Source of the DNA: Actinomycetota bacterium | GTDB lineage: Bacteria; Actinomycetota; Actinomycetes; Nanopelagicales; Nanopelagicaceae | DNA length: 64,000 nucleotides | Direction: 5' to 3' | NCBI GenBank assembly: GCA_027728065.1 | Contig: JAQBVO010000007.1 | Span: 1-64,000 of the forward strand | Part shown: one piece after another, positions 1-64,000 of the stretch | Numbering within the stretch: position 1 is the stretch's first letter | Layout of the letters: the number at the start of each line of letters is the position of its first letter | Notes under the pieces: generated by a model | Seen by the model: only the letters and a program-made list of their open reading frames with translations | The model's database searches: none | What the model was told of the DNA's origin: nothing | Made by a program: the position numbers and the translations under genes

Positions 1-1
1 G

Positions 2-76
2 CTTCGATCACGTCCAACTCGACCTCATCCACTCTTTGTTGGATTAATCGCAGCGGCGGTAAAAGCGAAGGGGTAG
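2..76 (+). CDS. 3' end of an upstream gene, product not identified
   Basis: An open frame runs from the window edge to a TAG at 74-76. Its last residues (ending ...PHPLFVGLIAAAVKAKG) read as a plausible alanine-rich helix. The stop lies 6 bases before the ald start, a spacing typical of an operon. In related actinobacteria a NUDIX (ADP-ribose pyrophosphatase-like) gene often sits upstream of this xerD/parA/scp block, so that is a synteny guess only. The other two forward frames either stop earlier or run straight into ald out of frame. Too little is present to assign a function. Confidence 0.4.
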   Translation, partial: LRSRPTRPHPLFVGLIAAAVKAKG

Positions 77-82
77 TTCACG

Positions 83-1180
83 ATGATTGTCGGTATCCCT
101 AAAGAGATCAAGAGCGCTGAGTCCCGCGTTGCAATTACACCTGAGGGCGTGCGCGAGTTTGTCAGCGCTTCACACTCGGTAATCATCGAAGATGGCGCAG
201 GTCTTGGTTCATCGATTAGCAATCAGGATTACATCGCCGCCGGTGCGCAGATCGTGGCAGATGCGGATGCAATCTGGAGTCGTGCCGATTTAGTATTGAA
301 GGTTAAAGAGCCGATCGCCGTCGAGTATCCAAAGATGCGCAAGGGCCAAACTCTCTTTACGTACTTACATTTAGCAGCTTCGCGCCCATGCACCGATGCA
401 TTGATTGCTAGCGGTACTACTGCTATCGCCTACGAGACAGTTGAGGTTAACGGCTCACTGCCCCTGCTTGCACCGATGAGTGAGGTTGCAGGCCGCTTGG
501 CAACTCAAGTAGGTGCAACGGCGCTACTGCGCCCTAATGGTGGCCGAGGCATTCTTCTAGCTGGCGTGCCTGGAGTATCCCCTGCTCGAGTAGTTGTCAT
601 CGGCGGTGGCGTAGCGGGAGTTAGCGCTGCGGTTATAGCAATGGGCATGGGCGCAGATGTCACTGTCCTTGATCGCTCTATTGAGCCTTTGCGCCACATC
701 GATTCGCTCTATGGTGGGCGCATCAAAACTCTCGTTGCATCGACATATGCTATTGAGAGAGAGGTGCGACTGGCAGATTTAGTAATTGGAGCGGTATTAG
801 TACATGGGGCCAAGGCGCCAAAGTTGGTTTCTAACGCACTTGTTGCAACTATGAGGCCTGGCTCGGTATTAGTCGATATCGCAATCGATCAAGGGGGTTG
901 TTTTGAAGATAGTCGTCCTACTACCCATGCTCAACCAACCTATGAGGTACATGGTTCGCTCTTCTACTGCGTAGCAAATATGCCAGGAGCCGTACCGGTG
1001 ACATCGACTTATGCACTCACCAATGCAACTTTGCCTTACGCCTTATCGATAGCTAATCTAGGATGGAAACGGGCCTGTCAAGAGGATAAGAACCTTGCCA
1101 AGGGATTAAATGTTCATGAGGGCAAGATTTACTACGCCGCCATAGCGCAGACACATGGTTACGAGCACGTACAACTTTGA
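83..1180 (+). CDS. ald: Alanine dehydrogenase
   Basis: Cytosolic NAD-dependent enzyme that interconverts L-alanine and pyruvate plus ammonia. The N-terminus ([20 protein letters not shown]) is the classic Ald/transhydrogenase start with the substrate-binding Arg-Val-Ala-(I/L)-Thr-Pro block. A Rossmann glycine loop ([14 protein letters not shown]) lies near residues 170-185. The length of 365 aa is close to the family's usual ~371. The ATG at 83 is preceded by a good Shine-Dalgarno (AAGGGG near 67-72). The 3' end overlaps the xerD start by 26 bases, so the two are probably co-transcribed. Assignment is firm. Confidence 0.95.
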
Positions 1181-2078
1181 TGCTCTAGCGCACTCATTTC
1201 TTAACTACTGTGCAATAGAGCGGGGATTATCGGTAAATACAGTTGCTGCTTATCGCCGAGATTTAGAGAAATTTGCCGCATTCATAGGTGATACACCAGT
1301 TCTAGCTATCGATACGTCAACTATTAATAGTTTTGAGATCACACTTCGCACACAAGAGCTTTCACCATCTACTCGTAATCGTATTGAATCGAGTTTACGC
1401 AGCTTCTTCTCACATTTGGTAGTAGAAATTGGTTTAGCCAATCCCACTCTTGAAATAGTAAGTAGCAAATCCACTCGAAGACTTCCCAAGGCGCTACGAA
1501 TAGATCAGATCGTTGCACTTATCGAGGCGGCATCAGATCAGGGTCGGCCAATTACCATTCGAGATCGCGCCATGATTGAACTTCTCTATAGCAGCGGAGC
1601 TCGCGTGAGTGAGTTAATCTCACTCAACATCACCGATATCACCTCCACAGATGGTCAAGAAGGTTCCATGACGACGATTAAGTTACGTGGAAAAGGTGCA
1701 AAGGAGCGGATAGTGCCACTTGGTAGCTTTGCTACCCGGGCGATAGATGATTACATCGTAAGAACGCGGCCCGTGCTGGCATCACATAGCCGTTCCAGTG
1801 ATAACGCGCTTTTTCTTAACGCCCGAGGGGGGCGATTAACGCGGCAAAGTGCCTGGAATATCGTTCTTAAAGCCGCTAAAAACGCTGGAATCAGCGAGAA
1901 GGTTTCGCCACATATTTTTCGCCACTCGTATGCAACACATTTATTAGATGGTGGAGCCGATATCCGTGTGGTTCAAGAGCTTTTGGGGCATGCCTCAGTA
2001 ACTACAACGCAGATTTATACTTTAGTAACTATCGATAAGTTGCGCGAGAGCTATGCAACGGCGCATCCGCGAGCTTGA
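1155..2078 (+). CDS. xerD: Tyrosine recombinase XerD
   Basis: Site-specific recombinase that, with XerC, resolves chromosome dimers at dif during cell division. The 307-aa protein has an N-terminal SAM-like DNA-binding domain (about 8-95) and a C-terminal catalytic domain. Catalytic residues are visible: R150 (SSGARVSEL), a basic GKGAKER loop (about 179-185), H253/R256 in HIFRHSYATH, H279 in LLGHAS and nucleophile Y288 in TTTQIYT. The ATG at 1155 lies inside the ald 3' end and no later in-frame start keeps the N-terminal domain. Next to parA and scpAB this forms a chromosome-maintenance neighbourhood. XerC is the only likely alternative name. Confidence 0.92.
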   Translation: MVTSTYNFDALAHSFLNYCAIERGLSVNTVAAYRRDLEKFAAFIGDTPVLAIDTSTINSFEITLRTQELSPSTRNRIESSLRSFFSHLVVEIGLANPTLEIVSSKSTRRLPKALRIDQIVALIEAASDQGRPITIRDRAMIELLYSSGARVSELISLNITDITSTDGQEGSMTTIKLRGKGAKERIVPLGSFATRAIDDYIVRTRPVLASHSRSSDNALFLNARGGRLTRQSAWNIVLKAAKNAGISEKVSPHIFRHSYATHLLDGGADIRVVQELLGHASVTTTQIYTLVTIDKLRESYATAHPRA

Positions 2079-2088
2079 AAAAAATCTT

Positions 2089-2499
2089 TTAGAGACCGCG
2101 CAGGCGACGTGCCAAAATGCTTTGATCTCCCTTTGCTTCAAGGTCAGCGATAATTACCCCGATAGATTCGCGAACGATTCGCCCACGATCAGCGGCAAGT
2201 CCTAAATCTCCGCGCAGTAGTAAACGTGCCTGATCTAGATCAAACAACTCATCGGGAGATAGGTAGACGGTAATTTTTTCTTCATGGCGTTCGCGACCAG
2301 AGGGGGAGCGATCAAATGTAGTAACGCGGCGGCGGGTAATTGAGCGCACTCCCTTTTTCACCGATGGTGCCTTTGGTGTTGCAATCGCTGGAGGTACTAG
2401 CGGAGTAGGTGCTTGTGGAGTATCTGGGACCGACGTCAGCGCTGAGGTAGTGGTACGGAAAAGCTCGTCAGCACCTGGAAGATTTGCTCTGCGGGTCAT
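2089..2499 (-). CDS. Ribbon-helix-helix-like protein paired with ParA
   Basis: A 136-aa protein with a disordered proline/alanine-rich N-terminal half (about 15-60), a basic patch (SITRRRVTTFDRSPSGRERH region) and a C-terminal block from about residue 74 (EKITVYLSPDELFDLDQARL, then helices). That block has the strand-helix-helix look of small DNA-binding partitioning proteins. It starts within the 3' end of the parA-like gene (4-base ATGA overlap), so the two are translationally coupled. By position it is a candidate DNA-binding partner of that ATPase, unlike a classical ParB with its HTH. The function is inferred; I do not recognise a named family beyond RHH-like. It converges with xerD, leaving only 10 bases between them. 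Confidence 0.7.
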   Translation of the reverse strand: MTRRANLPGADELFRTTTSALTSVPDTPQAPTPLVPPAIATPKAPSVKKGVRSITRRRVTTFDRSPSGRERHEEKITVYLSPDELFDLDQARLLLRGDLGLAADRGRIVRESIGVIIADLEAKGDQSILARRLRGL

Positions 2500-3380
2500 C
2501 GTGCGCCTCCTCGGGCGATTAATTCTCGGGCTAGCCTGCGATATGAAGCCGCACCATCAGATGATGATGCATAAGTTGTAATTGGTTCCCCAACGACGGT
2601 TGTCTCAGGAAAACGAATAGTTTTAGCGATTATCGTTTCAAAGACATCCGTTGGAAACTGCTCTAAAATCCGCTCAAGTACTTGGCGGTTGTGTAATGTT
2701 TTCTTATCATACATCGTGGCCAAAATCCCAATCAAGTGTAGATCTGGATTGAGGAAGTTTTTAATTTTATCAAGGTTGCCCTTGAGCTCAATAAATCCAT
2801 GCAGAGCAAAGTATTCACACTGCAATGGAACGATGACTTCATCGGCTGCAACGAGTGCATTAATCGTTAACTGACCCATCGTTGGCTGGCAGTCAACCAA
2901 AATAACATCGTAATAATCGCGCAGCGATGTCAAAGCCCGTTTTAAATACTGCTGACCACCGATCTCAGCACCCAGAGTTGTCTCAGCTGTTCCCAAATCG
3001 CGGTTAGCAGGTAGGAAATCCAAGCCTGGCACTAAGGATTTCAAGATGATTGTTTCAATCGCCGCTGTTGGTGTCATAAGCGCGTAGTAGACCGTCTGTT
3101 CCAATGGCAGTGAGTGGGCGTTAACACCAAGACCTAACGAGAGGCCTCCCTGTGGATCGAAGTCGACGAGAAGTACGCGACGACCTAGCTCTGCAAGGGA
3201 TGCTCCCAAGTTAATTGTTGTCGTGGTCTTTCCAACGCCACCCTTTTGGTTAAATATCGTGACTACCTTCGCATCACCATGCTCGGTTATTGAGGCTGGA
3301 ATCGGAAGCTGCTTAGCTTTCTTGCCCAGCAGAGTTGCAGTCGTGTAGAGCTCTGCACGAATTGTCGATTTAGCGCTCAA
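2496..3380 (-). CDS. ParA-family ATPase of the scpAB locus
   Basis: Deviant Walker ATPase of the ParA/Soj/MinD class. The deviant P-loop KGGVGKTT is at residues 46-53, the Walker A' block VLLVDFDPQG at about 69-78 and a Walker B-like ILVDCQPTMG near 155-165. The 294-aa length with a ~35-residue N-terminal extension is usual for actinobacterial copies next to scpA; this is distinct from the origin-linked parAB pair. It is probably a cytosolic positioning or segregation factor acting with the downstream RHH-like protein. The start is TTG at 3380, supported by a Shine-Dalgarno-like AGAAAGAGG about 8 bases upstream. It diverges from scpA. Confidence 0.85.
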   Translation of the reverse strand: MSAKSTIRAELYTTATLLGKKAKQLPIPASITEHGDAKVVTIFNQKGGVGKTTTTINLGASLAELGRRVLLVDFDPQGGLSLGLGVNAHSLPLEQTVYYALMTPTAAIETIILKSLVPGLDFLPANRDLGTAETTLGAEIGGQQYLKRALTSLRDYYDVILVDCQPTMGQLTINALVAADEVIVPLQCEYFALHGFIELKGNLDKIKNFLNPDLHLIGILATMYDKKTLHNRQVLERILEQFPTDVFETIIAKTIRFPETTVVGEPITTYASSSDGAASYRRLARELIARGGAR

Positions 3381-3409
3381 ACGTCAAACCTCTTTCTAGG
3401 TATTGAGCG

Positions 3410-3415
3410 AGCCTA
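3410..3415 (-). promoter_or_regulatory. Candidate -10 element for the parA-like gene
   Basis: TAGGCT on the minus strand, the same hexamer seen before several leaderless genes in this window. Here it lies about 29 bases before the TTG start, leaving a short leader that holds the Shine-Dalgarno. No convincing -35 was seen. Confidence 0.35.
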
Positions 3416-3446
3416 CGCGCTCCACATCTTGGCGGCAACTCTGAAG

Positions 3447-3452
3447 TAGAGT
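3447..3452 (+). promoter_or_regulatory. Leaderless -10 element for scpA
   Basis: TAGAGT followed by exactly 6 bases and then the scpA ATG at 3459. There is no Shine-Dalgarno, so the transcript should begin at or next to the start codon. This supports that start. Confidence 0.55.
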
Positions 3453-3458
3453 GGGTTT

Positions 3459-4334
3459 ATGGATACTTCGCTGCAGGAGCCCCGGGATGTAAACCCGGCC
3501 AACACTGCCGCTTTTGCAGTGCATCTGAGCAACTTCGATGGCCCCTTTGATCTGCTCTTGCAGCTCATCGCTCGGCACAAAATGGATATTACTGAAATCT
3601 CCTTAAGCTTAGTCACCGATGAGTTCATCTCATTTATCCGGGCCCTTGAACACAGTGGTCAGGGATGGCAGTTAGATCAGGCGACCGAATTCCTGGTAGT
3701 TGCGGCGACTCTGCTTGATTTAAAGGCCGCGCGACTGCTTCCCAGCGGCGAGGTCGATGATGAGGAGGATCTATCTCTGCTTGAGGCGCGCGATATCCTC
3801 TTTGCCCGACTGCTGCAGTACAGAGCATTTAAAGAGATTGCGATGAACTTTGCCGAACAGATTGCAATGGCCGATAAATCCTTTGTCCGTGTAGTGGCGC
3901 TGGAACCATCTCTTGCCGCGCTACTTCCTGAGGTTCTTATCGGAGTTGGGGCGGCCCGCTTTGCAGCTATCGCCGAGCGGGTTCTGACCCCAAAGAGCGC
4001 ACCTGTGGTAAATGTGGAGCATCTCTTTCTGCCCCTGGTGAGCGTGGCCGATGAGTCACGCTACCTCGTAGAGCTGCTACGCAGGTCAAGCTCTCTACCC
4101 TTTCGAAAGCTCATAGCCCAGGGTGATAGCACCTCAATAATCGTGGCGAGATTTCTAGCCCTTTTAGATCTCTATCGCCAGGGCGTTCTGCGCTTTAACC
4201 AGGTGATGGCTTTGGGCGAGCTACAGATCTCATGGACAGGACCACTTGATGGCGAGGTTGAAGCCAGCGATGAGTTCGACCTTCCCGTTGCATTTGAGGG
4301 CGATGAGGCGGAGGAGAGGGGCGATAATGTCTAA
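3459..4334 (+). CDS. scpA: Segregation and condensation protein A
   Basis: Kleisin subunit of the bacterial SMC-ScpAB condensin, which compacts and segregates the chromosome. The typical N-terminal kleisin block FAVHLSNFDGPFDLLLQLIARHKMDITEI is at about residues 18-46, and a winged-helix C-terminal region (about 205-270: FLALLDLYRQGVLRF, QI) is the SMC head-binding part. The length of 291 aa is normal. The ATG is preceded by a TAGAGT -10-like box, suggesting a leaderless message. The 3' end overlaps scpB by 8 bases, so ScpA and ScpB are coupled. Confidence 0.94.
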   Translation: MDTSLQEPRDVNPANTAAFAVHLSNFDGPFDLLLQLIARHKMDITEISLSLVTDEFISFIRALEHSGQGWQLDQATEFLVVAATLLDLKAARLLPSGEVDDEEDLSLLEARDILFARLLQYRAFKEIAMNFAEQIAMADKSFVRVVALEPSLAALLPEVLIGVGAARFAAIAERVLTPKSAPVVNVEHLFLPLVSVADESRYLVELLRRSSSLPFRKLIAQGDSTSIIVARFLALLDLYRQGVLRFNQVMALGELQISWTGPLDGEVEASDEFDLPVAFEGDEAEERGDNV

Positions 4335-4878
4335 TCGGCAGGTTGAGCGCTCTATAGAGGCGATTCTCATGGTCGTTGATGAGCCGGTCAGTGAGTTAAC
4401 TCTGGCACAGGTTTTGGGTAGAACGATCGATGAGATCGATTCCGCCCTTGCCAACTTAACTACCAGCTACGACGGTCGTGGCTTTACATTAAAAAAGATC
4501 GGTGGAGGATGGCGTTTCTATAGCCATCCAGAGATGGCCCCGATCGTTGAGAAATTTGTCCTCGATGGACAGCAGTCCAGGCTCACACAGGCCGCTTTAG
4601 AGACGTTATCTGTCGTGGCCTATCGCCAGCCCGTATCGCGCGCCCGCATCTCTGCTATCCGTGGGGTCAATGTCGAGGCTGTTATGAAGACCCTGGTTAC
4701 CCGTGGCCTTGTGGAGGAGTCGGGCCTTGAACATGAGACTGGGGCGATTTTATACAGGACGACCAGCTATTTTCTCGAGCGCTTAGGGCTTAACTCTCTG
4801 GCCGATCTACCGGCCCTGGCCCCATATCTACCAAATCTCGATCGGCTCGACGAAATTCTTGATTCGCTAATTGAGTAG
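4327..4878 (+). CDS. scpB: Segregation and condensation protein B
   Basis: Dimeric double winged-helix partner of ScpA in the condensin complex. The start at the ATG at 4327 gives MSNRQVERSIEAILMVVDEP, matching the family N-terminus. A longer TTG frame from 4246 adds 27 residues that are only scpA read out of frame. The second winged helix with LTQAALETLSVVAYRQPVSR is at about residues 86-105, a hallmark motif. The protein is 183 aa, near the usual size. Confidence 0.94.
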   Translation: MSNRQVERSIEAILMVVDEPVSELTLAQVLGRTIDEIDSALANLTTSYDGRGFTLKKIGGGWRFYSHPEMAPIVEKFVLDGQQSRLTQAALETLSVVAYRQPVSRARISAIRGVNVEAVMKTLVTRGLVEESGLEHETGAILYRTTSYFLERLGLNSLADLPALAPYLPNLDRLDEILDSLIE

Positions 4879-4918
4879 TACTGGGGCTACTCTTCCGCAG
4901 GAATGTCGGGAGATTGCT

Positions 4919-5632
4919 ATGAACGAGATACGCCTAAATAAGATCATTGCAGATGCAGGTGTTACCAGCCGGCGCGGGGCAGATGAGCTCATAGCTTCCG
5001 GTCGTGTGAGCGTCGATGGTTTAACTATTCGTCAGTTGGGTGCAAAATTCGACCCCCATATGGTCCAAGTTAAAGTTGATGGTGAGACAATCAAGCGCTC
5101 TATGACTAAGAGTTATCTTGCACTTCATAAACCAAAGGGTGTTTTGTCTACTATGTTCGATCCTGAGGGACGGCCCTCTCTGAGCGATTTCATCGATCTT
5201 CGCAAGGAGCGTCTCTTTCACGTCGGCCGCTTAGATATGGACTCTGAAGGGCTCATTCTTCTTACCAACGATGGAGATCTAAGCTTCAGGGCGACCCATC
5301 CCTCCTTTGGATTGGAGAAGACATATATTATTGAGTTCGATTCAAAACTTCCCCCCGGGTTGGCAAAGACATTACTCAAAGGCGTTGAGCTCGAGGATGG
5401 AATTGGCCGGGTCTTATCTTTTTCACAACTCTCGCAAAGCTGGATCGAGGTCACGATCCATGAGGGCAGGTATCACATTATCCGCAGATTATTGCAGGCA
5501 GTTGGGGTAGATGTCCTTCGCTTGATCCGTACCAAGTTCGGCCCAATATCCCTCGGAGAGACTGCAGAGGGGCGATGGCGCGATCTCAATAGTGGAGAGT
5601 TAACAAATCTACGAAAGGCTTTGAATCTTTAA
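4919..5632 (+). CDS. rluB: Ribosomal large-subunit pseudouridine synthase RluB/RsuA family
   Basis: Converts a uridine of rRNA (U2605 of 23S rRNA in E. coli RluB) to pseudouridine. An N-terminal S4 RNA-binding domain (about 2-50: RLNKIIADAGVTSRRGADELI) is followed by the catalytic domain with GRLDMDSEGLILLTNDGDL, where the Asp of GRLD is the catalytic residue. A second motif is around EGRYHIIRRLLQAVG. The start chosen is ATG 4919, with CGGGAG 6 bases upstream; an earlier frame from 4871 would overlap scpB with non-conserved residues. Position after scpAB is the standard actinobacterial arrangement. 237 aa. The exact rRNA target is inferred. Confidence 0.9.
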   Translation: MNEIRLNKIIADAGVTSRRGADELIASGRVSVDGLTIRQLGAKFDPHMVQVKVDGETIKRSMTKSYLALHKPKGVLSTMFDPEGRPSLSDFIDLRKERLFHVGRLDMDSEGLILLTNDGDLSFRATHPSFGLEKTYIIEFDSKLPPGLAKTLLKGVELEDGIGRVLSFSQLSQSWIEVTIHEGRYHIIRRLLQAVGVDVLRLIRTKFGPISLGETAEGRWRDLNSGELTNLRKALNL

Positions 5633-5664
5633 CGTGTTTGCAATATATTAATAAACTAGTAAAG

Positions 5665-5702
5665 CGATAAATCAACAATTCAAGATGAAAGTCTATTTAT
5701 CG
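5665..5702. repeat. Inverted repeat CGATAAAT / ATTTATCG
   Basis: Perfect 8-base arms at 5665-5672 and 5695-5702 with a 22-base spacer. No T-tract follows that would make a clear terminator. It could be a regulator-binding site or part of the end of the rluB transcript; role unknown. Confidence 0.5.
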
Positions 5703-5876
5703 ATTTATAAAAAGAAAGTGGTGCGTAGAATTCTCGATATGTCGATATTCGCATCTGGGCATAATCCCGGATCTTATTTATAACGCATTTTTTAAAACCG
5801 ATTAAAAGTTATATTGTTAAATTGGTAAAAAAATTTGCGAAGTTTTCAATCTCCCACGAAATCTAGGCAGGAAAGG

Positions 5877-5882
5877 TAGTCT
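5877..5882 (+). promoter_or_regulatory. Leaderless -10 element for aroH
   Basis: TAGTCT, then 6 bases, then the aroH ATG at 5889. The A/G-rich string upstream (AGGAAAGG) is too far away and overlaps the promoter, so it is unlikely to act as a ribosome site. Confidence 0.55.
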
Positions 5883-5888
5883 TATCCC

Positions 5889-6245
5889 ATGGCAGTTAAA
5901 GCGATTCGGGGTGCCGTTCAAGTGCGCGCAAATACCCATGCTGCTATAACCGATGGGGTACAAGAGCTCATCGCCGCTATTATGCGCACAAACGCCCTTA
6001 CGCCAGAGTCTATTATCTCAGTGATCTTTACATCCACGGCCGACCTGACAGCCGCCTTTCCAGCTACCGCCTGTCGCGATATCGGCTTTGAGGCCGTGCC
6101 TTTACTCGGCGCCGTTGAGGTGGATGTACCGGGAGCTCTGGATAAGACGATTCGCGTCATGATCCATGCCAATACAAACGCCCCTTCGCTCTCTCATATC
6201 TATCTGCACGGCGCACAGGTTTTGCGTCGAGATATCGCTCAATAA
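5889..6245 (+). CDS. aroH: Chorismate mutase, AroH class
   Basis: Monofunctional trimeric AroH-type chorismate mutase that converts chorismate to prephenate, the branch point to Tyr and Phe. The 118-aa sequence keeps active-site residues equivalent to the B. subtilis enzyme: R7 (AIRGAVQ), E77 (GAVEVDVPG), R89 (KTIRVMIH) and Y105 (IYLHGA). The stop TAA overlaps the tyrA ATG by one base, so prephenate formation and oxidation are coupled. A TAGTCT box 6 bases before the ATG suggests leaderless transcription. Confidence 0.94.
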   Translation: MAVKAIRGAVQVRANTHAAITDGVQELIAAIMRTNALTPESIISVIFTSTADLTAAFPATACRDIGFEAVPLLGAVEVDVPGALDKTIRVMIHANTNAPSLSHIYLHGAQVLRRDIAQ

Positions 6246-7297
6246 TGCTGCGCCACGTTCGCATCGTTGGCTCAGGCTTAATCGGAACCTCGATCGCACT
6301 TGCTCTCACTGCCAAGGGTGTGGGGGTGGAGATGGTCGATCGCCAGCTCTGGGCCCAAAATCTAGCCAGCGATCTGACCGGTGGGCTATCCGCCTCATCA
6401 CCCGAGATCGTAATCCTGGCCCTCCCAAGTGATGCCATACCACAGGTCATTGAGGCTGAGTATGCACTAAATCCCCACTCAATCTTTATGGATGTAAGCA
6501 GTGTAAAGACTGAACCTATACTTCATATTGCAAGCTCCTCACTGCCTTTAGCAGATTTTGTAGCGACCCATCCCATGGCAGGCCGTGAGATAGGGGGAGC
6601 ACAATCGGCCAGAGCCGATCTCTTCCAAAGCCGCAGTTGGATAGTGACTCCAACACAGGCCAACTCACCGGAGGCGATCGCCCTGGTCAGCCAGCTCATC
6701 GAACTGGTGGGGGCGCATATCGTGATCTTATCCAGCGATGAGCACGATCGAGCCGTTGCTGCTATCTCACACCTTCCGCAGATCGTTGCAACCCTGCTTG
6801 CCCAGAGTTTAAATGAGCTGCCACCCCAATGGTTATCCCTCTCGGGTACTGGCTTGGGCGATACGACAAGGATCGCGGCATCAGATCCAGAGTTATGGAG
6901 TGGGATTATCTACTCCAACCGCAGCAAAATTACCGCCCCGCTTCGCCGGCTTCACGAAGACCTGGGAGCTCTTATTGAAAACCTTGAGGATAAGCAGGCT
7001 ATCGCCACCTTCATCGATGCCGGTCGCGCAGGACGTGCGCGTATTCCAGGTAAACATGGAGGAGCTGCACGTAAATACACACACCTACCAATCGTTATCG
7101 ATGATAAACCAGGGCAGTTAGCGGCGATCTTTAATGAGTGTGCTGCGATTAATGTTAACGTTGAAGATTTAGGAATTGAGCACTCACCCGGGCAGTTAAG
7201 TGCTCTTATTACTTTAGCCTTATCGGCCTCTGATGCAACCTTGTTATCGGCCCACTTATCTTCACTCGGATGGAACGTTCATCCAGTTCTTCAATAG
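6245..7297 (+). CDS. tyrA: Prephenate dehydrogenase with C-terminal ACT domain
   Basis: NAD(P)-dependent oxidative decarboxylation of prephenate to 4-hydroxyphenylpyruvate in tyrosine synthesis. The Rossmann loop VRIVGSGLIGTSIALAL is at about residues 5-21, the ATHPMAGREIGG block near 105-116 and the helical dimer domain is in the middle. A C-terminal ACT domain (from about residue 280, DKPGQLAAIFNECAAINVNVEDLG) probably binds tyrosine for feedback. 350 aa. The start shares the last base of the aroH stop. Confidence 0.94.
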   Translation: MLRHVRIVGSGLIGTSIALALTAKGVGVEMVDRQLWAQNLASDLTGGLSASSPEIVILALPSDAIPQVIEAEYALNPHSIFMDVSSVKTEPILHIASSSLPLADFVATHPMAGREIGGAQSARADLFQSRSWIVTPTQANSPEAIALVSQLIELVGAHIVILSSDEHDRAVAAISHLPQIVATLLAQSLNELPPQWLSLSGTGLGDTTRIAASDPELWSGIIYSNRSKITAPLRRLHEDLGALIENLEDKQAIATFIDAGRAGRARIPGKHGGAARKYTHLPIVIDDKPGQLAAIFNECAAINVNVEDLGIEHSPGQLSALITLALSASDATLLSAHLSSLGWNVHPVLQ

Positions 7298-7300
7298 AAG

Positions 7301-7306
7301 TAGGCT
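7301..7306 (+). promoter_or_regulatory. Leaderless -10 element for cmk-der
   Basis: TAGGCT, then 6 bases (CATCAC), then the ATG at 7313. It lies in the 15-base tyrA/cmk gap, so cmk-der can be transcribed on its own. Confidence 0.55.
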
Positions 7307-7312
7307 CATCAC

Positions 7313-9268
7313 ATGGGCGTAGTCGTGGCAATTGATGGCCCAAGTGGCGCTGGTAAATCAAGTACATCAAAGGCAATTGCACTTCGAGCTGGGTGGAATT
7401 ATTTAGATACCGGCGCACTTTATCGCGCCATAACATGGATCTCCCTTGAATATAGATGTAAAAGTGTGCACGATATTCTGGCAGCAATGAAAATTCATCC
7501 ATTGCGATTTGTATCTAATCCTGCCAATCCACAAGTATTTGCAGGAGATATAGAGATATCGCAGGCAATTCGAGGAGTTTCAGTAACAGAAAATGTAAGT
7601 CGAATTAGTGCAATGCCGCAGATACGTCAAGAGCTTCTCAAACTGCAACATCAGATTATTGATGAAGCCTCCAGAGGTATCGTGGTCGAGGGTCGAGATA
7701 TTGCAACGGTTGTCGCTCCACAGGCCGCTTTAAAGATTTTTTTAACGGCAGATTTAGATGCACGAGCACATCGTCGAGAGGGCGAGACATCAGATAAAAA
7801 TGTCGATGTACGTGCATCATTGGATTCCCGCGACGTTACTGACTCTTCACGTGCGCTCTCACCACTTTTAATAGCACGTGATGCTGTAGTGATTGATTCA
7901 ACATTATTGGATCTAGATGAAACGATCGACCGTATTTGGGAGTTACTTCGCGAACGCTCGCTATTAGGGCTTCCTATCGTGGCGATTTTGGGCCGTCCAA
8001 ATGTCGGAAAATCAACGTTAATTAACCGTTTTATCGGCCGACGCGAAGCTATCGTCGAAGATACGCCAGGTGTCACACGTGATCGCGTTCAATACGAGTG
8101 CCACTGGGGTGGACGTAGATTTATCGTAATGGATACTGGTGGTTGGGAGGCAAAGCCCGATGGAATTTCAATACAGGTCAGTGCCGGTGCAGAGATTGCA
8201 ATGCAAGAAGCAGATGTTCTAGCTTTTGTAGTTGATGCACAAGTTGGTGCACTTGATGAAGATCAGACTCTGGTGGCGCGCTTGCGTAAGTCCACTAAGC
8301 CATTGATCCTTATTGCAAACAAGGTAGATGGCGAACGCGAAGAGTTGGATGCGCATGTTCTATGGTCTCTGGGTCTAGGAGAGCCCTATTTTGTCTCTGC
8401 TCTACATGGTCGAGGTAGTGGAGATTTACTCGATCGCATCATTTCTTCGCTACCAGAAGTTGGACAGGCTGGGCCCAATGATGGCTATCGCAAAGTCGCT
8501 CTTATCGGGCGACCTAACGTCGGTAAGTCATCACTTCTTAACGCCCTCGCTGGTGAAAACCGTTCAATCGTTGATGAGGTTGCCGGAACCACGCGCGATC
8601 CGGTCGATGAGTTAATTGATTTCGGAGGGTCGACCTGGAGATTTATCGACACTGCAGGTTTGAAGAAACGTGCTAATCAATCATCGGGTACTGATTACTA
8701 CGCATCACTGCGCACACAGAGTGCTATCGAGCGCTGTGAAGTTTGTGTTGTTATTCTGGATTCATCCCAACCAATTACCGAACAGGATCTGCGAGTTATT
8801 ACTATGGCAGAAGAGGCCGGTAAGGCGATGGTGATCGTTATGAATAAATGGGATTTAGTAGATCAGGATCGGCGCACGCAGCTAGATCGTGAGATAGAAC
8901 GAGATTTAGATCAGGTTCAGTGGGCTCAACGTGTAAATCTTGCAGCAAAGACTGGATGGCATAGAGATCGATTGGCTCCAGCCATTCGTACCGCCTTAGA
9001 ATCGTGGGAGAGACGTGTACCAACTGCCAAACTCAACTCCTTCTTAGGCGCTCTCATCGGTGCGACCCCACCACCTGTGCGGGGCGGCAAACAGCCCAAG
9101 ATCTACTACGCCACACAGGTCGCTATCGCACCGCCTAAATTTGTACTCTTTTCTAGTGGCTGGATTGAGGCCTCCTATCGCCGCTTCATCGAGCGTCGTC
9201 TTCGGGAAGAGTTTGGTTTTCCTGGAACCCCAGTTCAGGTAGCCATCCGAGTCAAGGAGGGTAATTAA
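7313..9268 (+). CDS. cmk-der: Fused cytidylate kinase - GTPase Der
   Basis: One 651-aa reading frame joins two proteins. Residues 1 to ~217 are (d)CMP kinase, with the P-loop GPSGAGKS at 9-16, [10 protein letters not shown] at 31-40 and [11 protein letters not shown] at 124-134. Residues ~220-651 are Der/EngA, the double-GTPase ribosome-assembly factor: first G domain GRPNVGKST at 227-235, second near 398-407, and a C-terminal KH-like domain. The two are joined by a short linker (about [10 protein letters not shown], 212-221). Separate adjacent genes are usual; the fusion is known from some actinobacteria such as bifidobacteria. No internal stop or clear internal ribosome site was seen. pgsA starts 1 base after the stop. 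Confidence 0.93.
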
Positions 9269-9269
9269 G

Positions 9270-9842
9270 ATGAATAGATCACTCATCTCTCTACCCAATG
9301 GATTAACTTTTCTACGTTTTCTCGGAATTCCTCTATTTATCTACCTGACCTTAGTGCTCCAAGCCGATGGTTGGGCGATAACCGTTCTTGCAATTGGTGG
9401 CGCGACGGATTACTTCGATGGAAAACTTGCTCGCGCATGGGGACAGGAGTCTCGCTTCGGTGAGATTGCAGATCCAGCTATCGACCGTCTATATATCCTG
9501 GCTATCTTAATTGTATTTGCAGTGCGCGAGATTACTCCGCTCTGGTTAATCGCAGTTCTCATCGCTAGAGATCTCATCTTAGGAACCCTTACTCTGATTA
9601 TGAAACGAAGGAATCTAGGGCTATTGCACGTTAGCTTTTTAGGTAAGGCAGCTACCTTCAATCTCATGTATGCATTTCCATTCCTTCTTCTGGCACATAT
9701 GGATAATGCCCTTGGCTCACTGGCCTTTGTACTGGGATGGAGTTTTGCAATATGGGGCGTTGCCCTCTACATTTCTACAGGTATTAGTTACTCTCGCAGA
9801 GCGATTTTGAGGATAAGAGGCGGACATGTCAGTAACACCTGA
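9270..9842 (+). CDS. pgsA: CDP-alcohol phosphatidyltransferase family protein (PgsA-like)
   Basis: Integral membrane enzyme of phospholipid synthesis that joins a CDP-diacylglycerol to an alcohol, most likely glycerol-3-phosphate. The family signature D-G-x2-A-R-x8-G-x3-D-x3-D is complete in DGKLARAWGQESRFGEIADP followed by AID (about residues 50-72). About five to six hydrophobic segments follow. 190 aa. A strong AAGGAGG Shine-Dalgarno (9254-9260) precedes the ATG. The 3' end overlaps gcvH by 17 bases. The exact alcohol substrate cannot be read from sequence; a phosphatidylinositol-phosphate synthase is the main alternative. Confidence 0.82.
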   Translation: MNRSLISLPNGLTFLRFLGIPLFIYLTLVLQADGWAITVLAIGGATDYFDGKLARAWGQESRFGEIADPAIDRLYILAILIVFAVREITPLWLIAVLIARDLILGTLTLIMKRRNLGLLHVSFLGKAATFNLMYAFPFLLLAHMDNALGSLAFVLGWSFAIWGVALYISTGISYSRRAILRIRGGHVSNT

Positions 9843-10200
9843 ACATTTGCACTACACCAAAGAACATGAATGGGTATCGGCAGATGGCGATATCTATACA
9901 ATGGGCATTACCGACTACGCACAGGCTGCCCTTGGTGACATCGTTTATGTGCAGTTGCCAAAAATTGGTGAAAGCGTCAATGCCGGAAGTACATGTGGCG
10001 AAGTGGAGTCGACAAAATCAGTCTCGGAGCTATTTTCACCTGTTACTGGTGTTGTGACATCTATCAATGAGGCCCTGGCTAATAATCCCGAGTTGATTAA
10101 CTCTGATCCCTATAGCACCGGCTGGTTGATCACTATTAAAGTAGCCGCTTCGCCAAAGGATCTTTTAACCAGCCTGCAATATCAAGAGTTTACCGCTTGA
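9826..10200 (+). CDS. gcvH: Glycine cleavage system H protein
   Basis: Lipoyl carrier of the glycine cleavage complex that shuttles the aminomethyl group between the P, T and L proteins. 124 aa with the lipoyl-lysine motif GEVESTKSVSE; the modified lysine is K64. The N-terminal HYTKEHEWV is typical. It starts inside the 3' end of pgsA. gcvP lies 2.4 kb downstream on the same strand; gcvT is not in this window. Confidence 0.96.
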   Translation: MSVTPEHLHYTKEHEWVSADGDIYTMGITDYAQAALGDIVYVQLPKIGESVNAGSTCGEVESTKSVSELFSPVTGVVTSINEALANNPELINSDPYSTGWLITIKVAASPKDLLTSLQYQEFTA

Positions 10201-10256
10201 CCGCAGGACCTTTCTCCCTTTAATCTCAGCCTAAGGATGAGAGTTGGGGGGTTGGC

Positions 10257-10724
10257 ATGGATCCTTCCTCCAACGAACCTACCGGCGCTCTACATCTTTC
10301 ATCTCGCAATCTAGCTAACTCTTCCGCATCCCCTCTCGGTGATTACCTAGCCTCATTGCCAGAGAGTGATCGTTTAGTAATAGAGCAGGTTGAATCTTCG
10401 GGCGGTGAAAAAGCGATGATTCTTATCAATCGGGGAGAGGGCAAAGGTTCACGATTTCTTGTTGAGAATCAAGGGGTGACCATCGGTCGCTCTACATCTA
10501 GTTCGGTATTCCTCGATGATGTAACTGTCTCTAGAGCCCATGCAGTCGTTGAAAAGAGAGGATCAGGTTTTTTTTTGCGTGATTGTGGATCCCTCAATGG
10601 TACATATCTCAATGATGAGTTAGTTACTAGCGCCCAACTCAAATCTGGTGATCAGATTCAGATTGGAAAGTTTCATCTTATTTTTGTGTGTGGCATAAAG
10701 GTTAATAAGAGCAATAGACTATAG
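10257..10724 (+). CDS. garA: FHA-domain protein, GarA/OdhI-like
   Basis: Homologue of GarA/OdhI, the FHA protein that in mycobacteria and corynebacteria inhibits 2-oxoglutarate dehydrogenase depending on phosphorylation. The FHA domain (about 55-145) has GR at 77-78, SRAH at 92-95 and the SLNGTYLN block at 112-119, plus a GDQIQIGKFHLIF tail matching GarA. Genomic order (gcvH-garA-ftsR-nuclease-merR-gcvP) supports orthology. Odd: the N-terminal Glu-Thr-Thr-Ser phosphorylation motif of GarA/OdhI is not present; the 40-residue N-terminus has only one Thr (T9). A G-rich stretch stands in for a ribosome site. 155 aa. Confidence 0.85.
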   Translation: MDPSSNEPTGALHLSSRNLANSSASPLGDYLASLPESDRLVIEQVESSGGEKAMILINRGEGKGSRFLVENQGVTIGRSTSSSVFLDDVTVSRAHAVVEKRGSGFFLRDCGSLNGTYLNDELVTSAQLKSGDQIQIGKFHLIFVCGIKVNKSNRL

Positions 10725-10747
10725 ATATCAAGGACAGGGGAAATTTA

Positions 10748-11467
10748 ATGGCAGTTCCAGCTCGTGCCTACTTAAGTATCGGTGAGGTGCTCAACCGTCT
10801 GCGTGGTGATTTCGCAGATATCACTATCTCAAAGATTCGATTCTTAGAGTCTGAAGGATTGATTGAACCTGCGAGAACGCCATCGGGCTATCGCAAATTT
10901 ACAAGTGCAGATCTAGAACGGTTGCGCTATGTACTTTTAGCACAACGTGATCAGTACCTGCCGTTGAAGGTTATAAAAGACAATCTCGATGCAATGGATA
11001 GGGGATTAGAACCTGCCGTTATCGGTGGGGTTGCCCATCCACCTCTTGCATTGGTAACGGTCGATGGCACAATGGCAGCTACTGCTTTTGGTGAGAGTAG
11101 CGAAATGCGTCTATCTCGCGAAGAGCTTTTGAAAAACTCTCAGATGAGTGATGATCAATTAGTTGAGATTGAGAGCTACGGTCTTATCGCCCCACGTGGA
11201 CGGCATTACGATGGTGATGCTCTGGTAATTGCTAAAGCAGTGACTGAGATGGCTAGTTTTGGAATTCAATCGCGCCATCTTCGTTCATTTAAATCAGCTG
11301 CCGATCGTGAGATTGGTTTGATCGAGCAGGTGATAACTCCGCTGACTCGTCAAAAATCATCTGAGTCCAAAGCCCGCGCCCAAGAGGTTCAAAAAGAGAT
11401 TGCATCACTCTCAATCCGTCTGCATGCCGCCCTTGTTCGTGGCGGACTCCACCGCCTTCGCTCGTAA
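10748..11467 (+). CDS. ftsR: MerR-family regulator, FtsR-like
   Basis: DNA-binding regulator related to FtsR (Rv1828/cg1631 type), which in corynebacteria activates ftsZ. The N-terminal MerR winged-helix domain (about 8-75: YLSIGEVLNRLRGDFADITI, then IRFLESEGLIEPARTPSGYR) is followed by a helical C-terminal part. 239 aa. The ATG is preceded by AGGGGAAA. Upstream TAGACT/ATAGAT strings near 10715-10727 are possible -10 elements. The bifunctional-nuclease gene begins 3 bases after the stop. Regulation of ftsZ here is inferred from orthology. Confidence 0.87.
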   Translation: MAVPARAYLSIGEVLNRLRGDFADITISKIRFLESEGLIEPARTPSGYRKFTSADLERLRYVLLAQRDQYLPLKVIKDNLDAMDRGLEPAVIGGVAHPPLALVTVDGTMAATAFGESSEMRLSREELLKNSQMSDDQLVEIESYGLIAPRGRHYDGDALVIAKAVTEMASFGIQSRHLRSFKSAADREIGLIEQVITPLTRQKSSESKARAQEVQKEIASLSIRLHAALVRGGLHRLRS

Positions 11468-11470
11468 CCA

Positions 11471-11959
11471 ATGTTTATCGGTATGGAGGTTGTCGGCGTC
11501 CGAGTTGAGATGCCATCTAATCAACCCATTGTTCTGCTCAAGGAGATTGATGGAAATAGATTTTTGCCGATCTGGGTAGGTGCAAGTGAGGCCAGTGCCA
11601 TCGCCTTTGCCCAGCAAGGTGTGCAGCCGCCGCGACCATTAACCCATGATTTGATGGGCGAGATCGTCCATGCGCTCAATGCCACGGTAAGCGCCGTGCA
11701 TCTGACAGAGATTAAGGATGGGGTTTTTTACGCCGATCTCATTCTGGCTCACTCTTCAGCCGCTGAGACCACAATCTCTGCTCGACCATCCGATGCGATA
11801 GCCCTGGCCCTTCGTAGCAATAGCGCCATTTTAGCCAGCGCCGAACTCTTGGAGGAGGCTGGAATTGAGATACCAGTTGAGGCGGCCGGTGAGAACCAAG
11901 AGGTTGAACGCTTTAGGCAGTTCTTAGAGGAGATTAAGCCAGAGGATTTCGCCGGATAG
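11471..11959 (+). CDS. Bifunctional nuclease (BFN/DUF151) family protein
   Basis: A 162-aa protein of the DUF151 family. The N-terminal half (MFIGMEVVGVRVEMPSNQPI, then VLLKEIDGNRFLPIWVGASE) and the SARPSDAIALALRSNSAI block (about 103-121) are family hallmarks. A acidic tail contains NQEVERFRQFLEEIKPEDF. Plant members have DNase/RNase activity, but the bacterial role is unsettled. The gene sits 3 bases after ftsR in the conserved garA-ftsR-DUF151-merR cluster, so co-expression is likely. Confidence 0.88.
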   Translation: MFIGMEVVGVRVEMPSNQPIVLLKEIDGNRFLPIWVGASEASAIAFAQQGVQPPRPLTHDLMGEIVHALNATVSAVHLTEIKDGVFYADLILAHSSAAETTISARPSDAIALALRSNSAILASAELLEEAGIEIPVEAAGENQEVERFRQFLEEIKPEDFAG

Positions 11960-12006
11960 GCCGCTAAACTCTCAATCTCAAGTAGAGGTTTGGGCCGTGT
12001 CGGTCA

Positions 12007-12035
12007 TTGAAAGAGCGGGCTATCTGCCTTAGATT
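12007..12035 (+). promoter_or_regulatory. Candidate promoter for the second MerR gene
   Basis: -35 TTGAAA (12007-12012), 17-base spacer, -10 TAGATT (12030-12035). Predicted initiation is near 12042, a few bases before the TTG at 12045 and 27 bases before an in-frame GTG at 12069. Confidence 0.45.
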
Positions 12036-12044
12036 TACCGACAG

Positions 12045-12569
12045 TTGCCTGAAAGAATCGAGCATCCAGTGGACTCCAAGGATTTAGAGATCGGCTATCG
12101 CGGGGCAACCGCCTGCTCTGCCGCTGGAATCACATATCGCCAGTTAGATTACTGGGCGCGAACATCTCTGGTTGAGCCCAGTATTCGAAGCGCTAGTGGC
12201 TCGGGAACACAGCGTCTCTATGGCTTTGGAGATATCCTCGTTTTAAAGATAGTCAAGCGGCTCTTAGATGCTGGAGTCTCTTTGCAAAATATCCGTACCG
12301 CCGTTGATCATCTGCACGCTCGGGGAGTCGATGAGTTAGAGCGTATTACCTTAATGAGTGATGGTGCCTCAATCTATGAGTGCACAAACTCCGATGAGAT
12401 TATCGATTTACTTGCTGGCGGTCAGGGAGTCTTTGGAATCGCCGTTGGAAAGGTCTGGCACGAGGTCGAAGGCTCGCTACTGCATTTGGCCGGTGAGATT
12501 AATGGGCAGGTTGTGAGTGGGCAAGATAACGATGAGCTAGCCCTTCGCCGAAAGAGCAAAGGCGCGTAA
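12045..12569 (+). CDS. MerR-family transcriptional regulator (Rv1830-like)
   Basis: Second MerR regulator of the gcv/gar cluster. The winged-helix domain (about 22-95) reads AGITYRQLDYWARTSLVEPS ... QRLYGFGDILVLKIVKRLLDAGVSLQNIR; the Tyr/Leu-Asp-Tyr-Trp-Ala-Arg block is typical of the Rv1830 group. 174 aa from the TTG at 12045; an in-frame GTG at 12069 (residue 9) is an alternative start. The extent of the N-terminus is therefore uncertain. It lies 19 bases before gcvP, and a role in glycine cleavage or growth control is possible but not shown. Confidence 0.85.
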   Translation: MPERIEHPVDSKDLEIGYRGATACSAAGITYRQLDYWARTSLVEPSIRSASGSGTQRLYGFGDILVLKIVKRLLDAGVSLQNIRTAVDHLHARGVDELERITLMSDGASIYECTNSDEIIDLLAGGQGVFGIAVGKVWHEVEGSLLHLAGEINGQVVSGQDNDELALRRKSKGA

Positions 12570-12576
12570 ACGCCTC

Positions 12577-12582
12577 TACTCT
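12577..12582 (+). promoter_or_regulatory. Leaderless -10 element for gcvP
   Basis: TACTCT, then 6 bases (TGAACC), then the gcvP ATG at 12589. No Shine-Dalgarno is visible and no glycine riboswitch fits in the 19-base gap. Confidence 0.5.
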
Positions 12583-12588
12583 TGAACC

Positions 12589-15450
12589 ATGATTGAATAC
12601 GATGCTTTTTCACGCCGACATATAGGACCCTCCGAAGATCAAGTTCAAACGATGCTCATGGAGCTGGGTTATGAGAGCATGGCCGATTTCATCGCCGATG
12701 TCGTACCTTCAAATATTGCAATGGCGAGCAGGTTAGATGAGCATCTACCCCCACCTCTAAATGAGGTCGAGACGATTGCGGCGTTGCGTGCATTGGCGCA
12801 GAAAAATCTGGTTTTTCGCTCCTTGATAGGGAGCGGCTATTACGGCACTATCACTCCGCCAGTTGTTGTGCGAAATGTTTTGGAGAATCCAGCGTGGTAC
12901 ACGGCATACACCCCATATCAACCCGAGATATCACAGGGCAGACTTGAAGCACTCTTTGCATTTCAAACAACGATCTCTGATCTCACAGCTCTAGCGATTG
13001 CAAATGCCTCGATGTTAGATGAGGCAACGGCCGCTGCAGAGGCGATGACTCTTGCCCGTCGTGTATATAAAGGCGCAGAAGATGCAGTATTTCTTATCGA
13101 TAGTAATTGTCACCCACAGACCATCGCCGTTGTAGAGACGCGGGCAAAGCCTCAAGGCATTAATGTGATGGTCGTTGATCTTTCGACTCTCCCAGATATG
13201 AGCAATATTTTTGGAGCTCTCGTTCAATACCCTGATACCTATGGGGCTATTCGTGATTACTCTTTACTTGCCAACTGGGCCCACGAAAAAGGCGCACTCT
13301 TAATCGCAGCCACTGATCTATTGGCACTGACTCTACTCAAACCCCCGGGGGAGTGGGGCTGCGATATTGCAGTTGGTTCGGCCCAACGCTTTGGTGTTCC
13401 GATGGGCTTTGGTGGTCCTCATCCTGGCTTCATCGCTGTGCGCGAAGGTCTTGAGCGATCACTACCTGGACGTTTAATTGGACAGAGCCTAGATGCTCAC
13501 GGCAATCCAGCTTTTCGTTTAGCGCTTCAAACTCGCGAACAACATATCCGTCGTGATAAGGCTACGAGCAATATCTGTACTGCCCAGGTTTTACTGGCCG
13601 TAATGAGCGCCTTTTATGCGATGTGGCATGGTCCTAACGGTTTGAAGATAATCGCTACACGGATAAATAGCCAAGCTGCAGAGTTAGCTGCATCGATTAA
13701 CGCATCTGGCCACCGCGTACTTCACGAGAATTTCTTTGATACGTTGTTGATAGAGGTTAAAGATGCTTCCACCATCCATGCCGCTGCTGTTGCTAAAAAG
13801 ATAAATTTACGCATCGTTGATGCTTGGCATGTAGGGCTATCTTTGGATGAGGCTACGGATGCACAGTTAGTCCAAGAGTTAAAGGAGATCTTTGGTAGTG
13901 GGGTAGCGGGGGCTACAAAGAAATCTATCCCATCAAGTTTTGAACGAACATCAACATATTTAAGCCATCCAATATTTAATACGCATAGGTCAGAGACTTC
14001 GATGCTGCGCTATTTACGCATGTTATCTGATCGAGACTTAGCGCTGGATCGAACAATGATTCCACTTGGTTCATGCACCATGAAATTAAATGCAACCACA
14101 GAGATGGAGGCAGTCACTTGGCCAGAGTTCTCCTCTTTGCATCCATTTGCACCTCTTAATCAAAGTATTGGTTTACGGCAATTAATCTCCGAGCTCTCTG
14201 ATTGGTTAATCTCTATAACCGGTTATGATGCAGTATCGCTACAGCCAAATGCCGGTAGTCAGGGTGAGTTTGCCGGTTTACTTGCCATCCGTAACTATCA
14301 CGACTCACGGGGCGATAATGCACGCACAATCTGCCTGATTCCATCGAGTGCACATGGTACTAACGCCGCATCTGCGGTAATGGCCGGTATGAGGGTTGTA
14401 GTCGTTGACTGTGATCCCGATGGAAACGTCAGTATCGATGATCTGCGTGAAAAGATTTCCGAGCATGCATCCCTTCTTGCTGCGATCATGGTGACATATC
14501 CATCTACTCATGGTGTATTTGAATCTGCGATAACCGATATCTGCCAGATGGTCCATGAGGCCGGCGGTCAGGTCTATGTCGATGGTGCAAATCTGAATGC
14601 ATTAGTTGGTCTATCCCAACCGGGAAAATTCGGCGCCGATGTTTCACATCTAAATCTGCATAAGACTTTTTGTATTCCGCATGGTGGTGGGGGACCAGGG
14701 GTAGGGCCAGTTATCGCGCGCGCACACTTAGCGCCATTTCTGCCTAACCATCCACTCGATACCTTGGCAGGTCCCAGCACAGGTCCTGGTCCGATTAGCG
14801 GTGCACCCTATGGTTCGGCCTCTATTTTGCCGATCTCTTGGGCATATATCCGCATGATGGGTGGAGCGGGATTGACTCTTGCTACATCGATTGCAATCCT
14901 CTCGGCCAACTACATGGCAAGTAAATTAAATCCATACTTTCCCGTTCTCTATACAGGGGAGGCCGGACGAGTAGCCCATGAGTGTATTCTCGATATTCGC
15001 GAAATCACTAAGATCAGTGGCGTAGGTGTCGATGACATCGCCAAACGGTTAATGGATTATGGTTTTCACGCACCCACGATGAGCTTTCCCGTAGTTGGTA
15101 CTTTGATGATTGAGCCAACAGAGAGTGAAGATATCGCTGAGATCGATAGATTTATTGCTGCAATGATCGCTATCCATGGTGAGATTACCGAGATAATCGA
15201 TGGAAAAATCGCGCTAGAGGATTCGGCGCTACGCCATGCACCACACACGATAGAGGCTCTTACAGGTACTACCTGGGAGCGGGCATATCCTCGTGAAAGC
15301 GGTGCACTTGCCCATCATCGAAGAGGTCTTCGCAAAGGTGAGATTATCGGAATGCCTGGAAAGTACTGGCCGACGGTCGGACGTATCGATGGAGCGCACG
15401 GGGATAGGAATCTGATCTGCTCCTGTTCGCCGATCTCTGAGTTCGCCTAA
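12589..15450 (+). CDS. gcvP: Glycine dehydrogenase (decarboxylating), P protein
   Basis: PLP enzyme of the glycine cleavage system that decarboxylates glycine and loads the aminomethyl group onto GcvH. At 953 aa it is the single-chain form (E. coli ~957), with two related halves. The PLP lysine is K692 in [18 protein letters not shown]. The N-terminus [19 protein letters not shown] and the second-half landmark [20 protein letters not shown] are canonical. It ends 25 bases before the convergent lnt stop with no obvious hairpin between. Confidence 0.97.
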
Positions 15451-15475
15451 CTTTACATAATATAACTTATCGGCG

Positions 15476-16849
15476 TTATCTATAGAGCCGCTTGCGCCGG
15501 GCGCCTAGAGCGATAAGCCATATAAATGCCCCCACTAGAGCCCAGTTACCTGCTCTATCCCTGGGTGTCTGTCCCTCTAGTAATTCGCTTTGCGCATAGA
15601 AATGGGCCGGCCTATGAATAGGCATCTGATGAATGATCTCTCCCTTGTAATCAATCTGGGCTGAAATTCCCGTAGTTGAAACTGAGAGTGCATTTCTTCC
15701 ATGTTCAATAGCTCGTATACGAGAAATCCCTAACTGTTGAGCGCTTTCTGCCGATCTACCAAATGTCGCGCTATTTGTCTGTATAACAAAGAGATTCGAT
15801 CCCGCAGCGGCCCTATCCAAAATGGCATCATCGACGAGTTCAAAACATATGATTGGTGCAACTTTACCTGAGGCGAAAGAGAAAAACTTCGACGAGGTAC
15901 CAGGGGTAATATCGGTAACAATATCACTTAACGGTGAGATTCTGCGAGCTAGGGTTCGTAAAGGTATGTATTCGCCAAATGGCGTCAGATGTTGCTTTAC
16001 ATAAATCTCTGGCTCTTTTTTGCTCCAAAGAATCGAAACGTTCTGTAACAAACCTTGACTTCGAATAACTGCACCGATAATCAACGGTTGGGCAAATGTA
16101 TTTAGAGATTTTTCGACATCTTTATTTCTAAAGGGATCGACATCTGCTGAATTTTCTGGCCAGAGAATAAAGTCGACATTGTTGTCCTTTTCCAGCGCTT
16201 TTTTACTTTCTGTTACATGTTTTTTAAATACTTCTTTTGCATTAGAATTAAAATCTAAACCCAACTTTGGTACATCACCTTGAACCATAAGAACACGTAC
16301 GCTACCTACGCTTTGGAGATTCACAGGTATAAGTAGGAGAAGAACTGGCAAAAGCGGCAAAATATAAAGCTTGCGGGCATATAAAGAGAAAAGAACCAGA
16401 GAGATCGAGAGTGTAAATCCACTCAAAGCCGCCGCTCCCCCAATGGCTGCAATCTGGCGATAGGGTGCATCGGCCGCTGAGTATGCAATACGTAGCCAAC
16501 CAAAACCGCCAAAGGGAAAGATGGTTCGAATCTGCTCCATACCGAGAAAAATCAATGGATACCAAGCGATAGAGCTTTGTTTAACTAAACCTAAAGGAAT
16601 ATATAGAATTGCCTGGAGTAGAACAAGAATCAGCCACGGGGCCGCACCTACGAAGGTACTCGTCCAGTGCAAAGCGATCGCATTAAAAACAGCCCCAAAG
16701 ATAAATGAGTTTAAATATGGGCGGTTGGACTGTGAGATGCTGTACATATGGAGTGCGATACCCATCGGGGCTAACCACCAGAGCGCAAAGGGTGCAAAGG
16801 CTCCACTTAACAAAACTCCAGCTATTATGGCGGTAGCGATGTTTACCAT
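15476..16849 (-). CDS. lnt: Apolipoprotein N-acyltransferase
   Basis: Membrane enzyme that adds the third acyl chain to lipoproteins. The N-terminal ~180 residues form six or so hydrophobic segments and the C-terminal part is a nitrilase fold. The catalytic triad is visible at E232 (LWPENSA), K285 (VKQHLTPFGEY) and C335 (PIICFEL). 457 aa, slightly shorter than E. coli Lnt. The start overlaps the upstream exonuclease gene by 7 bases, placing it last in the lipid-kinase/helY/exonuclease run. Confidence 0.92.
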   Translation of the reverse strand: MVNIATAIIAGVLLSGAFAPFALWWLAPMGIALHMYSISQSNRPYLNSFIFGAVFNAIALHWTSTFVGAAPWLILVLLQAILYIPLGLVKQSSIAWYPLIFLGMEQIRTIFPFGGFGWLRIAYSAADAPYRQIAAIGGAAALSGFTLSISLVLFSLYARKLYILPLLPVLLLLIPVNLQSVGSVRVLMVQGDVPKLGLDFNSNAKEVFKKHVTESKKALEKDNNVDFILWPENSADVDPFRNKDVEKSLNTFAQPLIIGAVIRSQGLLQNVSILWSKKEPEIYVKQHLTPFGEYIPLRTLARRISPLSDIVTDITPGTSSKFFSFASGKVAPIICFELVDDAILDRAAAGSNLFVIQTNSATFGRSAESAQQLGISRIRAIEHGRNALSVSTTGISAQIDYKGEIIHQMPIHRPAHFYAQSELLEGQTPRDRAGNWALVGAFIWLIALGARRKRLYR

Positions 16850-17745
16850 CCAAGAGCACTAATCATGCGATCTACGCTGGCACCTAAACCATAGCGCTCC
16901 TTAAACTGATAAATCTCTGATAAATCAATGGGTCGTTTCGGCAGTGATAGATCAACTGTAGGTAGAGGCACATTGCGTGCTACTTGTACTACCGTCGGTG
17001 CAATTTTAAGATAATCACAACCCGCAATAATCTTCTTTGCCAATGCCGGAGTTAAAGATTGATCTTGCGCGTGTGCACCTGCTAGAGCATCTTCGGTGGT
17101 TGCAAAGTTAGTAGCGATAATTGCAGCTCCTTTTTCCCCAATGCCACGTACTCCTGGTAAGCCATCAGAGGGGTCACCGCGAAAGATTGCAAAGAGCGCG
17201 TATCGATCCCCTGGAATCTGATATCGCTTCGATACATAATTTATATCAACTAAATCATGTGCCGATAATCCTTTGGCTAGATACACGATCTTTATATCGC
17301 GCTCATCATCGACCATTTGAAAGAGGTCGCGATCGCCCGTAACGATTCTTATCGGTCCCTTCTCTACCTCGGCATAGGTTGCCATGACATCATCGGCCTC
17401 ATAATCATCGACTCCAACAACGGCGATACCAAAGAGGTCGAGGAGATCTAGCAGAATCGGAATTTGTGGGGTAAGAGTTTCAGGCTCCTCTTCCTCTTCC
17501 CCCTCTTCCTCTAGTCGACTAGCTTTGTACTCTGGAAAGAGTTCTACGCGCCATGTTGGCCGCCAATCACCATCTAAGCAGGCAACTATTCGATCGGGCT
17601 TATAAAGGGCTACTAATCGAGCAGTCATATCAATATATCCACGGATAGCATTGACAGGGATACCATCGGGAGAAACTAAGGTATCTGGCATGCCGTAATA
17701 GGCGCGATACCAGAGCGATGCGCTGTCTAAGAGCATCAGTGTCAT
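16843..17745 (-). CDS. 5'-3' exonuclease, FEN-like domain protein
   Basis: Stand-alone 5' nuclease/PIN-fold protein resembling the N-terminal domain of DNA polymerase I (Rv2090 type). Metal-binding acidic residues are at LLDSASLWYRAYYG (N-terminus), CLDGDWRP, DDYEADDVMATYA and VTGDRDLFQMV; the helix-hairpin-helix GVRGIGEKGAA is near 195-205. A run of glutamates (EEEGEEEEEPE, about 79-89) interrupts the usual helical arch region and may shield or tune substrate entry. 300 aa. Its ATG overlaps the helY stop as ATGA, so helicase and nuclease are coupled. Confidence 0.88.
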   Translation of the reverse strand: MTLMLLDSASLWYRAYYGMPDTLVSPDGIPVNAIRGYIDMTARLVALYKPDRIVACLDGDWRPTWRVELFPEYKASRLEEEGEEEEEPETLTPQIPILLDLLDLFGIAVVGVDDYEADDVMATYAEVEKGPIRIVTGDRDLFQMVDDERDIKIVYLAKGLSAHDLVDINYVSKRYQIPGDRYALFAIFRGDPSDGLPGVRGIGEKGAAIIATNFATTEDALAGAHAQDQSLTPALAKKIIAGCDYLKIAPTVVQVARNVPLPTVDLSLPKRPIDLSEIYQFKERYGLGASVDRMISALGW

Positions 17746-20111
17746 ACATCCCCCATTAAATACGCAACGACGCCACGATCGATACGTTTAACGCCATCTC
17801 TACACCCTGGTCGCAACTTTTCACTGGCACCAGCGATCTGATTAAGCAGATCGATTAACTGTTTTGTGGAGCGTACGAAATCACCAACGCTCATATCACT
17901 GCCTTTGAGAACACTATTGAGCGATCCGCCATGTGCCCATTTGTAAACAATTGCACAAAAACCTGCATCGGGTTGGCGTTGGGTTTTAACGCCGTACTCA
18001 CTCTCTATCTCTTCAAGGTCGGCCCACAAAGATATAACCTGCGTAAGGGCTGAGGAGACCTTAGCACTTGGCATCTTTGGCGTTGTGTTTTCTATCGATC
18101 GAGATTCAAAGATCATGCAGGAGAGGATAGATAACAGCTCGGTTGCATCGAGATCATCAAAGAGGCCACAACGAATCGATTCAGTGAGCAATAGATCTGA
18201 CTCTGCATAGATTTTGGTAAGTATTTTCCCCTGCTCCGTGGGCTTTTCCCCTTGAATGTAATCTAAATGGTTAAGCACCTGACAGATCTGATTAAATGTC
18301 TTAGAGATTACATTGGTCCGGCTTTCTACCCTTGCTAACAGCCCATCATTTTCACGGTTCAGGCGTGCAGCACGCTCTGCAAAACGGGCGTGGTCATCAC
18401 GATCATTGCAACTGTGACAGCTATGGTTACGTAGAGATTTGCGCAGATCACCTAAATCACTCTCTAAATGCGATCGCTGGCGAGCATCAAAGCTCTTTCT
18501 TTGATTCCGCCGACTCAAAAGCATTTCAACCTCTTTGATTTTTCGACGCATACTGGCGTAGTCGATAAAATCTCCACGATGGCACTTGGCATTGAGCAAT
18601 ATTTCTTGGATGGCACTCTCATTTTTACGTATCTGGCGCGAGAGTCCCACGACCGCTCTATCGGCTTGAAATTGAGCAAAAGAGGACTCTAAGGATCTAC
18701 TAGCGCGTTCACGTCCATATCGCGAGATCAGATTGATAGACATGTTGTATGTGGGAGTAAAGGAAGAACGCAGAGGATATGTGCGAGTGGAGGCTAAACC
18801 GGCGGCAGCGGCAGAGTCAACTGTTTGCGACCATTGAATAACTGCATTGCCTTCAATATCGATACCTCGTCGACCGGCACGGCCCGTTAACTGCGTGTAC
18901 TCCCCCGGAGTGATTGGAACATGTGCCTCTCCATTGAACTTAACAAGTCTTTCCAGAACAACGCTACGAGCAGGCATGTTAATGCCAAGGGCCAATGTCT
19001 CAGTAGCAAAAACCGCCTTTACTAAACCTCGTTGAAAGAGATCCTCCACTGCGCCCTTAAAACTTGGCAGCATACCGGCGTGATGGGCGGCAATCCCCCG
19101 CTCTAAAGCGCTTAACCAAAGATCAAACTCTAAAATCTCTAAATCCTGTGAAGAGATATTTGCCGTGTATTTAAGGGCCGTTGCCTTTATTTCGGCGCGC
19201 TCCTCGGGTGAAGTGAGGCGAATTCCCTCCACTAAGCACTGCCTAACAGCTGCATCGCAGCCTATGCGCGAGAAGATGAAGGTAATCGCTGGAAGCATAT
19301 TCTCCCGTTGTAGTTTTTCAATGATCCCAGCGCGAGAGAGGCGATCCTTAACTTCGCTATATCGACCCCGTCGATCCATCGATGATTTGCGCAACGCCTG
19401 GCGCTCGCGTGAAAGTATCTCCGAATTGACTTGACCGGGTCGTTCAAATAGATCCAACATCCGATTTCCAATAAGAACGTGCTGGTAGAGAGGTATGGGC
19501 CTTATCTCGCTCACTATCACCGTAGTCTCTCCGCGCACCTGCCCAAGCCACTCTCCAAACTCTTCAGCGTTAGAAACAGTTGCCGACAGGGAGATTACCT
19601 GCACACTCTCCATTAAATGTATGAGCACTTCCTCCCAAACAGCACCGCGAAATTTATCGGCAAGGTAATGCACCTCATCCATCACCACATACCCCAGATT
19701 TGTGAGGGTAGAAGAGCCGGCATACAACATATTTCGAAGTACCTCAGTCGTCATTACTAAGATATCGGCCTCACCATTAATACTTGTATCTCCCGTGAGT
19801 AGTCCGACGTTCTCCTGCCCAAATTTGGCAACAAATTCAAAGTATTTTTGATTTGAAAGAGCTTTAATCGGTGTTGTATAGAAGCATTTCTTGCCAAGGT
19901 GCCGGGCAAAAAACGCCGCGAACTCACCAACAACTGTCTTTCCCGCTCCTGTTGGTGCCGCCACCAAGACACCTTTGCCCTCTTCTAGGGCGTGGCAGGC
20001 GAGGATCTGAAAGGGATCGAATTCGAACTCAAAACCAGCCATAAACTCTTGAGTTATGGGATGGAGCGCTCGTAGCTTTGCAGCTGCATATCGCTCTGCT
20101 GGTTTTGTCAT
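17742..20111 (-). CDS. helY: DEAD/DEAH superfamily 2 RNA helicase, HelY/Mtr4-like
   Basis: Ski2-like helicase of the actinobacterial HelY group. Motif I AAPTGAGKT, motif II DEVH (VVMDEVHYLADKFRG), SLSATVSN and motif VI TGRAGRRG are all present in the first ~430 residues. The C-terminal half is helical with a cysteine pair near CHSCND. The chosen start is the ATG at 20111, which overlaps the lipid-kinase stop as ATGA; starts further upstream only add residues read from that gene. 789 aa. The RNA target is unknown; coupling to the exonuclease gene suggests a shared nucleic-acid task. Confidence 0.9.
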   Translation of the reverse strand: MTKPAERYAAAKLRALHPITQEFMAGFEFEFDPFQILACHALEEGKGVLVAAPTGAGKTVVGEFAAFFARHLGKKCFYTTPIKALSNQKYFEFVAKFGQENVGLLTGDTSINGEADILVMTTEVLRNMLYAGSSTLTNLGYVVMDEVHYLADKFRGAVWEEVLIHLMESVQVISLSATVSNAEEFGEWLGQVRGETTVIVSEIRPIPLYQHVLIGNRMLDLFERPGQVNSEILSRERQALRKSSMDRRGRYSEVKDRLSRAGIIEKLQRENMLPAITFIFSRIGCDAAVRQCLVEGIRLTSPEERAEIKATALKYTANISSQDLEILEFDLWLSALERGIAAHHAGMLPSFKGAVEDLFQRGLVKAVFATETLALGINMPARSVVLERLVKFNGEAHVPITPGEYTQLTGRAGRRGIDIEGNAVIQWSQTVDSAAAAGLASTRTYPLRSSFTPTYNMSINLISRYGRERASRSLESSFAQFQADRAVVGLSRQIRKNESAIQEILLNAKCHRGDFIDYASMRRKIKEVEMLLSRRNQRKSFDARQRSHLESDLGDLRKSLRNHSCHSCNDRDDHARFAERAARLNRENDGLLARVESRTNVISKTFNQICQVLNHLDYIQGEKPTEQGKILTKIYAESDLLLTESIRCGLFDDLDATELLSILSCMIFESRSIENTTPKMPSAKVSSALTQVISLWADLEEIESEYGVKTQRQPDAGFCAIVYKWAHGGSLNSVLKGSDMSVGDFVRSTKQLIDLLNQIAGASEKLRPGCRDGVKRIDRGVVAYLMGDV

Positions 20112-20977
20112 GGAATCCATGTGTGCATGGCGTTGGGAATGCACTCAGCGCTCATTGGAAGTGGCCCGATGCGCTCACCATCGGCATATGCGATGGCATC
20201 GGCGGTGATTTGAACGTTTTTACTCCGGATAATCTCAACGGCCGGATGTGTTACATGCTCTCCTTTAAAGACTCGCGGAAATACCTTCAAAAACTCCACC
20301 TTGGATACGGGGTGAAGAAGCATCACATCAAAGTAGCCATCGTGTAGATCGGCATCGGGACATACCAACATACCGCCGCCATAGGAGCGACCATTTGCTA
20401 TGGCGATAAGCATCGCCTGTGTTGTGATCTGCTGGTTATCCAAGGTTATCTCGTAATGACGGGGTTTAAAGCGTGGCAGTTCGATAGCTATTGCAACGTT
20501 GTATTTCATTGCTCCTTTGGGCCATGCAAGGGTGTTTGCCTTCTCGTTGACTATCGAATCAAATCCCGTGGATAAGACCGCAGCGAACCACTGGCCATTA
20601 ACTAGACCTAAATCAATAGGGAGTGCAGGCATAGAGATGATCGACTCTAAATAGGGATCTAAATCTAGAAGTGACCATCCCAATGTACGTACGAAATCAT
20701 TTCCAGTACCAGCTGGAACTACAGCCAAAGGAATCTGTGCAGGTGTCGTGAGAGCAAGAATGTTATGGGTTAATCCATCTCCCCCTACGGCGATAACTCC
20801 CGCGCAATCTGGATACTTCTGGAGAAACTTTGAAAGATTATTGACTAGAGCAATACTTGAATTGCCCGAAACAATCTCATGGGCAATCTGTCGCGAGCTA
20901 AGAAATCCCGCGACATAAATACCGATAGTGGCACCCTTGCCCCCACCTGACGTTGGATTGATTACAAGCGCCCACAT
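20108..20977 (-). CDS. Diacylglycerol/lipid kinase (DAGK catalytic domain)
   Basis: NAD-kinase/DAGK-fold lipid kinase. N-terminal LVINPTSGGGKG nucleotide loop, AVGGDGLTHNILAL (the family's GGDGT with Leu in place of Thr) near 66-75, VVPAGTGNDFVRTLG near 88-102, and a C-terminal DGYFDVMLLHPVSK block. 289 aa. It probably phosphorylates diacylglycerol or a related lipid at the inner membrane face, recycling it to phosphatidate; the exact substrate cannot be told. A leaderless-type promoter lies between it and tatC. It overlaps helY by 4 bases. Confidence 0.87.
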   Translation of the reverse strand: MWALVINPTSGGGKGATIGIYVAGFLSSRQIAHEIVSGNSSIALVNNLSKFLQKYPDCAGVIAVGGDGLTHNILALTTPAQIPLAVVPAGTGNDFVRTLGWSLLDLDPYLESIISMPALPIDLGLVNGQWFAAVLSTGFDSIVNEKANTLAWPKGAMKYNVAIAIELPRFKPRHYEITLDNQQITTQAMLIAIANGRSYGGGMLVCPDADLHDGYFDVMLLHPVSKVEFLKVFPRVFKGEHVTHPAVEIIRSKNVQITADAIAYADGERIGPLPMSAECIPNAMHTWIP

Positions 20978-20983
20978 AAGGTG

Positions 20984-20989
20984 ACCTTA
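20984..20989 (-). promoter_or_regulatory. Leaderless -10 element for the lipid kinase gene
   Basis: Minus-strand TAAGGT, then 6 bases (CACCTT), then ATG at 20977. It starts a possible transcription unit lipid kinase-helY-exonuclease-lnt, separate from tatAC. Confidence 0.5.
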
Positions 20990-20997
20990 TCGCCCTA

Positions 20998-21810
20998 TCA
21001 CTGAATTGGCGTGGCCGCCTCGATAGTTGAAACCCCTGTCGGTATCTGTGCCAAACGTTTATCGCGGCCTTTATCGACCAGGGTGGCGATTAGACCGGCC
21101 ATAAAGTAAAGCAGGCATAAAGGTATAGCTAAAAGCATCATGGTGATGGGATCGGCCGTTGGTGTGAAGGCGGCTGTAAAGAGAACTATAGAAAAAACCC
21201 AGATTCTCCATGGTCTCAATATAGTTTCGCCTCGAAGAAATCCAATGAGATTAAATGTAACGAGAAAAATCGGCAGTTCAAAGGCCAAACCAAAGATCAA
21301 GATAATCCTCATGACGAAATCAAGATAGTCATCGAATTTAACGAGATTTGAAAGAGAGGTAGGTGTAAATCCAAAGAGGACCTTTAACGCAATGGGCAGA
21401 ACCAAATATCCAAGAGTTGCACCCAGTGCGAAGAATGGTGTTGCAGAGAGCAGAAAGAGAATCGAGTTGCGCTTTTCCTTGCGATGCAATGCTGGTGCGA
21501 TAAAAGCCCATAATTGATAGAGCCATAGTGGGGCTGAAAGAATTACCCCTGAGAGAAGTGCTACCTTAATCTGAAGATTCAACGGTCCGAGTACACCACT
21601 AATGTAGAGGGCTCCGCAGGTGGCAGCTTCTTGTTCCTGGGCGGCTTTGAGATCACATACAGGTAGAGCAAGTTGCGTGATGATCTCATTGTAGAAATAC
21701 CAACCCACGCCAGAGGCGATCAAAATCACTATTGCGGCACGAAAAGCTCTCTTGCGAAGTTCGCGTAGATGCTCCAATAAAGGCATCCGTGCGTCAGATG
21801 TCGACGCCAT
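20998..21810 (-). CDS. tatC: Sec-independent protein translocase TatC
   Basis: Six-helix membrane receptor for twin-arginine signal peptides. The conserved N-terminus MPLLEHLRELRKRAF is at about residues 9-23, and the periplasmic Phe-Glu-x-Pro region is represented by LIFGLAFELPIFLVTF near 175-190. 270 aa. It lies 6 bases after tatA. Presence of tatAC implies export of folded, often cofactor-bearing proteins. Confidence 0.95.
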   Translation of the reverse strand: MASTSDARMPLLEHLRELRKRAFRAAIVILIASGVGWYFYNEIITQLALPVCDLKAAQEQEAATCGALYISGVLGPLNLQIKVALLSGVILSAPLWLYQLWAFIAPALHRKEKRNSILFLLSATPFFALGATLGYLVLPIALKVLFGFTPTSLSNLVKFDDYLDFVMRIILIFGLAFELPIFLVTFNLIGFLRGETILRPWRIWVFSIVLFTAAFTPTADPITMMLLAIPLCLLYFMAGLIATLVDKGRDKRLAQIPTGVSTIEAATPIQ

Positions 21811-21816
21811 AACTAT

Positions 21817-22002
21817 CTACTTCTCAGAAGTAGTATCGCCCTCAGGCTTCTCCTCATCGGTACCCATCTCTTTCATCTCACTCTTAAAGATACGCATAGA
21901 GCGACCAAGCGAACGGGCAGAATCTGGAAGACGCTTTGCACCAAAGAGTACGAGAATGACGATGAGCAGAATCAAAATATGGCTAGGTTCGCGCAGAAAC
22001 AT
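21817..22002 (-). CDS. tatA: Sec-independent protein translocase TatA
   Basis: Small pore-forming Tat subunit. From the ATG at 22002 it reads [20 protein letters not shown], one transmembrane helix, then the [20 protein letters not shown] hinge and amphipathic helix, and an acidic tail. 61 aa. An AGGGAG Shine-Dalgarno precedes this ATG. A longer frame from 22026 exists but adds non-conserved residues and sits too close to the likely -10 element (22031-22036). Confidence 0.92.
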
Positions 22003-22030
22003 CGGGCAAGCTCCCTTTTCGATCATAGGT

Positions 22031-22036
22031 AGAGTA
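22031..22036 (-). promoter_or_regulatory. Candidate -10 element for tatA-tatC
   Basis: Minus-strand TACTCT about 28 bases before the ATG at 22002. Initiation near 22024 would give a short leader holding the Shine-Dalgarno. Confidence 0.4.
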
Positions 22037-22078
22037 GTCAGAGATTACCCCAGGTCAGGCTCGAATGGGTAGGTGAGC

Positions 22079-23002
22079 TCAATCAGCCCTGTAACGATTG
22101 AGAATCACTTGGGCCGCCTGGGCGATTTCACCGCGAATAGATGCAGGATCTACGACCTCGACGCTTCCGGCCGATGCCAATACTGAGCGCTTTATCCATT
22201 CATGTGAAAATGAGCTCACCTGCGCATCGCTATTTAACGCATCTTTTTCCAATGTGAATCTCTCCATGACGGTTCGGGGTCGAGAGTGAGTGCGAATCGT
22301 GTAAGCGATCTCCAAATTCTCATCAAGTAAAACCGTACTTGACCCATCTCTTACTCGCTCTACGATTTTCGCCGAATTGATACGATCTAACCGAAAACAA
22401 CGTAGAGCATGAGCGCTCTGACAGACTCCCCATAAGTATTCAAAACCATTTTCCTGCCGGAGTTCAATCGGAACGATGATGCGCGTTGAGATAGTGTCTG
22501 AATACGATGAGTGGTAGACGATCTCAACGCTGGTTTTCTTTGCGACAGCGGTATGTACGATGGCACGCACTGAACCGGCGACAGCGGGAACAGCGGTTAG
22601 CTTTGAAGCTACATCATTACGTGAAGACAAACGTTCTACTAGATCCAATGCGATCGACTTAAGGTCTTCCCGATCGGAGGGAAGAGAGGCGATTACCATA
22701 TCCAGGCCTAACAAGAGTGCGATTGACTCTTCATCACTAAGAGTGCGGGGTTTGGAGAGTGTTTGGGCGTTATGTATCGTCACAAAACCAGAGTCGAAGG
22801 AGAGATCCATCAACTCTAAAGGTGTATATCCTGGCAGACCACACATCCATAACGTTGTTAGATCTGAAACCATCTGCGCCTGGGTAACATCAAAACGCTT
22901 TGCCAAAAGCGATAACTCAACCCCTTGATGTGAAGCGATATAAGGCACAAGATCTAGAAGTCGGGCCGTTCGCTCAAGTGGTGTTTGTATTGGCTTAGCC
23001 AT
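22079..23002 (-). CDS. pafC: WYL-domain regulator PafC
   Basis: Partner of PafB in the PafBC transcriptional activator, which in mycobacteria drives the LexA-independent DNA-damage response. N-terminal HTH (about 7-60, ERTARLLDLVPYIASHQGVE) followed by a WYL domain (about 140-215) whose ligand motif reads EYLWGVCQSAHALRCFRLDRI. 307 aa from ATG 23002; a TTG at 23014 would add four residues. It overlaps pafB by 8 bases. Confidence 0.88.
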   Translation of the reverse strand: MAKPIQTPLERTARLLDLVPYIASHQGVELSLLAKRFDVTQAQMVSDLTTLWMCGLPGYTPLELMDLSFDSGFVTIHNAQTLSKPRTLSDEESIALLLGLDMVIASLPSDREDLKSIALDLVERLSSRNDVASKLTAVPAVAGSVRAIVHTAVAKKTSVEIVYHSSYSDTISTRIIVPIELRQENGFEYLWGVCQSAHALRCFRLDRINSAKIVERVRDGSSTVLLDENLEIAYTIRTHSRPRTVMERFTLEKDALNSDAQVSSFSHEWIKRSVLASAGSVEVVDPASIRGEIAQAAQVILNRYRAD

Positions 23003-23936
23003 GTATGGCAACAATCTCTTCTAATTTAGCGGCTAATCTATCTCGTAACCATGCAGGTGAGATAAGAATTGCATCGTCGGCATGCCATAGGATTAAATCA
23101 ATAAGTGTTTCTGCGTCAAAATATGCTGTGGTGATTTGATCCCACTCCCCCTTATCAACAACCGATAAGGCGCTATTGCGCAGTAACTGCGCCTTACCTT
23201 TACGCAAATCGATCGTAGCGATATTGAGATTTTCCTTATCTACAAGGGATGCAAAAACATCAAAACCCTGGGGAATTTCATATCTCTGGGTAGATTTAAG
23301 AAGGTTAATCTCACTATCGATGCGATCTAATCTGAAAGTGCGCAGTTCGGATTTATCTACATCCATACCTGCCACATACCAGTAAGAGTTTCTGGTTGCA
23401 ATGCCATACGGTTGGATGGTGCGCAACTCTCTGGCAAGGGTAGGCGAAAGATAGAAAAAGGATATTGCAAGACGTTTAGCTATCGCCGAGGTAATACTGT
23501 GAAGATCGCTAGGCGAAGGGTTCAAACGCGGTGCGATAGCGGGTAGTCCATCTAAATCCGATTCAACACCGATTGAGCGCAGTTTAGTCAGCGCACGCTG
23601 TGCCGGTCCATCAAGGGCCGCACCCCTCCACGCCTCGGCCGCTAATGAAAGAAGGGCAATCTCTCGCCCAGAGATTGCACCTAAATCCAGTGCATACCCC
23701 TCAGGTGCGATGCGATAACCGGCCTCATCTTCAAAGACTGGATCAAAACTACCTACATCTATTACTACGCCAAGATTGCGAAGATCCTCCTTGTCACGCT
23801 CAAACATGCGCTCCTTTGTCTCTTCACTGCCCTCATAACCATCAACAGAGCGAAAAATCTCACTCTTTGTTAGATATCTCTTTGTTGCAAGCAGGGCGAT
23901 TGTAAGATTGATTAACCGCTCAATCTTGCGAGACAC
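22995..23936 (-). CDS. pafB: WYL-domain regulator PafB
   Basis: First subunit of PafBC. The N-terminal winged HTH (SRKIERLINLTIALLATKRYLTKSEI, about 2-27) is followed by a WYL domain containing SYWYVAGMDVDKSELRTFRLDRI (about 180-202) and a C-terminal WCX region. 313 aa. The pafB start is inside the trmI 3' end (17-base overlap), a direct junction: the usual pup-proteasome genes are absent from between them. PafBC presumably senses DNA damage through a ligand bound by WYL. Confidence 0.88.
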   Translation of the reverse strand: MSRKIERLINLTIALLATKRYLTKSEIFRSVDGYEGSEETKERMFERDKEDLRNLGVVIDVGSFDPVFEDEAGYRIAPEGYALDLGAISGREIALLSLAAEAWRGAALDGPAQRALTKLRSIGVESDLDGLPAIAPRLNPSPSDLHSITSAIAKRLAISFFYLSPTLARELRTIQPYGIATRNSYWYVAGMDVDKSELRTFRLDRIDSEINLLKSTQRYEIPQGFDVFASLVDKENLNIATIDLRKGKAQLLRNSALSVVDKGEWDQITTAYFDAETLIDLILWHADDAILISPAWLRDRLAAKLEEIVAIHG

Positions 23937-24771
23937 CGTAGACTCCTTTTAATGCTCGGCGACGGCGCGCAAGCACCTCTACACCGGGGGCCATCTTTCT
24001 GGTTTGAATCAAAAATCCAGTGTGAGCGATCATGCGCTGCTGCGGACGAACGGCTAAGCCTTCGTGATGCCAATCTCGCACCATTGTCTCGCAACTCTGC
24101 GGTTCGCTAAATCGCCCATCGGCTCTAATCGCCTCGGCGGTGGCAGATAGTTGAGTAGTCGTAGCGACGTAGGCCATGAAAACACCACCAGGTCGAAGTG
24201 CGCGCGCAGATATATCTACACACTCCCATGGCGCAAGCATGTCCAAGATGACGCGATCATAACTATCGACTAGATCTTGATCTTGCAGATCACCTATGGT
24301 CAATCTCCAATTACCTGGTGCCTCAGTGAAATAGTTTGCAATATTTGATTGAGCGTTCTCAGCAAAATCAGAGCGTCGTTCAACTGAGTGCACGCTGCCG
24401 GTAGTTCCTGTAGCCCTTAACAAGCAGATCGTTAGCGCTCCGCTTCCAACTCCAGCCTCAAGCACACGTGAGCCTGGATAGATATCGGCAAAAGTGATGA
24501 TCATTGCCGCATCCTTGGGGTAGATAATCGTCGCCCCGCGGGGCATCCTCAGAAGGAAATCGGCCAATAAAGGTTTAAATGCGCTGAACTTTAATCCTGA
24601 GGTTGTACTTACTACCGATCCCTCTGGCATTCCAATCAGCTCGTCATGGTTTATCCAACCCTTATGTGTGTGCCACTCCTTGCCAGCTTCGATCGTGAAG
24701 CTATACATCTTACCTTTAGGGTCGGTCAACTGGATGCGATCTCCCACTGCGAAATACCCTAGACTCGACAC
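23920..24771 (-). CDS. trmI: tRNA (adenine(58)-N1)-methyltransferase
   Basis: SAM-dependent enzyme (Rv2118c type) that makes m1A58 in the T-loop of tRNAs. N-terminal small beta domain, then the SAM site VLEAGVGSGALTICLLRA (about 103-120), the acidic residue in VHSVERRSDFAENA, and the catalytic NPPY-like position as VILDMLAPWE. 283 aa. The start is GTG at 24771, which sits 6 bases after a TAAGAT -10-like hexamer, consistent with a leaderless message. Confidence 0.92.
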   Translation of the reverse strand: MSSLGYFAVGDRIQLTDPKGKMYSFTIEAGKEWHTHKGWINHDELIGMPEGSVVSTTSGLKFSAFKPLLADFLLRMPRGATIIYPKDAAMIITFADIYPGSRVLEAGVGSGALTICLLRATGTTGSVHSVERRSDFAENAQSNIANYFTEAPGNWRLTIGDLQDQDLVDSYDRVILDMLAPWECVDISARALRPGGVFMAYVATTTQLSATAEAIRADGRFSEPQSCETMVRDWHHEGLAVRPQQRMIAHTGFLIQTRKMAPGVEVLARRRRALKGVYGVSQD

Positions 24772-24777
24772 GAGAGT

Positions 24778-24783
24778 ATCTTA
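24778..24783 (-). promoter_or_regulatory. Leaderless -10 element for trmI
   Basis: Minus-strand TAAGAT, 6 bases (ACTCTC), then GTG at 24771. It mirrors the element for the divergent nuclease gene. Confidence 0.5.
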
Positions 24784-24809
24784 GGCGAAATAAACTAAGC
24801 GAGTACGAG

Positions 24810-24815
24810 TATCTT
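24810..24815 (+). promoter_or_regulatory. Leaderless -10 element for the RecB-like nuclease gene
   Basis: TATCTT, 6 bases (GCACAC), then GTG at 24822. The two divergent -10 elements of this 50-base gap are 26 bases apart, so the polymerase sites must overlap. Confidence 0.5.
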
Positions 24816-24821
24816 GCACAC

Positions 24822-25586
24822 GTGAGTCCTGATTCTCGTCTTCGGCTATCGCCTAGCAGTGTCAATGATTACAACAACTGCCCCCAGCTCTATAAATATC
24901 GCTCAATAGATCGCTTACCCCAACCTCCGAGTCTTGATGCAGAACGTGGAACTCTTGTGCACACTGTTTTACATGATTTATTCGAGAGTATTCCTAGTAA
25001 TCGAACGCCAGAGACGGCCATTGATTTACTGCCATCCAGATGGCGCGCGCAGGTCGATGCAAAGCCAGAGTTAGCGCAGATGGTAACTAATGAAAAGGAG
25101 TGGCTCGATCGCGCATCATCGCTATTGACAACGTATTTTTCACTCGAACAGCCTGCTTCATTTGAAGCCACACACCGCGAAATGCATTTGGAAGATGATT
25201 TAGAAGAAAATGTGTATCTCCATGGTTACGTTGATCGCCTCGATATTGCGCCAACTGGAGAGGTACGCATCGTCGACTATAAAACCGGAAAAGCTCCGCG
25301 GCCAGGCTGGGAGGATAAGGCTCTCTTTCAGTTACGTGTCTATGCACTCTTGTATTGGAAGAGAAGTGGAGTACTCCCCCAACTGCTGCAGTTGATTTAC
25401 TTGGGCGATGGTAAGTTGGTGAAAAGTAATCCAACAATGGCAGATCTTGAATCGGCTAAAAAGATTCTACGCCAAACAGCACGTGATATTTTTATCTCGA
25501 TTGAAAAAGATTACTGGCCACCAAAACCAAGCAGACTATGCGATTGGTGTTTCTTTAAAACTATCTGTCCAGCACACGTGAGTTAA
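24822..25586 (+). CDS. RecB-family PD-(D/E)XK exonuclease
   Basis: Single-domain nuclease (Rv2119 type, Cas4/AddB-like). It has LSPSSVNDYNNCPQLYKYR at the N-terminus, a GTLVHTVLHDLFE histidine motif near 43-55 and the catalytic HGYVDRLD...VRIVDYKTGK block near 135-155. Four cysteines (one in NNCPQLYKYR and three in LCDWCFFKTICPAH) are placed as in nucleases that carry a 4Fe-4S cluster. 254 aa from a GTG at 24822. Its stop overlaps the convergent HAD gene by 4 bases. Probably in DNA repair; the exact role is unknown. Confidence 0.87.
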   Translation: MSPDSRLRLSPSSVNDYNNCPQLYKYRSIDRLPQPPSLDAERGTLVHTVLHDLFESIPSNRTPETAIDLLPSRWRAQVDAKPELAQMVTNEKEWLDRASSLLTTYFSLEQPASFEATHREMHLEDDLEENVYLHGYVDRLDIAPTGEVRIVDYKTGKAPRPGWEDKALFQLRVYALLYWKRSGVLPQLLQLIYLGDGKLVKSNPTMADLESAKKILRQTARDIFISIEKDYWPPKPSRLCDWCFFKTICPAHVS

Positions 25587-26269
25587 ATATCGAGAGAAAA
25601 ATCGTAGAAAAGCTCCTGCAGTTTTACAAATGAAAGCTGCTCCAGGCTCACTATGCTCCTTACTTTTTCACTTTCGATAACGTGAACCAGATGTGGTACC
25701 GCTATGAGCCAGGCTCCAGATGCTTTTGCTGCGCTAACCCCAGTTAATGAATCTTCAAAGATGAGGGATTTATCTATCGCAGCAGCGCACTTTTTTGCCG
25801 CTAAGAGATAGGCATCGGGGTGCGGCTTCGTGTTGGCAACGTCATCTTCACTAATTGAAAATGGAAAGAGATTATCGCCAAGGTTTTCAAGAACTGCATC
25901 AACAATTACTCGTGGGCTGGCTGAAACCAAGGCCGTAGCAATGCCATGTGCCTGTAACTGGTGTACCAGTTCGATAGCACCAGGCATCAGTGGTGTTCGA
26001 CCACGAAGTTTTTGACACTGAACATCTATGAGTTTGTTTGTAAAATATTGCCCTGATTCAAGTCCGTTGCATTTGGCAGACATATATTCACCCACCCGCC
26101 AGAGTGGACCACCTAAACATGCAACTTGATCGGCACTTGTCCACATATATCCATATGCGCCAGTAATCTCTGTCTCAGACTCTAGCCACAAAGGTTCAGA
26201 GTCAACTAAAAGACCGTCCATGTCAAAGAAGACCGCGTCAAAAAATCTGGGTAGTTGGGATTTCTTCAT
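25583..26269 (-). CDS. HAD-superfamily hydrolase, beta-phosphoglucomutase-like
   Basis: Phosphatase or phosphomutase of the HAD fold. Motif I DAVFFDMDGLLVDSEPLW (about 11-28, nucleophile first Asp of DMDG), motif II LVSASPR near 114-120, the lysine in TKPHPDAYL and motif IV IFEDSLTGVSAA. 228 aa with a cap domain inserted after motif I. Sequence does not fix the substrate. A TAGCCT element lies 7 bases before the ATG, suggesting a leaderless message. Confidence 0.87.
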   Translation of the reverse strand: MKKSQLPRFFDAVFFDMDGLLVDSEPLWLESETEITGAYGYMWTSADQVACLGGPLWRVGEYMSAKCNGLESGQYFTNKLIDVQCQKLRGRTPLMPGAIELVHQLQAHGIATALVSASPRVIVDAVLENLGDNLFPFSISEDDVANTKPHPDAYLLAAKKCAAAIDKSLIFEDSLTGVSAAKASGAWLIAVPHLVHVIESEKVRSIVSLEQLSFVKLQELFYDFSLDI

Positions 26270-26276
26270 TTGCGGC

Positions 26277-26282
26277 AGGCTA
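26277..26282 (-). promoter_or_regulatory. Leaderless -10 element for the HAD gene
   Basis: Minus-strand TAGCCT, 7 bases, then ATG at 26269. It lies in the 51-base gap after mshC. Confidence 0.5.
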
Positions 26283-26320
26283 CCGTAAGAGTTCGTGGCA
26301 AGATACTCGATTATCCAGGA

Positions 26321-27562
26321 TTAAAACTGCAAACCAAGCAAGGAATCCAGGGCATCTTTAAGCTCTTGAGCATCTCCCCTAGTTGATCCATCGAGAGTTT
26401 TATCGACCCATGTTGTGACTGCTCGTAATACTCTAGGTGTATCTAGATCATCGGCGAGAGAATCGATGATCTCATTTATCAGCGGCTTTGTTTCATGCAC
26501 TGTAGCCATTGATAAAGCCAGATTAATTCTGCGGATTGATTCTTGCGCAGACTCCAATTTCTCGCTGCTCCACATCCGGTCCTTGCGATAGTGATCGGTG
26601 AGCAATGCATAACGAATAGCGCGCGGATCAGCGCCTTGGGCGATTAATGAAGATACTAGAACTAAATTTCCTTCACTCTTACTCATTTTTTCGCCATTAA
26701 GACCAATCATTCCAGCATGCACGTAATTCGTCGCCAACTCTTTGCCGGTCAAAATCATTGCTTGAGCCCGGCACATCTCGTGATGAGGAAATATTAAATC
26801 GCTACCGCCTCCCTGTATATCTATCAGATATTGACCTGTGGACTCTGGTGATAAATACTTAAGGGCAATTGCTGTGCACTCGATATGCCAACCTGGACGT
26901 CCTGCACCCAAAGTTGAAGGCCATCCAGGCTCCCCCTCGCGTTGTGACATCCATACTAAACAATCAAGTGAGTTTAATTTGCCGGCGCGTGTTGGGTCTC
27001 CCCCTCGCTGGGCGAAGATAACCTCCATTTCGGTATGGTTCAAATGAGATAGTTCTCCAAAACCAGATTGTGGTGAGTTAGAGAAGTAGTAATCCTGGTC
27101 AATTGCATATACAGCCCCTCGCCTTTGCAGAGATTGGATTGCATCAACCACAAGTGGAATAGCCTCTACGGCACCGATGTAATGTGTTGGTGGAATAACT
27201 CTTAAATGCTCCATGTCACTGGCAAAAAGTAAGACCTGAGAGTGAGCAAGATCGCGCCAATCTATGCTATCGCGTCTAGCCCGTTCGAGAAGTGGATCAT
27301 CAACGTCGGTAATATTTTGTACATAGTTTACCTCTGCACCCGAAGCGAGCAGATATCTATTGATTAAATCAAAGGTGACATATGTGGCCGCATGACCTAA
27401 ATGTGTTGCATCATACGGCGTTATTCCACAGACATACATGCGCTGTAGAGCTTTGCGAGTAACCTCTTCTTTGGCACCGGTTCGTGAATTCGTTAAAGAG
27501 AGGTTGGAGGTATTGAGTCCAAATCCCAGGGCTGGAACCCGTGGCTTACTCCAGGAGTCCAT
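26321..27562 (-). CDS. mshC: Cysteine:GlcN-Ins ligase (mycothiol biosynthesis)
   Basis: ATP-dependent ligase that couples L-cysteine to 1-D-myo-inosityl-glucosamine, the penultimate step to mycothiol, the main actinobacterial thiol buffer. It is a cysteinyl-tRNA synthetase relative: CGITPYDATHLGHA (HIGH-type motif) near residue 44, ITDVDDPLLERA, WHIECTAIA and KMSKS (in GEKMSKSEGNLV). At 413 aa it lacks the synthetase's tRNA-binding tail, as MshC does. The ATG at 27562 is chosen because TAGGAT lies exactly 6 bases upstream; an ATG at 27568 would overlap that spacing. Confidence 0.92.
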   Translation of the reverse strand: MDSWSKPRVPALGFGLNTSNLSLTNSRTGAKEEVTRKALQRMYVCGITPYDATHLGHAATYVTFDLINRYLLASGAEVNYVQNITDVDDPLLERARRDSIDWRDLAHSQVLLFASDMEHLRVIPPTHYIGAVEAIPLVVDAIQSLQRRGAVYAIDQDYYFSNSPQSGFGELSHLNHTEMEVIFAQRGGDPTRAGKLNSLDCLVWMSQREGEPGWPSTLGAGRPGWHIECTAIALKYLSPESTGQYLIDIQGGGSDLIFPHHEMCRAQAMILTGKELATNYVHAGMIGLNGEKMSKSEGNLVLVSSLIAQGADPRAIRYALLTDHYRKDRMWSSEKLESAQESIRRINLALSMATVHETKPLINEIIDSLADDLDTPRVLRAVTTWVDKTLDGSTRGDAQELKDALDSLLGLQF

Positions 27563-27568
27563 TGGCAT

Positions 27569-27574
27569 ATCCTA
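27569..27574 (-). promoter_or_regulatory. Leaderless -10 element for mshC
   Basis: Minus-strand TAGGAT, then 6 bases (ATGCCA), then ATG at 27562. It chooses the second of two nearby ATGs as the start. Confidence 0.5.
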
Positions 27575-27586
27575 GTAATCGCAGAG

Positions 27587-28291
27587 TTAAAAAGCAGGCC
27601 AAGGAATGGGTGGCCAATCGGTGCTTGGCACGGGCATAAGAGCAGTTTCAATCAATCGTTCAAGGCGCTGATGTAAAGCGGTAATCTCTTCCGAGTGTAA
27701 GTAGGGTGAGAGATCCAGAGTGGTAGAGAGAACCGCTAAAGTTTTTTTTATTAATTCAATTTCGCTATCTGTGAGTCGATCTCCAGACCATTGCCATAGC
27801 ACTGTACGCAATTTATCTTCACGATGGAAAGTAACCCCGTGATCACATCCGTAGAGCTTGCCTGATTTTGTTGGTAGTAGATGACCAATTTTTCTATCGG
27901 TATTATTAATAATGGCATCAAAGAGAGCCATGGTTCGTAGTGGGGCAAGATCTAGTGAAAAAAACGCAGCTAAATCGACGCTCTCATCTATATCGATCCA
28001 CTCCTGAACCATTCCCTCGCCAAAAGGACCTTGGCGCAGAATAGTAAGAGGAACCAGATCAAAACCCATCGCGCTACTTACTAAATATGCGGCATATTCG
28101 CGATGAGCGAGTGATCCATCGTGGAAGTCCCACAATGGACGCTCTCCAGCGATCGGTTTATAGATGCAAGCCATCGATTTATCGCCATCACCAACGGTTG
28201 CATATAAAGTTGCATTCGAGGCATCAATTAAGCGACCGGTTACAACCAACTCTCCCCGCGACATGAGTTCTAATCTATCGTCGATAACCAT
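27587..28291 (-). CDS. SCO1664-family protein, kinase-like fold, function unknown
   Basis: Actinobacterial family with features of the PI3/PI4-kinase/HipA-like fold: a possible ATP lysine in ACIYKPIAGERPLWDF, a conserved Glu in SLAHREYAAYLV, a catalytic-loop-like DAIINNTDRKIGHLL and a metal-site-like YGCDHGVTFHRED. This suggests phosphotransfer, but the substrate is unknown. The start chosen is the ATG at 28291, with GAGGG just upstream and a 17-base overlap with the DUF3090 gene; an ATG at 28264 is an alternative. 234 aa. It is followed 24 bases later by mshC, so a link to inositol or mycothiol chemistry is possible. Confidence 0.8.
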   Translation of the reverse strand: MVIDDRLELMSRGELVVTGRLIDASNATLYATVGDGDKSMACIYKPIAGERPLWDFHDGSLAHREYAAYLVSSAMGFDLVPLTILRQGPFGEGMVQEWIDIDESVDLAAFFSLDLAPLRTMALFDAIINNTDRKIGHLLPTKSGKLYGCDHGVTFHREDKLRTVLWQWSGDRLTDSEIELIKKTLAVLSTTLDLSPYLHSEEITALHQRLERLIETALMPVPSTDWPPIPWPAF

Positions 28292-28781
28292 TTGCCCTCG
28301 GACATAAATGACCCTGCGGATCGATAGGGATGCTACAGAATGGGCATGGCAGACGACCTGCATTGATAAGTGCCTTTGAGCGCTTCACAAATGAGTCACA
28401 GAGCGAGATGCTCAGATACACCTTGAGTGAATTCTCTGCCTCCTGCTCACCAGTGGTCAATTCAAAGAGCTCAATGCTCATCTTCAAACTCACTTCATCC
28501 CAGGCAATTGATATCGAGCCCACTTCAAACTCAGGCTCTATTGGAGTTGAAAGAGGAGCAACATCAACAGGCTGCACATCACGATATAAAGTAGGGTCGC
28601 CTCGCCGCAGATCTTTAAGGACCATCTCCAGCCGTTCGGCTAAAGCGGCAACCTGTGTTTTTTCTAAGGCAACGGTGGTAAGTCGGCGCGAACTTTGAAC
28701 CTGGATAAAAAAGGCACGTTCTCCTGGAGCACCTACTGTGCCTGCGATGAATCGATCAACCGACTCAAATATAGAACTCAC
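28275..28781 (-). CDS. DUF3090 protein with C-terminal zinc ribbon
   Basis: A 168-aa actinobacterial protein of unknown function. The N-terminal part (FESVDRFIAGTVGAPGERAF, then FIQVQSSRRLTTVALEKTQV) is a predicted beta-rich domain. The C-terminus has CPFCSIPIDPQGHLCPRANG, a likely C-x2-C...H-x-C zinc site. It is translationally coupled to both neighbours: its ATG overlaps the phosphatase stop by 4 bases and its 3' end overlaps the SCO1664-like gene by 17. The three probably act as a unit. Confidence 0.85.
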   Translation of the reverse strand: MSSIFESVDRFIAGTVGAPGERAFFIQVQSSRRLTTVALEKTQVAALAERLEMVLKDLRRGDPTLYRDVQPVDVAPLSTPIEPEFEVGSISIAWDEVSLKMSIELFELTTGEQEAENSLKVYLSISLCDSFVKRSKALINAGRLPCPFCSIPIDPQGHLCPRANGYRR

Positions 28782-29455
28782 TTACCCGCTCCCCCGCCAA
28801 GTGAGTGAGGTTTTCTATAGGCAGTATTGATAAAACTCTCCAACTTAGCCCTTGAGTCGTTAAGCAAAACTAGCCGTGGTTTGCTTGCGCCAAACTCAAT
28901 TACACTCACCGACGCCGGATCTATCACGATGCGATTAAAATCATCTAAATGCATTCCTAATGCTGAAGCTACAATTGATTTGATTACATCGCCGTGGGTA
29001 ACCAAGATGACGGCCCCTTTTTTCTTGGTCGCTATAGCTTCATGAACGCAACGCATTGCCCGTTCTTGCATCTGGGCCAATCCCTCGCCTTGAGGAAAAT
29101 ACATTGCACTGGGATTATTTTGCACAGTTTTCCAAAGTCTGTTCGTAGAAAGAAGCGATAACTTCTTCCCACTCCATTTGCCATAGTCAACTTCGATGAG
29201 ATTGGGATCTGTAACTAAACTCACTCCGCGATTTGTTGCACTACCTACCTCATTCCACCATGGCTTAATCGATTGGGCGCAACGCTCAAGCGGACTAATT
29301 CGCAGTTCGGCAACTTTGATAGACCCTAATCTGCTTATTAACTCATGAGCTTGCACTAACCCTTGTGCAGATAGGCCGACACCTGATAATCGACCAGAAA
29401 GTATGCCTTTGGCATTGGCCTGTGAATGGGCATGTCGAATCAAAACTACCTGCAT
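28778..29455 (-). CDS. Histidine phosphatase family protein (MSMEG_4193-type)
   Basis: Phosphoglycerate-mutase-superfamily phosphatase. N-terminal LIRHAHSQANAKG carries the catalytic His (RHAH in place of the usual RHG), and VTHGDVIKSIV carries the second His (near residue 153). 225 aa. First gene of a three-gene coupled set with DUF3090 and the SCO1664-like protein upstream of mshC, an arrangement kept in many actinobacteria. It may dephosphorylate a small molecule; the substrate is not known. A TAGCCT element lies 7 bases before the ATG. Confidence 0.86.
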   Translation of the reverse strand: MQVVLIRHAHSQANAKGILSGRLSGVGLSAQGLVQAHELISRLGSIKVAELRISPLERCAQSIKPWWNEVGSATNRGVSLVTDPNLIEVDYGKWSGKKLSLLSTNRLWKTVQNNPSAMYFPQGEGLAQMQERAMRCVHEAIATKKKGAVILVTHGDVIKSIVASALGMHLDDFNRIVIDPASVSVIEFGASKPRLVLLNDSRAKLESFINTAYRKPHSLGGGAGK

Positions 29456-29462
29456 AAAGCTA

Positions 29463-29468
29463 AGGCTA
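29463..29468 (-). promoter_or_regulatory. Leaderless -10 element for the histidine phosphatase gene
   Basis: Minus-strand TAGCCT, 7 bases, then ATG at 29455. Confidence 0.45.
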
Positions 29469-29494
29469 TCGCAGCTTTTGCGCTCACGTCTTGC

Positions 29495-29500
29495 TAAGGT
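29495..29500 (+). promoter_or_regulatory. Leaderless -10 element for the aldo/keto reductase gene
   Basis: TAAGGT, 6 bases (CGCTCC), then ATG at 29507. It lies back to back with the divergent phosphatase promoter in a 51-base gap. Confidence 0.5.
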
Positions 29501-29506
29501 CGCTCC

Positions 29507-30460
29507 ATGGAAATGCGCAGAGCGGGAAATAGTGGTTTAACGCTCTCACGTTTGGGTTTAGGCACCATGACATGGGGACGAGATACCGACGAGCATGAGG
29601 CGGCCGATCAATGTCGTGCATTTATTGATGCTGGTGGAAATTTTATCGATACGGCAAATACATATGGTGATGGTGATAGCGAAAGAGTATTGGGCGGCTT
29701 GGTAGGTGTTCTCTTTGATCGTGATGATGTCATCATCGCTACAAAATCCGGTGTGGGTTTTCCAGATGGAATCAGAAGTGTTGATGCATCACGGCAAACA
29801 TTGCTCTCTGAACTAGATAAATCCCTGTCTCGTTTGGGCAGCGATTTCGTCGATATTTGGCAGATACATGCCTGGGATCCAATTACGCCCCTAGATGAAA
29901 CTCTCGCCGCACTTGATTATGCATATACAACTGGACGTGCACGTTATGTGGGATTAAGTAACTACGCAGGATGGCAACTTGCGCGTGCGGCTACTAAACA
30001 ACAGTCGAACTCAATGAAGGCACCAATTACTACGCTTCAATCTGAGTACTCACTTCTTAATAGAGATGTTGAAATTGAAGTGCTGGAAGCTGCTAATAAC
30101 TGTGGTATTGGTTTCTTGGCCTGGGCACCTTTGGCTCGAGGTGTACTGACCGGCAAGTACCGCAATGGAGTTCCTAGTGACTCTCGCGCAGCTGCCCCAC
30201 ACTTTAATCGCCATATCGAGCCATATTTAGATGAGCGCAGTAATCGAACCGTAGATGCCGTTGCAGTTGCAGCTTCGGGACTTGGTTACTCGCCACTTGA
30301 AGTCGCCCTTTCCTGGGTACGTGATGCACCAGGAGTAACTAGTGCAATTATTGGCGCACGTAGCGGCGCGCAGTTGCGCGGAGTCTTAAAGAGTGAAGAG
30401 ATAACTCTTCCCGATATTGTGCGCAATGCATTAAACGATGTGAGCCTAACAACTCTCTAG
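29507..30460 (+). CDS. Aldo/keto reductase
   Basis: NADPH-dependent oxidoreductase of the AKR superfamily. The catalytic tetrad is complete: D48 and Y53 (NFIDTANTYGDG), K80 (IIATKSG) and H121 (IWQIHAWDP). The C-terminal cofactor-binding block VTSAIIGARSGAQLRG is near 278-293. 317 aa. Sequence does not define the substrate. It converges on the M20 peptidase gene with a 15-base overlap. Confidence 0.9.
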   Translation: MEMRRAGNSGLTLSRLGLGTMTWGRDTDEHEAADQCRAFIDAGGNFIDTANTYGDGDSERVLGGLVGVLFDRDDVIIATKSGVGFPDGIRSVDASRQTLLSELDKSLSRLGSDFVDIWQIHAWDPITPLDETLAALDYAYTTGRARYVGLSNYAGWQLARAATKQQSNSMKAPITTLQSEYSLLNRDVEIEVLEAANNCGIGFLAWAPLARGVLTGKYRNGVPSDSRAAAPHFNRHIEPYLDERSNRTVDAVAVAASGLGYSPLEVALSWVRDAPGVTSAIIGARSGAQLRGVLKSEEITLPDIVRNALNDVSLTTL

Positions 30461-31753
30461 AAAATCCTTTAAAACTCGGACGCCGAATGTTAGGCCCTCA
30501 ACTGGAACGCGTTCATCGACGCCATGAAACATCGCCATGAAATCGAAATCTTTATCCAGCTTCAAAGGCGAAAAGCCATACCCGATAATTCCCAAATCCG
30601 CTAGCGCCTTATTATCGGTGCCACCACTCATAAGATATGGAACTGGAATAGCCTGCGGATCCTCTTTGATAATCGAGCGAGACATTGCATCGACTAAATC
30701 ACCTTCAAAAGGTACTTCAAGAGCCTTATCACGTGTAATAGTTTCAACACTAATGTGGGCTCCGATTAATCCTTTTATCGTTTCAATGAGTTCATCTTCA
30801 AAACCTGGAATGAAACGTCCATCGATTACGGCGCTAGCCGAACTAGGTATTACGTTTGCTTTGTATCCAGCCTCTAGCATCGTTGGGTTGGCAGTGTTTT
30901 GCAGTGTTGCACCGATCATGCGAGCGGCAAATCCAAACTCGTCAAGTAATGGGCGCAGATCTTTTTCGTCGTATACCTTGCCGCTAGCTGCCGCCACTCT
31001 TTTGAGAAGCTCTTTAACGGTAGCGCTATAGCGCTGTGGCCATTGATAATTTCCAATCTGGGCAACGGCCGCTGTTAGTCGTGTTAATGCATTCTCATTA
31101 TTGATGACCGAACCATGGCCAGCACGTCCTCGGGCCGTTAGCCTCATCCAGTGAATACCTTTTTCGGCAGTTTCGATCATGTACAGACGTTTGCCGCCCC
31201 CGACGGTAACTGAAAACCCGCCAACTTCTGAGATTGCTTCACTGCAGCCAGCAAAGAGTTGCGGGTAGTTTTTAACCATCCAATGAGATCCCAAGATACT
31301 TCCAGCCTCCTCATCGGCAAAAAAAGCTAGAACAATATCTCGCGGTGGAACATAACCAGTACGGGCCCAATCCCTAACAGTGGCAAGAATCATGGCATCC
31401 ATGTTCTTCATATCTACTGCTCCACGGCCCCAAATCATTCCATCGATAATGTCGCCGCAAAATGGATCTACGCTCCAATCGTCGGCATTAGCTGGAACAA
31501 CATCTAGATGTCCATGCACAACTAAACCCGCACGCGCAGAATCTCTTCCTGCTATTCGTGTGATGACATTGCAACGTCCTGGTGCTGATTCGTAAATAGA
31601 TGATGAGATACCAACTTCGGCAAGGCAGGCAACAACATAATCAGCGACGGCTCTCTCATCTCCTTTTCCATCGCCGAAGTTAACGCTAGGAATTCTGATT
31701 AAATCTTGGCAGATTCGTATAACTTCATCCTCGAGGCCTTGCCTATTAGTCAT
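30446..31753 (-). CDS. M20-family metallopeptidase (dipeptidase/deacylase-like)
   Basis: Di-zinc amidohydrolase of the M20/ArgE/DapE/CPG2 class. Zinc ligands are seen in LVVHGHLDVVPA and in WGRGAVDMKNMD; the catalytic Glu is in AFFADEEAGSILGS; a late ligand is in PYLMSGGTDNKALA. 435 aa, normal for the general peptidase branch and longer than DapE. A peptide or N-acyl amino acid is the likely substrate. Upstream, GAGAAT 6 bases before the ATG may be an imperfect -10 element. Confidence 0.87.
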   Translation of the reverse strand: MTNRQGLEDEVIRICQDLIRIPSVNFGDGKGDERAVADYVVACLAEVGISSSIYESAPGRCNVITRIAGRDSARAGLVVHGHLDVVPANADDWSVDPFCGDIIDGMIWGRGAVDMKNMDAMILATVRDWARTGYVPPRDIVLAFFADEEAGSILGSHWMVKNYPQLFAGCSEAISEVGGFSVTVGGGKRLYMIETAEKGIHWMRLTARGRAGHGSVINNENALTRLTAAVAQIGNYQWPQRYSATVKELLKRVAAASGKVYDEKDLRPLLDEFGFAARMIGATLQNTANPTMLEAGYKANVIPSSASAVIDGRFIPGFEDELIETIKGLIGAHISVETITRDKALEVPFEGDLVDAMSRSIIKEDPQAIPVPYLMSGGTDNKALADLGIIGYGFSPLKLDKDFDFMAMFHGVDERVPVEGLTFGVRVLKDFLESC

Positions 31754-31777
31754 TTGGGCATTCTCTCATCCAATTGC

Positions 31778-31783
31778 TATCCT
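31778..31783 (+). promoter_or_regulatory. Candidate -10 element for tRNA-Leu and apt
   Basis: TATCCT preceded by TGC (close to an extended -10), with a weak TTGGGC 18 bases upstream (31754-31759). It lies 14 bases before the tRNA 5' end. Confidence 0.35.
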
Positions 31784-31797
31784 TACCCAACACTCAC

Positions 31798-31881
31798 GTC
31801 CGGGTGGCGGAATTGGCAGACGCGCTAGCTTGAGGTGCTAGTGCCCGCAAGGGCTTAGGGGTTCAACTCCCCTTTCGGACA
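31798..31881 (+). tRNA. tRNA-Leu (anticodon GAG)
   Basis: A full class II cloverleaf. Acceptor GTCCGGG (31798-31804) pairs with TTCGGAC (31874-31880) with two G-T wobbles, and the discriminator A is at 31881. The D-loop has TGGC...GGCAGA. Anticodon stem CTAGC/GCTAG encloses loop TTGAGGT, giving GAG. A long variable arm (TGCCCGCAAGGGCT) identifies Leu. The T-arm is GGGG-TTCAACT-CCCC. The CCA end is not encoded. The apt start codon follows two bases later. Confidence 0.95.
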
Positions 31882-31882
31882 C

Positions 31883-32410
31883 ATGGATATAGACGAGGCT
31901 CTATCACTCATCCGTGAAATTCCAGATTATCCAAAGCCAGGAATACGATTCCAAGACATTACCCCACTACTCGCCCATCCCAAAGCATTCGCAACGGTTA
32001 TCGAAAACCTGGCTAGCTTTGGTCAGCCTGGTCTTCTAGTTGCCGGTATCGAAGCTCGTGGTTTTATCTTTGCCGCAGCCGTTGCACACGAACTTGGTTC
32101 GGGCTTTATTCCTATCCGTAAAGCAGGCAAACTTCCCTTTAGCGTAATCTCTGCAAAGTACGGATTGGAGTACGGCAGCGATACGTTAGAGATTCATACC
32201 GATGCAATCGCCCCCGGATCTAAAGTTCTGCTTATCGATGATGTATTGGCAACTGGAGGAACGATTTGTGCCGCCATTGATCTGATTAATCGCGGTGGTG
32301 GTGCTGTTGTACATATTCTCTCCCTTCTTGAGATCGGTGGTTTACCTGGGCGCACGCAGATAGCACAGAGATATCCCGAGATTAAGATTACATCGCTGGT
32401 AGTTTCATAA
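31883..32410 (+). CDS. apt: Adenine phosphoribosyltransferase
   Basis: Purine salvage enzyme that makes AMP from adenine and PRPP. The family N-terminal block LIREIPDYPKPGIRFQDITP is at residues 9-28, and the PRPP-binding loop VLLIDDVLATGGT near 112-124. 175 aa. The ATG at 31883 begins two bases after the tRNA-Leu discriminator and there is no Shine-Dalgarno outside the tRNA itself, so after tRNA 3' processing the mRNA would be nearly leaderless. No later in-frame start would keep the conserved N-terminus. Confidence 0.93.
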   Translation: MDIDEALSLIREIPDYPKPGIRFQDITPLLAHPKAFATVIENLASFGQPGLLVAGIEARGFIFAAAVAHELGSGFIPIRKAGKLPFSVISAKYGLEYGSDTLEIHTDAIAPGSKVLLIDDVLATGGTICAAIDLINRGGGAVVHILSLLEIGGLPGRTQIAQRYPEIKITSLVVS

Positions 32411-32412
32411 GG

Positions 32413-34262
32413 GTGCGCTTACCTCAGATTCAAGGCCTGCGTGCACTCGCGGCGATTATCGTTACACTCTTTCATGCCAATTAGTTCCTGGCGGTTTTAT
32501 CGGCGTTGATATTTTCTACGTTATATCTGGCTATCTCATCACCGGTCTAATCCTGCGTGAGATAGAAATAACAGGGCGCTTAGATTTAGCTAGCTTTTAT
32601 CAACGCCGTATCAAGCGTCTCCTCCCATCATCTCTCTTTGTTCTGGCTGTCACTGCATTTTTGGCCTATTTTCTTCTACCGGCTATTGGGCGAGATAGTC
32701 TTGCTCGAGATCTCTTTGCCGCTGCAACCTATATCTCTAACTACCTCTTTGCATGGTGGGAAAATGACTATCAAAATCTCAATGCAACACCATCCCCGTT
32801 TATTCACTACTGGTCTTTAGCAGTAGAAGAGCAGTTCTATCTCATTTGGCCACTGCTTATGCTCTACCTGGCAAGAGGTGGCAGACGCAAGATTTTTATT
32901 GGTATCTTTTCTCTTACGGCCTTCTCACTTGCCTTATCGATCTACCAAGTGCAGACCGCTCCTATCTGGGCCTTTTACTCGCTACCAACGCGCGCGTGGG
33001 AGCTCGGGGTCGGTGCATTGTTACTCTTTCTACCGCAAAGACTTCACCGAAATCGCGCACTACCGTGGTTAGGGTTTTTGGCTCTGCTATTTGCTGCCTT
33101 TAATTACAACGACAATACCGCCTTTCCAGGTCTGAATGCGGTTACACCAGTCATCGCTACCGCGCTATTGATAGCAACGATTTCATATTGGCCTCCAATC
33201 TTTAATGATTTATTCAATAACGCGATATCTCAATGGTTAGGAAAGATATCCTATCCTCTCTATCTATGGCATTGGCCGGCACTTGTTCTGCCTAGCAGTG
33301 CAATGGGGCGTTCGCTATCACTTATTGAGCGAATAGGTGCGATTGCACTGACAGTCATTTTGGCACAATTGACAAATAAATATATTGAAGATCCGCTTCG
33401 CTATCGCCAGTTTAATCCGCGCACGTTGTATAGATACGCCGTTGCAACTACGACAGGCTCGATTGCACTGAGCGTGGTAATCGCGCTCACATCCTCCTCT
33501 ATGATTACAACTAAGGGTCCGAATCCCATCAGCTTTGATCTTCTTGAGGTGATTGCCAAACCAAATATATATGCCGATCAGTGTCATATTAATTACGGAT
33601 CGCGTAAACAAGGCTTATGCATTTACGGAAAAGAGGATTCCACGATAACGATAGTGCTTTATGGGGATTCTCATGCAGCTCAATGGTTTCCCGCGCTAGA
33701 TGAGATGGCACGCGCGCGTGGTTTTCGCTTAATCTCTCTGACGAAATCGGCATGCGCAGCGGTTGAAGCTCCAAGACCTGATCAAGGAGCGTTCAAAGAG
33801 GCGCACTGCAAGAAATGGCGGGAGGAATCAATTGCCAGAATCAAGGATTTAGCGCCGAGGGCAATTATCACGAGTAGTTTTGCGCACTTTAATCTGCGGG
33901 CAAATTATCCAGATCGCCGGAGTTGGTGGAGAGATGGTCAGAAAAAACTATTACTGCATTTAGATCCTAATCGCCAGCCAATTATCTATATCAGCGACAC
34001 CCCAAAACCCTTACTTGATATTCCATCTTGTTTAGCTACCCGATTGGCTCACAAGTGCGATAACTCCGAACGGACCCCCGTGAATATCATCCCTGGCTTT
34101 AAGACTATCGATCCAACGACTTGGTTGTGTGCACGTACATGTCCAGCCATAGTCAATTCAATCGTGGCCTACCGTGATGCTTCCCATATATCGGTAAATA
34201 TGGCCCGCCATCTACGAGCCCAGCTGGAGCGAGAGCTCCAAGCCAATGGTCTCTTTGCCTAA
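32413..34262 (+). pseudogene. Acyltransferase-3/SGNH (OafA-like) with an early frameshift
   Basis: From GTG 32413 the frame reads RLPQIQGLRALAAIIVTLFH then A, the standard start of OafA-type membrane O-acyltransferases, and meets TAG at 32482-32484. The protein continues in the -1 frame from about 32478 (QLVPGGFIGVDIFYVISGYL) through about ten membrane segments to a C-terminal SGNH hydrolase-like domain (VLYGDSHAAQW near 33660, and DASHIS near the end). One missing base near 32473-32484 explains it: mutation, assembly error or programmed shift. The rest is intact to 34262. An intact protein would be about 615 aa and would acetylate surface polysaccharide; the downstream frame alone lacks helix 1. 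Confidence 0.8.
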
Positions 34263-34283
34263 TGGTGTGGCAAGATAGTTTTT

Positions 34284-34928
34284 ATGGCTGAGTTGATCTA
34301 TTACTGTGGGACGATGGATAGTGGTAAATCCACTCTAGCCCTGCAAACTGCACATAATCATCACAGTCGTGGGCGGAGTGGTGTCATATTTACCAACAAA
34401 GATCGCGCCGGTGTTGGTGTCCTCTCCTCTCGCCTAGGCCTTTCATCCCCAGCTATCGAAGTTAACCAAGGTATGGATCTGCATAAACACGTAATAGATC
34501 GATTATCGGCCGGCGATCGCATCGATTACATTATCTGTGATGAGGCTCAGTTCTATGAGCGAGGCCAGATAGAACAGTTAGCAAAAATTGTCGATGGCTT
34601 AGGTATAGATGTCAACGCATTTGGCATTTTAACTGATTTTCAGACACTTCTTTTTCCAGGCTCGGCACGATTAATTGAACTTGCCGATCGCGTCCATGCC
34701 TTACAAGTTGAAGCTCTCTGCTGGTGTGGTTCACGTGCCACGCATAACGCTCGAACTAAGGGTGGGGTGATGGTTGTTGAAGGTGAACAAGTAGTAGTCG
34801 GAGATGTAACCCAGGGCGCAGAGATTGCCTATGAAGTTCTATGCCGTCGCCACCACATGCGACAGGTTACGGCTCGTGCCTCACGTGCAGGGCATACATC
34901 GCTAGAGCCACTCCCCTTTAATGAATAA
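34284..34928 (+). CDS. tdk: Thymidine kinase
   Basis: Type II (tetrameric, zinc-containing) thymidine kinase of pyrimidine deoxynucleoside salvage. P-loop GTMDSGKS at 9-16, Walker B-like IICDEAQFYE near 82-91, and zinc ligands as CWC near 149-151 with a distal CRRHH cluster near 190. The lasso region carries VVVGDV. 214 aa. CAAGAT 7 bases before the ATG is a weak -10 candidate. Its stop is 18 bases from the convergent DUF554 stop. Confidence 0.94.
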   Translation: MAELIYYCGTMDSGKSTLALQTAHNHHSRGRSGVIFTNKDRAGVGVLSSRLGLSSPAIEVNQGMDLHKHVIDRLSAGDRIDYIICDEAQFYERGQIEQLAKIVDGLGIDVNAFGILTDFQTLLFPGSARLIELADRVHALQVEALCWCGSRATHNARTKGGVMVVEGEQVVVGDVTQGAEIAYEVLCRRHHMRQVTARASRAGHTSLEPLPFNE

Positions 34929-34946
34929 TGACTTTTGTTTTTAACG

Positions 34947-35681
34947 TTACAGAAAGCTGTGTGCAAGCAAAGCGATAACAGGGGCTAGGGCCAAGGCTGG
35001 TAGAAGATTACCTACGGCGACGTTTTTTATGCTCAGTAATCGAAACCCAATGGTAATGAGCAGAACTCCCCCGACAACGCTCATCGCATCTACTTGATAT
35101 GGCATCAAAATCTCTCCCAGCAGCAGACCTACTATCGTCCAAGCTCCTTGGTAGATGCCTACGGGAATAGCAGATGCTGCAACCCCCCAACCGAGGGAAG
35201 ATGCAAATGCCATCGCCGCAAAGAGATCGAGTGTGCTTTTTAATAGTAGTTGGTCGATACCCGTCGACATACCATCGCTAACCGCACCCAGTATTGCTAA
35301 TGGTCCGATTGCAAACAAAAATGAGGCCGAGACGAAGCCCTCGACAAAGGGAGTCTGTGTGGACGCTCCAAATTTTTTGCGCAGGATCTGACCCAAACCA
35401 TCTAGTTTCTCTTCTAATTGCAATGCACTTCCAATTAATCCACCGACAATAAGGGCTGCAAGAATTACCAATAAAGCCACACCATCGCCAAATGCACCAA
35501 GAAATTGACTAGACCACATAGGTGATAACGCCGATGCTCCAGCAAGCAGTGTTACCAATCCCAGTACATCGGTGATTAAAATCCGTGTGGTACTTCGTAG
35601 TCGATGGCCAACTAAGACTCCAATGGATGCGCCAGCAACAATGGCTACGATATTTATGAGAGTACCAACACCTGGAAACAT
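34947..35681 (-). CDS. DUF554 membrane protein
   Basis: Polytopic membrane protein of 244 aa with about seven hydrophobic segments and the family start GVGTLINIVAIVAGASIGVL. Conserved EGFVSASFLFAIGPLAILGA and SDGMSTGIDQLLLKSTLDLF blocks are in the middle. It is a possible small-molecule transporter; no substrate is known. A TAGCCT element lies 6 bases before the ATG. Confidence 0.87.
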   Translation of the reverse strand: MFPGVGTLINIVAIVAGASIGVLVGHRLRSTTRILITDVLGLVTLLAGASALSPMWSSQFLGAFGDGVALLVILAALIVGGLIGSALQLEEKLDGLGQILRKKFGASTQTPFVEGFVSASFLFAIGPLAILGAVSDGMSTGIDQLLLKSTLDLFAAMAFASSLGWGVAASAIPVGIYQGAWTIVGLLLGEILMPYQVDAMSVVGGVLLITIGFRLLSIKNVAVGNLLPALALAPVIALLAHSFL

Positions 35682-35687
35682 TGTTGC

Positions 35688-35693
35688 AGGCTA
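35688..35693 (-). promoter_or_regulatory. Leaderless -10 element for the DUF554 gene
   Basis: Minus-strand TAGCCT, 6 bases (GCAACA), then ATG at 35681. Confidence 0.5.
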
Positions 35694-35723
35694 ACGATTA
35701 TCCCTACTCAGTGCAAGATAGAG

Positions 35724-35729
35724 TAGGCT
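35724..35729 (+). promoter_or_regulatory. Leaderless -10 element for the YczE-like gene
   Basis: TAGGCT, 6 bases (CGTACG), then ATG at 35736. It excludes the longer upstream frame as the expressed start. Confidence 0.5.
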
Positions 35730-35735
35730 CGTACG

Positions 35736-36404
35736 ATGTCCTTACATGCATTCATGGAGTTATTACGCCCTCACAGAACCGTGCCTCATACTCCATGGAC
35801 TGCATCAGGGCGATGGGATTTAAACCCTGCGCGCGCTGCGATTCTATTTTTTGGACTCTTTCTCTTTGGCTTAGGCGATGCCTTTGTTATCCAGAGCAAT
35901 ATAGGTAATAGTCCGTGGTCGGTCTTGGCCCAGGGTGTTTCACGGAACTTAAATATTTCAATTGGTATCTCTACATTCGCGATTAGCGCTCTTGTATTAC
36001 TGGCATGGATACCACTACGCGAAAATCCTGGATACGGAACTCTTGCTAATCTAGTCATTATCGCTGTTGCAATTCAAGTTGGAGTTGTAATTATTCCCTT
36101 GCAGAGTTCATCTATTTTGGGAGCTATTTTTGCATTACTTGGCATTGCAATGGCTGGTATTGGGACAAGTCTCTACATCACCTGCGGCTTAGGTAGTGGA
36201 CCACGTGATGGGTTGATGACAGCTATTCACCGCCGCTGCGGTGTGCGCGTAGGGCGCGTGCGCCTGGCGATCGAGAGCAGCGTCGTACTCCTTGGCGCTT
36301 TTCTCGGTGGCAATGTGGGGCTTGGGACCCTCCTATTTGCCGTATTGATTGGGCAGTCAATTGCCGTATCCCTCGGTGTGGTATCTAGATTTACCAGTGA
36401 GTAG
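35736..36404 (+). CDS. YczE/YitT-like membrane protein
   Basis: Integral membrane protein of 222 aa with about five hydrophobic segments. ARAAILFFGLFLFGLGDAFV is near the N-terminus, then GNSPWSVLAQGVS, and the family hallmark GLGSGPRDGLMTAI near 155-168, followed by RVRLAIESSVVLLGAFLGG. Members are often annotated as BCR/YitT or YczE transporters; function unknown. Start supported by the TAGGCT element. Divergent from DUF554. Confidence 0.83.
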   Translation: MSLHAFMELLRPHRTVPHTPWTASGRWDLNPARAAILFFGLFLFGLGDAFVIQSNIGNSPWSVLAQGVSRNLNISIGISTFAISALVLLAWIPLRENPGYGTLANLVIIAVAIQVGVVIIPLQSSSILGAIFALLGIAMAGIGTSLYITCGLGSGPRDGLMTAIHRRCGVRVGRVRLAIESSVVLLGAFLGGNVGLGTLLFAVLIGQSIAVSLGVVSRFTSE

Positions 36405-36504
36405 GTCATACCCTGACTATTACCTTCCCTTGGCCTTGTGCGGGGCCTATCGATGCACATGAGTTTGCAGACACTCTCGTTATCAAAACAGAAAGGGATA
36501 ATTC

Positions 36505-37941
36505 ATGCTTGATTCCTATTTCAAAATCTCAGAACGTGGCTCCACTATAGCCCGTGAAGTACGGGGTGGTGTTGTCACATTTTTCACGATGGCATACATA
36601 GTTGCACTTAACCCATTGATCATCGGACTTTCAAAAGATGCCGACGGCAAATTTCTTGGTGGCGGAGATGCTCCAAACTTGCCGGCCGTTGCCGCAATGA
36701 CAGCGCTCATGGCCGGAGTTTTAACACTTCTTATGGGAGTTATTGCAAACTATCCACTTGCACTTGCCACAGGTCTTGGACTCAATACCTTCGTAGCCGT
36801 TGGTATCGCATCACAAATGTCATGGGCAGATGCGATGGGCCTTGTCGTAATCGAAGGTGTAATCATCCTAGTCTTAGTCTTAACAGGATTTAGAACGATA
36901 GTCTTTAAGGCAGTCCCAACTCAATTAAAGATCGCAATCTCAGTCGGTATTGGATTATTTATCGCTCTGATTGGTCTTGTCGATGCAGGCTTTGTTCGCC
37001 GTACAGGCGCAGGGCCAGTACCTGTAACCCTTGGCGATAACGGAACATTGGTGGGATGGCCAATCATCGTCTTTGCCTTTGGACTCCTACTCATGATCGC
37101 TTTGATGGTCAAAAAAGTTAAAGGTGCACTACTTATTGGTATTGCTGTAGCAACCGTCTTTGCCATTCTCATCGAATCGGCATTTAAAATCGGCCCTCTT
37201 TTTGACGGTGCAACTGGAACGGTCAATCCAAAAGGCTGGAACCTTAATGTTCCAGCCGTTCCTAGTGATGTTATTGGAACCCCTGACTTTGGCCTCTTTG
37301 GTCAGTTCAATCTTTTGGGCTCATTTGATCGCATTCCATTAGTCGCTGCGATCCTCTTAATCTTTACGCTTTTACTCTCTGATTTCTTTGACACCGTTGG
37401 AACAATGACAGCGATTGCTTATGAAGGCGGACTCATCGATAAGGATGGCAATATTCCAAACAACGATCGTATCCTGCTTGTCGACTCTCTAGCGGCAGTT
37501 GGCGGCGGAGTGGGAAGCATCTCATCTAACACCAGCTACATAGAATCTGCAGCTGGTGTCGGGGAAGGTGCGCGGACGGGACTTGCTTCGGTAGTCACTG
37601 GAGGATTGTTCCTGCTTACCACTTTCCTTTCACCTCTCATGGCCGTTATTCCATACGAAGCGGCTACACCAGCGTTAGTGATCGTAGGCTTCTTAATGAT
37701 GACTCAAATCAAGAATATTGACTGGAGTGACTATGGAATAGGAATTCCATCATTTTTGGCGATTATCTTGATGCCATTTACATACAATATCTCAGTCGGA
37801 ATCGGCGCAGGATTTGTCTCATACGTTGTGATCCGCTTGTTTCAGGGTCGCCGCAGCGAAATTCATCCGCTCATGCTTCTTGTATCTGGTTTATTCATGA
37901 TCTACTTCCTATCCTCCCCAATTAATACAATGATTGGATAA
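36505..37941 (+). CDS. NCS2-family purine permease (AzgA-like)
   Basis: Proton-linked uptake of hypoxanthine, guanine or adenine. 478 aa with 12-14 membrane segments. Family markers: GVVTFFTMAYIVALNP near 23-38, ALATGLGLNTFVA near 87-99, DFFDTVGTMTAIA near 293-305 and SSNTSYIESAAGVGEGARTG near 340-360. The ATG has a clear AAAGGGA Shine-Dalgarno. No purine-riboswitch signature was found in the 100-base upstream gap. It ends at a strong terminator. Confidence 0.92.
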   Translation: MLDSYFKISERGSTIAREVRGGVVTFFTMAYIVALNPLIIGLSKDADGKFLGGGDAPNLPAVAAMTALMAGVLTLLMGVIANYPLALATGLGLNTFVAVGIASQMSWADAMGLVVIEGVIILVLVLTGFRTIVFKAVPTQLKIAISVGIGLFIALIGLVDAGFVRRTGAGPVPVTLGDNGTLVGWPIIVFAFGLLLMIALMVKKVKGALLIGIAVATVFAILIESAFKIGPLFDGATGTVNPKGWNLNVPAVPSDVIGTPDFGLFGQFNLLGSFDRIPLVAAILLIFTLLLSDFFDTVGTMTAIAYEGGLIDKDGNIPNNDRILLVDSLAAVGGGVGSISSNTSYIESAAGVGEGARTGLASVVTGGLFLLTTFLSPLMAVIPYEAATPALVIVGFLMMTQIKNIDWSDYGIGIPSFLAIILMPFTYNISVGIGAGFVSYVVIRLFQGRRSEIHPLMLLVSGLFMIYFLSSPINTMIG

Positions 37942-37953
37942 GTACTCATAAGC

Positions 37954-37983
37954 AAAAAGCCCCCGAGAAATCGGGGGCTTTTT
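37954..37983. terminator. Bidirectional Rho-independent terminator
   Basis: A 13-base perfect stem, AAAAAGCCCCCGA (37954-37966) with TCGGGGGCTTTTT (37971-37983), around a GAAA tetraloop. It serves the permease gene and, on the other strand, the convergent ung gene, whose stop is at 37985. The only strong terminator seen in the window. Confidence 0.93.
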
Positions 37984-37984
37984 C

Positions 37985-38623
37985 TTACCAATTTATAGCG
38001 CTAAATCCATGGCTGTGCAGAATTTGATTGCATCTAGAAAACGAATGTGAACCAAAGAAGCCTCTATAAGCCGACAAGGGACTTGGGTGTGCACAAGAAA
38101 TCGTTAATCCACTGCTGAAAAACCGCCCAAGTTCACTAGCGCTTTTCCCCCATAGAATTGCAACTACTGGTTTGGTTCCTAAAACCCTCGCTACTTCATC
38201 TGTAATCACCTGCCACCCTAAATTTGCATGAGCTAATGAGCGCCCGGGCTTGGTGGTAAGAATGCGATTGAGCAGCAATACACCCTGATCGGCCCACCGA
38301 GTCAGATCTGGGTTAGGTGGCAGAGTAATGTTGCAGTCCTGCTCCAACTCTCTAAAAATATTGCGAAGAGTTGGTGGCAGGCAGGTGAGACCGTTAGCGA
38401 CTGAAAAAGCTAGGCCGTGGGCATGGCCGGGCGTCGGATATGGATCTTGACCGAAGATAACTACCCGTATTTGATCAATGGGTAGCGTTAGCGCCCGCAT
38501 AATATGTGGATAGGCGGGAACGACCATCTGTCCATCAAGGGCCCTGTCAATTGCATCGAAATTTTGGCGCAGATCTGCCAGGTGTTCTTTCCAATCTGAA
38601 TCCAACTGATTAAACAAACTCAT
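37985..38623 (-). CDS. ung: Uracil-DNA glycosylase
   Basis: Removes uracil from DNA, starting base-excision repair. Family 1 motif GQDPYPTPGHAHGLAFS with catalytic Asp60, and the leucine-loop/His motif HPSPLSAYRGFFGS near 180. 212 aa. It lies 5 bases after the ABC ATPase gene on the same strand. Confidence 0.95.
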   Translation of the reverse strand: MSLFNQLDSDWKEHLADLRQNFDAIDRALDGQMVVPAYPHIMRALTLPIDQIRVVIFGQDPYPTPGHAHGLAFSVANGLTCLPPTLRNIFRELEQDCNITLPPNPDLTRWADQGVLLLNRILTTKPGRSLAHANLGWQVITDEVARVLGTKPVVAILWGKSASELGRFFSSGLTISCAHPSPLSAYRGFFGSHSFSRCNQILHSHGFSAINW

Positions 38624-38628
38624 AGTAA

Positions 38629-39417
38629 CTACAGGGCGCGTGCCGAGTAACGTCCAGCCTGCGCACTTACCTCGATCTGCACACCAAAAATCTGAGAAAT
38701 GTGCTCACTCGTAATCACCTGTATAGCTGGACCTGAAACTGCAATGAGACCATCTTTGAGTAACAAGGCATGCGTTGTGCCAACTGGTATCTCTTCTATG
38801 TGGTGTGTAACAAGAACAGTAGATGGTGCTGTAGGGTCGAGGGAAAATTGAGCAAATCTACGCAGTATGTCCTCGCGCCCACCAACATCTAGTCCGCCAG
38901 CGGGTTCATCCAATAGAAGCAGTTCGGGATCACTCATTAATGCCCGTGCAATCTGCACACGTTTGCGTTCGCCCTCACTCAAAGTGCAATAGCGCCGTTC
39001 CCCAAGTTCTCGCACACCAAATGTTGTGAGCAGAGATATCGCTCGAGATTCATCCCAAAGATCGTACTCTTCATTCCAGCGACCTAAGATGGCATAAGCC
39101 GCGGTTAATACAACGTCCTTGACTCGTTCATCCCCTGGGATATCTTCGGCAACGATCGCTCCACAAAGACCTATCCGCGTACGAAGCTCGAAGAGATCGA
39201 CGCGACCCATGTACTTATCCAAAATCTTCACAGTTCCCGTTGTCGGGAATATCTTGGTGGCGAGTATGTGCAAGAGCGTAGATTTTCCTGCCCCATTAGG
39301 TCCGAGAATTACCCAACGCTCCCCCGCATTGATCCGAAAATTTATTGGTCCGAGTATCGTTTTTTCGCCTCGCACAACCTGCAGGTCGCTCACTTCTAAT
39401 ACAGATGTGCTGGCCAT
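38629..39417 (-). CDS. ABC transporter-type ATPase (stand-alone)
   Basis: Cytosolic ABC ATP-binding protein. Walker A LGPNGAGKST (about 38-47 from the chosen start), Q-loop area, signature LSEGERKRVQIARAL, Walker B LLLLDEPAGGLD and a H-loop VTHHIEEI. The start is ATG 39417 (MASTSVLEVSDLQVV); upstream frame residues are not conserved. 262 aa. No permease gene is adjacent. It resembles ModF/YlmA-like proteins acting alone. TATCTT 8 bases before the ATG is a likely -10 element. Confidence 0.85.
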   Translation of the reverse strand: MASTSVLEVSDLQVVRGEKTILGPINFRINAGERWVILGPNGAGKSTLLHILATKIFPTTGTVKILDKYMGRVDLFELRTRIGLCGAIVAEDIPGDERVKDVVLTAAYAILGRWNEEYDLWDESRAISLLTTFGVRELGERRYCTLSEGERKRVQIARALMSDPELLLLDEPAGGLDVGGREDILRRFAQFSLDPTAPSTVLVTHHIEEIPVGTTHALLLKDGLIAVSGPAIQVITSEHISQIFGVQIEVSAQAGRYSARAL

Positions 39418-39475
39418 AGAGCAAAAAGATACTGTGTTAATGCTCAAAAGTGGCCAGATATGGGCGATGGCGCAA

Positions 39476-39486
39476 CGTGATTCACG
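39476..39486. repeat. Palindrome CGTGATTCACG upstream of serB
   Basis: Perfect 11-base palindrome (arms CGTGA/TCACG around one T) 17 bases before the serB ATG and in the divergent gap with the ABC gene. A possible operator; regulator unknown. Confidence 0.35.
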
Positions 39487-39503
39487 ATAAAGTTGCAGCC
39501 CTA

Positions 39504-40697
39504 ATGCCAACACAGAGCGAAAATGAGCAGTTCACTGGCTTAATCCTGCTCAGTGGGATAGATAAACCAGGTATTACGCAACACCTCTTTGCCACCCTGG
39601 CACCGTTTTCTATCTCAATTCTAGATATAGAACAGGTCGTTATCAGTAGGAGGTTGATATTAACTGTATTGATCCTGCTTAACCCTGCTCACCAGAGCGC
39701 AATAGAGGCCGATCTCATGGAGTGTGCAGGATCCATAGAGGTAGATATCGCGGTTCTTTTCGCCACAACGCATACATCAGATATAGCCACAAAAAGGGAT
39801 TTATTGCATGTCGTTGTTTTATGTAGCAGATTGTTACCAGAGGCGATAGCTGCTGTAGCCGGTGTTATTACACAATCAGGTGCAAATATCGAGAAGATTT
39901 CGCGCACGACCTCACATCCAGTAATCGCTATCGAATTCATCGTCTCTGGTGCTAAGCAGCACACACTAGCATTGGCGCTCTCACTAGTTGCAGCCGAACA
40001 TTCGATTGATATTGCCGTTCAACCAGGTGGTCTGAAAAGATTTGCAAAGAAGTTAGTACAACTCGATGTTGATTCGACATTAATCACCCAAGAGGTTATC
40101 GATCTTCTGGCGGCAAGGGCTGGAGTTGCAGATGAGGTTTCTCAAATTACTCAGGCAGCGATGCGCGGTGAGTTGGATTTTGAACAATCTCTGCGAGCCA
40201 GGGTCGCTCTTTTGAAGTCGCTACCAGAATCAGTCCTTGCAGAAGTTGCCGGCGAGATTGTTATGACACCTGGGGCTAGAAATCTCGTACGTACTTTGCA
40301 GGGGTTGGGTCATATCGTCTCTGTTGTCTCTGGAGGCTTCATAGATGTCATTGCACCCTTAATATCAGAGCTTGGTATCACGCATTTTCGTGCCAATAAA
40401 CTCGGCATTAGCAATGGTGTTCTCAATGGTCAGGTTGAAGGAACCGTCATAGATTGTGCAGGTAAGGCAGCGGCGCTACGAGAGTTTGCACAGCTTGAAT
40501 CTATCGATATGGAGCAGACAGTAGCTATCGGTGATGGCGCAAATGATCTAGAGATGATCGCTGCTGCAGGCTTAGGTATTGCATTTAATGCAAAGCCTGT
40601 CGTAAAAGCGGCGGCAGATAGCAGTGTAAGTACGCCATATTTAGATTCTGTCCTATATCTACTCGGAATTCCTGCCCAAGCCAGTAGCGAAGAGTAA
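39504..40697 (+). CDS. serB: Phosphoserine phosphatase with N-terminal ACT domains
   Basis: Last step of serine synthesis. Two ACT-like domains (about 1-170: GLILLSGIDKPGITQHLFA and LHVVVLCSRLLPEAIAAVAG) precede a HAD phosphatase with LDVDSTLITQEVIDLLA (nucleophile first Asp), SVVSGGF, the conserved Lys in AGKAAAL and GDGANDLEM. 397 aa, similar to SerB2 of mycobacteria. The ATG at 39504 is preferred over a GTG at 39450, which would add 18 non-conserved residues, although no good Shine-Dalgarno is present. It converges with hisG, with 3 bases between. Confidence 0.9.
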   Translation: MPTQSENEQFTGLILLSGIDKPGITQHLFATLAPFSISILDIEQVVISRRLILTVLILLNPAHQSAIEADLMECAGSIEVDIAVLFATTHTSDIATKRDLLHVVVLCSRLLPEAIAAVAGVITQSGANIEKISRTTSHPVIAIEFIVSGAKQHTLALALSLVAAEHSIDIAVQPGGLKRFAKKLVQLDVDSTLITQEVIDLLAARAGVADEVSQITQAAMRGELDFEQSLRARVALLKSLPESVLAEVAGEIVMTPGARNLVRTLQGLGHIVSVVSGGFIDVIAPLISELGITHFRANKLGISNGVLNGQVEGTVIDCAGKAAALREFAQLESIDMEQTVAIGDGANDLEMIAAAGLGIAFNAKPVVKAAADSSVSTPYLDSVLYLLGIPAQASSEE

Positions 40698-40700
40698 AAA

Positions 40701-41546
40701 CTACAATCTACAGGCGTGAATATCAGTAACTAAGATTCCTCGTGCGCCAACGCTCCAGAGTTCATCCATTACACGATTTGTATCTGCACGTAGCACCATC
40801 GCGCGTACAGCAACCCAATCTGGTTTCTGTAACGGTGAAATCGTGGGTGATTCAAGTCCTGGAGTGATTATGCAGGCTGAATCGAGATTTTTCTTTTCAA
40901 TATCGTAATCAAGGAGTACATAGCGACGCGCAGTTACGACGCCTTGAAGTCGCCGAATCAAAACATCGAGATCATTTGGAATCTTAGACTCTTTCCGGCA
41001 GATTACAATCGCCTCACTAGTAAGTATTGGCTCTGCAAAAATTTCTAATCCAGCTTGCCGCAGAGTATTACCCGTGCTCACTACATCGGCGATGAGATCG
41101 GCTACACCCAGCCGAACACTGCTCTCCACTGCGCCATCAAGACGCACGACCTCTGCGCTAATCGCTAAAGTTCTTAAATGAGAGGCAACTAAACCTGGAT
41201 ATGCCGTAGCGATACGTTTGCCTGCGATATCTGCAAGGGACCACGTGCGATTATTTGGAGCGGCAAATCGAAAGGTAGAGCTGCCAAAATCCAGGGCAAG
41301 GAGTTCAGTAGCCCGAGCACCAGAATCGATCAATAAATCACGGCCTGTGATGCCCGCTTCGAGTTCGCCAGAGCCAACATAGATCGCAATATCGCGCGGG
41401 CGTAGATAATAGAACTCAACGTTATTTTGATTATCTACCAGGACTAAATCTCTACTATCACTGCGTTGTTTATACCCAGCCTCTTGGAGTATGGAGATTG
41501 AGGCATCCGAGAGTGAACCTTTATTTGCAACGGCGATACGCAACAT
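40701..41546 (-). CDS. hisG: ATP phosphoribosyltransferase, long form
   Basis: First enzyme of histidine synthesis. MLRIAVANKGSLSDASISIL at the start, a periplasmic-binding-like catalytic core (about 1-205) with the ELEAGITGRDLL and ADLIADVVSTGNTLR blocks, and a C-terminal regulatory domain (about 210-281) that marks the hexameric long form inhibited by histidine. 281 aa. It lies 15 bases after hisE and is last in the long minus-strand run. Confidence 0.95.
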   Translation of the reverse strand: MLRIAVANKGSLSDASISILQEAGYKQRSDSRDLVLVDNQNNVEFYYLRPRDIAIYVGSGELEAGITGRDLLIDSGARATELLALDFGSSTFRFAAPNNRTWSLADIAGKRIATAYPGLVASHLRTLAISAEVVRLDGAVESSVRLGVADLIADVVSTGNTLRQAGLEIFAEPILTSEAIVICRKESKIPNDLDVLIRRLQGVVTARRYVLLDYDIEKKNLDSACIITPGLESPTISPLQKPDWVAVRAMVLRADTNRVMDELWSVGARGILVTDIHACRL

Positions 41547-41561
41547 AGCTATTGAACTCTC

Positions 41562-41867
41562 TTAGAGATATTTGTAAATATCATTAGGGGTAAGACCACG
41601 TGACAACATCATTGTCTGTAGATGGTAAATAAGTTGACTAATCTCCTTGGCTAGAGCCTCATCGGATTCATGCTCGCCAGCTAACCAGACCTCCCCAGCC
41701 TCTTCCAAAATCTTCTTTCCTATTGCATGCGTACCTGAATCAACGGCAGCCACCGTCGCCGAACCCTCTGGACGAGTAGCGATTATTTGGGCTAGTTCGG
41801 CCCAAAGGGCATCAAAGGATTTCACATCAGCGATTTTACTATGCCACCTGGGCAACTCGTCGATCAT
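41562..41867 (-). CDS. hisE: Phosphoribosyl-ATP pyrophosphatase
   Basis: Second step of histidine synthesis. All-alpha NTP pyrophosphohydrolase with the metal-binding [17 protein letters not shown] and [13 protein letters not shown] helices. 101 aa from the ATG at 41867, which has GAGG upstream and overlaps ribM by 29 bases. A GTG at 41825 (giving [11 protein letters not shown], closer to the usual family N-terminus) is an alternative start. Confidence 0.93.
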
Positions 41868-42528
41868 TAGCCTCGGCTTTTAAGATGCGTAGCCATGATC
41901 TAAAGCCCCAGATAACAAGGGGAAGGTAGATCGCATAGAGAGTTCCAGTTGGATAGTAGCCATTTGCAAAGGCGAAAGGCACTCCCACTAAATCAACGGC
42001 TATCCAGACTAACCAAAACTCAACATATCCACGACTCATTCCAAAGGTCGCTAGAGCAGTTCCCGTAAAGATCCACGTATCAACCAAGAGCCACGTACCG
42101 CTCTGGCCTAGCGCACTAAATATCGCCATCGCGGCGAAATAGAAGAGAATAATCGCTGGTACAAGTATTAATCTCTCACGAGTAGTTGTCCAACGTGGCG
42201 AAACAGCCGGGCGCTTGACGCCATTGCCTCTGCGATGGCGCGACCAACTCATCCATCCATAGATGCTCACAACAATAAGGAGAAGATTTCGACTGGCCTG
42301 ACCATAAAAAGTGGCCGATGGCTGATCGGGATAGGCAAAGACGGCGCCTAAGAAAACTGTAAAGAGAAGTGAGTCAGCAACGATTCCAACGGGCCATGCC
42401 GCCACTTTTCGCTTCATTCCTAAAAATGCGCTAGTTATCCCTAAAATTCCACCAATTAATTCGCGAACCGCGATCTGTTTACTGCCAAAATTGATATTTG
42501 TTTCAAAAAGCCATGTAATGAGATTCAT
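41839..42528 (-). CDS. ribM: PnuC-fold riboflavin transporter RibM/PnuX
   Basis: Membrane protein of the PnuC fold (229 aa, about seven to eight hydrophobic segments). PnuC itself moves nicotinamide riboside, but this copy lies directly under an FMN riboswitch, as do the actinobacterial riboflavin transporters RibM/PnuX. The substrate is therefore inferred to be riboflavin. Visible family features include [20 protein letters not shown] near 37-56 and [20 protein letters not shown] near 76-95. GAGGAAG 9 bases before the ATG is the ribosome site and is locked in a hairpin. Confidence 0.88.
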
Positions 42529-42536
42529 AGTTGATA

Positions 42537-42563
42537 CTTCCTCGGATGAAAAGCTCGAGGAAG
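42537..42563 (-). promoter_or_regulatory. Hairpin sequestering the ribM ribosome-binding site
   Basis: Perfect 8-base stem: minus-strand CTTCCTCG (42563-42556) with CGAGGAAG (42544-42537), 11-base loop. The 3' arm contains the Shine-Dalgarno of ribM. This is the likely OFF state of the riboswitch, implying translational control. Confidence 0.75.
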
Positions 42564-42568
42564 CAACA

Positions 42569-42599
42569 ACAACTCAACGGCGCCATACAGATGAGTTGT
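42569..42599 (-). promoter_or_regulatory. Stem-loop between aptamer and SD hairpin
   Basis: Perfect 8-base arms ACAACTCA (minus 42599-42592) and TGAGTTGT (42576-42569) with a 15-base loop. Part of the expression platform; its switch partner is not clear. Confidence 0.5.
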
Positions 42600-42601
42600 A
42601 T

Positions 42602-42719
42602 GTTCCTTTATCCAGACTTTAACTGTCGGTTTTGGATTTTCACCAAATCAACCGACCACTGGATGTGGTCGGGTCGCGGACTTTACCGCCGGTTTGGAAT
42701 TATCACCGACCCTCGGAAC
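42602..42719 (-). promoter_or_regulatory. FMN riboswitch (RFN element)
   Basis: Read on the minus strand, the closing stem is GTTCC (42719-42715) with GGAAC (42606-42602). Conserved aptamer strings are present in order: GGTGATAATTCC, ACCGGCGGTAAAGTCCGCGA, a variable hairpin (CCGACCA...TGGTCGG), GATTTGGTGAAAATCC, and AACCGACAGTTAAAGTCTGG. It lies between rpe and ribM and should repress ribM when FMN is high. Confidence 0.96.
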
Positions 42720-42729
42720 AACGTGAGAA

Positions 42730-43395
42730 CTAGTATGTCACAGATGTTGCGAGATTGCGTAATGAATCAATCATTGCAGCAGGATCCTGGGCATTAAATA
42801 CTGCACTACCAGCAACAAATACATCGGCGCCAGCCTCACTTGCCTCAACGATGGTATCGAGTGAAACTCCCCCATCAACCTGTAACCAAATGGGGCGATC
42901 GCCAATTAACTGCCGTGTGCGTCGCACTTTTGCCATCATCTCGTGCATAAACTTTTGGCCACCAAAGCCTGGTTCAACCGTCATGATTAAGAACATATCC
43001 ACGCTATCTATAAAGCTCGCGTAAGCATCGATTGCTGTCTGCGGTTTAACTCCTAATCCTGCCCGTGCACCGGCATTTCGGATATTGCGCAGTGTCGATG
43101 CGATATTTGCGCTCGCCTCGGCATGGATGGTAACGCTAGCACAGCCAATTTCGGCATAGGCCGGCGCGATGAGATCAACATCTGCAACCATCAAATGTGC
43201 GTCAATACCTATAGGGCAGGAAGTAATGATTTTGTTAGCGTACTCAAAATCGAAGGTGAAATTCGGTACGAAGATATTATCCATAATATCTAAATGTATA
43301 AGATCGCTATGCGAGGCTATACGTGAAATCTCGTACTCTAGATTATTTAGATCGGCATTTAAGATGCTCGGTGTAATTCGAATCTCGCGTGCCAT
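42730..43395 (-). CDS. rpe: Ribulose-phosphate 3-epimerase
   Basis: Pentose-phosphate enzyme that interconverts ribulose-5-P and xylulose-5-P. TIM barrel with ITPSILNADLNNLEYEI at the start, LIHLDIMDNIFVPNFTF (metal-binding His/Asp), DAHLMV, TVEPGFGGQKF and QVDGGVS. 221 aa. TAGGCT six bases before the ATG, overlapping the rsmB stop, suggests its own leaderless transcript. Confidence 0.95.
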   Translation of the reverse strand: MAREIRITPSILNADLNNLEYEISRIASHSDLIHLDIMDNIFVPNFTFDFEYANKIITSCPIGIDAHLMVADVDLIAPAYAEIGCASVTIHAEASANIASTLRNIRNAGARAGLGVKPQTAIDAYASFIDSVDMFLIMTVEPGFGGQKFMHEMMAKVRRTRQLIGDRPIWLQVDGGVSLDTIVEASEAGADVFVAGSAVFNAQDPAAMIDSLRNLATSVTY

Positions 43396-43401
43396 AGGTT
43401 T

Positions 43402-43407
43402 AGCCTA
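43402..43407 (-). promoter_or_regulatory. Leaderless -10 element for rpe
   Basis: Minus-strand TAGGCT, 6 bases (AAACCT), then ATG at 43395. Its first three bases are the rsmB stop codon TAG. Confidence 0.55.
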
Positions 43408-44766
43408 ACTTTTCTTTCTAAAAACCGCTAAGAACATCGCATCGGTGCCGTGTCGATGTGTCCACAGCGCCATCGCTCCTGCCCGTGTTGCATCCTCTAA
43501 GCCTTTTGGTAGATATGGTGTGATATCTAATAACTGCATCTGAGGATACTTTTTGAGAATGTCGCTAACCTGCACAGTTGTTTCAGCTAAATGAGGTGAA
43601 CATGTTGCATAGCCTAGGATGCCATCGAAACTGAGTACGCCTATAGCCTCATCAATAAGCTCACGTTGTAATTGAGTAAGTTCTCGCAAATCCGCTAAAG
43701 ATCGTCTCCAGCGTATCTCTGGCCTTCGCCGCAGCGCGCCAAGTCCAGTGCATGGAGCATCGATAAGAATGGCATCAAAGCTTTCACCATGGGTTGATAC
43801 CTCTCGCCCATCCCCCGTCCATACACGTGCTCCATGCACAACGTTTCGGACCAAATTCGAACGTGGTGTCGAGATTTCATTTGCAGTAAATGTAATGCCA
43901 CGTAAGGCAGCGATAGAAGAGAGCAGCGCGGCTTTACCACCAGGTCCTGCGCACAGATCTAACCATGATGAACCTTGTGCAATGGAAGCAAAGACTGTTG
44001 CAACCAACTGAGATCCCTCATCGGCTACGCCAGCTAACCTATGTCGAATCAATTCAAGTGCACCTGGATTACCTTTGAATCTAGCGCCTAGATGTGAATA
44101 CGTTGTCGCTTTCGCCCCAAGTGCGATCAGATCCGCCTGAGTCGAATACCCTGGCCATGCAACAAGTGTGGGTAGGGCAGGTAGATTGTTCATTGCAACC
44201 ACTGCCTCAACCTGGTGCCAATCTTTGAGAAGATCATAATAAGCTGAAACAATCCACTCGGGATGAGAGTATTGAATCGACAAACGAACAATTGGGTCTT
44301 GAATCTCTGCCAAGGGTGCAAACCACTCATCGATAGGTTTTCGCGTGACGCTTCGAAGAAGCGCGTTGACGAAACTAGCCTTAGACTCACCCAGGCGCGC
44401 TCGTGCAACTTCAACCGTTGCAGATACTGCAGCGTGATCAGGGATACGCATACTGTGAATCTGATGAACACCCAGCCGGGCTACATCGATAATCCCTGGA
44501 TTAACCTGGTTCCACGGACGATCACTCACTTGTTCTAAAATCCAATCATGCCTTCCAGCCATGCGCAGCGTTCCATAGACAAGCTCTGTTACAAGATTAC
44601 GATCGCGCTCATCTAATCCACTCGACGTTAGGGCGCTGGGTAGAAGCAGATTTGAATAGCCAGCATTTCTAGTGACCTCTGTAATGAGATCGAAGGCGAG
44701 CAATCGTGCGGCATCGGGTCTTGGGGATCTCGATCTATTTCGACCTGCTTCAACCAAGGTGGGCAC
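43405..44766 (-). CDS. rsmB: 16S rRNA (cytosine-5) methyltransferase RsmB
   Basis: SAM-dependent m5C methyltransferase of the Sun/Fmu group, acting on 16S rRNA (C967 in E. coli). An N-terminal NusB-like helical domain (PDAARLLAFDLITEVTRNAG) is followed by the SAM motif LDLCAGPGGKAALLSS, DAPCTGLGALRRRPEIRW (catalytic-region Cys) and the second Cys in LGYATCSPHLAETT. The start is uncertain: GTG 44766 or TTG 44757 fit the domain and slightly overlap fmt, whereas longer starts at 44805 or 44832 add residues that are fmt read in another frame. About 453 aa. Confidence 0.9.
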   Translation of the reverse strand: MPTLVEAGRNRSRSPRPDAARLLAFDLITEVTRNAGYSNLLLPSALTSSGLDERDRNLVTELVYGTLRMAGRHDWILEQVSDRPWNQVNPGIIDVARLGVHQIHSMRIPDHAAVSATVEVARARLGESKASFVNALLRSVTRKPIDEWFAPLAEIQDPIVRLSIQYSHPEWIVSAYYDLLKDWHQVEAVVAMNNLPALPTLVAWPGYSTQADLIALGAKATTYSHLGARFKGNPGALELIRHRLAGVADEGSQLVATVFASIAQGSSWLDLCAGPGGKAALLSSIAALRGITFTANEISTPRSNLVRNVVHGARVWTGDGREVSTHGESFDAILIDAPCTGLGALRRRPEIRWRRSLADLRELTQLQRELIDEAIGVLSFDGILGYATCSPHLAETTVQVSDILKKYPQMQLLDITPYLPKGLEDATRAGAMALWTHRHGTDAMFLAVFRKKS

Positions 44767-45652
44767 CCGGTAATAGTCTCGCCCCGCGAGCCCAATCACG
44801 CCCATCCATCTCTTTCTTGCCAGCGGGTACAAGTGTTATAAGCGAGATTGCGCCATATGCCGTGCCGACGATGAGCTGGTCATCGCTAAATCTGATAACT
44901 CCAGGGGATAAATCAAAGTCAACTACTTCGGCCTGGCTTACTTTTAGTACCGCTCCATTGAACGTACTCCATGCCCCTGGTGCTGGATAAAAAGCACGGA
45001 TACGGCGCAGAATTATCTCTGCGCTCTGGTTGAAATCTATCTGCGCCTCCTGTTTTGAAATTTTAGGTGCAGTAGAGATTTTACCGTGCTGTGCAGTGGC
45101 AGGTATGTCATCGGCAATCATGGTGAGTGCTTGTGAAACTACAGATGGAGATATGAGCGAGAGGGCATCTAACAACTCTTTCGAACGCCACTGTGGATCA
45201 ATAGCTAACTCGGCCCAACTATATATCGGACCCGTGTCCATTCCCTTATCGAGTTTAAAGAGAGTTACACCTGTAACGCTCTCTCCATTTTCTATCGCTC
45301 GTTGAGCCGGGGCTGCGCCACGATATGCCGGCAGAAGAGAGAAGTGTAGATTTAGAAAACCAAAACGAGGAAGATTAAGAATCTTCTCTGGTATGAGAAG
45401 CCCATATCCGATCGTTAAAACACAATCGAGATCCTCTATTGAACCAACTAAATCAAGGGCAGATTCTGGTCTAAAAAGCTCTATCTTATTTTCAATGGCC
45501 CAGGCAGAAGCCGGTGAGGATGAAAACTGTTGTCCGCGACCAGTGCGACGATCTGGTCGTGAGATCACACGGATGATCTCGTGATCGCTGCCCCGCAACC
45601 AATGAAGGGTTGGTATCGCCACCTCCGGAGTAGCAGCTACTCCGATACGCAC
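44750..45652 (-). CDS. fmt: Methionyl-tRNA formyltransferase
   Basis: Formylates Met-tRNAi for translation initiation using 10-formyl-THF. The catalytic core has FLNLHFSLLPAYRGAAPAQ (Asn and His) and KLDKGMDTGPIY (Asp); the C-terminal OB domain runs from about residue 205. 300 aa. Its ATG overlaps the def stop by one base, pairing formylation and deformylation in one unit. Confidence 0.95.
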   Translation of the reverse strand: MRIGVAATPEVAIPTLHWLRGSDHEIIRVISRPDRRTGRGQQFSSSPASAWAIENKIELFRPESALDLVGSIEDLDCVLTIGYGLLIPEKILNLPRFGFLNLHFSLLPAYRGAAPAQRAIENGESVTGVTLFKLDKGMDTGPIYSWAELAIDPQWRSKELLDALSLISPSVVSQALTMIADDIPATAQHGKISTAPKISKQEAQIDFNQSAEIILRRIRAFYPAPGAWSTFNGAVLKVSQAEVVDFDLSPGVIRFSDDQLIVGTAYGAISLITLVPAGKKEMDGRDWARGARLLPGAHLG

Positions 45653-46203
45653 TAGGTGTTCCGTCCAAAGATGGTGTGCGGTGATTGCTTAATTGTTATC
45701 TTGGAATCCGCCTCATTAAACCAATCTGACTGCCTTATCTGCTTCATGGCTAGCTTTCGATCAGCTTTACTCATGCGATCTATGAATAGGATGCCATCGA
45801 GATGATCTGTTTCATGTTGTAGCGCTCTGGCAAGTAGATCAGATCCTTCGATTTGAATCGGCTCACCAAACATATTAAAACCACGGGCCACAGCACGCAA
45901 TGATCTCGGAGTTGGAAAACTAAGATCTGGGAAAGATAGACAGCCCTCGTCATCAACTTCAATCTCAGGACTTAGAACAAGTGTGGGATTTATCAAATGA
46001 CCAAGGAGATCATCGAGGTGCCAAACAAATGCCCGTAGGCCAACTCCGATCTGGGGAGCTGCCAAACCCGCTCCAGGAGCGTTGAGCATCGTCTCGGTTA
46101 AGTCGGCAATTAAAGTACGAATCTCCTTGTCGAAAGCAACTACTGGAGCCGCCGGCGTAATCAGGACCGGATCTCCAAAGTGGCGAATCTCTTGCAAACT
46201 CAT
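45652..46203 (-). CDS. def: Peptide deformylase
   Basis: Metalloenzyme removing the N-formyl group from new proteins. Three motifs are present: GAGLAAPQIG, EGCLSFP (metal Cys) and QHETDHLDG (metal His pair, catalytic Glu). 183 aa. TAGCAT lies 6 bases before the ATG, so def-fmt-rsmB may form a leaderless transcription unit inside the longer run. Confidence 0.95.
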   Translation of the reverse strand: MSLQEIRHFGDPVLITPAAPVVAFDKEIRTLIADLTETMLNAPGAGLAAPQIGVGLRAFVWHLDDLLGHLINPTLVLSPEIEVDDEGCLSFPDLSFPTPRSLRAVARGFNMFGEPIQIEGSDLLARALQHETDHLDGILFIDRMSKADRKLAMKQIRQSDWFNEADSKITIKQSPHTIFGRNT

Positions 46204-46209
46204 TTGATA

Positions 46210-46215
46210 ATGCTA
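46210..46215 (-). promoter_or_regulatory. Leaderless -10 element for def
   Basis: Minus-strand TAGCAT, 6 bases (TATCAA), then ATG at 46203, in the 20-base priA/def gap. Confidence 0.5.
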
Positions 46216-46223
46216 TCAAAGGC

Positions 46224-48107
46224 TCACAATGAATATGGATCTATTCTTATAGTTAAGTATTCCTTCTTGGCGATACTACGCCTACGTGATAGTTCATGTA
46301 AAAAATTTGTTAAGGCAGTTGCCTCCTGCCTTGGACAGTACAAAACAATCTTGGCTTGATTTTTGTCAGTCTGACTGGGGCCAAGAATCTTTACCGATGC
46401 AGCAATACGTCGATCGGCAACTGCCTTGCGCAGTCCTGCGGCGATAGAGGTGAAATCGGTCGATGAACCAGTAATAACGAAACTTCTGACAAATGGTGGC
46501 AATCCAATTTCTAAACGTTCTGCAAGTTCGCGGCGAATCATTACCCCTGGACTCCATTTAGTAAGGGCTGCAACAACCGGATGTGACTGCTCAATACAAA
46601 TGAGAGCAACACCCTTTGAATTAATCATTGATGCACTCTCAAAAAAGAGCTCCCGTGCGCGCTCCTGTGCGCGCTGATCAGCGTGTGAGAAGAATCTTAA
46701 TCCATCTAATATAACTACTGCGCTGTATCCGCCTATCACGCTCGGTGCAGAACCGGGCGTTGCCAAAACTATCGCCGGTCTATTTTCTATCTGCGATTTA
46801 ATTACATCTCCGAAAGATAAGATAATTGGATAGCCAGTAAACGCCCTCGAAATCTCTTGTGCTGCACGCTCGATGCCACGACCAGCTAAATACTGCTTTG
46901 TCCCAGCGCACCACTGACATGACCATTGGGGGTATTGTCTTTGGCATAGCGTGCAGGAGGGAGCTGCGCCCTTAGATCCCACCACTAAACGAGCACCACA
47001 ATTGCACAGCGCTATATTTCTGCAGTGTGCGCATAAGAGCGCATTGCCATATCCCTTGCGCGCAATAAGGAAGAGAACGGGACCTTGGGCAAGAGCGGCG
47101 CGAATATGCGAAAAAATCCTACCTGGTAATAAAGCTCCGTCATCGGAAGAGAAGGATTTAACCGGCATCATATGTGAGTGAGTTAAGTACGTCATCCTCT
47201 TACTATCGATCAAAGCTGAGATCTCTAAGCTGGGAACATATCCTGAGAAAACAACATCTAGGTTTTCAATCCCTCGACGCAGATTGAGAACATCACGCAC
47301 ATTCCATGCCGGATTTCGGATCTCATAGTGCTCATGTGAAGACTCTTTATAGACAATCACCGTCGATAAATGCTTAATCGGTGCAAATATCGCACTTCGT
47401 GCACCTATAATCAAAATTCTCTTGGTATTCATAGCCAGCAAGAAGTTCTCATAGCGCTGCGCGCGCGTAATCGAGCTATCCAAACGTATATAGGCCAGAT
47501 TGTGCAGCTTGGCAGTCTCTACAATCGCATCGATGTCCCGCTCATTAGGTGCGATCACTAAAACACAACCATCCTTAAGGCCGTGCTGCACTAGTGAGAT
47601 TAACTGCGCTGAGGGGCTGATATAGGGTTCAAAGGCGACAAATGAATAGATACCTTTAGATTTTTTTTCAACGCTTGATGTTTTTTCTATATCAGAGAAT
47701 TTCTTATCAACACTGGCAATACGTGGTGGAATAGCTGATCGCACAATATCGAATGGATGAGTAGCCCAGCTCTTGGCGACTTGATCAATGAGTTGTAGCG
47801 ATTGCTTGGTGGCAACCGGGTGCGGTGAGATAATCTTGCTTACCCAAGCGATAGCCCCAGTTATTTCCGATCTATCGATTCGCTCAAGAACTATCGCCTC
47901 GACCTCTCGAGAATTAAACGGAACCTGTACGCGCACACCAATCTGGACTCCATCGCTAAGGACTTCTGGAACACGATAGTCATAAGATTTGTCCAGATGA
48001 AAGACACCCGTGTCTACCCATACGCGCACAAATGGTTTATGGGTAGCGCTCTTTTCAAAGCCAGGGATAATCTGCGAACGCAGGCGCAGACGACCTGGTA
48101 TTGCCAC
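46224..48107 (-). CDS. priA: Primosomal protein PriA, helicase motifs degenerate
   Basis: Replication-restart protein. The N-terminal 3'-binding domain (VRVWVDTGVFHLDKSYDYRV) and GVRVQVPFNSREVEAIV are intact. The zinc cluster (CAHCRNIALCNCGARLVV, then CTLCQRQYPQWSCQWC) is complete. But the Walker A loop expected near residue 165 is missing, and the DEEH box reads VYKESSHEHYE after GARSAIFAPIKHLS. This matches actinobacterial PriA forms annotated as probably lacking helicase activity. 627 aa from a GTG at 48107, three bases after metK. Confidence 0.88.
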   Translation of the reverse strand: MAIPGRLRLRSQIIPGFEKSATHKPFVRVWVDTGVFHLDKSYDYRVPEVLSDGVQIGVRVQVPFNSREVEAIVLERIDRSEITGAIAWVSKIISPHPVATKQSLQLIDQVAKSWATHPFDIVRSAIPPRIASVDKKFSDIEKTSSVEKKSKGIYSFVAFEPYISPSAQLISLVQHGLKDGCVLVIAPNERDIDAIVETAKLHNLAYIRLDSSITRAQRYENFLLAMNTKRILIIGARSAIFAPIKHLSTVIVYKESSHEHYEIRNPAWNVRDVLNLRRGIENLDVVFSGYVPSLEISALIDSKRMTYLTHSHMMPVKSFSSDDGALLPGRIFSHIRAALAQGPVLFLIARKGYGNALLCAHCRNIALCNCGARLVVGSKGAAPSCTLCQRQYPQWSCQWCAGTKQYLAGRGIERAAQEISRAFTGYPIILSFGDVIKSQIENRPAIVLATPGSAPSVIGGYSAVVILDGLRFFSHADQRAQERARELFFESASMINSKGVALICIEQSHPVVAALTKWSPGVMIRRELAERLEIGLPPFVRSFVITGSSTDFTSIAAGLRKAVADRRIAASVKILGPSQTDKNQAKIVLYCPRQEATALTNFLHELSRRRSIAKKEYLTIRIDPYSL

Positions 48108-48110
48108 GCT

Positions 48111-49301
48111 CTACTTAATAGCGCTTTGAAGTGCACTCACACGGTCGGTGCGCTCCCAAGTAAACTCTGGAAGTTCACGACCAAAGTGACCATAGGCACT
48201 TGTTAATGTATAGATTGGTCGGAGAAGTTCAAGGTCTCGGATGATGGCCGCCGGGCGTAGATCAAAGACGGCAAGCACAGCATCTTGAATCTTTGCAACT
48301 GGAACGCTTTCGGTTCCAAAAGTTTCAACGAAGAGACCAACTGGTTGCGCCTTTCCGATGGCATAGGCGACCTGAACCTCACACCGCGTGGCAAGTCCAG
48401 CTGCTACAACGTTTTTAGCGACCCAACGCATTGCATAGGCGGCAGATCTATCGACCTTGGATGGATCTTTACCGCTAAATGCTCCTCCGCCATGACGGGC
48501 CATTCCACCATATGTATCCACGATAATCTTTCGCCCTGTTAGGCCCGCATCGCCCATCGGACCACCAATAACAAAGCGTCCCGTTGGATTAATGAGCATG
48601 GTCAGATTTTTCCGAGGAAGGTCGATTGTGGCCAGAATCGGCTCTATGACATACTCAATAATCTCAGGAGTCAGTTTCGTAGCCACATCTACATCCTCGG
48701 AGTGCTGACTAGAGATAACTACCGTCTCGAGTGCAACTGCCCGATTGCCATCATATTCAATCGTTACCTGTGTCTTACCATCTGGGCGCAGATAGGCCAG
48801 CTCGCCAGATTTGCGTACTTTTGAAAGCTGTTGGGCTAGGGCGTGGGCTAACCAGATAGGTAGTGGCATCAACTCTTTAGTGTCATTGCAGGCATACCCA
48901 AACATCAACCCTTGATCTCCGGCGCCCTGTAAATCTAACGGGTCGGACCCGGCAGCTACGCGGTGTTCGTATGCATCATTTACGCCTTGAGCAATATCTT
49001 GCGATTGTTGACCAATCGAAATTGATACTCCACAACTATTTCCATCAAAACCCTTCTCCGATGAGTCATAACCGATGTTAAGAACGGTATCGCGAACGAT
49101 TGTGTTGACGTCGGCATAACCATTGGTAGTAACTTCCCCAGCAACGTGGACTTGACCTGTAGTAATCAGAGTCTCCACAGCGACTCGGCTCTTACTATCC
49201 TGTGAAAGGAGTGAGTCAAGAACTGCATCTGAAATTGCATCGGCGATTTTATCTGGATGTCCTTCGGTTACTGACTCCGATGTGAAAAGACGTTTTGACA
49301 T
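48111..49301 (-). CDS. metK: S-adenosylmethionine synthetase
   Basis: Makes SAM from methionine and ATP. Signatures: [20 protein letters not shown] at the start, [12 protein letters not shown] near 113-124 and [19 protein letters not shown] near 255-273. 396 aa. No SAM riboswitch upstream: coaBC ends 3 bases before. TAGGTT 5 bases before the ATG may be a -10 element. Supplies SAM for the methyltransferases of the region. Confidence 0.96.
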
Positions 49302-49304
49302 ATT

Positions 49305-50489
49305 TTAACCTAACTGCCGGATGGCGTAATCAAGGAGTACATTTGCGAGAGCGTCTTTGGAGACTTCCTTGAGCGCTATTTCCGCACCAGTGCGTGTGAG
49401 GATTATACCTGACGTTGTATCTTTTCCAAAGATTGCACCGTTACTCACGTCGTTGACATAGATAATATCTAAGCCCTTTGCAACTAACTTGCCACGGGCC
49501 GAGTCAATCAAATCGCTGGTTTCGGCGGCAAAACCGACCAGGATCTGATGCTCTTTGCGTGCCCCCAACTCTGCTAAAAGATCGGGATTAGGCTCTAACT
49601 CTATAGAGGTAAGCAGCCTCTTTTTTATCTTTTCGATTCGCGTAGTAACTGGCCTTGCATCTGCAACGGCAGCACACATAATAAGAAGATCGCACGAGGC
49701 AAACTCCTCGGCCAAGACTGCGCGCATCTGCGCCGCACTTTCAACATGGGTAGTAGAGATTGCTCCTAGTTGGGATGTATCCATATTGGCAGCGACCAAA
49801 TGAACCTGTGCTCCGCGTTTGGCAGCGGCCCGCACCAGAGCTAACGCCTGCTTTCCCGATGAACGGTTGCCGATAAATCGAACAGGATCGATCGCCTCTC
49901 GAGTCCCACCACCAGAGATCAATACCCTCTTGCCAGTAAAGTCGGCTACGTTGCCAGTCATGGCATCAAATTGCGAGACAATTTTTGCTATCTCCGGAAA
50001 TCTCCCCTGGCCAAAATCATCTCCAGTTAAACGCCCATATTCAGGCTCCATCACTATATAGCCACGACTACGAAGTGTGGCCACGTTTGCAACCGTAGCT
50101 GGGTTGCTCCACATCTGTGGATGCATTGCAGGTACAACCAACATTGCAGCGTTGGATGCAAGTACTAAATTCGTCAAGAGATCATCTGCGCGTCCAGCGG
50201 CGATACGTGCAATTAAATCGGCCGTTGCCGGTGCGATTAAAAAATAATCGGCCTGCTGGGCAATAGAGATATGTGAGACCTTCTCTGTGTTCTCCCAGAT
50301 CGTGCTCGCCACTGGGCGGCCCGAAAGCGCTTGCCAAGTGGCAGCTCCGACAAAGTTTAGTGATGAGGGCGTCGGTACAACGGTTACTGCATATCCACGA
50401 TCTTGTAGGCGACGCAGGAGATCAGCGGATTTGTATGCAGCAATCCCGGCTCCGACTCCGAGAACTACCTCGCCGGATGTGGCACTCAT
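49305..50489 (-). CDS. coaBC: Bifunctional phosphopantothenoylcysteine decarboxylase/synthase
   Basis: Two consecutive steps of coenzyme A synthesis. CoaC flavoprotein domain (about 1-180) with GAGIAAYKSADLLRRL, the active-site His in KVSHISIA and PAMHPQMW; CoaB domain (about 190-394) with VLISGGGTREAIDPVRFIGN then RSSGKQ, CAAVADARP and a Lys-rich IEKIKKRL. 394 aa. It lies 17 bases after rpoZ. Confidence 0.95.
   Translation of the reverse strand: MSATSGEVVLGVGAGIAAYKSADLLRRLQDRGYAVTVVPTPSSLNFVGAATWQALSGRPVASTIWENTEKVSHISIAQQADYFLIAPATADLIARIAAGRADDLLTNLVLASNAAMLVVPAMHPQMWSNPATVANVATLRSRGYIVMEPEYGRLTGDDFGQGRFPEIAKIVSQFDAMTGNVADFTGKRVLISGGGTREAIDPVRFIGNRSSGKQALALVRAAAKRGAQVHLVAANMDTSQLGAISTTHVESAAQMRAVLAEEFASCDLLIMCAAVADARPVTTRIEKIKKRLLTSIELEPNPDLLAELGARKEHQILVGFAAETSDLIDSARGKLVAKGLDIIYVNDVSNGAIFGKDTTSGIILTRTGAEIALKEVSKDALANVLLDYAIRQLG
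49307..49312 (-). promoter_or_regulatory. Possible -10 element for metK
   Basis: Minus-strand TAGGTT with a 5-base gap to the ATG at 49301; one base shorter than the usual spacing in this window, so weaker. Confidence 0.35.
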
Positions 50490-50506
50490 GTAGCGCGATG
50501 GGCTAA

Positions 50507-50755
50507 TTAAGCCGTTGGTTCGAGATTTTCAATCGTGAGTAAGCCATCATTAATCTCGCGCAGTGCGATAGATAGCGGTTTCTCATGAATATGTGTATCA
50601 ACGAGTGGTCCTACATATTCAAGTAAACCCTCATCTAGCTGGGAATAATAAGCATTAATCTGACGTGCACGCTTTGCGGCGTAGAGAACAAGACTATATT
50701 TCGAGCCGCTCTTATCAAGAAGCTCATCGATAGGTGGATTTGTAATGCCATCCAT
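50507..50755 (-). CDS. rpoZ: RNA polymerase omega subunit
   Basis: Small RNA polymerase assembly subunit. [20 protein letters not shown] then [12 protein letters not shown] is the conserved omega core (about 6-36). 82 aa. GGGGAA about 7 bases before the ATG acts as Shine-Dalgarno. Position between gmk and coaBC is standard. Confidence 0.94.
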
Positions 50756-50792
50756 AGTTATTCCCCGCTCGTATTATCTAATTACCGTGTGG

Positions 50793-51665
50793 TTAAGAGG
50801 TTAATCCTATCAGTTGTTCCACAACCCTCTCGACCTGGTCATTGACGATAACAAGGTCAAAAAATGAGGCCGCAGCTAGCTCGTCTTGGGCTAACTGCAA
50901 CCGTTGTGAACGACGATCAGGGGTATCGGTACCTCGAGCCTGTAAACGGGCAACCAGCTCTTCCCACGTAGGTGGTTCTAGAAAAATCAAAATAGCCTGC
51001 GGTAGATGTGATTTCACCTGGCGAGCACCATCTATCTCGATCTCTAGCAAGACATTGTGACCTGCACGTAGGGCATCAGCCACTGCGCCACTAGGAGTGC
51101 CATAACGATTTCCTGCAAATTGTGCCCACTCTAAAAACTCATCGGCGTGAACTTTCTGTGAGAACTCTTCTTCACTCATGAAAAAATAATCGATGCCATC
51201 GATTTCATTTGGTCGTGGCGACCTCGTCGTTGCAGAAACGCTTACCCAGAAATCACCGGATTCTCGCAAGCGCGCGGCCACCGTACTTTTGCCAACTCCA
51301 CCAGGGCCCGAGAGCACAATAAGTTTTCCTGGAGTAATTGCATGTGAGGATTTCATAAACTCCTCTCGCAACGCTTTAACTTGGTGGCGCCCTAAGCCTG
51401 CAATTCTACGTGTGGGTGAGATTTTTAGACGCTCCATTAATGCAATTGCACGTACTTTTCCAAGGCCTGCAATGGCCTCCAATAGTTGGCGCACACGCAT
51501 CTTTGCAACTGCATCCTCTTGTGCGGCGATCTCAAGGACTCCATCGATGGAGAGTTCACCGGCCTTGATCGCCGCCTTGATCTCTGCACGGCGTTTGCGT
51601 GATTGGCTAGCTTTTACAAGCGCTGCCGCGCGCACTTGTTCTGAAAGCTTTGGAGGCCCACCCAT
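50793..51665 (-). CDS. mihF-gmk: Fusion of integration host factor mIHF and guanylate kinase
   Basis: One 290-aa frame. Residues 1 to ~104 match actinobacterial mIHF, the nucleoid protein needed for phage integration and chromosome architecture (KMRVRQLLEAIAGLGKVRAI near 55-74, ISPTRRIAGLG near 82-92). Residues ~110-290 are guanylate kinase (P-loop GPGGVGKS at 120-127, then SVSATTRSPRPNEIDGIDYF). These are normally separate adjacent genes; here no stop intervenes. M104 (51356) is preceded by GAGAGGAG, so separate Gmk could also be made by internal initiation. TAGATT lies 6 bases before the ATG. Confidence 0.9.
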   Translation of the reverse strand: MGGPPKLSEQVRAAALVKASQSRKRRAEIKAAIKAGELSIDGVLEIAAQEDAVAKMRVRQLLEAIAGLGKVRAIALMERLKISPTRRIAGLGRHQVKALREEFMKSSHAITPGKLIVLSGPGGVGKSTVAARLRESGDFWVSVSATTRSPRPNEIDGIDYFFMSEEEFSQKVHADEFLEWAQFAGNRYGTPSGAVADALRAGHNVLLEIEIDGARQVKSHLPQAILIFLEPPTWEELVARLQARGTDTPDRRSQRLQLAQDELAAASFFDLVIVNDQVERVVEQLIGLTS

Positions 51666-51671
51666 GTACCA

Positions 51672-51677
51672 AATCTA
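51672..51677 (-). promoter_or_regulatory. Leaderless -10 element for mihF-gmk
   Basis: Minus-strand TAGATT, 6 bases (TGGTAC), then ATG at 51665. It gives this gene and rpoZ-coaBC a start separate from the pyr genes. Confidence 0.55.
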
Positions 51678-51693
51678 GTCCAATCATCGCGAT

Positions 51694-52398
51694 TTAGAGA
51701 ATCTGTGCGGCGATTAACTGCGCGCCATCGCGCATCGCTGATGAACCTTTACTCCATAGTGAAGTAATAGGACGGCCGATGACAACTAGATTTGCACCTC
51801 TATCGATAGCCTCGCGAGGAGACATTGTGCGAACTTGATCATCGTGTGATATCTGTGAATCTGCTCGAACACCAGGAGTAATTATTGTTATCTCATCGCC
51901 GACACTTTGGCGTATAGCAAGAATCTCAAGTGGAGAACAGACAATTGCCCGAGCTCCGGCGTTGATTGCGATCTTAGCCAAACCCACAGCGCTTTCTAGG
52001 GCGTTGGATTTGTATCCAATCTCTGCAACATCCATCTCAGTTAGTGAAGTCAAGATAGTAACTCCAGTAACCATTGTCGATGGTAGTGATTGCACGGCAG
52101 CGGCAACCATTGCACTTCCACCCGATGCATGAACAGTTACATACTTTGGACGCAAATGCGAGATAGCACGTGCTGCCCCACTGACAGTATGTGGAATATC
52201 GTGGAGCTTTAAATCCAAAAAGATATCGCTATCGGTCTGCTCTGATACTGCGAGAACGCCATCATGACCTAAGTTTAAGAAAAACTCCAAACCCAATTTA
52301 TAAGTGGATACAACTGACTCGGTCGCCTTTACCCACTCAACTGCAGTTGCCAAATCAGATGTATCAACGGCCAAAACTATTGGGGCTTTTATCGCCAT
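51694..52398 (-). CDS. pyrF: Orotidine 5'-phosphate decarboxylase
   Basis: Last step to UMP. The start ATG 52398 gives MAIKAPIVLAVDTSDL; a frame from 52470 only adds pyrD read out of frame. Catalytic DLKLHDIPHT (Lys and Asp) is near 59-68; the phosphate-binding end is ANLVVIGRPIT. 234 aa, B. subtilis-like group I form rather than the long mycobacterial type. One base separates it from the pyrD stop. Confidence 0.94.
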   Translation of the reverse strand: MAIKAPIVLAVDTSDLATAVEWVKATESVVSTYKLGLEFFLNLGHDGVLAVSEQTDSDIFLDLKLHDIPHTVSGAARAISHLRPKYVTVHASGGSAMVAAAVQSLPSTMVTGVTILTSLTEMDVAEIGYKSNALESAVGLAKIAINAGARAIVCSPLEILAIRQSVGDEITIITPGVRADSQISHDDQVRTMSPREAIDRGANLVVIGRPITSLWSKGSSAMRDGAQLIAAQIL

Positions 52399-52399
52399 A

Positions 52400-53341
52400 T
52401 TAGTCAACCTGCCCGCTTCGATGGGCAAAGCCAATCGCATCGCGAAGTGATGCAAAGCCCTTGGTTGCAAGGAGCTCTTTTAGCTCTGTGGCAATTGTGA
52501 TCAGTGCAGTTGGATTAGAAAAACTAGCAGTACCTATAGATACTCCGCTAGCACCAGCTACAATCATTTCTAGTGCATCCTTGGCCGTTGCTATTCCACC
52601 CATTCCAAGAATTGGAATCTTCGGCAGCGCCTCATGGACTTGGTACACGGCTCGAATCGCGATTGGTTTAATAGCAGGACCCGATAAACCACCAGTTTTG
52701 CCTGCCAAATATGGGCGCATAGTCTCAAGATTAATAGCCATTCCGAGCACGGTATTAATAAGTGCTAATGCATCGGCGCCAGCATCTACTACCCCTCTAG
52801 CGATGGAGACTAAATCAGTTACATCGGGTGATAACTTTGCAATGATAGGAAGTTCACCACCCACGGTACGTTTAACACCATCTATAACACGTCTGGATGC
52901 ATCCGGATCGCAGGCAAATACCAATCCTCGATTTTCTACATTGGGACATGAGATATTGACTTCAATAGCGCTAATCCCGGCCACCGAACGCAGTTTCCTA
53001 GCAACGGTTGAATACTCTTCGATAGTCTCCCCCGCGATTGAGACGATAATGCGTGCTTTTTCTTCGATGAGATATGGAATATCTTTTGCGATAAAGGCAT
53101 CGATGCCTGGGCCTTGTAATCCAATTGAATTGAGCATTCCACTTGGGGTCTCAGCCATACGTGGAGTAGGCCTTCCAGTTCGTGGCCTACTCATGACCGA
53201 TTTTGTGACAACGCCACCTATATCGCGAAGTGGAAAAAACTGTGCAAGTTCGCGACCAGAGCTAGCGCATCCACTAGCGGTAAATACGGGGGAAGCAAAC
53301 CAGGCATTACCCAGAGTGGTTGAAAAATCTACGCTCGTCAT
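52400..53341 (-). CDS. pyrD: Dihydroorotate dehydrogenase, class 1B catalytic subunit
   Basis: FMN enzyme oxidising dihydroorotate to orotate. The catalytic base is a Cys in NISCPNVENRG, marking class 1B (NAD-linked, with PyrK) rather than the quinone class 2. Glycine-rich GMGGIATAKDALEMI and the 3' GASGVSIGTAS phosphate site are present. Start ATG 53341 overlaps the pyrK stop as ATGA. 313 aa. Confidence 0.94.
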   Translation of the reverse strand: MTSVDFSTTLGNAWFASPVFTASGCASSGRELAQFFPLRDIGGVVTKSVMSRPRTGRPTPRMAETPSGMLNSIGLQGPGIDAFIAKDIPYLIEEKARIIVSIAGETIEEYSTVARKLRSVAGISAIEVNISCPNVENRGLVFACDPDASRRVIDGVKRTVGGELPIIAKLSPDVTDLVSIARGVVDAGADALALINTVLGMAINLETMRPYLAGKTGGLSGPAIKPIAIRAVYQVHEALPKIPILGMGGIATAKDALEMIVAGASGVSIGTASFSNPTALITIATELKELLATKGFASLRDAIGFAHRSGQVD

Positions 53342-54174
53342 AGCGTTTTCCCAACTTTGTCCCACGCAACCCTAGCGCCATCCATTACCGGCCCATCGAT
53401 ACATGAGCGAAGCATAGAAACTGCACCTGTGCCATCTGTAACTGGAACTACACATGTCATGCAGATTCCAACACCACACGCCATCGCCTCTTCTACTGCG
53501 CATTGATGTAGAACATTGCTATCTTTAGTTATCGCATCAATGGCAGCTAACATCGCCATTGGACCACAGGAATAAATAACTCCAATATCTAGATCATTAA
53601 TTAATGCGCCAATGGGATCTGTCACACGCCCCATCTGTCCCATCGATCCATCTTCTGTATGAATACGTAGGGAGTTAACCGAGCGCTTGCCCTCCATGGG
53701 TGCATATATCTTTGCCCCAGTACTTGCACCGAGCAACATATCTACGCGGCACCCACGTGCATACAAAACCTCTGCTAAACCAAATAGAGGCGCAGATCCA
53801 TATCCTCCGCCTACGAGCAAAACCTTGACGGGCTCTGTAGGAATTCCAAAAGCCGTACCAAGTGGCAGTATGAGATCCAAAACCACGCCCTCACTTTGGG
53901 CACATAACCACGTACTTCCTTGACCGTATGGGGCGACGATGAGCTCCATCGTTCCGCCGAAGGTAGCACTCGAAGAGGTTCGTGAGATGGCAAAGGCGCG
54001 CCTGAGAATCATATTCGAAGACTGCCCACCGAGCTTTATTGCAACGAAATTGCCGGGCTTACAGAGCCTAGAGAGATCACCGATATCAATTATCAGTTGA
54101 TTGTATTGACCAACACGCTTATTGCTGATGATTGGAGCGTGTATCGCAACTGCGTTCCTATTTATCTGCGTCAT
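53338..54174 (-). CDS. pyrK: Dihydroorotate dehydrogenase electron-transfer subunit
   Basis: FAD/2Fe-2S partner of class 1B PyrD that passes electrons to NAD. FAD motif LRRAFAIS near 60-67, NAD-binding VLLVGGGYGSAPL near 118-130, and a C-terminal cysteine cluster CAVEEAMACGVGICMTC plus a later Cys for 2Fe-2S. 278 aa from ATG 54174; a GTG at 54189 is an alternative overlapping carB. The 3' overlap with pyrD indicates coupled subunit synthesis. Confidence 0.93.
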   Translation of the reverse strand: MTQINRNAVAIHAPIISNKRVGQYNQLIIDIGDLSRLCKPGNFVAIKLGGQSSNMILRRAFAISRTSSSATFGGTMELIVAPYGQGSTWLCAQSEGVVLDLILPLGTAFGIPTEPVKVLLVGGGYGSAPLFGLAEVLYARGCRVDMLLGASTGAKIYAPMEGKRSVNSLRIHTEDGSMGQMGRVTDPIGALINDLDIGVIYSCGPMAMLAAIDAITKDSNVLHQCAVEEAMACGVGICMTCVVPVTDGTGAVSMLRSCIDGPVMDGARVAWDKVGKTL

Positions 54175-54176
54175 AT

Positions 54177-57100
54177 CTATGCCAACCACTCTTGCAGCGA
54201 TTTTATCGAAAGTTCATGTGATTGAATAAAACGGATACCCTCAACTGCGGCACTAAAACCGGCCGTTGTAGTAATGATTGGAATAGATCGCTGCACTGCA
54301 GCCGTGCGAATGAGCCAGCCATCTGCCCGAGTTCCCCGACCTACTGGTGTATTAATCACTAAATCTATATCCCCCGAGTTAATTATCTCAACGATCGTAG
54401 GTTCGCCCAATGGGCCCTTACCATCTGAGTTTTTACGTACAGATATGCAAACTACTCCATGTTCGCCTAGATATCGCGCTGTGCCCTCCGTTGCTAAAAT
54501 CCTAAAACCTAAATCAGCTAGGCCAATGGCGGCATCTTTACCTGCGGTCTTGTCCTTATCGGCAAGGGAGATAAAGACGGTTCCGCTCTTTGGTAGTGGA
54601 CCGAAGGCTTGAATCTGAGACTTGGCATAACTCTCGCCAAAACTTGGTGAGATACCCATAACCTCACCGGTCGATCGCATCTCTGGACCCAGGATCGCAT
54701 CAACTCCATGTCCATCCATTCGTCGGAAGCGGTTCCACGGAAGGACCGCTTCCTTAACGCTAACCCCCTTTGCCGCTCCATCACCATCTGTTGGCAGGAT
54801 ACCTTCTGTGCGAAGTGCGGAGATTGTTGCGCCGAGTGAGATACGCGCAGCCGCCTTGGCTAGAGAAATACCAGTGGCTTTGCTAACAAATGGTACTGTG
54901 CGAGATGCGCGTGGATTTGCCTCTAATACATAGAGTTTGCCTTCAGCGATCGCAAATTGAATATTGATTAAACCGAGTACGCCAACGCTGCGCGCAATTT
55001 TTTCGGTTGCAATCTTAATCTCCTGTAACTGTGAAGGCGTAATCGTCATAGATGGAAGTAGGCATGCACTATCCCCACTATGAATTCCCGCCTCCTCAAT
55101 ATGCTCCATAACGCCACCGAGAAAGAGCTCTGTGCCATCAAAGAGTGCATCGACATCGATCTCAATGGCGCTATCTAAAAAACGATCCACTAAGACTGGA
55201 TGATCAGGGGTTATGTCAGTTGCTCGAGAGATGAAGCCTGCAAGGGCATTATCATCGTAGACAATCTCCATTCCCCGTCCACCCAAAACAAAAGATGGTC
55301 TGACAAGTACGGGATATCCAATTCGGGTAGCGATAGCAATAGCCTCTAGCTGCGAGGCGGCCATTCCAAACTGTGGCGCATTAAGGTTTTGGTCAGACAA
55401 AATCTGATTAAATGCGCCGCGCTCTTCGGCTAAGTTAATAGCCTCTGGACTCGTACCTAAAATATTTACACCATTGGTCTTTAATCCAGCGGCAAGAGCT
55501 AGAGGCGTTTGACCTCCAAGCTGGGTGATTACGCCAAGAAGTGGTCCGGCAAGGGTTTCCGCAGCGATAACTTCAAGTACATCCTCAAGAGTTAGTGGCT
55601 CAAAATAGAGACGGTCACTAGTGTCATAATCAGTTGAGACAGTCTCTGGATTACAGTTGATCATAATCGTCTCATATCCCGCTTCGCGTAAAGCAAAAGA
55701 TGCATGAACACAGGAGTAGTCAAACTCAATACCCTGACCGATTCGATTCGGACCACTACCTAAGATAATTACCGCCGGTGTTGTGCGCGTTCGTACCTCA
55801 CTCTCCTCTTCATAACTGGAGTAGTGATATGGAGTAAAGGCTTCAAACTCGGCGGCACAGGTATCCACTGTCTTATAAACGGGGCGTATCGATAAATGGT
55901 GGCGGATACGTCGAACTTTATCCTCGGAGATACCACGCAAGATTCCTATTTGCTTATCAGAGAATCCGCAGCTTTTGGCATCGCGCAAAACCTGCGTACT
56001 TAACTCACCGGATTGTGCGATGAGAGCTGCCTGTTCGTTGATAATTTGAATCTGTCGCAAAAACCAGGGATCGATCTTGCAGGCGGCAAAAACCTCGTCA
56101 ATAGTTGCCCCTGCCCACAATGCATGTTGGACTTCTTGTAAACGATACTCTGTCGGAGTAACCATTGAAATTAATAGCGCCTTCTTCGCACTCGCACTTA
56201 TGGCTGGCCAGGAAAATGGCGCCTCTTTTCGTTCAAGCGATCGCAACGCCTTCATCAGAGCCTCGGTGAAAGATCGACCAATCGCCATAGCCTCTCCGAC
56301 ACTCTTCATGGTCGTTGTTAGACGTGGATCGGCATCTGCAAATTTCTCAAAGGCAAATCGGGGAAGCTTCACGACGACATAATCTAGGGTTGGCTCAAAA
56401 GATGCTGGCGTTACCTTGGTAATATCGTTTTGAATCTCATCAAGGGTATAGCCAAGAGCTAACTTAGTGGCAATTTTTGCGATGGGAAAACCAGTTGCCT
56501 TTGATGCTAGAGCACTAGAGCGAGAAACTCTTGGATTCATCTCAATAACAATGATGCGACCATCTACAGGATTAACCGCAAATTGGATGTTACAGCCACC
56601 CGTATCAACACCAACTTCACGGATAATATCTAGAGATAGATTGCGAAGTTTTTGATACTCCACATCGGTTAATGTCATTGCTGGTGCTACTGTGATTGAA
56701 TCACCCGTATGAACACCCATGGGATCAATGTTTTCGATACTACATACGATTACGACATTGTCCTTACGATCTCGCATAACTTCTAGCTCGTACTCCTTCC
56801 AACCAATTATTGATTCTTCGAGTAGAACTTCAGAGGTAGGGCTATGTCGTAGCCCTGCACCGGCAATCTGATTCAGCTGTGTCGGATCAAATGCAATCCC
56901 AGAGCCCAAACCACCCATAGTAAATGAAGGCCGCACTACCACTGGAAAACCAAGAGTTTTAGCGGCTCCAACAATCTCTTCCATCGTATGGCAGATGATT
57001 GAACGTGCCGATTCACCACCTATCTTTGCAACGATCTGACGAAAGAGTTCGCGATTTTCACCGCGATTGATTGCATCCACATCAGCACCGATTAAACGCA

Positions 57101-57437
57101 CGCCGTACTTTGACAATACTCCATTTTCAAAAAGGCCAATCGCGGCATTGAGAGCGGTCTGCCCACCCAAAGTTGCTAGAACAGCATCCGGCTTTTCATG
57201 GGCGATGATTCTTTCAATAACATCAGGAGTTATTGGTTCGATATACGTTGCGTCGGCAAATTGTGGGTCGGTCATTATGGTTGCAGGATTTGAGTTCACG
57301 AGAACAACACGAATTCCCTCTTCGCGTAGCACTCTGCAGGCCTGTGTTCCCGAGTAGTCGAACTCGCATGCCTGTCCTATAACAATCGGTCCACTACCGA
57401 TGACAAGTACGGATCTAATCGCTGGATCTAATGGCAT
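54177..57437 (-). CDS. carB: Carbamoyl-phosphate synthase large subunit
   Basis: Makes carbamoyl phosphate for pyrimidines and arginine. 1086 aa with two ATP-grasp halves ([20 protein letters not shown] at the start and [20 protein letters not shown] near 560), two GGLGSG/GGRGME ATP loops and a C-terminal MGS allosteric domain (from about 940). It shares one base with carA, so the subunits are coupled. Confidence 0.97.
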
Positions 57438-58552
57438 CAGATGCGAAACTTTCTGCTCATCAAATCTATAAAGCGATCGAATAGATATGCGGCATCATGT
57501 GGTCCTGCCGCAGCCTCTGGGTGATACTGGACGGAAAATGCTGGACGATCTAGAAGTTGTATGCCTTCAACGACGCCATCGTTAAGCGATACATGCGTGA
57601 CTTCCCCTGCGCCATATACCGTCGAAAACTGCGAGTCGATTGGCGCGTTGACTGCAAATCCATGATTTTGAGATGTGATCTCAACTTTACCCGTCTGCTT
57701 ATCGATTACGGGTTGGTTAATGCCGCGATGACCGAAAGGTAGTTTGTATGTTTGAAAACCTAATGCGCGACCTAAAATCTGATGGCCGAAACAGATTCCA
57801 AAGATAGGAATCTCACGGCGCAAAACCTCTCGTACAAGCTCCACTGTCTGATCCATTGTGGCCGGATCCCCCGGACCATTGGAGAGGAATACACCATCGG
57901 GATTTAAGGCGGCAATGTCTTCGATCGTTGAATCAAAGGGAAGTACATGCACTTCGACACCACGCTGGGCAAGGGCTCGAGGAGTCGCACTTTTAATTCC
58001 TAAATCAAGAGCGGCCACAACATATTGTTTTTTGCCCACAGCTTTGATTGTGTATGGCGCAGATGTAGATACATCGGCGACAAGAAAAGCCCCACTCATC
58101 TCCTGAGTCTTGCGAACTTCAACGACCATCTCATCACGTGTGAGTTCTAATCCCGAGAAGATGCCTACGCGCATGGCTCCTCTAACGCGAAGATGCCTTG
58201 TCACCGCCCGTGTATCCAGGCTTTGGATACCAACAATATTGTGTGAGATTAACTCTGACTCTAATGAGTTTTCACTTCGCCAGTTTGATGCCAATGTGGA
58301 TGGATTGCGCACAGCAAATCCTGCAACCCAGATTCTGGCTGATTCGTTATCATGCCTATTAACACCGGTATTTCCGATATGAGGAGCGGTCATTACAACT
58401 ATCTGTTTATGATAGGAAGGATCTGTTAAGGTCTCTTGATATCCAGTCATTCCAGTTTGAAAGACGGCCTCACCAAATGTCTTACCAACCGCGCCCCAGG
58501 ATCTTCCCTCAAAGATACGACCATCATCTAAGACTAGAAAAGCAGCACTCAC
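57437..58552 (-). CDS. carA: Carbamoyl-phosphate synthase small subunit
   Basis: Class I glutamine amidotransferase that feeds ammonia to CarB. The catalytic Cys is in [16 protein letters not shown], and the His-Pro-Glu in [15 protein letters not shown]-terminal [15 protein letters not shown] and [13 protein letters not shown] are canonical. 371 aa. It overlaps pyrC by 4 bases. Confidence 0.97.
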
Positions 58553-59859
58553 TCTGATCCACCGGAGTTTATTAGAGCGCCATCGATAAGAGTTGCCATA
58601 CCATTAAAGAATGTATGAGTGACTACACCAGGCAGTTCATAACCATGAAAAGGCGTATTTCGACTCTTTGAAACTACCAGATCCTTATCGACCGTCCACG
58701 AAGCCGATGGATTAATAATCATTACATTTGCCTTTGCACCGATCTCTAAGTTACGACCCTGATCGCTATATCCACCGATACGTGCTGGGGCGGTGGACAA
58801 ACGATCGGCAACTTGAGCCCAGTCCATCAACTTGGAATCAACCATGGTTTTTTGAACGATAGAGAGCGCGGTCTCAAGGCCAAGCATTCCAAATGAGGCC
58901 TCTTGCCACTCGCACTCTTTTGACTCCATCGTATGAGGCGCATGATCGGTGGCAACAATATCGATCGTTCCATCTGCTAACGCTTCCCGCAGGGCCATGA
59001 CATCTTTTTGCGTACGCAGTGGTGGATTAACTTTAAAGACCGGATCATAAGAGCGAGCAAGTTCATCGGTTAATAGAAGATGATGCGGTGTAACTTCGGC
59101 AGTAACGTTGATTCCACGGGCTTTGGCCCAACGAATGATTTCAACTCCCCCGGCAGTTGTTACATGGCAGATGTGTAAACGAGATTTAACGTGATCTACT
59201 AACAAAATATCGCGAGCAATAATTGCCTCTTCTGCAACTGCCGGCCAGCCCTTTAATCCCAATACTGCAGATACTTCACCTTCATTCATCTGTGAACCAA
59301 CGGTTAAGCTCGGCTCTTGGGCATGCTGTGCAATTACACCATTGAATTTCTTAATGTATTCGAGTGCTCGACGCATCACCAGGGGATCAAAGACGCAGTT
59401 ACCATCATCACTAAAGACGCGAACCTGGGCAATTGAATCGGCCATCGCCCCGATCTCAGAGAGAGCCGCGCCCTCTAGGCCCTGCGTCACAGCTCCGATT
59501 GGGAAGACATCGAGTAAACCGCTCTGTTGACCGAGTCGAAAGACCTGCTCTACAACTCCTGCATTGTCGGCAACTGGTGAAGTATTTGGCATAGCAGAGA
59601 TAGCGGTGAAGCCACCCTTTGCACCAGAGCGTGAGCCGGAGAGAACGGTTTCAGCATCTTCGCGGCCAGGTTGTCGTAGATGAGTGTGCAGATCAACTAA
59701 TCCGGGTAGAACTACACAGCCCTTTGCATCGATAATCGTTGCAGTGGCATCGTTGATGCCAACTGCGAGCGAGTGAATGCGACCATCGGTAATGAGCAAA
59801 TCCTTAATACCCCCATCTGGCATCTGAGCATTTTTGATGAGATAGCCCTTGACCGTCAT
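58549..59859 (-). CDS. pyrC: Dihydroorotase
   Basis: Zinc amidohydrolase that cyclises carbamoyl aspartate. Metal motif [18 protein letters not shown] near 54-71, later [13 protein letters not shown] near 303-315. 436 aa, the longer class I form. Its ATG overlaps the pyrB stop by one base. Confidence 0.96.
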
Positions 59860-60806
59860 TACTTCTCACCCGCTTCCAAAGATTGACCTGCGAGTAAAAC
59901 ATAGAGGATCGCCATTCGCACACTAACGCCATTTGAAACCTGTTCCACGATTACAGAGCGCGCACTATCGGCGACCTCTGCAGCTATCTCTAACCCACGA
60001 TTCATGGGACCTGGGTGCATAACAATGGAGTGTGGTGACATCAATTTAAGACGATCGGAGTTAAGACCAAAGTAGCGCGAGTATTCGCGAGCATTAGGAA
60101 AGAAGAGGTTGCTCATTCTCTCCTGCTGAACGCGCAACATCATGACGACATCGACGCTTGGAATAACAGCATCAAAATCATATGAGATATCTACCGGCCA
60201 TTTTTCTATGCCAACAGGTAAGAGTGTTGGGGGTGCAACCAAGCTGACCGATGCGCCCAAGAGATTGAGGAGCAAAATATTTGATCGCGCCACACGAGAG
60301 TGTAAAACATCACCTACGATTGCAACACGAATCCCAGCTAAATCTGGTGCACCCTTTGCACAATGCTTTCTTATTGTGAATGCATCCAGAAGAGCCTGAC
60401 TGGGATGTTCGTGTGTCCCATCGCCAGCATTGATAACGCTTGCCAGCATCCACTCCGAATCGGCTAAACGTTGCGGGGCACCTGATGCACCATGTCGAAT
60501 AACAACTGCGTCGGCCCCCATCGCCTGAAGTGTGAGCGCGGTGTCTTTGAGAGATTCACCTTTACTCACACTCGATCCTTTAGCAGAAAAGTTAATAACA
60601 TCGGCCGATAAACGTTTGGCAGCGGCCTCAAATGAGATACGGGTGCGCGTTGAATCTTCGGCAAAGAGATTAACGATCGTACGTCCGCGAAGTGTTGGCA
60701 GTTTCTTAACCGCCCCATCACTCACGCGCGCTAGCTCAGTGGCAGTGTCTAATATTGAAACCGCCTCTGCCTTAGAGAGATCTGAAATCGAGAGTAAGTG
60801 GCGCAT
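59859..60806 (-). CDS. pyrB: Aspartate carbamoyltransferase
   Basis: Joins carbamoyl phosphate and aspartate. Carbamoyl-phosphate motif [11 protein letters not shown] near 50-60; aspartate-side HPGPMNRG near 265-272. 315 aa. No regulatory pyrI is nearby, as expected outside enterobacteria. It overlaps pyrR by one base. Confidence 0.96.
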
Positions 60807-61333
60807 TAGTTATCCTCAATTACAACTTGGTCAATGCCATCGATCTCAGTCAGATGAACCTTGACCGATTGCGTAGTTGAAGTTGGCAGGTTCTTACCTA
60901 CAAAATCAGCCCTGATAGGAAGTTCGCGGTGGCCTCGATCAACTAAGGCCGCTAACTGCACCGTGCGTGGACGGCCAATCTCACCAAGTGCATCTAAAGC
61001 GGCACGGATAGTGCGACCTGAGAAGAGAACGTCATCGACTAAGACTATGTCCCGCCCCTGAATCCCACTGCTGGGGATCGATGTCGGCATGAGCGGCCGC
61101 GGTGGATGCATACGTAAATCGTCGCGATGCATCGTGATATCGAGCATTCCGACGGGAATTTCGCGGGCCGCTATCTGGCTCATACTCGCCGCTATTCGCA
61201 CAGCTAAGTGGGCACCGCGCGTTGGTATACCTAAGATGGTTATAAGATCACTGGAGGGATTTGCCTCTAAAATCTCGTGGGAGATACGTGTCAATGCACG
61301 TGAAATCTCTAGTGCAGACAGGGCAACGCTCAT
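60806..61333 (-). CDS. pyrR: PyrR bifunctional regulator/uracil phosphoribosyltransferase
   Basis: RNA-binding regulator of pyr genes with PRTase fold; PRPP loop [18 protein letters not shown] near 90-107. 175 aa from ATG 61333, which has a strong GGGAAGGAG Shine-Dalgarno; an ATG at 61351 lies six codons upstream. First gene of the long minus-strand run. No obvious attenuator hairpin is seen in the short leader, so any control may act at translation. Confidence 0.93.
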
Positions 61334-61385
61334 GTAAATCTCCTTCCCCATCTCTCTGGATGGGTCATTAAAGGATGCGCAGGCG

Positions 61386-61394
61386 AGTATAGCA
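61386..61394 (-). promoter_or_regulatory. Extended -10 promoter for the pyr run
   Basis: Minus-strand TGCTATACT: an extended -10 (TGn plus TATACT, 61391-61386). Initiation near 61379 gives a leader of about 46 bases containing the pyrR Shine-Dalgarno. A good -35 was not found, as is usual with an extended -10. Confidence 0.6.
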
Positions 61395-61418
61395 GCAAAG
61401 TATTGAATCTGTGGATAA

Positions 61419-61430
61419 GCCCAGGTGGGC
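61419..61430. repeat. Palindrome GCCCAGGTGGGC between pyrR and bldD
   Basis: Perfect 5-base arms around GG, just upstream of the pyr promoter's -35 region and 22 bases before the bldD ATG. A candidate operator for either divergent gene; no regulator can be named. Confidence 0.35.
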
Positions 61431-61452
61431 CTATCTCTCAGGATTTAATCTA

Positions 61453-61944
61453 ATGAGCATGACAACACATGATCAGATCTGTTCACGTATGCGTGCAATC
61501 CGAATCGCCAAAGGGCTCTCACTCAACGATGTAGAGCTGGCGAGCAACCAGAGCATCCGCGCCGTTGTTCTCGGCTCGTATGAACGGGGCGATCGTGCCC
61601 TATCTGTTAAAAAGGCGATTACCATCGCCGATTTCTATGGAGTACCCCTGTCCTATCTGCTTGAGCAGCCCACATCATCGCCGGCTATATCTGCCGGGCC
61701 AGTAATAGATCTACGCCGACTCACAAGCCTAATCGTTGTGAGTGCAGAGATAGCTCCACCCTGCCCGGAGCTTGTCAGCGTTATTCGATTTATCGCCGGA
61801 CTCGTAAGCCTTCGCAACGATTGGAATGGTGAGGTTCTATCGATGCGCGTTGGTGATCTGACTCTATTGGCAATGAGCGTTGGCAAGAGCCATGATCAGA
61901 TCAACGTGATACTGCGAGAGAATCACTTACTTCTAGAACGCTAA
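61453..61944 (+). CDS. bldD: BldD-like transcriptional regulator
   Basis: Orthologue by position (next to pyrR and nusB) and sequence of BldD, the c-di-GMP-responsive developmental repressor of Streptomyces. N-terminal xre-type HTH with MRAIRIAKGLSL, VVLGSYERGDRALSV and ADFYGVPLSYLL. The C-terminal domain keeps the c-di-GMP signature RxD-x8-RxxD: RND at 121-123 and RVGD at 132-135. 163 aa from ATG 61453 (AGGA 9 bases upstream); an ATG at 61459 sits 7 bases after TAATCT and could be a leaderless start. Targets here are unknown. It overlaps nusB by 4 bases, convergently. Confidence 0.88.
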   Translation: MSMTTHDQICSRMRAIRIAKGLSLNDVELASNQSIRAVVLGSYERGDRALSVKKAITIADFYGVPLSYLLEQPTSSPAISAGPVIDLRRLTSLIVVSAEIAPPCPELVSVIRFIAGLVSLRNDWNGEVLSMRVGDLTLLAMSVGKSHDQINVILRENHLLLER

Positions 61945-62363
61945 AGAGCAAGGCTCTCTTTAATGGCGCAGATGCGCCCTAGAAGACCGTGAATGAAACC
62001 GGCTGAGGCATCGGTTGATAACTCCTTGGCCAACATAAGCGCCTCATCGATTGCAACGGCATCAGGGATAGCCGGTGCCCACAAAATCTCAAAGATTGAA
62101 AGCCGCAAAATATTTCTATCAACTGCAGGCAGCCGATCCATATCCCAACCTTGGGCATAGGTGGTTATTAACTCATCGATCTTTCGCCGGTGAGTATCGA
62201 CACCGCTAACGAGCTCGCGTGTGTACTCACGTACCGGTCGGGCCTGTCTCCCCTGATCGAACAGGTCACGAAGATTGAGTGTTTCAATGGCGTTGCTGCT
62301 GCGGATATCGGCCTCGTAGAGTAAATCTAACGCGGCTTTGCGTGCCTTACTACGGGCCGACAC
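61941..62363 (-). CDS. nusB: Transcription antitermination factor NusB
   Basis: All-helical RNA-binding factor of rRNA antitermination. SARSKARKAALDLLYEADIR at the start and VDRNILRLSIFEILW...DAVAIDEALMLAKELS are typical. 140 aa. Its ATG shares one base with the efp stop. Confidence 0.95.
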   Translation of the reverse strand: MSARSKARKAALDLLYEADIRSSNAIETLNLRDLFDQGRQARPVREYTRELVSGVDTHRRKIDELITTYAQGWDMDRLPAVDRNILRLSIFEILWAPAIPDAVAIDEALMLAKELSTDASAGFIHGLLGRICAIKESLAL

Positions 62364-62923
62364 TAGTTAGCGCGGCCTTGGTAAGACCCATCGCGAGTAT
62401 CAACCATGACGACCTCATCTTGTTTAATAAAGAGTGGAACTTGAATCTCTATTCCAGTTTCAACAGTTGCAGGTTTGGTTCCACCCGATGAACGATCGCC
62501 CTGAATTCCAGGCTCTGTGTAGGTAATCTTTAATGGGACCGAAGCTGCTAGTTCGATATAGAGCGGATTGCCATCGTGGACAGCTACTACCGCATCGGTA
62601 TTTTCAAGCATGTAATTGGCCATATCCCCAACCGTTGCTGCCGAGATGCAGATCTGGTCAAATGTTTTTGCATCCATAAACACAAAATCTTTGCCATCTT
62701 TATAAAGGAACTGCATGTCACGCTTTTCTAGAATTTCAACATCAATCTTCACACCTGAGTTAAATGTACGATCAATTACCTTACCGGTAAGCACTGATTT
62801 CAACTTCGTGCGTACGAATGCAGGACCTTTGCCAGGCTTAACATGTTGAAAATCTATAACATTCCAGAGTTGACCCTCTAAATCTAAGGTAATTCCATTC
62901 TTCATATCGGCTGTTGTTGCCAC
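62363..62923 (-). CDS. efp: Elongation factor P
   Basis: Rescues ribosomes at polyproline stretches. Three beta-barrel domains, 186 aa. The loop carrying the functional residue reads [10 protein letters not shown] with K32 at the tip, matching the actinobacterial subfamily with an unmodified lysine in a PGKGP loop. Start GTG 62923 with GGAG 7 bases upstream; an in-frame ATG at residue 7 is less likely. Confidence 0.95.
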
Positions 62924-62945
62924 GCTCGCGCTCCACTCACCTGAA

Positions 62946-62973
62946 AATATACGGCTATCGATCGTGATAGCAA
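62946..62973 (-). promoter_or_regulatory. Promoter for efp-nusB
   Basis: Minus-strand -35 TTGCTA (62973-62968), 16-base spacer, -10 TATATT (62951-62946). The short leader carries GGAG before the GTG start. Confidence 0.6.
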
Positions 62974-63013
62974 GGATATAAGGATACCTGCTTACCGATA
63001 GTGCTTTGTTCGC

Positions 63014-63445
63014 CTAGCCAATCAGGTTTTTAAGCGCGATTATCGCCAATACATATGAATTAGGACCAAATCCCGCGATAGTCCCACGTGCAACTGCAGA
63101 GATTACCGATGTATGACGAAACTCTTCACGAGAAAGAGGATTAGATAGATGTACTTCGATAAGTGGTGCGGTAAGCATCTGCGCCGCATCTCGTATGGCG
63201 TAGGAATAGTGCGTAAAGGCGGCTGGATTAATTATCACAGGGAGTTTCTTGTCGGCGGCTTCATGTAACCAGCCAATGATCGTGGCCTCATCATCGCTTT
63301 GTCGTATATCGGCATCGAATCCATGTTCTTTAGCAGCAATCTGAACGAGAGATGTGAGCTCGCCGTAGTTAAGATCGCCGTAAATAGAAGAGTCGCGAAT
63401 ATCCAATCGTGCCAAGTTAGGGCCATTGATTACCAGAATCTTCAT
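63014..63445 (-). CDS. aroQ: 3-dehydroquinate dehydratase, type II
   Basis: Third shikimate-pathway step. LVINGPNLARLDIRDSSIYG at the start (active-site Asn and Tyr region), IINPAAFTHYSYAIRDA with the catalytic His, and VHLSNPLSREEFRHTSVIS. The Arg-Leu-Gly of most members is ARLD here. 143 aa dodecameric class. It overlaps aroB by 4 bases. Confidence 0.95.
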   Translation of the reverse strand: MKILVINGPNLARLDIRDSSIYGDLNYGELTSLVQIAAKEHGFDADIRQSDDEATIIGWLHEAADKKLPVIINPAAFTHYSYAIRDAAQMLTAPLIEVHLSNPLSREEFRHTSVISAVARGTIAGFGPNSYVLAIIALKNLIG

Positions 63446-64000
63446 GAACTTATTCTCTCATATGCCGCCGATAGTTCACTCTCTATTGCATCCTCGATGC
63501 GCAGCGTAGAGGCGATTGCCGATATTGCGACAAAGCGTAGGGACTTACCCCGCGATTTCTTATCTAAATATAGAAGTGGAAGTAACTCTGACCATGCTGC
63601 GCGCGGATAAGTAATCGGTAAATCTAGCGCGGTTAAGAGTTTGCGGTGCATCTCTACAACTTCAGGGGACAAATGCCCCTTTATCTCCGATAATTCGGCT
63701 GCAAAGACTAAGCCAATCGAAATCGCTTCACCGTGGCGCAGGTTGTACTTACTGTGAATCTCTATGGCATGGCCAAGGCTGTGACCGTAATTGAGAATCT
63801 CACGGGCAAAACTCTCCTTGAAATCACGACTTACAACGTCGGCCTTAACATTAACCGATGCCTCAATAAGTGCGATGGTCCTAGGTAAGTCAGCGCGCAG
63901 TTGTTGACATGATTGATTGGCCAGCAGATTAATAATCTGATGATCTGCAATAAATCCGCATTTAATAACCTCGGCCATACCAGCTGAAAAATCTCGATCT
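63442..64000 (-). CDS. aroB: 3-dehydroquinate synthase, C-terminal part
   Basis: About the last 186 codons; the 5' part lies beyond the window. The frame continues unbroken through the edge (…DRDFSAGMAEVIKCGFIAD), so the ATG at 63978 is internal. Zinc/substrate motif LNYGHSLGHAIEIHSKY and HGEAISIGLVFAAEL are present, as is a C-terminal LDKKSRGKSLRFV block. NAD-dependent second step of the shikimate pathway, followed directly by aroQ. Confidence 0.95.
   Translation of the reverse strand, partial: DRDFSAGMAEVIKCGFIADHQIINLLANQSCQQLRADLPRTIALIEASVNVKADVVSRDFKESFAREILNYGHSLGHAIEIHSKYNLRHGEAISIGLVFAAELSEIKGHLSPEVVEMHRKLLTALDLPITYPRAAWSELLPLLYLDKKSRGKSLRFVAISAIASTLRIEDAIESELSAAYERISS

Follow-up and report, generated by a model that had tools for sequence, protein, structure and literature searches.

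What do the products of the three small genes that stand directly ahead of the mycothiol gene mshC in a member of the Nanopelagicaceae (Actinomycetota; assembly GCA_027728065.1) do, and does this neighbour betray their substrate? The genes lie in the first 64,000 nucleotides of contig JAQBVO010000007.1, the stretch that was analysed here and is called the window below. A preliminary description had read them, from the letters alone, as a coupled unit of a phosphatase, a zinc-site protein and a kinase-like protein, and had guessed at an inositol phosphate or a mycothiol precursor as their substrate. The host genome (1.4 Mb in 45 contigs), which is closest among named organisms to Candidatus Planktophila MAGs (69% identity for the SCO1664 protein), carries MshA as well as an inositol-1-phosphate synthase, the latter split across two contig ends.

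On the minus strand, transcription runs from the histidine phosphatase gene (28778..29455) through the genes for DUF3090 (28275..28781) and the SCO1664 family kinase (27587..28291) to mshC (26321..27568), which encodes the cysteine ligase of mycothiol synthesis, and on to a HAD-IA hydrolase gene (25583..26269), a second phosphatase located 51 bases past mshC and outside the trio. The three reading frames, their strand and their overlaps are as first described: the GTG start of DUF3090 overlaps the phosphatase stop by 4 bases, and SCO1664, beginning with the ATG at 28291, shares the last 17 bases of DUF3090. The frame of SCO1664 stays open up to an earlier ATG at 28363; the family profile begins near 28261-28291. 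The interval of 24 bases formerly given between the trio and mshC holds if the second ATG (27562) starts mshC, but shrinks to 18 bases from the first (27568). An Rfam search of positions 25000-30500 matched no RNA element, promoter-like matches at the window locus were at chance level (5 observed against 6.9 expected), and terminator-like matches (7 observed against 3.4 expected) fell at none of the gene junctions.

The three families are already catalogued in NCBIfam, and the window proteins are members of them by score: the phosphatase reaches 221 bits against TIGR03848 (MSMEG_4193 family; curated cut-off 203.85), DUF3090 168 bits against TIGR03847 (cut-off 117.25) and 159 bits against PF11290 (cut-off 27), and the SCO1664 protein 284 bits against TIGR03843 (cut-off 172.4), while MshC scores 535 bits against TIGR03447 (cut-off 485.1). 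The motifs singled out beforehand (the YKP lysine, NNTDRKIGH, CDHG and the Cys/His site) are all present in the sequences. Compared with the Streptomyces copies, the window proteins are shorter and more diverged, and the gap to mshC is shorter; the gene order is that of the rest of the phylum. In Actinomadura, Nonomuraea and Streptosporangium (L079, L093 and L101), a gene starting MCTVAVSIDP, which we presume to be NRDE/TANGO2-like, is located between SCO1664 and mshC. A search of the openly accessible literature returned no functional study of the SCO1664 or DUF3090 family, only listings in screens.

The trio is an ancient set conserved in its phylum. All 122 complete loci from across the phylum carry the phosphatase, DUF3090 and kinase genes in this order on a single strand, a constancy of order far beyond chance that bears out the coupling of the three genes. 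Of 197 sampled Actinomycetota genomes, the 81 with SCO1664 all have DUF3090, as does one further genome, a marginal 18.9-bit match in G165 having been left out of this count. Among the sampled Actinomycetes, the kinase was detected in 139 of 148 and the phosphatase in 140 of 148, and numerous deeper-branching lineages of the phylum have the trio genes as well; we take Rv2133c-Rv2135c to be the trio of M. tuberculosis. At the level of residues, K45, E65, D125, N130, D132, R133, K134, H137, D150 and R162 do not vary in any of the 131 kinases, and a survey of 126-131 loci found R7, H8, R58, E88 and H154 of the phosphatase to be essentially invariant.

The kinase-like character ascribed to the third gene was upheld by these invariant catalytic residues and by the predicted fold. 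An AlphaFold2 model of SCO1664 (pLDDT 89.9) finds its best structural match in PI4-kinase II (beta/alpha; Z 18.2, rmsd 3.2 over 218 residues), with further matches to FAM20 (Z 15.0), CtkA (13.2) and HipA (11.0), and a sequence profile of 24 SCO1664 relatives matches PI4K2B (E 1.5e-4) and, weakly, FAM20B, a sugar (xylose) kinase (E 0.045). In the model, the protein would adopt a PI4K type II fold with K45 as the predicted ATP lysine, D132 as the catalytic and D150 as the metal-binding aspartate. The likeness to PI4K2A/B takes in almost all of the chain (Z 18) and includes a YKP-like lysine, a DRxxx loop and an IDxG metal site; SCO1664 is, however, only 234 residues long, compared with 340-490 in the solved PI4K2A/B chains, and its role as a lipid kinase is putative. 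As a single sequence it scores below the gathering threshold of the Pfam PI3/PI4 kinase family PF00454 (15.8 bits, E 0.014, against 27.1), and its catalytic loop, NxDRKxGH, places His137 five residues after the catalytic Asp, a position occupied by Asn in PI4K II. Taken at the level of the model, the data support the assignment of SCO1664 as a putative kinase of the PI4-kinase II/FAM20/HipA fold in which all catalytic residues are present. Since the related folds include protein kinases (FAM20C, HipA, CtkA) along with lipid and sugar kinases, the substrate cannot be read from the fold.

The first gene is a phosphatase by family, as had been supposed, and retains the RH...R...E...H catalytic residues (R7, H8, R58, E88, H154). 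Among solved structures, its profile is nearest to phosphoserine phosphatase 1, a bacterial broad phosphatase and CobC enzymes. We assume that Rv2135c of M. tuberculosis belongs to the same family; both are histidine phosphatases with an RHA motif, the activity of the window protein being predicted. Rv2135c has weak acid phosphatase activity, on pNPP, PEP, glycerol-1-P and fructose-6-P, and no phosphoglycerate mutase activity; inositol compounds are absent from its listed substrates (PMC3866925).

Natural variants of the trio bear on how its members depend on one another. G246 (L133:5605-8149) has kept the phosphatase, DUF3090 and mshC, the last two about 70 bases apart, and is missing the kinase, so that kinase and phosphatase need not occur together in every case. 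Several lineages do without DUF3090: two Frankia loci (L073, L074) possess phosphatase and kinase with no detectable DUF3090 between them, followed in L074 by mshC; C. glutamicum gives profile matches to SCO1664 and TIGR03848 and none to DUF3090; and G008 carries a second cassette (L132:8892-10266) in which phosphatase and kinase genes stand one base apart without DUF3090. The proteins of this second cassette are closest to those of family f28 (65% identity for the phosphatase and 54% for the kinase), and the two genes were probably acquired horizontally. They adjoin an LLM-class oxidoreductase-like gene, and the same genome encodes two inositol synthases, one of them beside an MshA-like gene. 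The occurrence of phosphatase and kinase alone in G008 and the two Frankia is as expected if these two proteins constitute the enzymatic core. Among the loci examined there was no established case of the phosphatase alone missing with kinase and DUF3090 retained; L059, L112, L116, L126 and L129 show kinase and DUF3090 with no phosphatase match, and in most of them a contig start is close by.

The retention of kinase and phosphatase together over the age of the phylum is most simply explained by opposite actions on one phosphate group. We tentatively put forward, as the preferred of several possible readings, that they form an opposed pair acting with a DUF3090 adaptor on an inositol-containing phospho-compound. 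The trio would be a small, ancient, cytosolic phosphorylation module, in which the SCO1664 kinase, of the PI4-kinase II/FAM20 type, would add a phosphate that the TIGR03848 phosphatase, by presumption its opponent, would remove, and DUF3090, with a predicted PUR-like domain and zinc knuckle, would be accessory. The shared substrate would most likely contain inositol, be it an inositol phosphate, phosphatidylinositol or a pseudodisaccharide; the pair might control how much of a phospho-inositol compound is available to lipid and thiol synthesis, and the trio may have become co-expressed with mshC in Actinomycetes. Such a substrate is favoured by the PI4K-II-like fold, by the weak likeness to FAM20B, by the class-wide adjacency to mshC and by the presence of inositol-1-phosphate synthase in 79 of the 82 trio genomes (against 58 of 115 others). 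The synthases of trio genomes are of two distinct types, matching TIGR03450 or PF07994; PF07994 as the only profile misses the actinobacterial type, and TIGR03450 was added. The association is also affected by shared ancestry. Inositol synthesis alone was rejected as an explanation for the distribution of the trio, since 58 genomes have a synthase and no trio; a synthase without MshA is encoded in 62 genomes, 7 of which have the trio.

The surroundings of the trio lend themselves to another interpretation, by which the trio serves some other, unrelated housekeeping phospho-metabolite (a sugar phosphate, say, or a terpenoid phosphate) and owes its position beside mshC to inheritance, without functional meaning. 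Outside class Actinomycetes, mshC was near the trio in none of 20 loci, and the trio adjoins differing genes there (FumC, ETF subunits, ProS and others); the class neighbourhood likewise contains unrelated genes, for an aldo/keto reductase, an LLM oxidoreductase, PAC2 and MetH. Just upstream of the phosphatase gene in G246 lies uppP, which adjoins the phosphatase gene in mycobacteria as well (PMC3866925). An accident of inheritance sits poorly, however, with the finding that 17 of the 18 class Actinomycetes genomes (all but G008) have mshC no farther than 1.7 kb from the kinase gene, an adjacency that many orders of the class have retained, mostly with very short gaps, and with the near-constant inositol synthase of trio genomes. 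On balance we hold this interpretation to be possible, if somewhat doubtful.

A protein or RNA target is nearly as likely as an inositol-containing substrate. The corresponding switch, in which the kinase would modify a protein (as HipA, CtkA and FAM20C do) or an RNA, the phosphatase would reverse the modification and DUF3090 would recruit the target, draws on a kinase fold that is common to protein kinases and on the model of DUF3090. The latter (pLDDT 91.1) matches PURA repeats I-II (Z 10.0, rmsd 3.3 over 110 residues), an alpha/beta arrangement similar to the PUR-alpha/Whirly fold that binds single-stranded nucleic acids. Unlike these proteins, DUF3090 has an extra C-terminal CCHC site and shares no detected sequence similarity with them, and its binding of nucleic acids is putative. 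The Cys/His zinc site claimed for the second gene does correspond to this CCHC set (C146/C149/H158/C160), which is nearly invariant in the residue survey; zinc binding is putative. The Foldseek matches of the DUF3090 model are weak (best E 6e-3), a sequence search against solved structures gave nothing credible, and a common fold is no function. DUF3090 is moreover dispensed with in several lineages, and TIGR03848 resembles small-molecule phosphatases (phosphoserine phosphatase, CobC). We consider a macromolecular switch of this kind possible, but doubtful.

A more specific reading, in line with the guess made from the sequence, is that the TIGR03848 phosphatase is MshA2, converting GlcNAc-Ins-P to GlcNAc-Ins within the mycothiol pathway (MshA, MshA2, MshB, MshC, MshD), with the kinase and DUF3090 regulating or reversing the step. 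Papers name MshA2 without a gene, and the phosphatase is retained where one member of the trio is missing (G246, Frankia, the second copy of G008 and, by profile, C. glutamicum). The proximity of SCO1664 to mshC is already published: Chandra and Chater noted the close linkage and suggested that SCO1664 may belong to the mycothiol network (PMC4255298). In the window, too, mshC is the gene that follows the trio; outside class Actinomycetes, the trio is separable from the msh genes, and a MshC-like protein is absent from 42 of the 82 trio genomes. MshC as a lone marker of mycothiol was rejected, because the TIGR03447 cut-off hides orthologues outside the class (L157-L172; families f19, f22, f28, f30, f37, f38, f43, f46 and f51); a tree was built instead. 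MshA was called at 369 bits or more, above a gap in the profile scores between 369 and 316 bits. By this measure, the 197 genomes divide into 74 with trio and MshA, 8 with the trio only, 3 with MshA only and 112 with neither (Fisher 8.6e-41), and the trio is present in 74 of 77 MshA genomes, including 36 of the 38 without a MshC-like protein.

The survey of co-occurrence that had been called for thus returns a strong overlap, but a weaker argument than it seems. We rejected the Fisher values at face value, since a CysS tree of 54 of these genomes (a single-gene tree lacking families f14 and f40, with a midpoint root for drawing only) needs one change for MshA, three for the trio and six for inositol synthase, and unites in one group the 25 genomes that lack both MshA and trio. 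The overlap is in essence one ancestral split, and the Fisher values are not independent support. Independent later events are mostly discordant, the discordant outnumbering the concordant ones. Joint loss of MshA and trio is clear only in family f79 (six genomes). Families f32 (G044) and f34 (G055) have kept MshA and are without the trio or any close TIGR03848 relative, and genera g25 and g63 of family f8 (G017, G179, G067) have kept the trio and its neighbours and are missing mshA where their relatives have it. Trio without recognised MshA is also recorded for G007, G061 and G188 and, at the level of families, for f14, f15 and f55; conversely, MshA is encoded and the trio absent in G193, G214 and G295, which, however, are fragmented MAGs. 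The tie of the trio to mycothiol is accordingly borne out only in part and is weaker than it looks: adjacency to mshC stands within the class, and fails outside it. A MshA2 would be expected in every MshA lineage; with f32 and f34 lacking a close TIGR03848 relative, a HAD phosphatase also adjoining mshC (the HAD-IA hydrolase of the window being a rival candidate for the sugar- or inositol-phosphate dephosphorylation of the pathway) and a dedicated kinase for the reverse reaction making little metabolic sense, we judge the identification with MshA2 unlikely.

The genomes with MshA and without a MshC-like protein share another gene. Outside the class, MshA was called in 59 genomes, 38 of which have no MshC-like protein by score, and 36 of these 38 encode a FemAB/GNAT-like protein (PF13480, at least 311 bits); of the two that do not, one is a very fragmented MAG (G013) and the other a genome with a truncated CysS/MshC fragment (G119). 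Among the genomes scored as MshC-like, G189 alone also carries the FemAB-like protein; G056 combines it with a CysS/MshC homologue that is weaker and that, in the tree, groups with G189 apart from the MshC clade. The gene is directly upstream of mshA in families f8, f13, f15, f16, f32, f34, f40 and f44 (L137:7155-8237, L142:4643-5767, L135:3868-4998, L155:4739-5776, L156:4806-5708 and others). In family f14 (L209-L215), where it was identified by eye from translations, it stands beside suf Fe-S genes and not beside mshA, and in L207, L208 and L216 (G017, G067 and G179) it has been kept, like the trio, in an otherwise conserved neighbourhood from which mshA is absent. The FemAB-like protein is possibly an alternative, perhaps tRNA-dependent, cysteine ligase, these counts not being corrected for lineage.

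To return to the opposed pair acting on an inositol-containing compound, its most pointed version, an inositol-phosphate switch in which a phosphoinositide or phospho-GlcN-inositol would be formed by a PI4K-II-like kinase and cleared by the phosphatase, appears quite improbable to us. The tree control warns against treating the co-occurrence with MshA across the phylum as independent evidence; the natural variants, with the kinase lost, with DUF3090 lost or with an apparently transferred two-gene cassette, offer clean comparisons for assay. A phosphatidylinositol phosphate has been reported in mycobacteria. If true, the switch would assign a gene to an orphan step, either MshA2 or the kinase behind this mycobacterial lipid, and the pairing of a PI4K-II-like kinase with a phosphatase in bacteria would be an inositol-phosphate switch of a kind rare in prokaryotes.
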